From positions 1-22,951 of the IMG/VR virus record IMGVR_UViG_3300009502_000213: a DNA stretch of 22,951 bases; one strand, written 5' to 3'. This DNA is from a virus. Made by a program: the position numbers and the translations under genes. Below are positions 1 to 22,951 of the stretch, piece after piece; positions within the stretch are counted from its first letter, which is position 1, and every line of letters starts with the position of its first letter. The notes below the pieces were generated by a model that made no database searches, had not been told where the DNA came from, and saw only the letters and a list, made by a program, of their open reading frames with translations.

Positions 1-131
1 GGAACGACGGTTTGAATGGACTTTCCGGCTGCCCGTGCATTTTGAATAAATTCAAGAAGAACAGGAGTCAACTTTGGAATTTCCATCGTATGCTCTTTTC
101 TATCGATTGCGCAATATTTTGTAACTTTCAT
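1..131 (-). CDS. Unknown phage protein, 3' end outside window
   Basis: A minus-strand frame starts with ATG at 131 and stays open to the window edge (43 codons), so the C-terminus is missing. The visible N-terminus reads MKVTKYCAIDRKEHTMEIPK and continues with a helical, basic stretch. The start is preceded by an AT-rich TTAATTT context like many genes here, and it lies 3 nt after the stop of the 88-aa gene upstream, so the two probably share a transcript. No family recognised. Confidence 0.65.
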   Translation of the reverse strand, partial: MKVTKYCAIDRKEHTMEIPKLTPVLLEFIQNARAAGKSIQTVV

Positions 132-134
132 AAA

Positions 135-401
135 TTAATCGTTGACTATTAGAATTGAATATTGGCCGGATGGTTCTGGGTTAGAAAGATATTTGTGATG
201 CAGTACATCTCCCTCATTATCTCTACAAATACAGTCATAATAAAACCGTTTAACTACTCCCGTTCTTCCACTTATAACATCAAACCGACCTGCCCGAGCG
301 ATTTCATTAGTTCCAAAATCAGAAGCATCAGCCACTCCGCATGATCCTGTCCAAGTAAATTTCGTGGAGTCATGCCGAGGGATTATAGGAAAAATTTTCA
401 T
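135..401 (-). CDS. Unknown 88-aa protein
   Basis: ATG at 401 shares a base with the TAA stop of the upstream 81-aa gene (TAATG junction), which argues for translational coupling and for this start rather than the ATG two codons upstream. The protein starts MKIFPIIPRH and has two pairs of spaced cysteines but no recognisable domain; a beta-rich fold is plausible. It belongs to the transcription unit led by the motif at 667-681. Function unknown. Confidence 0.75.
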   Translation of the reverse strand: MKIFPIIPRHDSTKFTWTGSCGVADASDFGTNEIARAGRFDVISGRTGVVKRFYYDCICRDNEGDVLHHKYLSNPEPSGQYSILIVND

Positions 402-646
402 TACCAACGTCCTCCTGTTCCATCAATCGGTGCGTGATCGAGGTCGAAACTAATTTGTGACTGTTCCAATCCGGCGAGTTCACCGAGTTCAAATAAAATC
501 CTGCGCATCCCACTCGCTTCGGGCCAACGATCATATGTGGCCTGTGCGGTGATCGTTACTCGTTTGAGATACTCATGCATCGGAGTCGTCATGAATTTCG
601 GATTCGTGGAAACAAATTCGAAGGTAGTTGATTTGATCGAGTTCAT
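401..646 (-). CDS. Unknown 81-aa protein, first gene of its operon
   Basis: Starts about 20 nt downstream of a TTGACATTTTATAAA motif, the standard spacing in this window, and overlaps the next gene by one base. The middle (residues about 30-60) is predicted helical with the segment RRILFELGELAGLEQSQ. No signal peptide or membrane segment. Family not recognised; position as leader of a three-gene unit running off the window is what can be said. Confidence 0.78.
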   Translation of the reverse strand: MNSIKSTTFEFVSTNPKFMTTPMHEYLKRVTITAQATYDRWPEASGMRRILFELGELAGLEQSQISFDLDHAPIDGTGGRW

Positions 647-666
647 ACCTATGACCGTGACTGTTT

Positions 667-681
667 TTTATAAAATGTCAA
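667..681 (-). promoter_or_regulatory. Compact phage promoter motif
   Basis: Minus-strand TTGACATTTTATAAA, 20 nt before the start of the 81-aa gene (646). Confidence 0.7.
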
Positions 682-697
682 CGATTATTCTAAGAAA

Positions 698-1333
698 TTA
701 CTTGATACCATCAATGTCCATAACAAGGTGAGTAACAGTAGGAACGAACTTTTTCTTCCCAGAATTCCAATCCTTCTCGGTGTATTTACTTGGAAGTTTA
801 CAACGATCATAGATTCGGCAACCTCTGCAGAGAGCATCGAGATTCATGTTTGGATACATACAGGTATCGAGAGTTGCCGTCTCAATGTCAACATCACCAT
901 TGCCCGTGCTCTTGAAATAGTTCGGATCGTTAGACCATGCGTAAGTGACCCTTTCCTTGGGTTCCAGCATCACAAATGCAACAGACTCAACAGGAAGAAC
1001 AGTTGCGACAACGTCTACGGACTCAACGGCCTTTTCAACTTTCTTGACGACTACGACGGCCGGCTCGTTGAGAGAAGGAAGTTCGTTGTCCTTAACCAAG
1101 GCCTTGATCTGCTCCGACGTGTAACCGGCAGCGAGATACTGCTTAGCTTTCTTACAGACATACGTTGCGACGAGATTTTCCTCGGTCCCAAACTTGGCCA
1201 TCACCTTCACCCAATACTCAGGCTTGGCGAAAGTCTGTAAACCCGTTACAGTACAGTTCCAATAATGGTACTTACCATCTTTAGAAGCTATGACGCCGGA
1301 CGGAAGAAGGATCTGATTTTTTCCAAGTTTCAT
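698..1333 (-). CDS. 211-aa protein with C-terminal cysteine cluster
   Basis: Monocistronic-looking gene about 20 nt after a promoter motif. N-terminal part (1-75) looks globular; residues about 75-125 are Val/Glu/Lys-rich and probably a linker; the C-terminal part carries CMYPNMNLDALCRGCRIYDRC, cut here at 21 residues in total, i.e. Cys-x12-Cys-x2-Cys-x5-Cys, typical of a zinc or iron-sulfur site. No catalytic motif recognised. The metal site suggests nucleic-acid or protein binding, but this is inference; the family was not identified. Confidence 0.82.
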   Translation of the reverse strand: MKLGKNQILLPSGVIASKDGKYHYWNCTVTGLQTFAKPEYWVKVMAKFGTEENLVATYVCKKAKQYLAAGYTSEQIKALVKDNELPSLNEPAVVVVKKVEKAVESVDVVATVLPVESVAFVMLEPKERVTYAWSNDPNYFKSTGNGDVDIETATLDTCMYPNMNLDALCRGCRIYDRCKLPSKYTEKDWNSGKKKFVPTVTHLVMDIDGIK

Positions 1334-1353
1334 GTGTAAGACAGTGAACCCAA

Positions 1354-1368
1354 TTTATAAAAAGTCAA
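1354..1368 (-). promoter_or_regulatory. Compact phage promoter motif
   Basis: Minus-strand TTGACTTTTTATAAA, about 20 nt before the start of the 211-aa gene and just after the stop of the 58-aa membrane gene. Confidence 0.7.
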
Positions 1369-1380
1369 GAACGAACTACT

Positions 1381-1557
1381 TTAATCGCAATACCGTTTAA
1401 TCGATGTTGCTAGAGCGGTTATGGCAAATCCCGCTGCGAAGGGTGCAAGAGTCAACGAATCGTTGTGAATAGCTATGCTAGTGAAAGTACAGGCTATCCA
1501 AAGATAGGCCATAGGATGGTCGAGAAACTTGAGAATTTGAAGGAGTTTAGTAATCAT
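1381..1557 (-). CDS. Small membrane protein, third tandem paralogue (58 aa)
   Basis: Start chosen at 1557, one nt after the preceding stop, instead of a longer in-frame start that would overlap it. The protein begins MITKLLQILKFLDHP and has two hydrophobic segments (about residues 15-31 and 36-52) ending in a short basic tail KRYCD. It aligns with the gene at 1559-1717 over HPxxxLxxACTFxSxAI and the second helix, showing tandem duplication. Probably an inner-membrane hairpin protein. Role unknown. Confidence 0.75.
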   Translation of the reverse strand: MITKLLQILKFLDHPMAYLWIACTFTSIAIHNDSLTLAPFAAGFAITALATSIKRYCD

Positions 1558-1558
1558 T

Positions 1559-1717
1559 TTAGTTTGCCCATTTTCGCATTGCTGCGACAAGAGAGACGAT
1601 CAAGAAGGCTATACCAAAGGGAACAGGAACGCCTGAGTTGGTGCCGATTGCGAGACTGATGAAAGTACAAGCTACCATAAGAATCGTGACCGGATGTTTG
1701 AAAAAATCGAAGATCAT
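1559..1717 (-). CDS. Small membrane protein, second tandem paralogue (52 aa)
   Basis: Short gene read directly from the sequence: MIFDFFKHPVTILMVACTFI at the N-terminus, then a short Gly/Asn/Pro loop, a second hydrophobic helix and a basic end (RKWAN). It fits exactly between its two paralogues (2 nt after the first stop, 1 nt before the third start). Shared layout with the neighbours: short amphipathic N-terminus, an HP pair, then two membrane segments. No function known. Confidence 0.75.
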   Translation of the reverse strand: MIFDFFKHPVTILMVACTFISLAIGTNSGVPVPFGIAFLIVSLVAAMRKWAN

Positions 1718-1719
1718 TT

Positions 1720-1878
1720 TTAGAATTTGTCTGCATTTTCACCGACGACGGCGATGGCTACGCCAGTAATGATGAGGCCGATTGCAATAGAAAGAACAGA
1801 ACCACAATATATACTTAGGATAATGCACCCAAGTAAGAATGTAACCGTTGCTGGATGGAGGAGATATTTCTTGAACAT
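1720..1878 (-). CDS. Small membrane protein, first tandem paralogue (52 aa)
   Basis: ATG at 1878 follows the upstream stop by 4 nt; a longer in-frame start would overlap the upstream gene. MFKKYLLHPATVTFLLGCII begins the protein, followed by a short turn, a second long hydrophobic helix and an acidic tail (ENADKF), unlike the basic tails of the two paralogues. It shares their HP pair and two-helix layout, though sequence similarity is weaker. Confidence 0.72.
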   Translation of the reverse strand: MFKKYLLHPATVTFLLGCIILSIYCGSVLSIAIGLIITGVAIAVVGENADKF

Positions 1879-1882
1879 AAAT

Positions 1883-2191
1883 TTACTTAGAGAACAACTT
1901 ACGAAGTCTGGAGGCAAACTCCAATTGGTGGTTTACATCGGCCAACGTGAGTCCACGAATCAAAGCCGGATGGACCTTATACCCATCACAAAACTCTACG
2001 TGTTGAAGAGTCAATGGTTTTTCTGTTACCACGACATAATACGCAGTTCCGTCTGCTACAGGAAAGTCAATTACCTTTCGAGTATTTTGAAGAGTCTTAA
2101 GATTATCCGATTCCAATTTCCGACCTTCTTCGGTAAACTGACTTACGCCAGCTGGAACAAGAGATAGAGATGTGGGAAGTAGACTAGCCAT
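1883..2191 (-). CDS. Unknown 102-aa protein
   Basis: Starts 4 nt after the stop of the 39-aa gene in an AATTTTATGG context. Sequence MASLLPTSLSLVPAGVSQFT, then a stretch of charged and beta-type residues with YYVVVTEKPLTL and a final basic helix ending RLRKLFSK. No membrane segment or known domain. It is the second gene of a unit (39 aa, 102 aa, three membrane paralogues) read from the motif at 2339-2353. Confidence 0.75.
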   Translation of the reverse strand: MASLLPTSLSLVPAGVSQFTEEGRKLESDNLKTLQNTRKVIDFPVADGTAYYVVVTEKPLTLQHVEFCDGYKVHPALIRGLTLADVNHQLEFASRLRKLFSK

Positions 2192-2195
2192 AAAA

Positions 2196-2315
2196 TTAAT
2201 TCCACTTGTTGCCGTAACGGCTCTTGCGTGAATAGGAACCCATACCGGTCTTAACCTTGTGGATTCTGGTGTAGGTTTTCATCCCAGCTGCGACTGTTGA
2301 ACGTGTGTTTTTCAT
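2196..2315 (-). CDS. Very basic 39-aa protein
   Basis: Small gene found by reading the gap: MKNTRSTVAAGMKTYTRIHK, then a Lys/Arg/Tyr/Gly-rich end. It starts about 23 nt after a promoter motif, the usual spacing, and ends 4 nt before the next gene, which supports translation. The charge (about ten Lys/Arg and no Asp or Glu) suggests nucleic-acid binding; this is inference. Confidence 0.6.
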   Translation of the reverse strand: MKNTRSTVAAGMKTYTRIHKVKTGMGSYSRKSRYGNKWN

Positions 2316-2338
2316 TAGGTGATAAATATCCACCAAAT

Positions 2339-2353
2339 TTTATAAAAAGTCAA
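2339..2353 (-). promoter_or_regulatory. Compact phage promoter motif
   Basis: Minus-strand TTGACTTTTTATAAA between the stop of the 87-aa membrane gene and the start of the 39-aa gene. Confidence 0.7.
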
Positions 2354-2362
2354 GAACTACTT

Positions 2363-2626
2363 TTAGAGCCAGTAGAGAAATTTTTCAATTGACCTACAAA
2401 TGAACCCAAGTGCAGGAAATAAACATCGACAAAAAACCCAATGACAGATGAAACCGATAAGCCAAAAAACCAAGTCGAATGGCCACAACAACACGATCAG
2501 CGCCAACCCTAAACCGTTAAGATCGTCGGTCACTCTCTGCTTACACAGTTTGAGGGTTTTAAGATACATCAAGCCAAAGCCGATGTACACGGTGATGATA
2601 TATACGATTGCTAACGAGAAGGTCAT
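2363..2626 (-). CDS. 87-aa membrane protein
   Basis: ATG overlaps the stop of the AT-hook gene by 4 nt (ATGA), so the two are translationally coupled. The protein has an N-terminal membrane segment (about 3-22), a charged loop (KTLKLCKQRVTDDLNG) and a long hydrophobic Trp/Phe/Cys-rich region (about 38-75), giving probably three membrane passes. Five cysteines are present. No family recognised. Confidence 0.75.
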   Translation of the reverse strand: MTFSLAIVYIITVYIGFGLMYLKTLKLCKQRVTDDLNGLGLALIVLLWPFDLVFWLIGFICHWVFCRCLFPALGFICRSIEKFLYWL

Positions 2627-3045
2627 TGTGATATGTTAATTTCGCCGGCGTGTTTGGGTATAAAGTCCATGACTTTCTTTCCGTCTGCGATGCAAACGTA
2701 CTTATTATCATGCATTTCAACCGTCCAGTTTTTTGTAAAGTACGAGACAGCGCCCTTGTTTGCTTCCGTTGCCTCTTTGGCTACGTTTGGCGTCGTTGTT
2801 TCCGTAGGAATTGACTTTCCCTTCCATTGCTTTCCAGGCTTGGCAGGTTTGACTACTTTAGTCTTTGCCCGTTCCAACCTACGTTTCTTAACTTCATCAA
2901 TTGGAGGATCTTGTACAACAGTAGTTGTAACAGTTTCTTCCTGCTGACGAGCTAAACGCCGCTCCTTGGCAGACTCAGGGTCTACTTCCAGAAACGGCGT
3001 AATGTCATATACTGGTTTATTTTTTGAACCTTTAGGTCTGCCCAT
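2623..3045 (-). CDS. AT-hook protein
   Basis: The N-terminus MGRPKGSKNKP is a classic AT-hook (GRPKGSKNK), a minor-groove binding motif for AT-rich DNA. Residues 20-95 are highly charged and low in complexity (Lys/Arg/Glu/Thr/Pro), likely disordered; the last 40 residues (YFTKNWTVEMHDNKYVCIAD and on) look folded. 140 aa. No standard promoter motif lies directly upstream; the plus-strand HNH gene begins 77 bp away and may have displaced it. Likely DNA-associated; the exact job is unknown. Confidence 0.82.
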   Translation of the reverse strand: MGRPKGSKNKPVYDITPFLEVDPESAKERRLARQQEETVTTTVVQDPPIDEVKKRRLERAKTKVVKPAKPGKQWKGKSIPTETTTPNVAKEATEANKGAVSYFTKNWTVEMHDNKYVCIADGKKVMDFIPKHAGEINISQ

Positions 3046-3122
3046 GTTATTGTTTTGAGTTAAAACTTGAACCAGTACGTAAAAATTAATTAAAAGTTAG
3101 TAGTCCGTAATATATATTCATT

Positions 3123-3767
3123 ATGACAACATACAAGCTTAAAATTCATCTAATAGAATCTGGAAAAAAAGAACATAAATGTGAAAATTGCAATTTAACT
3201 TCGTGGTTAAACTCTTTAATTCCTTTAGAACTACATCACGTAGATGGTAATAGTAAAAATAACGAGTTAAATAATATCCAATTACTTTGTCCGAATTGTC
3301 ACGCATTAACACCAAACTACAGAGGAAAGAATAAAAAGAGAGAGAAAAAACAAATCAATGTGCCTGATGAAGTTATTATTAAAATTGTTCCTACGTGTTA
3401 CACGATACGACACGTATTGTTGGAAGTTGGATTGGTAGCGGCTGGAGCCAACTATGCCAGAGTGAAAAGTATTATGATAAAAAACAAAGTGTCGTTTAAA
3501 AAGAAACAAATTTCTGATTCGTCTGAGAAAAGACTTAACACGATTCGACTAAAATATGGTTCTATAAAGGAATCCACTAGGACAAGAATTGTTTGGCCAG
3601 AAAGAGATGTTTTAGAAAAAGATATACGAGAGCACTCTCTATCGTTTATAGGAAGAAAATTGGGAGTATCAACTGGCGCTATCAAGAAACACGCAAAGAA
3701 GTATGGAATCGATGTATCTCAAATAAATCCATGGTGTAAAAAACATGGTAGCCGCAGTGGGATTTGA
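3123..3767 (+). CDS. HNH homing endonuclease
   Basis: Free-standing HNH nuclease, on the strand opposite its neighbours. Zinc-binding Cys20-x2-Cys23 and Cys56-x2-Cys59 flank the HNH core: LELHHVDGN (His38/His39), Asn50/51 and the CPNCH end. The C-terminal half (about 160-210) contains LGVSTGAIKKHAKKYGI, a helix-turn-helix likely to contact the target DNA. It makes site-specific cuts that promote copying of its own gene. Codon use is more AT-rich than the flanking genes, fitting transfer. The last residues (SRSGI and stop) are read from the antisense of the tRNA-Leu 3' end. Confidence 0.9.
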   Translation: MTTYKLKIHLIESGKKEHKCENCNLTSWLNSLIPLELHHVDGNSKNNELNNIQLLCPNCHALTPNYRGKNKKREKKQINVPDEVIIKIVPTCYTIRHVLLEVGLVAAGANYARVKSIMIKNKVSFKKKQISDSSEKRLNTIRLKYGSIKESTRTRIVWPERDVLEKDIREHSLSFIGRKLGVSTGAIKKHAKKYGIDVSQINPWCKKHGSRSGI

Positions 3768-3829
3768 ACCCACAATCCCGAAGGCAAGCGATTTTAAGTC
3801 GCTTATGTATCCCGTTCCATCATACGGCC
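3746..3829 (-). tRNA. tRNA-Leu(UAA)
   Basis: Class II cloverleaf: acceptor GGCCGTA/TGCGGCT, anticodon stem AGCGA/TCGCT with loop CTTAAAA (anticodon UAA, U33 present), a long variable arm (GCCTTCGGGAT) and T-arm GTGGG TTCAAAT CCCAC. CCA is encoded (3746-3748). The HNH gene converges on it and ends inside the T-arm. A degenerate promoter motif lies at 3856-3870. Confidence 0.9.
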
Positions 3830-3855
3830 ATGTGAATAATAAATATCTCAGTAAA

Positions 3856-3870
3856 CCAATTAAAAGTCAA
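3856..3870 (-). promoter_or_regulatory. Degenerate promoter motif upstream of tRNA-Leu
   Basis: Minus-strand TTGACTTTTAATTGG: the TTGAC box is intact but the TATAAA half is changed. It lies 27 nt before the tRNA 5' end. Confidence 0.35.
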
Positions 3871-3881
3871 TAAGATATTTT

Positions 3882-4069
3882 CTATTTGCCTCGCCTTTTT
3901 ATGTGCTGCGTCCCACTTGCATCCACCATTCCGAGGTCATTTGGAATGATGCCCTCCTCGATTCTTGCGGATTTGCTACACTCTTGACGACGGGAGAATC
4001 GTAGTAGCCATCCGTTAAAGTATTTTACATGATTAGGATTCCAAGAATTTCCTTAAAAACCTAATCATG
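3882..4069 (-). ncRNA. Candidate structured RNA (or decayed gene)
   Basis: Lies directly downstream of a perfect promoter motif (4077-4091) and upstream of tRNA-Leu. Stems seen: 4060-4069 with 4028-4037 (10 bp, CATGATTAGG/CCTAATCATG); GGAT plus GCTAC at 4004-4013 with GTAGC plus ATCC at 3969-3979; and CATTCC/GGAATG at 3927-3948. A 56-codon open frame (4052 to 3882, containing YFNGWLLRFSRRQECSKSAR) also crosses the region but has no start codon at the usual distance, so it could instead be a gene that lost its 5' end. Undecided. Confidence 0.4.
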
Positions 4070-4076
4070 AGATTGA

Positions 4077-4091
4077 TTTATAAAATGTCAA
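4077..4091 (-). promoter_or_regulatory. Compact phage promoter motif
   Basis: Minus-strand TTGACATTTTATAAA, perfect copy, with no start codon about 20 nt downstream. Reads into the candidate RNA at 3882-4069. Confidence 0.65.
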
Positions 4092-4094
4092 TAT

Positions 4095-4331
4095 CTATTT
4101 CTTCAATTTTGAAATTTTAACTTCATCATCGTGTCCGCCGCTAATTTCGACGGATGCGAGATGTGCAGGAGAGTAATCATTGTCAAATTGTCCATGCCCT
4201 CCTGAGGATTCCTTTACATTGAACTCGATATTAACAGGCGTAGTAAAACTATCTTGAAAGTACTCTCGGAGAATGCTCTCAACGTCTTCCACTGACAATT
4301 TTATTGTTTTCGTAACATTGACGGTTGCCAT
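4095..4331 (-). CDS. Unknown 78-aa protein
   Basis: Last gene of a three-gene unit starting at 4883; 4 nt separate it from the upstream stop. MATVNVTKTIKLSVEDVESI opens a short helix (ILREYFQDSF), followed by a beta strand and a Gly/His/Asp-rich segment (SGGHGQFDNDY and SGGHDDEVKISKLKK). No known domain; small and soluble by composition. Confidence 0.75.
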   Translation of the reverse strand: MATVNVTKTIKLSVEDVESILREYFQDSFTTPVNIEFNVKESSGGHGQFDNDYSPAHLASVEISGGHDDEVKISKLKK

Positions 4332-4335
4332 AAGA

Positions 4336-4569
4336 TTATTTCCTTACTACGTGCTCACGTTTATTGAGCATCTCTTTGATTTTGTTTACGTATTCAACTA
4401 TGAAATTGATTTCTTCTTTGGCATCATAGTCATACGCGTAATTGTGAGCTACTTTGCAAGATAGAATAGATTTGACTCGATAGAATCTCAACAGCCTAGG
4501 CGTTGCCCACCTCTCAAGTTGTTCAAGAGGAGGAACGTTGAAGACTGTATGATAGTTAACCGAGTCCAT
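4336..4569 (-). CDS. Unknown 77-aa protein
   Basis: ATG shares a base with the preceding TAA (TAATG), so translation is probably coupled to the zinc-ribbon-like gene upstream. The protein is mostly helical, with PPLEQLERWATPRLLRFYRV and a coiled region EYVNKIKEMLNKREHVV at the end. No membrane segment or known motif. Confidence 0.75.
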   Translation of the reverse strand: MDSVNYHTVFNVPPLEQLERWATPRLLRFYRVKSILSCKVAHNYAYDYDAKEEINFIVEYVNKIKEMLNKREHVVRK

Positions 4570-4883
4570 TAGAAGGTGGGAATTTTCTCAACTCGGTCAG
4601 TTGTTCTCGTGGTGGTCTCGACCTTACCACAGATGGTACATTGACGCTTCCAACGATACTCTGTGCTTGAATTTACATAACACGGACCACGCCAGTCAAC
4701 ACCCATTGTTCCAGGAGCATCACCAGGAATTGTGTATCCCTCGTGATAAATATGATCTGGAAATGTGTCACCCCAACGATGATTACAACGAGAGACGGTG
4801 TAATTCAATGCCTGCTCGGCCTCTTTCATTTCCTCTTGAAGCCTAAGCAACTTCATTCGAAGGTTGTATGTGTCTGTTTCCAT
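4569..4883 (-). CDS. 104-aa protein with zinc-ribbon-like Cys pattern
   Basis: First gene of its unit, 21 nt after a promoter motif. An N-terminal helix (about 8-30, LLRLQEEMKEAEQALNY) is followed by CNHRWGD and, about 45 residues later, RWKRQCTICGKVETT. The CNH and CxxC pair resemble a minimal zinc ribbon. A 35-residue insert rich in Gly/Pro/Tyr lies between them. Similar small Cys-pair proteins are common in large phages but their role is unknown. Confidence 0.78.
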   Translation of the reverse strand: METDTYNLRMKLLRLQEEMKEAEQALNYTVSRCNHRWGDTFPDHIYHEGYTIPGDAPGTMGVDWRGPCYVNSSTEYRWKRQCTICGKVETTTRTTDRVEKIPTF

Positions 4884-4904
4884 GTTGAGAACCCTTCCAG
4901 TTTA

Positions 4905-4919
4905 TTTATAAAATGTCAA
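4905..4919 (-). promoter_or_regulatory. Compact phage promoter motif overlapping a stop codon
   Basis: Minus-strand TTGACATTTTATAAA; the TGA inside TTGACA (4916-4918) is the stop codon of the radical SAM gene. Spacing to the next start is 21 nt. Confidence 0.72.
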
Positions 4920-5836
4920 GATCCAACTTTGTCGAAGACCTTCAAATCTTCACAGTCAGCCGCCTTTCCAAGTTCAACTCCGGTTTCAAGACTAAAACCC
5001 ACAGGCTTCATCTCGAAACTATTGTTGAAGAGTTGCATGTTGTCATTCATGATAAGATACTTGCTCATGATTTCAGGCGGATAGAGACTCACCTTGACAC
5101 TCGTGTTCTTCTTCAAGAAACGGTAGAAGTTTGAACCGAAAGCGAGTTGCTTGTGGTCCTTGATGGTTCCTAGAACCTTGTCAAAGTAATCGTAATCGAT
5201 TGGAACATTAGGAGCACGGCCCGTTACCATGTAAGGAAGGAGGACGAAATATTCCACGTTATCCTTGAACTCTTCAAAAGTCTTCTTGAATGAGTCGATG
5301 CTATCCTTGTCACTGATAATGACATGAACGTTGGTACGAATACCGGCTTCCTTCATAGTCACCAATGCCTTACGCCACACCTTCTCAAGATGAGGGTGAA
5401 GAGAAATAGCAACTCCACCGCAAAACTTCTTCGTAGCCTCGATCAACTCAGGCGTCAAATGCATCGCATTCGTGGTATAGTTAGGAACGATGCCAAGAGC
5501 ATGAAATGCCTCAAGTACCTTGAGGAAATCAGGATGTGCAGTTGACTCTCCTGAACCACCAAGAGCCACTTGAAATGGACGTTGGTTTGGAGTCATCTTT
5601 CCAAAGAAACCATTGATCTTGTCAACGATGTTGGAGAAATGGACACCCTCACGGAGAGCATTGGTGTAACAGAATGGACATGCAGCGGCACACCACGTAT
5701 TGATGCCTACGTCATAAAACTCGGGCCAAGACAGTTCGGTGATTGTCTTATTGTGATCGATTGGAACGCGAACGGTAGTACCATCCACGAAAACTGCGCT
5801 GTAGTTGCTTGAAGGTTGTTTACGAGTGCGGAACAT
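4916..5836 (-). CDS. Radical SAM enzyme
   Basis: 306 aa. Cys49-x3-Cys53-x2-Cys56 (CAAACPFC) is the canonical 4Fe-4S site that binds S-adenosylmethionine, and GGSGES at 93-98 fits the GGE-type SAM-binding motif; the alternation of strands and helices to about residue 210 fits the partial TIM barrel. The C-terminal 80 residues have no second iron-sulfur cluster that I can see, so it is probably not a SPASM protein. Substrate unknown; candidates are RNA, nucleotide or peptide modification. Alone in its unit, 22 nt after a promoter motif. Confidence 0.88.
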   Translation of the reverse strand: MFRTRKQPSSNYSAVFVDGTTVRVPIDHNKTITELSWPEFYDVGINTWCAAACPFCYTNALREGVHFSNIVDKINGFFGKMTPNQRPFQVALGGSGESTAHPDFLKVLEAFHALGIVPNYTTNAMHLTPELIEATKKFCGGVAISLHPHLEKVWRKALVTMKEAGIRTNVHVIISDKDSIDSFKKTFEEFKDNVEYFVLLPYMVTGRAPNVPIDYDYFDKVLGTIKDHKQLAFGSNFYRFLKKNTSVKVSLYPPEIMSKYLIMNDNMQLFNNSFEMKPVGFSLETGVELGKAADCEDLKVFDKVGS

Positions 5837-5858
5837 ATAAAAAGACGTTGGGTTATGA

Positions 5859-5873
5859 TTTATAAAATGTCAA
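5859..5873 (-). promoter_or_regulatory. Compact phage promoter motif
   Basis: Minus-strand TTGACATTTTATAAA driving the radical SAM gene; sits just downstream of the terminator at 5875-5898. Confidence 0.72.
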
Positions 5874-5874
5874 C

Positions 5875-5898
5875 AAAAAACCTGCTATTTCTAGCAGG
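5875..5898 (-). terminator. Rho-independent terminator
   Basis: Minus strand: 7-bp stem CCTGCTA/TAGCAGG with a GAAA loop, then T6. Ends the ITNSSSEIF pair's transcript. Confidence 0.85.
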
Positions 5899-5933
5899 TC
5901 TTTTGACATCATGAAAAATATAATACAGTTGAA

Positions 5934-6311
5934 TTAGTTGTAAACGGACTGAGTGGGAAAGATCGAATGTAGACGAGACAATACAGCAGCGGCGTTTTGC
6001 CCTTCTACCGTCTTGGCCGTTACTCGAACGATGGACTTGGAAATACCATCGTAATTTTCCTTCTTTCGATCCTCGTTTGTATCAAACTCCGACTCTGGAT
6101 AATATCCATCGTCATTAAAGTCATAATACATTAGTTCAAATGTAAACAGTTCATCTGCAGACTGAGTTGAACCGGCCAACTTAAGAAGGGCATCAACGAG
6201 GTTTCGAATAGTCGTCACTGTCTTATCTGTTGCCATCACAAAGATCTCACTCGAACTATTCGTAATGAGATCGACCACCGAATGAACAGGAATGTCGATT
6301 GATTTGAACAT
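5934..6311 (-). CDS. ITNSSSEIF-motif protein, second paralogue (125 aa)
   Basis: Paralogue of the gene just upstream. Shared parts: IPVHSVVDLITNSSSEIFV at the N-terminus, a helix (LVDALLKLAGSTQSADELFT) and FTFEL. This copy has an extra acidic Tyr-rich insert (YYDFNDDGYYPESEFDTNED) before a conserved final strand-helix. The Thr-Asn-Ser-Ser-Ser-Glu block is strictly kept between copies and is likely functional; I do not know its function. Soluble, probably alpha/beta. Confidence 0.82.
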   Translation of the reverse strand: MFKSIDIPVHSVVDLITNSSSEIFVMATDKTVTTIRNLVDALLKLAGSTQSADELFTFELMYYDFNDDGYYPESEFDTNEDRKKENYDGISKSIVRVTAKTVEGQNAAAVLSRLHSIFPTQSVYN

Positions 6312-6315
6312 AAAA

Positions 6316-6600
6316 TTAACCGTTGTACTCGCCGTCGATATTAAAAATGTTGGTCAGATTTGAAAGAGTGCGAGCAGTCGAAGCAAGCTCAGGAAGCTTT
6401 GCTGTCACCGAAACGTCCGTACCATCCAACTCAAAGGTAAACAGATCATCAGCGGTTTGTGTTGAACCGCCGGCCTTGAGAATGTCGTTGGTAATTTTCT
6501 TGATAGCCTTAACTGTACTCTCATCGGCTGAAACGAAAATCTCAGATGAGCTATTCGTGATGAGAGCGACTACTGAATGAATAGGAATATTAATGTGCAT
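6316..6600 (-). CDS. ITNSSSEIF-motif protein, first paralogue (94 aa)
   Basis: Shorter copy: INIPIHSVVALITNSSSEIF, then KITNDILKAGGSTQTADDLF and FTFEL align to its neighbour at roughly 55-60 percent identity by eye. Lacks the acidic insert of the longer copy. Four nt separate the two genes, so they arose by tandem duplication and are co-transcribed from a variant promoter at 6631-6645. Confidence 0.82.
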   Translation of the reverse strand: MHINIPIHSVVALITNSSSEIFVSADESTVKAIKKITNDILKAGGSTQTADDLFTFELDGTDVSVTAKLPELASTARTLSNLTNIFNIDGEYNG

Positions 6601-6630
6601 ATGTTTTGGAAAAATGTAATCTACGACTTA

Positions 6631-6645
6631 TTTTATGTTTGTCAA
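6631..6645 (-). promoter_or_regulatory. Variant promoter motif
   Basis: Minus-strand TTGACAAACATAAAA; the TTGACA box is intact and the second box shifted or degenerate. Lies 30 nt before the 94-aa gene, directly after a terminator. Confidence 0.45.
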
Positions 6646-6680
6646 CAAAAAACTCCAGCGATTTTAATCTACTGGAGTTT
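6646..6680 (-). terminator. Rho-independent terminator
   Basis: Minus strand: 9-bp stem AAACTCCAG/CTGGAGTTT, 13-nt loop, followed by a T-run. It ends the transcript carrying the structured RNA at 6723-7129. Confidence 0.8.
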
Positions 6681-6722
6681 CTCGTTACCCGTTACCCAAA
6701 AAACCTGAGCCTGAGAAATTCG

Positions 6723-7129
6723 AGTTCTTTGCAGACCCTTCAACAAGTGGTGAGCGTTTTTTAATTTTAACGTTGGAGATCCATGCGTAACCAACGAACG
6801 ATTCAAGTATTTGGACTTTCCACTATGTCCGGTTTAATTATAATATTACGAGTAATTTGGTCTTGTCGGGAATTTCACCCAACACTGCACCGAGCCCGAT
6901 CATGAAATTGTAGGTGTTTGTACCGAAGGTTCTTAGAACTGTTTCTCGCCCTCGATCTACTTCCACATGGCCGGAACGTTACTTCTGCCTAATAGTGGGT
7001 TCCCTACAATACACGAGTTGGTGATTCTTGTAACTAACCACGGGTCAGTTCAAGAATACTCTTACCGCAGCGTCTTTCCGCTGTGTCACTCGTCCTACCG
7101 AGTTGTCGTTGAAAGGTCTACAAAGAACT
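6723..7129 (-). ncRNA. Large structured RNA closed by a 22-bp helix
   Basis: No protein frame fits. 7108-7129 pairs with 6723-6744 over 22 bp with only two G-U pairs, closing the domain. Inside: 7088-7093 with 7013-7018 encloses hairpin 7068-7083 (CAGCG/CGCTG) and hairpin 7024-7057 (15 bp, one bulge); 7003-7010 pairs with 6907-6914 (8 bp); hairpins at 6864-6884 (7 bp), 6813-6830 and 6771-6796. GCUGCGGUAAGAG (7059-7071) and AAGACCAAAU (6855-6864) match the best conserved bacterial RNase P RNA blocks, in the right order but with about 194 nt between them, against about 50 in E. coli. Terminator downstream, degenerate promoter upstream. Divergent RNase P RNA or a new class. Confidence 0.7.
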
Positions 7130-7160
7130 AAAGTGTTTAAGATACCAATGTGATACAGAA

Positions 7161-7175
7161 AATAAGAAATGTCAA
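7161..7175 (-). promoter_or_regulatory. Degenerate promoter motif upstream of structured RNA
   Basis: Minus-strand TTGACATTTCTTATT keeps the first nine bases of the consensus; it lies 31 nt before the closing helix of the RNA. Confidence 0.4.
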
Positions 7176-7227
7176 GAAATATTATTCAAAGCTGTTCAAA
7201 TCTTTAGGTTTGAATGTATTTATTTGT

Positions 7228-7878
7228 ATGCACTACCTAATATACAAAATAACGAATAAACTGAATGGAAAGATTTATGTTGGGAAACATAAAACAGAGA
7301 ATGAAAATGATGAATATTTTGGATCTGGACTATTGCTAGAACGAGCTATTACTAAATATGGAAAGGACAATTTCTCAAAAGAAATAGTGTATCGTGCAAA
7401 TTCTTTGGAAGATATGAATAAAATGGAAACGGATATAGTAGACGAAGATTTTGTGGCCAGATCAGACACATACAATTTAAAAATTGGAGGTGATGGTGGG
7501 TGGGACTATATCCTTAAAAACAGATTGTGGTTGACTGATAAATGGTATGAATCCATGAAAAATAATTGGAAGTGTGGAAGAGAAAAGTTAGAAACTCTCA
7601 TGGAAGACGAAGAATTCAGAAATCAATTTTCCAAAAAAGTGTCCGATGGATTAAAATTATTTCATGTCAATAATCAAAATTCCTTCAAAGGAAGAAAACA
7701 TACCGATGAGTCAAAAAACAAAATGAGATCGGCTAAGACTGGTAAATGTGATGGACCATCAAATAACATGTTCGGCCGTATGTGGATCAACGATGGGTTG
7801 AAATCAATAACGATAAAAAAAACCGAACAAATACCAGAAGGATTTAAAAAGGGACGGCTCCCCAAGATGTTATCTTGA
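7228..7878 (+). CDS. GIY-YIG homing endonuclease (first)
   Basis: 216 aa from the ATG at 7228, where the domain begins; an upstream in-frame ATG at 7150 would add 26 non-conserved residues. N-terminal GIY-YIG nuclease domain with degenerate LIY (4-6) and YVG (17-19) motifs, followed by the expected acidic helix with Glu (MNKMETDIV). The C-terminal half has a NUMOD3-like DNA-binding repeat (HTDESKNKMRSAKTGK) and a MWINDGLKSITI motif often found in phage homing nucleases. Inserted between the structured RNA and tRNA-Met, opposite in direction to both; AT-rich like the other endonuclease genes. Confidence 0.9.
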   Translation: MHYLIYKITNKLNGKIYVGKHKTENENDEYFGSGLLLERAITKYGKDNFSKEIVYRANSLEDMNKMETDIVDEDFVARSDTYNLKIGGDGGWDYILKNRLWLTDKWYESMKNNWKCGREKLETLMEDEEFRNQFSKKVSDGLKLFHVNNQNSFKGRKHTDESKNKMRSAKTGKCDGPSNNMFGRMWINDGLKSITIKKTEQIPEGFKKGRLPKMLS

Positions 7879-7889
7879 AAGGAGCCGGG

Positions 7890-7961
7890 GAGCAGGGACG
7901 GCGTTTGAATCCGTTGCTTAACGTTATGAGCGTCACGAGTTACCGCATACTCTACCCTGCC
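7890..7961 (-). tRNA. tRNA-Met (CAU; could be Met, fMet or Ile2)
   Basis: Acceptor GGCAGGG/CCCTGCT, D-arm GAGT/ACTC with GG in the loop, anticodon stem TGACG/CGTTA with loop CTCATAA, T-loop TTCAAAC with one A-G mismatch in the T-stem. CCA is not encoded (CCC follows). Lies 12 nt beyond the end of the converging GIY-YIG gene. Decoding identity cannot be separated among CAU tRNAs by eye. Confidence 0.85.
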
Positions 7962-7973
7962 GTAAAATGAAAT

Positions 7974-8046
7974 TGGAGCGGATCGGGGTATTGACCCCCT
8001 CTTAACTTCTGGTCGAAGCTCGTGCTGAACATTACACTAAATCCGC
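7974..8046 (-). tRNA. tRNA-like gene, anticodon unclear
   Basis: 73 nt with encoded CCA: acceptor GCGGATT/GATCCGC, discriminator T, D-stem GTGT/GCAC, anticodon stem AGCTT/AAGTT, T-region GGGG/CCCC. Anomalies: the D-loop lacks the GG pair, the anticodon loop CGACCAG has G at position 33, and the T-loop is short (TCAATA). Either a divergent tRNA or one that has decayed; anticodon ACC by position but not trustworthy. Confidence 0.55.
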
Positions 8047-8114
8047 GTGTATCTAAAAGAACATTGATCATCTTACCTATCATGGTAACAATGTCAATAA
8101 GAAAGTATCTATTT

Positions 8115-8247
8115 CCTATCATGTGGGAATCGAACCCACTTCGAGTCGTTTTAGGCGACTCTTCTCCTCTTTACCTTTATCCGTGTACTTTGGAGATAAA
8201 AAAGTCTATCCATTTCAGGCAGCATTGACCAAATATGCTTATGATAA
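8115..8247 (-). tRNA. tRNA split by a 60-nt insertion
   Basis: 3' half: anticodon stem AGTCG/CGACT with loop CCTAAAA (UAA by position, but C33), T-arm GTGGG TTCGATT CCCAC, acceptor ATGATAG. The matching 5' half is 60 nt away: acceptor TTATCAT (7 bp, one G-U), D-stem GCAT/ATGC with GG-containing loop (8221-8247). Removing 8161-8220 gives a 73-nt cloverleaf. The insert itself can form TTTATC/GATAAA. Could be a real intervening sequence, or the fused remains of two tRNAs. Confidence 0.55.
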
Positions 8248-8263
8248 GAAATAAAAGTCTATC
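8196..8263. repeat. Imperfect direct repeat around the split tRNA
   Basis: ATAAAAAAGTCTATC at 8196-8210 (inside the insertion) recurs as ATAAAAGTCTATC at 8251-8263 (just upstream of the tRNA 5' end), suggesting a local duplication created the insertion. Confidence 0.6.
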
Positions 8264-8333
8264 TCAGAGAAACTCACTCATACTCAAGCACCATTCCCAG
8301 GGTAGCTCTTTCTTTGTGAAACCCATCTCTGAG
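8263..8333 (-). other. Foldable segment with 8-bp closing stem
   Basis: CTCAGAGA at 8263-8270 is exactly complementary to TCTCTGAG at 8326-8333, 71 nt end to end. That is tRNA-sized, but I could not fit D, anticodon or T arms. The rest of the transcript up to the promoter at 8518 holds further small stems (for example GGCT/AGCC, CACC/GGTG) and no convincing gene. Confidence 0.35.
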
Positions 8334-8517
8334 CGGTTTGTCCGTTGCTTTCGGCTTGTAACAGCCCAGGCCACGAAAACCGAGAAAATGAAAGAACAAA
8401 AATTAGACGGCGTTTTACAGACGAAGATGCGCCAGCCCTTCGGGGTCTAAACCCTCACCTTTATCACGGTGGTCTTTTCAACCAGCTCAGTCTTAACAAC
8501 CAAGATCGTACTTATTT

Positions 8518-8532
8518 TTTATAGAATGTCAA
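8518..8532 (-). promoter_or_regulatory. Compact phage promoter motif for the tRNA region
   Basis: Minus-strand TTGACATTCTATAAA; reads into a non-coding stretch that leads to the split tRNA. Confidence 0.62.
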
Positions 8533-8542
8533 CTAAAAACTA

Positions 8543-8622
8543 AATTATCTTACAAATCAGCCGGATTCGAACGGCTCTCCTTTTCTTGTGAAGGGTGCAT
8601 CCCAAAAACTTGTAAGATAATT
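8543..8622 (-). tRNA. Short tRNA-like element within a 13-bp inverted repeat
   Basis: AATTATCTTACAA (8543-8555) and TTGTAAGATAATT (8610-8622) are perfect inverted copies. Inside is a cloverleaf-like fold: acceptor ACAAGTT/GATTTGT, D-like GGG/CCC, middle arm CCTT/AAGG and T-arm AGCCG TTCGAATC CGGCT with a typical T-loop sequence but 8 nt long. The tRNA core is only 63 nt and no anticodon with U33 fits. Possibly a tRNA mimic or decaying tRNA. Confidence 0.5.
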
Positions 8623-8635
8623 AAAAATTCTAAAA

Positions 8636-8847
8636 CCGATCTGAACGTTACGAGATTGTTCGGCTAACACAACCTTATCGAAAGGAGCGTGGGAGAAGAT
8701 GAAGCCTATCTCTTAAACCACTCATGGGACATTCAGTCGCCCGAATTGCAATATGAATCAACATACAACTAAAATTCACTCCCCTAACGTTTTCGTTGGC
8801 CTTATCGCTTTCGCTCAAACCCCTATACGCTTCGTCGTTCCAATCGG
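8636..8847 (-). ncRNA. Candidate structured RNA, about 210 nt
   Basis: 8836-8847 pairs with 8636-8647 (CCGAT and GAACG against CGTTC and ATCGG, a symmetric 2-nt internal loop between), and the helix extends by ACGA/TCGT (8832-8835 with 8650-8653) after a 2-nt bulge. Inside are a CAACG/CGTTG-type hairpin with an AAAA loop and a GC-GAAA-GC tetraloop stem. A perfect promoter motif lies about 100 nt upstream (8945-8959). No start codon at the usual distance opens a gene. Function unknown. Confidence 0.45.
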
Positions 8848-8944
8848 CTAGTCAAGCGGCTCTAAGGAACAGTGCGGAGAGTTTGATCCATGGAGATGAC
8901 ATAACCACAGATAATTAAAAGAACAAGAAAGATCATTCAAACTT

Positions 8945-8959
8945 TTTATAAAATGTCAA
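8945..8959 (-). promoter_or_regulatory. Compact phage promoter motif
   Basis: Minus-strand TTGACATTTTATAAA reading into the non-coding region 8630-8944. Confidence 0.68.
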
Positions 8960-9247
8960 GTGTGTTCGCTGTAAATGTTGCCGGTTTTCGTGCCGTATAA
9001 CGGACTTGTGGGATGCCTCCCAGATTCCGATTGACACAGACTCATGGCCCATGGAGTTATGGTGCTCCATCTACACTATCTTGAGAGTTTATTTCCCAAG
9101 TCGAGAAAGCAAATTCTACGAACAACTGACAAAGAACAAAATTGGTGGCCACTCTCGGCCGGTCACGTATCCATGGTCGTCCCAGACAAATTTTATTCTG
9201 GCCGTGGTATCGTTTAACGTTTAACGTTTTGTTAGCTAACGAAAGTA
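8960..9247. other. Gene-free stretch after the 102-aa gene
   Basis: No convincing gene. Contains small hairpins (ATGGAG/CTCCAT at 9051-9070, GGGA/TCCC, CCGT/ACGG, GGCC/GGCC) and a CGTTTAA tandem repeat near 9211-9226. Frames of 72-75 codons on both strands lack protein-like composition, and the minus-strand one would overlap the 102-aa gene by 37 nt. Confidence 0.4.
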
Positions 9248-9556
9248 TTACGGTTTCTTCGTGGTGATGATGGACAACGGACAAGTCACGTTCTTATGAA
9301 AACGACCTGCCGGCGAATCAAGATCGACGATAACACGTTCACGGTTAATCTTCACGACCTTGGCACTCTTACCACGCATATATGCCGGTGAACAAGTTGA
9401 TGTGAAATAAACTGAATCACCAATAGAAAGTTCAAATCGAAGATTTGATGCCTTCTGATCTTTACGTTCCGTGATTGCTTCACGAATCTTATCTAACGTG
9501 GAGTCGAACGATCCACCGAGAATTGCGTTGATAACGTCCGTATCTGTGATTGTCAT
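9248..9556 (-). CDS. 102-aa protein with KOW/SH3-like C-terminal half
   Basis: Residues 1-40 are helical; residues about 42-95 (LSIGDSVYFTSTCSPAYMRG, then KSAKVVKINRERVIVDLDS) have the pattern of an SH3-like barrel with a KOW-type GKxAxVxxI element, found in RNA- or protein-binding proteins. Starts 23 nt after a TCGAC-type promoter motif. Monocistronic. Specific role unknown. Confidence 0.82.
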   Translation of the reverse strand: MTITDTDVINAILGGSFDSTLDKIREAITERKDQKASNLRFELSIGDSVYFTSTCSPAYMRGKSAKVVKINRERVIVDLDSPAGRFHKNVTCPLSIITTKKP

Positions 9557-9579
9557 AAGAAATACGAGTGTGAGAACTT

Positions 9580-9594
9580 TTTATAAAATGTCGA
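9580..9594 (-). promoter_or_regulatory. Compact phage promoter motif (TCGAC type)
   Basis: Minus-strand TCGACATTTTATAAA in front of the 102-aa KOW-like gene. Confidence 0.7.
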
Positions 9595-9603
9595 GAACAA
9601 AAA

Positions 9604-9891
9604 TTAGTTTTTAATCGTTATGGAGACGTTGTCTGCTGAGACAAACGATCCAGCAAAGTTTTTGATTCCAAGACTCCAATTGACAAATGGGCTGTCGTTA
9701 CAAGCCTCCCTTCCAGGAACTATCTGAATTGGAACGAACATCCGAGCCGTCCTGTTCAAAGACTCGTAGGCTACGACGCCAAGAACAGAGGCACCCTCGC
9801 CTGAGTAATTGTAGTAATAAAGTTGACCGACAACGAGTTCGGCAGCGGAGAGCTTCTGAACTGATTTCTTTACGTTTTTAACGGTAATCAT
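9604..9891 (-). CDS. Unknown 95-aa protein
   Basis: Start taken at 9891 (MITVKNVKKSVQKLSAAELV), because the longer in-frame start at 9924 falls inside the promoter motif; this gives the usual 18-nt spacing. The N-terminal helix is followed by LVVGQLYYYNYSGEGASVLG and further strands, a beta-barrel-like profile. No membrane segment. Function unknown. Confidence 0.78.
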   Translation of the reverse strand: MITVKNVKKSVQKLSAAELVVGQLYYYNYSGEGASVLGVVAYESLNRTARMFVPIQIVPGREACNDSPFVNWSLGIKNFAGSFVSADNVSITIKN

Positions 9892-9909
9892 GTTTTGAAA
9901 AAGTGGATT

Positions 9910-9924
9910 TTTATAGAAAGTCAA
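9910..9924 (-). promoter_or_regulatory. Compact phage promoter motif
   Basis: Minus-strand TTGACTTTCTATAAA before the 95-aa gene; abuts the stop of the 68-aa gene (9927). Confidence 0.68.
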
Positions 9925-9926
9925 TA

Positions 9927-10133
9927 TTAAAATGACTCGTTGGCCAGATCGTTTACCAGCTCGCCGTTGTTTGCCGTGAACTCTTCAAGTTCCTCATCGG
10001 TCAACGAGATTCCATCGGTAAAGTTTGCTTCCGACACGTATGCGTCACAGAAGTCAGGACGATCATCGAGGTCAATACCATCGATAACAATGCTCTTGAA
10101 CTCAACTACCTTACCATTGAATGTGATGTTCAT
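9927..10133 (-). CDS. Small acidic phage protein (68 aa)
   Basis: Highly acidic: IDGIDLDDRPDFCDAYVSEA and LTDEELEEFTANNGELVNDL. The arrangement (short strand, DGID, PDFCDAY, LTDEELEE) is familiar from uncharacterised proteins of large phages, recognised from memory only. 20 nt after a promoter motif. Possible protein-binding or DNA-mimic role because of the charge; this is inference. Confidence 0.8.
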   Translation of the reverse strand: MNITFNGKVVEFKSIVIDGIDLDDRPDFCDAYVSEANFTDGISLTDEELEEFTANNGELVNDLANESF

Positions 10134-10153
10134 GTTTCTAACGGTGTAGAGTA

Positions 10154-10168
10154 TTTATAAAAAGTCAA
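10154..10168 (-). promoter_or_regulatory. Compact phage promoter motif
   Basis: Minus-strand TTGACTTTTTATAAA before the 68-aa acidic gene. Confidence 0.7.
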
Positions 10169-10171
10169 GAA

Positions 10172-10417
10172 TTAATTCGAAGGAAATAACTCGTTGAGTT
10201 CCCTTCCAATCCGAGCAAACATAACATCAGCGTCATTTGAAGTAAAGTTGCCTCGGTTATTTCCAGATACAACGTTACAAGAAAGATCATTAATTTTAGA
10301 TCCTCCGATTAAATCTCTAAGGAGAAGGGCTTCTCGTTCGTCAAATGTAACAGAAGGAACGGAGACCGTTTTGTATGTAGTGACCGGAACTTTTACTTTC
10401 TTACGTGTGATTTTCAT
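10172..10417 (-). CDS. Unknown 81-aa protein
   Basis: Second gene of a pair; starts 3 nt after the upstream stop in the AT-rich AATAATTTATG context. Strongly basic N-terminus (MKITRKKVKVPVTTYKTVSV), then an acidic helix (FDEREALLLRDLIGG) and a final helix (FARIGRELNELF). No recognised domain. Confidence 0.77.
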   Translation of the reverse strand: MKITRKKVKVPVTTYKTVSVPSVTFDEREALLLRDLIGGSKINDLSCNVVSGNNRGNFTSNDADVMFARIGRELNELFPSN

Positions 10418-10420
10418 AAA

Positions 10421-10693
10421 TTATTTGATAGGAGTGAGCTTAAAAAGAAGGATTTCAATCGTGTTCTCTGTGGAATTGAGGACTATGACGTTTTTGTTCT
10501 TCATCACTTCCTCATTGTCATCGGCGTTGCATCGAACCTCATAACTTCCACTATCGTCGTCCCAAAAAAAGATAATGGAGCCTTCACATTCATTGACTCC
10601 TACTTGAACTCGTGCGCCTTCGTTATCATACGTCATAACGATGTCGGCCTTTTCAATGAGTTTCGAAACATCCGCCAACGTGATTGATTTCAT
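10421..10693 (-). CDS. Unknown 90-aa protein
   Basis: First gene of a pair, 20 nt after a promoter motif. N-terminal helix (LADVSKLIEKADIVM) followed by alternating strands with acidic turns (GSIIFFWDDDSGSYEVRCNA), an alpha plus beta profile. No membrane segment and no family recognised. Confidence 0.77.
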   Translation of the reverse strand: MKSITLADVSKLIEKADIVMTYDNEGARVQVGVNECEGSIIFFWDDDSGSYEVRCNADDNEEVMKNKNVIVLNSTENTIEILLFKLTPIK

Positions 10694-10713
10694 GAATCAG
10701 ATCCAATCAACTT

Positions 10714-10728
10714 TTTATAAAAAGTCAA
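10714..10728 (-). promoter_or_regulatory. Compact phage promoter motif
   Basis: Minus-strand TTGACTTTTTATAAA before the 90-aa gene, 4 nt after the stop of the surface-protein gene. Confidence 0.7.
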
Positions 10729-10731
10729 GAA

Positions 10732-11556
10732 TTACTTTTGTTTTCTTCTAACAAACCAAGCGATTAACGATCCACCAACGATAACCATCCCAGTATAAGG
10801 AAGTTCCGGAACAACCTTTCCGTCGATCTTTTCCCAGTCGGAAGAGGATTGATACAAAAATAGTCCGCTTGGGTTTGTGGTTGTTGAACTCGATTGAGTA
10901 GTAATGCTATTCGTGTTATCCACTCGAACTACCAAATAATTGTCGCCTATCTTGAAAACTGAATTGTTATTCGTTCCATAATTAGCCAGAGTAACAGAGG
11001 TGGTATTCAACCATGCGCTTGTATAGTCATACGCCGCTGGAGTTCCGTTTGGTAGCGATGTACCGTTTCCTTGAGGATTTATATAAACACTCCACTGATC
11101 ATCTGCTGCCAACGTGAGAGATATTGCAACGTGATTCGTTACAGTTGATCCGACATTGTCGCCGGTGATATTAAACTTCAACGTATAAAGGTATACGCCC
11201 ATATTGGAATTCCATCCCTTAGTCGTTCCGTTTCCGGGCAATCCATACACACCATTTCCATTTGTGGAGAACACCGCATTCGGAGCAACAATCCATTGTG
11301 CGTCGTTTGTATTATTTATCCATCCGCCCGCCAATCCATTTCCAGCAAATGCATTTGGATCTATTACATACGCATCTCCAATGTAAGTACTGTTGGTAGA
11401 CTGTCCACCATTTGTTGATGCGTAAGTTACATTCCAATTAGGATCTGAGGAACCTGCTGAAAGAGAACCTCCTGTATAATACAATCCAGAGATATCGGTG
11501 GCGGTTCCGGCCATCAATATCAAAGGTAATAGGAGTAATAAAATAAATCTTTTCAA
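10732..11556 (-). CDS. Secreted surface protein with PEP-CTERM/LPXTG-like tail
   Basis: 274 aa. Signal peptide (1 to about 17, MKRFILLLLLPLILMAGTAT), then an Asn/Thr/Gly-rich beta-sandwich-like domain to about 245, of the type seen in exported surface proteins (SLTLAADDQWSVYINPQGNG). The end is a textbook sorting signal: VPELPYTG at 249-256, a hydrophobic helix, and RRKQK. VPE fits PEP-CTERM (exosortase); LPYTG fits the sortase LPXTG box. Probably displayed on the host surface through host machinery; adhesion or superinfection exclusion are guesses. Start overlaps the upstream gene by 4 nt; last gene of the RNA-ligase operon. Confidence 0.85.
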   Translation of the reverse strand: MKRFILLLLLPLILMAGTATDISGLYYTGGSLSAGSSDPNWNVTYASTNGGQSTNSTYIGDAYVIDPNAFAGNGLAGGWINNTNDAQWIVAPNAVFSTNGNGVYGLPGNGTTKGWNSNMGVYLYTLKFNITGDNVGSTVTNHVAISLTLAADDQWSVYINPQGNGTSLPNGTPAAYDYTSAWLNTTSVTLANYGTNNNSVFKIGDNYLVVRVDNTNSITTQSSSTTTNPSGLFLYQSSSDWEKIDGKVVPELPYTGMVIVGGSLIAWFVRRKQK

Positions 11557-11810
11557 ATGTTCTTATAAATATGATCAACGAGTTCCAACATACTAATAGG
11601 CATCTCTCCTACTTGTATATACTTACTGACACATTTTGGATCGGTTATCGTTTTGTCTACACGGTTGGGGGAATAACGACAACGAAAACCCAAGCGAACT
11701 TTCTGCGGCGTGAAATCTAAAACCACGGCCCAAGACAAGTCTCGGTATCCGTGAGTTATAAAAGCAACAACGTCGCCTTTATTTAATTCATGTCCGAATA
11801 CATCTTTCAT
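11553..11810 (-). CDS. 85-aa SH3/KOW-like protein
   Basis: ATGA overlaps at both ends (with the 58-aa gene upstream and the surface protein downstream). DVFGHELNKGDVVAFITHGY followed by WAVVLDFTPQKVRLGF gives the strand-turn-strand pattern of small phage SH3-like proteins (GDxVAF, then xVxDFTPxxVRLG). A C-terminal helix follows. Not secreted. Function unknown; coupling suggests co-regulation with the ligase. Confidence 0.8.
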   Translation of the reverse strand: MKDVFGHELNKGDVVAFITHGYRDLSWAVVLDFTPQKVRLGFRCRYSPNRVDKTITDPKCVSKYIQVGEMPISMLELVDHIYKNI

Positions 11811-11983
11811 TTTGTGTTAATATTTTTTGCCCAAAACGGCGAAAGACAGGCAATCAGAAACAGCATACAAAGTCCGCCCGAATCTGATCCTGTGAACGAG
11901 TGAGTTGCAATCGATTGAAAAACCCAACCAACAGCCACAGCTGATAACATAGTATACAAGTCTTTGAGTGTAATCACTTTCAT
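11807..11983 (-). CDS. 58-aa membrane or exported peptide
   Basis: Read directly from the gap: MKVITLKDLYTMLSAVAVGW, then a Ser/Gly-rich loop (HSFTGSDSGG) and a second hydrophobic helix (LCMLFLIACLSPFWA) with a lysine at the end. Two membrane passes likely. The stop overlaps the next start by 4 nt and the start lies 3 nt after the preceding stop, which supports expression. Confidence 0.68.
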   Translation of the reverse strand: MKVITLKDLYTMLSAVAVGWVFQSIATHSFTGSDSGGLCMLFLIACLSPFWAKNINTK

Positions 11984-11986
11984 AAA

Positions 11987-12154
11987 TTATTCTTTAATCT
12001 CCGACAGATCAGCTTTGATTCGTTCGAGTTCTTCTATGTTTATATTAACGATCTGGCCCATGATGCTGCCAGTCTCCATTTTACTTAACAATTCCCTTTT
12101 GCCCACAATGGTCTGTTCGAGGTTATCGATAACTTCTTGGAGTGTAATTTTCAT
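11987..12154 (-). CDS. 55-aa coiled-coil protein
   Basis: Read from the gap: starts MKITLQEVIDNLEQTIVGKR, two charged helices with heptad-like spacing (ELLSKMETGS, ELERIKADLSEIKE). Its ATG overlaps the RNA-ligase stop (ATGA), so it is translated with it. Could be a small partner protein; no family recognised. Confidence 0.68.
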   Translation of the reverse strand: MKITLQEVIDNLEQTIVGKRELLSKMETGSIMGQIVNINIEELERIKADLSEIKE

Positions 12155-13257
12155 TTTAAAACTTGATAGAGGAGTTTCTTGTACGAATCAGAATCCAACG
12201 GTTTGTGGTCGTACATCTTGAACAACATGGCAGAACGTCCAGTCGTTCCGTAAGCCTGTAAGATCTTTCCAGCCGCATCCTTGCGATTCATCGTGAGAAC
12301 AGGTTGAACAAACACCTTCATTCCGTCAATGATTTTCTGAACTTCTTTCATTCCATCAGCGATACGAGAAACGTGTCCCGTGGCCATCGTGGCGATTTCG
12401 AAGTCGAAAGTCTCTGAGAGATAGTTAAAGAATTCTTGATAAGTCGGAGCAACGAAGTTATTGGCTTCCATCGTGTTCATATAAAGATCGATCACCTTTT
12501 CAAGTGAAGCGATATCAGACTTGGCACGATGTAAGAAAAGATACTGTGCAGACTTAACCTTGCGGATGTTCTGGCCGTTGTTATAATAAACGCAGATTCC
12601 TTCTTGTCCACGAAGAGCCTCAATGGAAGACTTCATCTCTTCAATTGAGTCATATGAGAATGAACGAGGGCGAAGAAGTTTTAATGCTTCGGCCATATTG
12701 TCCAAACCAGATTGGGACATCAAGGAATAATCCTTGTGATTGATGATAGCGATGAGCTTCATATCAGGCTCAACCCCATAATCAATTACGATGCGGTTCG
12801 TTGGAGAAGTCCACTCAAACACAACGGAGAAGTCCGAAGTCTCTTCGTTTTCTAAAATACGAATAAACGAATCATACTTTGCAATGAGATAATCAATCTC
12901 ATATCCATTGTCCTGAGTACGAGCATTCACCGTTCCACGAGTACGAATAATCGTGTAACCCTTATATCGGGAAAAAATCAGAGTTGATCCATCCAACTTC
13001 TCGATCATCTTTGCCCCATTGAGATTCTCAGGAGGAGGAGTTATTTCAGGCTTCTCGTCCCAGTTGAAGAACTTAGGAAACGAGGCTGAGATAAGTTCAC
13101 CGTCCATGGTCCACACGGAGGACCGAAAGATAAGATTTTCCTTGGTCCAATGGACTCCGATGTGAGTTGGTTGTACTAATAGAACCGGCACATCTCCAAC
13201 AAAATGTTGGTGAACCATAAACGATTCTGAATCAATGGTGGATAAATCGATCTTCAT
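12151..13257 (-). CDS. rnlA: RNA ligase, T4 Rnl1 family
   Basis: 368 aa, close to T4 Rnl1 (374). Nucleotidyltransferase motifs in order: KLDGS with the AMP-accepting Lys87, a preceding RSSVWTMDGE and KFFNW as in the T4 enzyme, FEWTSPTNRIV at 147-157, EGICVYYNNG (Glu219) and the lysines of RKVKSAQYLFLH (233, 235). It seals 5'-phosphate to 3'-hydroxyl RNA ends with ATP; in T4 it repairs tRNAs cut by host anticodon nucleases. No end-healing kinase/phosphatase is in this window. First gene of a five-gene operon, 19 nt after a TCGAC-type promoter motif. Confidence 0.92.
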   Translation of the reverse strand: MKIDLSTIDSESFMVHQHFVGDVPVLLVQPTHIGVHWTKENLIFRSSVWTMDGELISASFPKFFNWDEKPEITPPPENLNGAKMIEKLDGSTLIFSRYKGYTIIRTRGTVNARTQDNGYEIDYLIAKYDSFIRILENEETSDFSVVFEWTSPTNRIVIDYGVEPDMKLIAIINHKDYSLMSQSGLDNMAEALKLLRPRSFSYDSIEEMKSSIEALRGQEGICVYYNNGQNIRKVKSAQYLFLHRAKSDIASLEKVIDLYMNTMEANNFVAPTYQEFFNYLSETFDFEIATMATGHVSRIADGMKEVQKIIDGMKVFVQPVLTMNRKDAAGKILQAYGTTGRSAMLFKMYDHKPLDSDSYKKLLYQVLK

Positions 13258-13276
13258 TTCCTAAGTCTCGTTGTTT

Positions 13277-13291
13277 TTTATAAAATGTCGA
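13277..13291 (-). promoter_or_regulatory. Compact phage promoter motif (TCGAC type)
   Basis: Minus-strand TCGACATTTTATAAA driving the RNA-ligase operon. Confidence 0.72.
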
Positions 13292-13293
13292 GA

Positions 13294-13635
13294 CTAAACT
13301 TTGGAAAGTTTGTTTGCGATTTTAAAAGCCGCCGTGACCATACCCTTGGCGAAATCACGATCTGATGCCTTCTTCTGACAGAAAGAAACCTTACGGTCAC
13401 GGAGATACAACGCAAATGTCGTTGCATACTTCTGAGGAAGATCTTGACCGTACCTTGACTTGTGCTGACTAGGAGTTGCGGACATGTCGAACTGACGACG
13501 ATTGGGGTTCCGTGCATGAATACGGAGGCCGAAAATCGTACTCTTCAACAGAAAACGGATGATGCTGATAGTTGCCGCTGCGCTGGCATCATTCGGAATC
13601 TTACCGATGTAATTGGGAGAACATGTTAGTTTCAT
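13294..13635 (-). CDS. Unknown basic 113-aa protein
   Basis: Starts MKLTCSPNYIGKIPNDASAA 20 nt after a promoter motif; single-gene unit. Rich in Arg/Lys, with RFLLKSTIFGLRIHARNPNR, YATTFALYLRDRKVSFCQKK and a C-terminal helix. No membrane segment, no recognised motif; the charge suggests nucleic-acid binding. A 79-aa frame in another phase over the same DNA is a shadow. Confidence 0.8.
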   Translation of the reverse strand: MKLTCSPNYIGKIPNDASAAATISIIRFLLKSTIFGLRIHARNPNRRQFDMSATPSQHKSRYGQDLPQKYATTFALYLRDRKVSFCQKKASDRDFAKGMVTAAFKIANKLSKV

Positions 13636-13655
13636 AAGAAGTACCGTAAGGACTT

Positions 13656-13670
13656 TTTATAAAATGTCAA
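13656..13670 (-). promoter_or_regulatory. Compact phage promoter motif
   Basis: Minus-strand TTGACATTTTATAAA before the 113-aa basic gene; stop of the 99-aa gene is 4 nt upstream. Confidence 0.72.
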
Positions 13671-13673
13671 GAA

Positions 13674-13973
13674 TTACTTTGACTCATCAACAGAAAACTC
13701 ACCAACGCCGGTGATTTGTATTTTGTTATTTGACATGGTTAATATCAATGACCGAAAAGTATCTCGAACTTCCTGTTTATCATTAGCCACCATAGAGAAC
13801 TCCACAGCGGTTGTTATGATATACTTCTTTGGTGTAGGAACTTCTGGGACTTCACAACTAACCCATTTGTACTCTGTGAAGTTTTCAAGTTTGTCTTTCT
13901 TGTAAAACACCGCCGGCTTTCCGTCAAATGAGTGATGGAGAACCCATACAGGAAAATCTGTAGTGTATCCCAT
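13674..13973 (-). CDS. Unknown 99-aa protein
   Basis: Last of three genes read from the motif at 14455-14469. MGYTTDFPVWVLHHSFDGKP begins an alternating strand pattern; the second half has strands and one helix (VEFSMVANDKQEVRDTFRSL). Soluble. No family recognised. Confidence 0.77.
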   Translation of the reverse strand: MGYTTDFPVWVLHHSFDGKPAVFYKKDKLENFTEYKWVSCEVPEVPTPKKYIITTAVEFSMVANDKQEVRDTFRSLILTMSNNKIQITGVGEFSVDESK

Positions 13974-14000
13974 GGTAATTAAACGTAGAGGGTTTTTACT

Positions 14001-14240
14001 TTAACGTTGACGAAAGGTTTGGTCTTGTCCGGCCGTGTTGAGAAGGAACACGAGTAAAGCATCTGCTGCTTCCTGTGACATAGCGATGTCACGAATCACC
14101 AATCCAGTGTCGTCTTCACCATGAACATAGAGGCCACCGTCTTCGCTTCGAAACATTGACATAGTTCCGATTTTGGTCTTAACCTCGGCGGCTTTAAGCA
14201 CACCCTTCAATTCGATGAAACTGAGTATTTTTGTAATCAT
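14001..14240 (-). CDS. Unknown 79-aa protein
   Basis: ATGA overlap of 4 nt with the repeat protein upstream. MITKILSFIELKGVLKAAEV, then strands (TMSMFRSEDGGLYVHGEDDT) and a C-terminal helix (SQEAADALLVFLLNTAG). Soluble alpha/beta; no recognised domain. Confidence 0.77.
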   Translation of the reverse strand: MITKILSFIELKGVLKAAEVKTKIGTMSMFRSEDGGLYVHGEDDTGLVIRDIAMSQEAADALLVFLLNTAGQDQTFRQR

Positions 14241-14434
14241 TTTGTATTTGAAAAAATTAAACCGATTCCCTGATCGCCTTTTCCTACTAAACGACCTTCA
14301 CCGTTGAGAGTCTGTCCATTGACATATCTCCCAACGATTTGTCCTCGAGCGTTGGAATAGGTTTTTCTATCCCCTCGATCCTCAACTCGCCCGATAACTT
14401 CACCACGAGCATTTTTTATGAGTTGTATTGCCAT
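14237..14434 (-). CDS. 65-aa protein of short glycine repeats
   Basis: Built from three similar units: NARGEVIGRVED, NARGQIVGRYVNG and NGEGRLVGKGDQG, with spacing near 20 residues. Such [NG]xxGxxxG repeats form short beta hairpins in many small phage and bacterial proteins. First gene of its unit, 20 nt after a promoter motif. Function unknown. Confidence 0.8.
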   Translation of the reverse strand: MAIQLIKNARGEVIGRVEDRGDRKTYSNARGQIVGRYVNGQTLNGEGRLVGKGDQGIGLIFSNTK

Positions 14435-14454
14435 GGTGAAAGTATCGGAAAGAT

Positions 14455-14469
14455 TTTATAAAATGTCAA
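14455..14469 (-). promoter_or_regulatory. Compact phage promoter motif
   Basis: Minus-strand TTGACATTTTATAAA before the 65-aa repeat protein, 3 nt before the stop of the 235-aa membrane gene region. Confidence 0.72.
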
Positions 14470-14472
14470 TAA

Positions 14473-15180
14473 TTAAAAGATCACGCCAGCGATAATTGCG
14501 AGACTGAATGCGGCGAGGGCGAGTGTTGAAACAACCAATGCACAGATCTTAAAGTCCTCGGTAATAAAACTCACAACACCTTCATCAGCCATCTTCTTAC
14601 GATCAGAATTGTATGAGGGATCGATTGCATTAATAGTAACATAAGTTACCACACGATCTTTTGAGAACAATCCGCCTGTGACCTTTGCTTTTACTTGGCG
14701 AGTCATAGTGAATCGACGAATGAACCAGATATAAATACCAATCACAACGATTTCGAGGGGAACACCGACTGCAACACCAATGAATCGGTGGAGAAGCACC
14801 ATTGCATCATTTCCTGCCACCTTCCAAGCGATAACTGCCATGGTGAATCGGCCAGCGTCTGTCTTGGACACCTTGTCAATACCATCGATAACCGTTACAC
14901 CCTTACCGAAAACCGCATCCTTCGTCTCGGATGCAACTGACTTGAGACCAGAACCGATTGCGGTTCCAATGTTCGTTCCGACTTCAACCCACTCGTTTGC
15001 CTTCTGAGCAACCGTAGTATTGGGAAGTGGAGCCTGTTGACGAGGAGCGTCCTGCTGAATTCGAACGACAACCTCCTGAGACTGTTGCTTTGCGGGCTCT
15101 TGGGCCGTTGTAGTTGTCGTCTGAGAAAACAGACTGGCAACCGAGAATGCGAGAATAGCGATCAGATATAGTTTCTTCAT
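14473..15180 (-). CDS. 235-aa exported membrane protein
   Basis: Signal sequence (1 to about 20, MKKLYLIAILAFSVASLFSQ), then a Gln/Thr/Pro-rich stretch likely exposed outside the inner membrane (to about 75), then membrane segments near 112-125, 136-159 (FIGVAVGVPLEIVVIGIYIW) and 212-235. A basic loop (RRFTMTRQVKAKV and on) is probably cytoplasmic. No known domain. Single-gene unit with a slightly longer leader (33 nt) than usual. Possibly alters the host envelope; inference only. Confidence 0.82.
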   Translation of the reverse strand: MKKLYLIAILAFSVASLFSQTTTTTAQEPAKQQSQEVVVRIQQDAPRQQAPLPNTTVAQKANEWVEVGTNIGTAIGSGLKSVASETKDAVFGKGVTVIDGIDKVSKTDAGRFTMAVIAWKVAGNDAMVLLHRFIGVAVGVPLEIVVIGIYIWFIRRFTMTRQVKAKVTGGLFSKDRVVTYVTINAIDPSYNSDRKKMADEGVVSFITEDFKICALVVSTLALAAFSLAIIAGVIF

Positions 15181-15213
15181 GTTTTTGAATTTCGAGTTGA
15201 ATCGTGGACTTAT

Positions 15214-15228
15214 TTTATAGAAAGTCAG
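15214..15228 (-). promoter_or_regulatory. Compact phage promoter motif (CTGAC type)
   Basis: Minus-strand CTGACTTTCTATAAA before the 235-aa membrane gene; two deviations from consensus. Confidence 0.62.
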
Positions 15229-15231
15229 GAA

Positions 15232-15528
15232 TTAAAATCTTGAACGTAATTCTTTCAATTCATTTACAGACAATTTTGTTCTGTATGTGACGAGTGAACA
15301 GTTCCCCTTCCATCCGTCAGACCATCCTACAAAACCTCTACTTAATGTACCATATCCTTCTATCCCATAGAGTGCCCGAAGAAAGTTGGTTAAATTGACT
15401 TCATTCTCGTACAGCAGTCGATATCCTTCATCGATTCCGATCTGTTCATCTGTCAATTTCGCAGGATTATGAGTCTTTCCGTATGAGGGATTTTCTACAC
15501 ATCGCCCGATAAAACGTTTTGGTTGCAT
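15232..15528 (-). CDS. Unknown 98-aa protein
   Basis: Start taken at 15528 (MQPKRFIGRCVENPSYGKTH), 19 nt after a promoter motif; a longer in-frame start at 15621 would read through the promoter and a terminator hairpin. Helical, with LTDEQIGIDEGYRLLYENEV and NLTNFLRALYGIEGYG. The C-terminus is strand-like. No family recognised. Confidence 0.78.
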   Translation of the reverse strand: MQPKRFIGRCVENPSYGKTHNPAKLTDEQIGIDEGYRLLYENEVNLTNFLRALYGIEGYGTLSRGFVGWSDGWKGNCSLVTYRTKLSVNELKELRSRF

Positions 15529-15547
15529 AAAATAAAGATGGACTCTT

Positions 15548-15562
15548 TTTATAAAATGTCGA
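15548..15562 (-). promoter_or_regulatory. Compact phage promoter motif (TCGAC type)
   Basis: Minus-strand TCGACATTTTATAAA for the 98-aa gene, directly after a terminator. Confidence 0.7.
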
Positions 15563-15574
15563 GAAAAATCGGCG

Positions 15575-15605
15575 CAAAAAAGACGACTCATTTCTAAGCC
15601 GTCTT
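15575..15605 (-). terminator. Rho-independent terminator
   Basis: Minus strand: 11-bp stem AAGACGGCTTA/TGAGTCGTCTT (two G-U pairs), GAAA loop, T6. It stops transcription arriving from the 17241-16609 genes after it crosses the endonuclease antisense. Confidence 0.8.
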
Positions 15606-15620
15606 CCGTTGAATTAATCA

Positions 15621-15978
15621 ACTAAAATAAAAACTTTTTCGTTCCCATATAGCCTGATATTTTCAGTGCCGTTCCTCTTATTTAATTTCCTAACAACTTC
15701 CCACTATCTTATCCCCCCCCTCACCTTGTCTCTCTACTGCGTCTCTTACAACACCATTCTAGAAAACACGGACGGCGCGGACCGTCAAAAAAAAAACGCG
15801 CCTCAGGTTCAGTTAAATCATGGGCTTATCATCAAAGAACAACTCTAACAATACAGATATATATCATCAGGTCAAGAAATATCTTCACTTTTTAATAATT
15901 TCTCTCACTTTTATTCTCTCACCGATATATTTATTAATATGGGAAGAAGAAAATTATACGTTACTAAGGAACAACAAG
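15621..15978. other. Gene-free spacer upstream of the second GIY-YIG gene
   Basis: Pyrimidine-rich on the plus strand (about 15665-15755) with a C8 run at 15713-15720; then a GACGG/CCGTC hairpin followed by A10 on the plus strand (about 15767-15795). No gene is evident; an in-frame extension of the endonuclease to 15820 would add a hydrophobic N-terminus but lacks the Shine-Dalgarno sequence seen at 15979. Confidence 0.45.
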
Positions 15979-16650
15979 ATGAGAATTCCAGAAACAAATC
16001 AAAACGATATTATCAACGAAATAGAAGGAAGATCCTCAATAGACAAATGGATAGGTATTTACGGATTGCGAAACAGAGTAAATAACAAGTGGTATATAGG
16101 ACAGAGTGTTGACATAAAAAATAGATGGGAAGTAGGCTATAAAACATATCATTGTAAAAAACAAAGAAAACTATACAACGCGTTGATCAAATATGGGTAC
16201 GAAAATTTTGATAAAATTGTTCTGGAGATTTGTTCTTTAGATGAAAATTTGCTTACTGAAAGAGAGGATCATTGGATTAAATTTTATAATTCCATTAATA
16301 ATGGTTATAATATTAGAGAAGCCAGTAGTAAGGGGAAAGTTTCAGAAGAAACCAAGTTAAAAATTTCTCAATCATTAATCGGAAGAAAAGTGCCAACGAG
16401 TTCCATCATAAAACGTACAGAGACGAGAAGACTTAATGGAACTTATAAAAGGAGCCCTCTATCAGATGAAACAAAATTGAAGATATCAAATTCGTTAAAA
16501 GGTAAAAAAGTTAGTATGGGATTTACCGGAAAGAAACATTCAAATGAAACAAAATTGAAGATGAGTTTATCTAGTAAAGGAAAGTCAAAACACCATCATA
16601 AACTTTCTTCAATCTTCTTTATAAATCCCAAAGTACTCACGAAGTTCTGA
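15979..16650 (+). CDS. GIY-YIG homing endonuclease (second)
   Basis: 223 aa from ATG 15979, which has an AAGGA Shine-Dalgarno 8 nt upstream. GIY (26-28) and YIG (39-41) motifs, the catalytic Arg in IKNRW (49) and Glu in the TEREDHWIKFYNS helix identify the nuclease domain. Three NUMOD3 DNA-binding repeats follow (SEETKLKISQSLIGRK, SDETKLKISNSLKGKK, SNETKLKMSLSSKGK). The last 14 codons lie antisense to the 36-aa phage gene, so the tail may be acquired from it. Strongly AT-rich, opposite strand to neighbours. Confidence 0.92.
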   Translation: MRIPETNQNDIINEIEGRSSIDKWIGIYGLRNRVNNKWYIGQSVDIKNRWEVGYKTYHCKKQRKLYNALIKYGYENFDKIVLEICSLDENLLTEREDHWIKFYNSINNGYNIREASSKGKVSEETKLKISQSLIGRKVPTSSIIKRTETRRLNGTYKRSPLSDETKLKISNSLKGKKVSMGFTGKKHSNETKLKMSLSSKGKSKHHHKLSSIFFINPKVLTKF

Positions 16651-16719
16651 CTCTCCATCGTAGGGAATCATAATGTCAATAGGGTCTTCATTTGCTTCAA
16701 TGTGGTCACACTTTTTCAT
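16609..16719 (-). CDS. 36-aa acidic protein
   Basis: Small gene read from the sequence: MKKCDHIEANEDPIDIMIPY, then DGESELREYFGIYKED. Its ATG overlaps the stop of the 106-aa gene by 4 nt (ATGA), like other junctions here, which supports translation. The converging GIY-YIG gene overlaps its last 42 nt. Confidence 0.62.
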   Translation of the reverse strand: MKKCDHIEANEDPIDIMIPYDGESELREYFGIYKED

Positions 16720-17036
16720 GATACCTTCTCCTTGAGTTGGTCGAAACTGCGGCAGATCGCTCCGCCAACAGTTGCGGCAAACCCATCCCTTTCAAGTTCT
16801 ACACGTTTCTTTCCACCGGGTGGCCGACGGGTATTCTTTGCCTTAAGATATACCTCAAAAACTGCTTCCGTGAACACTCCGTCAAAGAACATGACAGAGA
16901 CGTATTCATGGAGTCCATTTTTGACCCGCTTGACGTAGATCACATAAGGGATTTCATAACCGAAATCCTTTACTTGATCGGAAGCGGCAAATCCGGCTTC
17001 ATCTAAGAGTTGTTGAAATTTGTTTCGATCTGACAT
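16716..17036 (-). CDS. Unknown 106-aa protein
   Basis: Follows the 67-aa gene by 1 nt. MSDRNKFQQLLDEAGFAASD starts a helical N-terminus; then strands (YEIPYVIYVKRVKNGLHEYV) and a basic patch (KAKNTRRPPGGKKRVELERD) that may bind nucleic acid. No recognised family. Confidence 0.78.
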   Translation of the reverse strand: MSDRNKFQQLLDEAGFAASDQVKDFGYEIPYVIYVKRVKNGLHEYVSVMFFDGVFTEAVFEVYLKAKNTRRPPGGKKRVELERDGFAATVGGAICRSFDQLKEKVS

Positions 17037-17037
17037 A

Positions 17038-17241
17038 TTAAATTTTGATTAAACAAGCACGACGGACCATACCGATGAATCGACCATCCACCGTCTGAAC
17101 CCATGTATAAACCTTGGGAAGACCTTTTCCGCCACAAGGAGACTTGGCGAGTTGTACCTTGGTCGTTCCCCATTTTTCAGAAAGATCAGGAGCGGTAACA
17201 AGCTCACGAGCGTCAGGCGTATAAACGTATGTATTCTTCAT
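17038..17241 (-). CDS. Unknown 67-aa protein
   Basis: First gene of a three-gene unit, 20 nt after a promoter motif. MKNTYVYTPDARELVTAPDL, then alternating strands (KVYTWVQTVDGRFIGMVRRA). Beta-rich, slightly basic; no known domain. Confidence 0.75.
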   Translation of the reverse strand: MKNTYVYTPDARELVTAPDLSEKWGTTKVQLAKSPCGGKGLPKVYTWVQTVDGRFIGMVRRACLIKI

Positions 17242-17261
17242 GAGACAGACCGTACTGATTA

Positions 17262-17276
17262 TTTATAAAACGTCAA
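17262..17276 (-). promoter_or_regulatory. Compact phage promoter motif
   Basis: Minus-strand TTGACGTTTTATAAA; the only copy with G after TTGAC. Confidence 0.68.
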
Positions 17277-17279
17277 GAA

Positions 17280-17630
17280 CTATCCGAAAATTTCTTTTCC
17301 TCCGTCTGAACTCAATTCAGTTGAAGGAGCGACTTCCCGAATGATCTTGTAAAACTTAACCACGAGAGAGTCATAGGGCTTTTGCGCCGTCTTACAGAAG
17401 TCAAAATCCATTGCTCCTTTTGTAACGGAAGCGGTTTCGTGAGCGTCTTCGCCCACTCCGTTGAACATGATTTGTGTGCTTGTAAAAACGGGTTTCGTTC
17501 CCTTGTTACCAGCGGGACCAGCAACGGGTGTCTTTGTCTTCGAAAGAAGTTCCTTCACTCGTTTCGTGAGGGTTTCCCACTGATCAGAAGTGAACTCCGG
17601 CTTGTTTGAAATATAATGTGTGTATCCCAT
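17280..17630 (-). CDS. GYTH-type conserved phage protein (116 aa)
   Basis: Begins MGYTHYISNKPEFTSDQWET and contains FNGVGEDAHETASV and FCKTAQKPYDSLVVKFYKII, ending with SSDGG. This order (MGYTHY, FNG..D.HET, CKTA.KPYD, SSDG) matches a widespread but uncharacterised family in phages and bacteria that I recognise from memory. Conserved His, Asp, Cys and Lys suggest an active or binding site. Single-gene unit. Confidence 0.85.
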   Translation of the reverse strand: MGYTHYISNKPEFTSDQWETLTKRVKELLSKTKTPVAGPAGNKGTKPVFTSTQIMFNGVGEDAHETASVTKGAMDFDFCKTAQKPYDSLVVKFYKIIREVAPSTELSSDGGKEIFG

Positions 17631-17653
17631 AATGTTTATTACTGTGTTCGATG

Positions 17654-17668
17654 TTTATAAAAAGTCAA
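17654..17668 (-). promoter_or_regulatory. Compact phage promoter motif
   Basis: Minus-strand TTGACTTTTTATAAA before the GYTH-type gene, 2 nt before the stop of the 221-aa gene. Confidence 0.7.
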
Positions 17669-17669
17669 C

Positions 17670-18335
17670 TTAATTCTTCACCGCCGCCGATGCTTTCTTC
17701 TTCTGTGTTCCGTGGGCGGGAAACCCAATGATCACGATTCTATTTGATTTCTGACAGAGTTTGCAGGACTCGCAAGTTACACCTTCCTTGTAGGAAGGGC
17801 AAATGATAATCCGATTGTTGGCCGGCGTGATGATAGGAGCCGTGCCACAATCAGAAGGAAGAACAACACAAACGGGACCGATGTTGAGAGCCTTCATCTT
17901 ATCAGCTTCTGCAATGTTGTCGGCTGAAAGATTAATTGTGAACCCAGAAAGGTTTGCTGCTTTGATTTGAGCAACGTTCCATTCGTTGGTAATATCATGA
18001 TGGGTATAAGTGTATCCCCTCTTTCCCATATTAGCAATGACCAAGTCGGATAAGTCACAAACATTGATTACTCCCTCAGTATGAGGAAGATCGCCGGCCT
18101 GATTATGTCTCCAGAATTGATTAGGAGGAAATGACTTTACAGCTTCGCAAAATTTATTCCACTCCATTCCCCGATCAGGAACCTTTCTCCAATGGAGAGC
18201 AAGAGGACCAGCCTTGGCGTAGCACCCTGCATTCTTCAACGGGCAAGTACTTGGACAAGAAGCCTCTTCCGTTGTAGTAACGGGAATAGGACCAACCTTT
18301 GAATTTGAAGATTTCAGAACAAGGTGAACTTTCAT
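17670..18335 (-). CDS. 221-aa cysteine-rich phage protein
   Basis: MKVHLVLKSSNSKVGPIPVT leads into CPSTCPLKNAGCYAKAGPLA (Cys-x3-Cys-x5-Cys) and a second cluster near the end (CPSYKEGVTCESCKLC, Cys-x9-Cys-x2-Cys-x2-Cys). Strand-helix alternation between (VINVCDLSDLVI, YTYTHHDI, FTINLSADN) hints at a TIM-barrel-like fold with iron-sulfur or zinc sites. It resembles uncharacterised phage and plasmid proteins of the GP88/DUF7227 sort; that assignment is from memory. 20 nt after a promoter motif. Confidence 0.8.
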   Translation of the reverse strand: MKVHLVLKSSNSKVGPIPVTTTEEASCPSTCPLKNAGCYAKAGPLALHWRKVPDRGMEWNKFCEAVKSFPPNQFWRHNQAGDLPHTEGVINVCDLSDLVIANMGKRGYTYTHHDITNEWNVAQIKAANLSGFTINLSADNIAEADKMKALNIGPVCVVLPSDCGTAPIITPANNRIIICPSYKEGVTCESCKLCQKSNRIVIIGFPAHGTQKKKASAAVKN

Positions 18336-18355
18336 TTGAGAGACTGTACGTCCTT

Positions 18356-18370
18356 TTTATAAAATGTCGA
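18356..18370 (-). promoter_or_regulatory. Compact phage promoter motif (TCGAC type)
   Basis: Minus-strand TCGACATTTTATAAA before the 221-aa gene; faces away from the plus-strand copy at 18395-18409. Confidence 0.7.
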
Positions 18371-18394
18371 GAAGAAAGATTTTGAAAGTTGTTC

Positions 18395-18409
18395 TTGACT
18401 TTTTATAAA
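18395..18409 (+). promoter_or_regulatory. Plus-strand copy of the phage promoter motif
   Basis: TTGACTTTTTATAAA, the only near-perfect copy on the plus strand. With the motif at 18356-18370 it forms a divergent pair 24 bp apart. Confidence 0.6.
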
Positions 18410-18423
18410 AATAAGTCATCGTC

Positions 18424-18597
18424 ATGTGTATCGAGGACGCAGTGGCAGAAGACCCCCGTCCAAAGAGTACACGGCGAACCCCGGCAAACGGGCGACCACG
18501 AGGGGTAGGGATTCGAGCCTGCGCAAGTGCCAAGGGAAATTTTATATCTCGATTTGTGTGGACTTTTTACAAAATCTCATTAAGGATTTTAAGGTAA
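18424..18597 (+). CDS. Doubtful 57-aa basic ORF in a GC-rich patch
   Basis: ATG lies 14 nt after the plus-strand promoter motif and the frame runs 57 codons. MCIEDAVAEDPRPKSTRRTP starts an Arg/Pro/Ala-rich sequence. The 5' 110 bp are far more GC-rich than the surroundings and can form stems (CCCG/CGGG, CCGT/ACGG), so it might instead be a structured RNA or foreign insert. No neighbour supports a function. Confidence 0.3.
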   Translation: MCIEDAVAEDPRPKSTRRTPANGRPRGVGIRACASAKGNFISRFVWTFYKISLRILR

Positions 18598-19016
18598 ATT
18601 GAAATCTCACGAAAAAACCAAAACCAAGGATCGCCCTCATTGTGCTTAAAAATATCTAGAAAAGCAAAATAGTGGTCCATGCAATTGTCGGGAATTGTAA
18701 TGATTCTAAATATCATACCGGAAATGATATTGAGTCTCAAGATCGTCGCCTAATGAGAATGCGTCTCAATACCATAAAACATGAAATATAATTAACCGAT
18801 TTTGTCAAACTTTCTTTACCCACTACTTTTCAAATTAAAAAAAGAATTTTACCTTTTTACATATTAATGCGAGCGCAGCGAGCGAATGGTTCAGAAACAA
18901 TTATTCTTTATAAAAGCTACAGGAATAAATACCAGGAGCAGCACCAGAAAATTTCAAATAAATTAAAGAAAAATTTCAATAAAGTGAATTCAAAACTTTT
19001 TGTAATCGTTATGTAT
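18598..19016. other. Gene-poor AT-rich spacer
   Basis: No convincing gene on either strand. Holds an 8-bp perfect hairpin AATATCAT/ATGATATT (18709-18731), an ATTGAG/CTCAAT pair around 18729-18768 and a GCGAGCGCAGCGAGCGA repeat near 18869. A plus-strand frame from 18867 has no supporting signal and runs antisense into the 92-aa gene. Confidence 0.45.
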
Positions 19017-19295
19017 TTAGCCTTCGATTTCCCGATCACTGACTTCTGGCTTGTATGGAAGAATGGTAACATACCCTTCTTTCAGAGTACCACCGATGGA
19101 AGCTCTAGCCTTATTTGACTCCTCTGCCTGCGCATAAAGAATAGTCTGTAATCTATTCCACAAATCCATCCGATCAGGCGTGGCTCTCCTACTCACAGCG
19201 AAGCCAGTGATGATCAGAGCGGACAGCTTCTTAAAGTCTACTGTAACTGGATAACCAATGTGAAGGTCGTCTTTAGTAGGGATATAATTTTCCAT
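19017..19295 (-). CDS. Unknown 92-aa protein
   Basis: MENYIPTKDDLHIGYPVTVD, then LSALIITGFAVSRR and a helix (DLWNRLQTILYAQAEESNKA). Its start is preceded by eight bases and then a C10 run (G10 at 19304-19313 on the plus strand), placing a slippage-prone tract in its leader. Follows the 147-aa gene by 22 nt. No family recognised. Confidence 0.75.
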   Translation of the reverse strand: MENYIPTKDDLHIGYPVTVDFKKLSALIITGFAVSRRATPDRMDLWNRLQTILYAQAEESNKARASIGGTLKEGYVTILPYKPEVSDREIEG

Positions 19296-19303
19296 TGGAA
19301 TAA

Positions 19304-19313
19304 GGGGGGGGGG
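19304..19313. repeat. G10 homopolymer in a gene leader
   Basis: Ten G on the plus strand (C10 in the transcript) between the 147-aa stop and the 92-aa start, 8 nt from the ATG. Confidence 0.85.
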
Positions 19314-19317
19314 CTAG

Positions 19318-19761
19318 CTAACTTTTTGTGGATCGTTTCTGTAACAAATCACAGACTTCCACCATCTCTAACCACCACTTGGGCTCAACTTCCTGCCAAG
19401 GGGTAGCTAAATCTATACGTTTGATCTCATTGAGAATGAATGATTTGAAACATTTCCAACGTACATCCGGCTCCATATTTTTAGCTGTCAGTTCATTTAA
19501 TCTCTTACATTCTCCAGACAATGTTGGAAGAGAGATGTACTCGTATACCATTTTATCTTTCTTCTTTAATGCCTCACCATCCCACCTAGCTAAAAGTACA
19601 GGATCGGTCTCTGCCTCGTAAGTCATCGGAACACGTTTCACCTTATGCTTCGTAGGAGGTTTTACCTCAGGTGCCTTCATAATGAACCCTTCGTGTACAG
19701 CTTCAACGTCATATGGCCACGGTCCTTGAGTCTTCTTCTCAATCAGAAACTTCTTTTTCAT
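19318..19761 (-). CDS. Unknown 147-aa protein
   Basis: Basic N-terminal region (MKKKFLIEKKTQGPWPYDVE, later KPPTKHKVKRVPMTYEAETD), then helices (LLARWDGEALKKKDKMVYEY; ELTAKNMEPDVRWKCFKSFI) and an acidic Trp-rich end. 22 nt after a promoter motif. Soluble; no recognised domain. Confidence 0.8.
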   Translation of the reverse strand: MKKKFLIEKKTQGPWPYDVEAVHEGFIMKAPEVKPPTKHKVKRVPMTYEAETDPVLLARWDGEALKKKDKMVYEYISLPTLSGECKRLNELTAKNMEPDVRWKCFKSFILNEIKRIDLATPWQEVEPKWWLEMVEVCDLLQKRSTKS

Positions 19762-19783
19762 TTAGGTCCATGGTGTACCTAGA

Positions 19784-19797
19784 TTATAAAATGTCAA
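19784..19797 (-). promoter_or_regulatory. Compact phage promoter motif overlapping a stop codon
   Basis: Minus-strand TTGACATTTTATAA; its TGA (19794-19796) is the stop codon of the 230-aa gene upstream. Confidence 0.7.
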
Positions 19798-20486
19798 GGA
19801 CTTTTTTGAGAAAGCATCGGAGCTAATTCTGATTTTTTTAAATATCTTTCCGCCTCTTCAAGACCATCTAATGATTTAGAGAACCGATATATCTCATTTA
19901 AAACCGAAGTCGTGTATGTCAATTCGACGTTAACCTTTGATTCAGGTTTAAATCCATTGGCTTGATCACGCAAAAAATCGTCAATAATTACCTTTCCGTT
20001 TTTCCTCTTAGCCAATCTGTATATATGAACGACATCATCTTCATAATCCCATAGACACACATAAAGATTTTTAGCGTCTGGGAAATCACTAAATCTCTGT
20101 AATATTGTACCCTCTGCCGCATCAGTAGCATCCTTTCTATTATTTTTACCAGTCTTACCAAACGTGTATCCTTTACCCTTTGTAACTTTAACTTGACTCA
20201 ATGCTTCGTGATCGACGAGATTGAAATCCACACATGCCAAATGTTTTTTAAAATCAAACACAATACCTAGCTCATCAAACGATGCTGCAAGATATTGTTC
20301 ATACAAGCTTCCAGGAACCGCTCCATTGGCGTCAAAGATACTTCTATTTCCAGATCGCTTCATATGCTCCACATCAACCTCACGCATCTTCTCTACGGCC
20401 AAATAATGGGCCGCCTTATAATCCGCACAGAAACTCATATGTGGGTTCCTATTAGCTTTAGGCCACTTTAACGAAAACGGTTCCAT
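19794..20486 (-). CDS. 230-aa protein, possible PD-(D/E)XK-type nuclease
   Basis: No confident family. The middle section reads GSLYEQYLAASFDELGI, then VDFNLVDHEALSQVKVTKGK: a Glu in a helix followed by Asp and, 12 residues on, QxK, which fits the E-D-QxK pattern of Mrr-like PD-(D/E)XK nucleases. The C-terminal part has a helix pair. No zinc site, no signal peptide. Ends inside the next promoter; 14 nt after the 112-aa gene. Confidence 0.8.
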   Translation of the reverse strand: MEPFSLKWPKANRNPHMSFCADYKAAHYLAVEKMREVDVEHMKRSGNRSIFDANGAVPGSLYEQYLAASFDELGIVFDFKKHLACVDFNLVDHEALSQVKVTKGKGYTFGKTGKNNRKDATDAAEGTILQRFSDFPDAKNLYVCLWDYEDDVVHIYRLAKRKNGKVIIDDFLRDQANGFKPESKVNVELTYTTSVLNEIYRFSKSLDGLEEAERYLKKSELAPMLSQKSP

Positions 20487-20500
20487 ATAGATGTAATCTA

Positions 20501-20839
20501 TTAAACCTTAAGAGGAACCTTCGTAGGATCTACACCTTCCGACGCTCCACCGTTATAACGTGTACGTTCATTCTTTTCTCCACCAAATGGATGTGAGAAG
20601 TACTTAATAGCGTTCCTCACAGGAAGAGGAAGCTTGGTCTCTGTCTTACATTGCTTCATCATACGAAGCGTGACCATGTCTTGGGTCATACGTTTTACCC
20701 ACTTACGAGTCTCCGCAGACGACCTAGAAAGATCGACCACATAATAACCAGGAGCGTTCTGTGTTAGACCGAAACGCTTAAGCATTTGTGGGGGAAGTGT
20801 TCCCTTTGGAGTGGTCGCTGATCCTTTTACCTTAGCCAT
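20501..20839 (-). CDS. Unknown basic 112-aa protein
   Basis: MAKVKGSATTPKGTLPPQML, then YYVVDLSRSSAETRKWVKRM and TRLPLP-like basic segments with a Gly/Arg-rich end (GGEKNERTRYNGGASEG). Predicted helical centre, flexible ends, strong positive charge. First gene of a pair with the nuclease-like protein; only a degenerate promoter motif (20881-20894) lies upstream. Confidence 0.75.
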   Translation of the reverse strand: MAKVKGSATTPKGTLPPQMLKRFGLTQNAPGYYVVDLSRSSAETRKWVKRMTQDMVTLRMMKQCKTETKLPLPVRNAIKYFSHPFGGEKNERTRYNGGASEGVDPTKVPLKV

Positions 20840-21128
20840 ATAGTGTATGTGTTAAATTAAGTATTATTAGTTAAGAGTCTCTATATTGAGTCAAGGGGTA
20901 GCTAAAGTCAACGTATAATAAGTATATAAAAAGTATAAAGGTAAAATAGAATCATGCTTCTTATTATAATACGTGCTAAAAACTACTATTTATAATCATC
21001 TATCTTAAAAAAGCCGTCACTATGAAGAAGCTAAAAAATCCACATATAAATGCGCGATGACACAAAATTTAAATCTATTTTCTAAAAAGGTAACAATTAA
21101 TATACTATAGTAAAGCTATAATTAATCA
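20840..21128. other. AT-rich spacer with degenerate promoter motif
   Basis: About 290 bp, very AT-rich, no gene seen. TTGACTCAATATAG on the minus strand at 20881-20894 is a weak promoter-motif match 42 nt before the 112-aa gene. CAAGGGGT AGCTAAA at 20892-20906 repeats a 15-bp sequence found inside the 147-aa gene near 19396. Confidence 0.4.
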
Positions 21129-21821
21129 TCAGTCTAAACTTCTAACCACATCCTTTATCATCTCAAACCTCTTAGCTAGTATTTTAATCTTATCTGGACA
21201 ATCCCAGTGTATCTCAGGCCACCAAAATCCACTTCCACCAGCATTAATCCACGCTTCAATGTTGCTTAAATCGCAATCAATCAGCAAATGTCTCCTAGAA
21301 GTAGCTAATAAAGGCCTATTCTTATCACATGTCCAGATTAAATTGTCAGCCAGACTCGTACCAAAACTCTTCTTAATCCACATATATCTATCGCTAAGTT
21401 GCTCTGCATATTCCCAATCTGAGAGGAGAAATAGGTTTCCGTTACTACATTTATAAAATTCTTCTAGCATAGGCCAGAACCATTGATACTTAGGAACGCC
21501 ATACCAAAAACCAGGCTCCTCTGCAATTGATATCAAAGTATCCATAGGAAATTTCTCCAGCAGCAGGTTTTCCTTTATATAACAATTACCTTCACACTTC
21601 ACTGCATACTCATCCATCCTCTCTGCAAACCTCTTCGTAAGGTTGCCAAATAATCCATATACCTCACAGTATATAGTGACTTTCGACGTGGGACAATTTT
21701 TATAATTACATGCTATAGGGTCCAATTCATTATTATAAATCTTTGCGGGAAAGTATTTACCGTATATAACGTCAATTTTATCGTCTATATAGAGAGAGGA
21801 GGAATTATGATATAGTTGCAT
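21129..21821 (-). CDS. 230-aa protein, possibly HAD-fold
   Basis: Unusually rich in Trp, Tyr and Cys. The C-terminal HLLIDCDLSNIEAWINAGGS resembles the LIDD..xNIexWxxAGG end of phage HAD-type 5'-nucleotidases, and EEPGFWYGVPKY plus WEYAEQLSDRYMWIKKSFG fit the cap and helix of that family. The usual N-terminal DxDGV nucleophile motif is not evident (LYIDDKIDVIYG at most), so it may be an inactive or divergent member. No promoter motif upstream. Confidence 0.75.
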   Translation of the reverse strand: MQLYHNSSSLYIDDKIDVIYGKYFPAKIYNNELDPIACNYKNCPTSKVTIYCEVYGLFGNLTKRFAERMDEYAVKCEGNCYIKENLLLEKFPMDTLISIAEEPGFWYGVPKYQWFWPMLEEFYKCSNGNLFLLSDWEYAEQLSDRYMWIKKSFGTSLADNLIWTCDKNRPLLATSRRHLLIDCDLSNIEAWINAGGSGFWWPEIHWDCPDKIKILAKRFEMIKDVVRSLD

Positions 21822-21856
21822 TACTTATATATATAGAACTGCCAGTGAATTAAATT

Positions 21857-21886
21857 GAAAAAAGTTGCAAACCAGCGATATGCAAC
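21857..21886 (-). terminator. Probable rho-independent terminator
   Basis: Minus strand: stem GTTGCA/TGCAAC, 11-nt loop, followed by T6. Sits between the 22 kb genes and the 230-aa gene. Confidence 0.6.
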
Positions 21887-22309
21887 TCCACAGTGCTTCC
21901 CCCACTCCGTCCCACTTCGCCCCATTCCTTCCCCTCTCTTTGCGTCTTTTCTTTTAATACTCTCTGTCTCTCCCCTATCTTCTCTCCTTGCTATTCTTTT
22001 ATATGATAGTATAGATCTGTTTGTTTCTATATTATAAGATATATTCTTATTTAGCGTATTTCTCTCTGTGTTCTTTATTATGTCTTTTGTGTCTATATTC
22101 TAAATATATTTTTTGCTGACGGGCTTGCTTTCTGTGTCTTATGTAATAGCAGCTAAATTATAATTCTGTTTATCGTTCACGTTCGATGTGATGTTGATAT
22201 CTTTGTGATATCACTTTGTTATCACTTTCTTTATTTCTATTTATAAACGACGAAGACGACTCTTGGTCGTCTTTTATTATTCTTCTTTCTTCTTATAATT
22301 ACAGTTCGG
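21887..22309. other. Gene-free pyrimidine-rich spacer
   Basis: About 420 bp with no supported gene. 21887-22005 is strongly C/T-rich on the plus strand. GTGATATCAC (22205-22214) is a perfect palindrome. A purine-biased minus-strand frame is open but has no conserved start or protein-like content. Confidence 0.45.
22253..22277. terminator. Perfect hairpin, possible bidirectional terminator
   Basis: AAGACGAC/GTCGTCTT (8 bp) with a 5-nt loop, followed by T-rich DNA on the plus strand. Lies downstream of the 85-aa gene on the minus strand, where the T-run is weaker. Confidence 0.45.
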
Positions 22310-22567
22310 TCATTGGAAGGAACTGGAAGGATTGTTAGATTGCGATTCCTGCGATTCTGCTTCAATTCTTGAGAAGGTTGAGAGATACGCTCCAAAACCA
22401 TTTAATATGACATCTGCCATCTTTAATGATACTATTTTTTTACCCTCTACATCTTTATCTGGATCTTTACCTAGCTTCTCCCCAACGTACCATTTGATTT
22501 CATCGTAGACTCGTTGAAGTTCTCTACGTTGAGCATTGTTATAACGTTTTAGGAATTTCTCGTCCAT
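22310..22567 (-). CDS. Unknown 85-aa protein
   Basis: Charged helix at the start (MDEKFLKRYNNAQRRELQRV), a second helix with LKMADVILNGFGAYLSTFSR and a Ser/Gln/Asn-rich tail. The leader carries two palindromes (AGTTATAACT core), so this gene may be repressed by a dimeric regulator or be that regulator itself. Family not recognised. Confidence 0.75.
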   Translation of the reverse strand: MDEKFLKRYNNAQRRELQRVYDEIKWYVGEKLGKDPDKDVEGKKIVSLKMADVILNGFGAYLSTFSRIEAESQESQSNNPSSSFQ

Positions 22568-22576
22568 ATTGTTATT

Positions 22577-22623
22577 TATAGTTATAACTATAATTATAAT
22601 GAACGAAAGACAGTTATAACTGT
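22577..22623. promoter_or_regulatory. Pair of palindromic operator-like sites
   Basis: TATAGTTATAACTATA (22577-22592, 16-bp perfect palindrome) and ACAGTTATAACTGT (22610-22623, 14-bp perfect palindrome), 32 bp centre to centre, about three helical turns, 10 bp upstream of the 85-aa gene. The GTTATAAC core recurs at 22538-22545 inside that gene. Confidence 0.55.
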
Positions 22624-22633
22624 AAGTATTTAT

Positions 22634-22951
22634 TTATAGCCAGTCTCTACGTAGTGTTCTCTTCGTCTCTTCGTGGAAGAATGAATCTGAGAGCCTTCTA
22701 TGAGCAGCTAATAGTTCTTCTGGTAAAGTAAATGGCTTGGTGTTATCCACTGTAACAACCTCTTCCACCGTTGGAGTAAACCACGAGACGTTTACGTAGT
22801 TATCATCTTTTCCCGGTCGATTGTATTCTAGAGTAAATCCTTTTTTAAGTAGAACGTCAGTGACTTCGTAGGGTAAAGCTGATCTATGAATCTCCGCTTC
22901 AAATTTACCTTCTCTAGCCACGGATTCTATAAATAACTCGACAGTATCCAC
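22634..22951 (-). CDS. Unknown protein, 5' end probably outside window
   Basis: 106 codons counting the stop, open to the window edge. The first codon in view is GTG, not ATG, so the gene may continue upstream or start there. VELFIESVAREGKFEAEIHR, then TDVLLKKGFTLEYNR, VNVSWFTPTVEE and a basic C-terminal helix (FFHEETKRTLRRDWL). Alpha/beta, soluble; no family recognised. Confidence 0.7.
   Translation of the reverse strand: MDTVELFIESVAREGKFEAEIHRSALPYEVTDVLLKKGFTLEYNRPGKDDNYVNVSWFTPTVEEVVTVDNTKPFTLPEELLAAHRRLSDSFFHEETKRTLRRDWL

Follow-up and report, generated by a model that had tools for sequence, protein, structure and literature searches.

We report that a virus record of 22,951 bp, analyzed here in its entirety (the window), carries on its minus strand, read from 8247 down to 8115, a tRNA-like element with 60 nt lodged between its D-arm and its anticodon arm. 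An earlier, sequence-only reading of the same DNA had proposed this interrupted tRNA fold, and our analysis confirms it on the minus strand. With roughly even confidence, we take the element to be a tRNA-derived, five-armed structured RNA that forms the end of a non-coding transcript and remains unspliced. Because the insert folds as a fifth arm and the ends of the element pair over 15 bp, an unusual structured RNA looks likelier than a tRNA that is cut and rejoined. Likewise, the long stem, the missing CCA, C33, and an equally odd neighbor at 8622-8543 suggest that a tRNA with an added intron is too simple a description of the element. Its parts are the following.

8108-8255, minus strand: whole tRNA-like element, comprising terminal stem, D-arm, extra arm, anticodon arm, and T-arm (folding).
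8241-8255, minus strand: 5' strand of the 15-bp terminal stem, with 8247-8241 as the tRNA acceptor part (pairing).
8221-8239, minus strand: D-arm, AGCAT-ATTTGGTCA-ATGCT (sequence, folds, ARAGORN on the joined form).
8161-8220, minus strand: 60-nt insert between D-arm and anticodon arm (sequence, folds).
8166-8204, minus strand: hairpin of the insert, the fifth arm, with 13 predicted pairs (MFE).
8143-8161, minus strand: anticodon arm, GAGTCG-CCTAAAA-CGACTC, with anticodon UAA and C33 (sequence, folding).
8123-8139, minus strand: T-arm, GTGGG-TTCGATT-CCCAC (tmRNA-model match, E 0.0015; folding).
8108-8122, minus strand: 3' strand of the terminal stem, with 8122-8116 as acceptor (sequence, pairing).

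Read from 8247 to 8115, the element consists of TTATCAT, AA, the D-arm GCAT-ATTTGGTCA-ATGC, T, the 60-nt insert, the anticodon arm, CGAA, the T-arm, ATGATAG, and G. The claim that removal of 8161-8220 restores a 73-nt cloverleaf holds: when 8247-8221 is joined to 8160-8115, the MFE structure of the resulting 73 nt is exactly the cloverleaf, and ARAGORN at default settings accepts the joined sequence as tRNA-Leu(TAA). The boundary of the insert is uncertain by one base, as position 26 could be either T8221 or G8161. In the joined form, the acceptor has 7 bp including one G-U, the anticodon arm is 5-7-5 (AGTCG-CCTAAAA-CGACT), and the D-arm carries A14, GG, and A21. Thus, without the insert, the element possesses four arms and the signature bases of the T-loop and D-loop, the exceptions being A8 and a C33 in place of U33. 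A8 is the weaker sign of oddity, being present in 13 of the 117 tRNAs surveyed in the window and in related phages. The element has no CCA and ends in G73 at 8115. To our knowledge, the combination of a UAA anticodon, C33, G73, and a short variable loop matches no usual tRNA identity. Moreover, a UAA anticodon is already supplied elsewhere in the window.

3746-3829, minus strand: tRNA-Leu(TAA), an ordinary class II tRNA with CCA (ARAGORN, Rfam).

An ordinary phage tRNA is an uninterrupted cloverleaf found by standard models, with a 7-bp acceptor, free ends, and usually an encoded CCA; the element falls outside both parts of this description. Run in intron mode on the intact window, as had been proposed, ARAGORN reports only tRNA-Leu and tRNA-Met, and the intact element is called neither by the default or intron modes at default threshold nor by the Rfam tRNA model. 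Rfam matches only the T-arm in this region, via the tmRNA model (E 0.0015). We rejected a tmRNA, given that the T-arm is the sole match and that an ARAGORN tmRNA search of the window finds none.

The 5' half of the element is rarely matched by chance. Specifically, with the 3' half held fixed, we searched the 300 nt upstream of it for the highest-scoring combination of acceptor and D-arm. The score of the element was matched or exceeded in 21 of 20,000 real phage segments and in 7 of 20,000 dinucleotide shuffles, so chance supplies a comparable 5' half in roughly 1 of 1000 cases. This score leaves out the extension of the terminal stem beyond the acceptor. A 60-nt deletion slid across the whole window produced a new ARAGORN tRNA call solely at the element, besides the edges of tRNA-Leu. 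Deletions of 190-220 or 360 nt also yield calls with the 3' half of the element. ARAGORN is thus lax on the 5' half, and the scored null is the better measure.

The proposed 7-bp acceptor is present, but the terminal pairing does not stop there: the stem runs unbroken for 15 bp, 8255-8241 with 8108-8122, comprising 13 Watson-Crick and 2 G-U pairs. The uncut 148-nt RNA has an MFE of -44.2 kcal/mol (z -4.54), and 0 of 200 shuffles are as stable. Its fold is a five-armed cloverleaf: besides a D-arm, a 6-bp anticodon arm, and a T-arm, the insert forms an arm at 8204-8166, which bears out the suggestion that the insert has a stem of its own. Folded in a 446-nt context, the pairs of the terminal stem have probabilities of 0.83-1.0. 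By comparison, the acceptor is extended by at most 2 bp in 115 of the 117 tRNAs from the window and related phages, and 100 of the 117 encode CCA. In 2.36 Mb of strand (the window and the phage loci collected), a T-arm is accompanied by a terminal stem of at least 12 bp in just two elements, 8108-8255 and 8543-8622. By sequence and folding, the RNA displays all four tRNA arms plus the insert arm, and the 15-bp stem covers the usual sites of maturation; on our reading, the RNA would keep its insert.

The insert itself offers a clue to its origin. A near copy of the tRNA leader had been noticed within it, and local alignment of 8267-8247 with 8218-8194 gives a score of 27, equaled in 8 of 3000 shuffles (p about 0.003). 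The 3' half of the insert shows no significant copy of the trailer (867 of 3000 shuffles are as good).

8194-8218, minus strand: near copy of the leader, within the insert (local alignment).
8247-8267, minus strand: leader sequence copied in the insert (local alignment).

The leader copy supports the idea of local duplication, through which the insert likely arose; the extra arm would derive from the leader and the 5' strand region. A second tRNA beginning inside the insert was considered and rejected: judged by eye, it has no acceptor partner in the right register. The same copy bears on whether assembly or sequencing fused two pieces. The element comes from a single metagenome record with no close relative for comparison, but the insert holds a copy of adjoining sequence, promoter spacing around the element is regular, and the two acceptor strands on either side of the insert pair with each other, all of which make such an artefact highly improbable. 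Alternatively, the element could be a functionless remnant, a former gene among decaying tRNA copies that was broken by local duplication. The leader copy, the neighbor at 8622-8543 with no D-arm, C33, the lack of CCA, and the redundant UAA anticodon are all in keeping with decay. All arms are fully paired, however, and stems of 15-16 bp are kept in both elements, where drift should break them; we regard a remnant as somewhat unlikely.

The neighborhood of the element provides context for the unspliced, five-armed reading. The second tRNA-like element lies 290 bp upstream of the first on the same strand, and the two are weakly alike in sequence (43 of 3000 shuffles are as good). The motif TTGACATTTTATAAAAA has 24 matches in the window at up to 3 mismatches, compared with 1.1 expected; 22 of these are on the minus strand, mostly right ahead of minus-strand genes (for example, 8943-8959 and 13654-13670). 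Seven relatives carry an identical 19-base match to this phage promoter motif upstream of the ligase. Three units in the non-coding stretch 7885-8960 are defined by sigma-70-like sites, which begin at 8959, 8532, and 8097 and are thus spaced 427 and 435 bases apart. Unit 1 ends in the element 8622-8543, unit 2 in the five-armed element, which stops 11 bases ahead of the unit 3 promoter, and unit 3 in tRNA-Met.

8932-8959, minus strand: promoter of unit 1, TTGACATTTTATAAAAA (motif).
8543-8622, minus strand: second tRNA-like element, lacking a D-arm; its terminal stem has 16 bp and the loop of its T-arm 8 nt (folding, z -4.47).
8505-8532, minus strand: promoter of unit 2, the unit whose 3' end is the five-armed element (motif).
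8070-8097, minus strand: promoter-like site of unit 3, leading to tRNA-Met (TTGAC-to-GTTCTTT spacing of 35 common to L022).
7888-7961, minus strand: tRNA-Met(CAT), an ordinary tRNA with 96% identity to a tRNA-Met of G002 (ARAGORN).

GTTCTTT stands 35 bases past TTGAC in units 1 and 3 and 135 bases past it in unit 2. In L022 (35), tRNA-Met is likewise preceded by this arrangement, as it is in L042 (34) and L028 (57), where the promoter matches are weaker. This boxA-like heptamer lies at 8056-8062 and 8918-8924 in the window, and also in L022 and L042. Its location 34-35 bases from the promoters of tRNA units suggests, from sequence, antitermination of untranslated transcripts. GIY-YIG and HNH homing endonuclease genes are also found in the window, at 7150-7878, 3123-3767, and 15820-16650, all on the plus strand; two of the three directly adjoin or overlap tRNA genes.

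The notion is that the phage promoter at 8532 would drive a non-coding transcript of roughly 400 nt with the five-armed element at its 3' end, and that this transcript would stay unspliced. The element might then serve as punctuation or as a tRNA mimic, not as an amino-acid carrier. Least certainly, the terminal stem may stack on the 5-bp T-stem to give about 20 bp and a stable 3' end; alternatively, and with as little certainty, the stacked stem may be a landmark for RNase III or RNase P on the upstream non-coding RNA. A possible parallel is mascRNA of MALAT1, a eukaryotic tRNA-like RNA at the 3' end of a long non-coding RNA, which is matured by RNase P, receives CCA, and is not used in translation. 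The likeness, a tRNA-shaped end of a non-coding transcript, concerns a possible way of working, and we claim no homology. In favor of the unspliced reading we count the five-armed fold, the 15-bp stem, the long-stemmed neighbor, the absence of CCA, the odd identity, the tandem promoters, and the leader copy. Against it we count that the other interrupted tRNAs, those in related phages, resemble intron-bearing tRNAs more closely, and that a gene interrupted only recently could still have every arm intact in the absence of selection.

A competing idea is that the element is an intron-bearing tRNA, from which an unknown nuclease excises the 60 nt and the phage RNA ligase seals the halves to yield a class I tRNA with anticodon UAA. 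The perfect cloverleaf of the joined exons argues for it. The insert, however, fits no known intron class. As had been claimed, the interrupted fold does not match a group I intron: group I introns likewise interrupt bacterial and phage tRNA genes, but they are much longer and are located in the anticodon loop, whereas here no Rfam intron model, and hence no group I catalytic core, matches at the element, and 60 nt are too short for one. Archaeal bulge-helix-bulge (BHB) introns resemble the insert in measuring tens of bases and in having known positions outside the anticodon loop. Unlike them, the element has no BHB within 6 bases of both junctions even with relaxed sizes, by which we rejected a BHB intron, and no EndA-type gene was found. 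Specifically, neither the window nor four related records, all of them fragments, contain tRNA endonuclease, Pnkp, or RtcB (PF01974, PF25109, PF01139); for PF01974, the tRNA splicing endonuclease, the records searched are G000, G001, G002, G005, and G008.

An RNA ligase had been noted 4 kb away and is indeed encoded there.

12151-13257, minus strand: T4 Rnl1-type RNA ligase (PF09511, E 4.8e-12; phrog_562, E 4e-37).

T4-type Rnl1 is known for repairing cut tRNAs, so the ligase by itself is no argument for splicing. It is present in 33 related loci, and in G002, G004, G006, and G007 it occurs with no strong interrupted tRNA in the part of the tRNA arrays covered. The cut-and-seal route that the sequence-only reading had floated is thus unsupported, given the lack of a BHB, the lack of endonuclease, Pnkp, and RtcB in these fragmentary records, and a ligase that also occurs where the tRNA arrays covered gave no strong interrupted tRNA.

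Comparison with related phages, another check that had been proposed, uncovered no relative of the element, with or without the insert. Searches of viral contigs and genomes with exact and degenerate exon patterns, and of phage records with blastn, returned nothing beyond T-arms; the lack of a homologue precludes a covariation test. The radical SAM protein and 5934-6311 led to no relatives, and those reached via DUF7227 have no synteny in common with the window. The ligase, by contrast, leads to large phages carrying tRNA arrays, mostly at 60-64% identity (just 38% for G008). A deletion scan of 128 kb of their tRNA arrays plus the window revealed several strongly supported interrupted tRNAs in L035, L037, L038, and L040. 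As controls, reversed sequences gave two single calls, and 490 kb around ligase genes gave only clusters of up to 3 calls. We read the insert positions from sequences and folds.

L035 2401-2504: interrupted tRNA, 104 nt, also in L037 (deletion scan).
L037 15392-15507, plus strand: interrupted tRNA, insert of about 32 nt in the anticodon loop (deletion scan).
L038 1326-1440, minus strand: interrupted tRNA, insert in the T-arm (deletion scan).
L038 5968-6090: interrupted tRNA (deletion scan).
L040 5294-5442, minus strand: interrupted tRNA, insert of about 74 nt in the D-loop (deletion scan).
L040 10548-10665: interrupted tRNA (deletion scan).

A pattern covering the 3' part alone, not the insert, located the 104-nt interrupted tRNA in nine contigs (L090-L098), and all nine contain the insert. 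The insert stem shows one compensatory change, from G-C to A-U, which hints at a structured, retained arm; it is a hint and not proof, as it represents one evolutionary event in sequences that are 98% identical. ARAGORN at default settings missed every interrupted tRNA noted here, so the class is probably under-counted.

Interruptions at the anticodon loop, D-loop, and T-arm, several in tRNAs with CCA, lend weight to excision, as do the encoded Rnl1-type ligase and the tRNA introns reported in Lak megaphages (PMC6784885). Most of these related-phage tRNAs have ordinary acceptors, and the window element differs from them in both acceptor and CCA. Its 15-bp terminal stem, missing CCA, and C33 speak against excision, as do the absence of a BHB at the junction, of tRNA endonuclease, Pnkp phosphatase, and RtcB in the fragmentary records, and of any uninterrupted relative. 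On balance, excision seems to us somewhat unlikely for this element, on a par with a functionless remnant. The broader proposal, that large phages of this group have tRNA inserts at many positions, removed in bacteria by an undescribed protein cut-and-seal route using the phage RNA ligase, strikes us as quite unlikely.

We know of no removal route for short tRNA introns outside archaea and eukaryotes, and our literature search turned up no paper that describes how phage tRNA introns of this kind would be spliced. The Lak introns, called enigmatic, come from tRNAscan predictions made with its eukaryote settings, and some have insert-free alleles (PMC6784885); the main text of a huge-phage survey does not mention introns (PMC7162821). 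The window element shares with the Lak introns a short insert of no known intron class in a tRNA gene of a large phage. It differs in its insert at 26/27, its 15-bp terminal stem, and the lack of a known insert-free allele. The Lak phages raised the question of removal in 2019, and none of the papers we found settles it. The element and the interrupted tRNAs of related phages supply specific sequences for deciding between tRNA splicing by phages and the production of tRNA-shaped, extra-armed RNAs that are never spliced.

Finally, two further features accompany these loci. Phage tmRNA genes lie about 2-4 kb upstream of the RNA ligase in L009, L010, L011, L012, L014, L017, L019-L021, and others, with a tag that starts AKRNLAK. 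In the window, a phage protein encoded at 10732-11556 on the minus strand has a signal peptide and a C-terminal tail resembling a sorting signal (PELPYTGMVIVGGSLIAWFVRRKQK).
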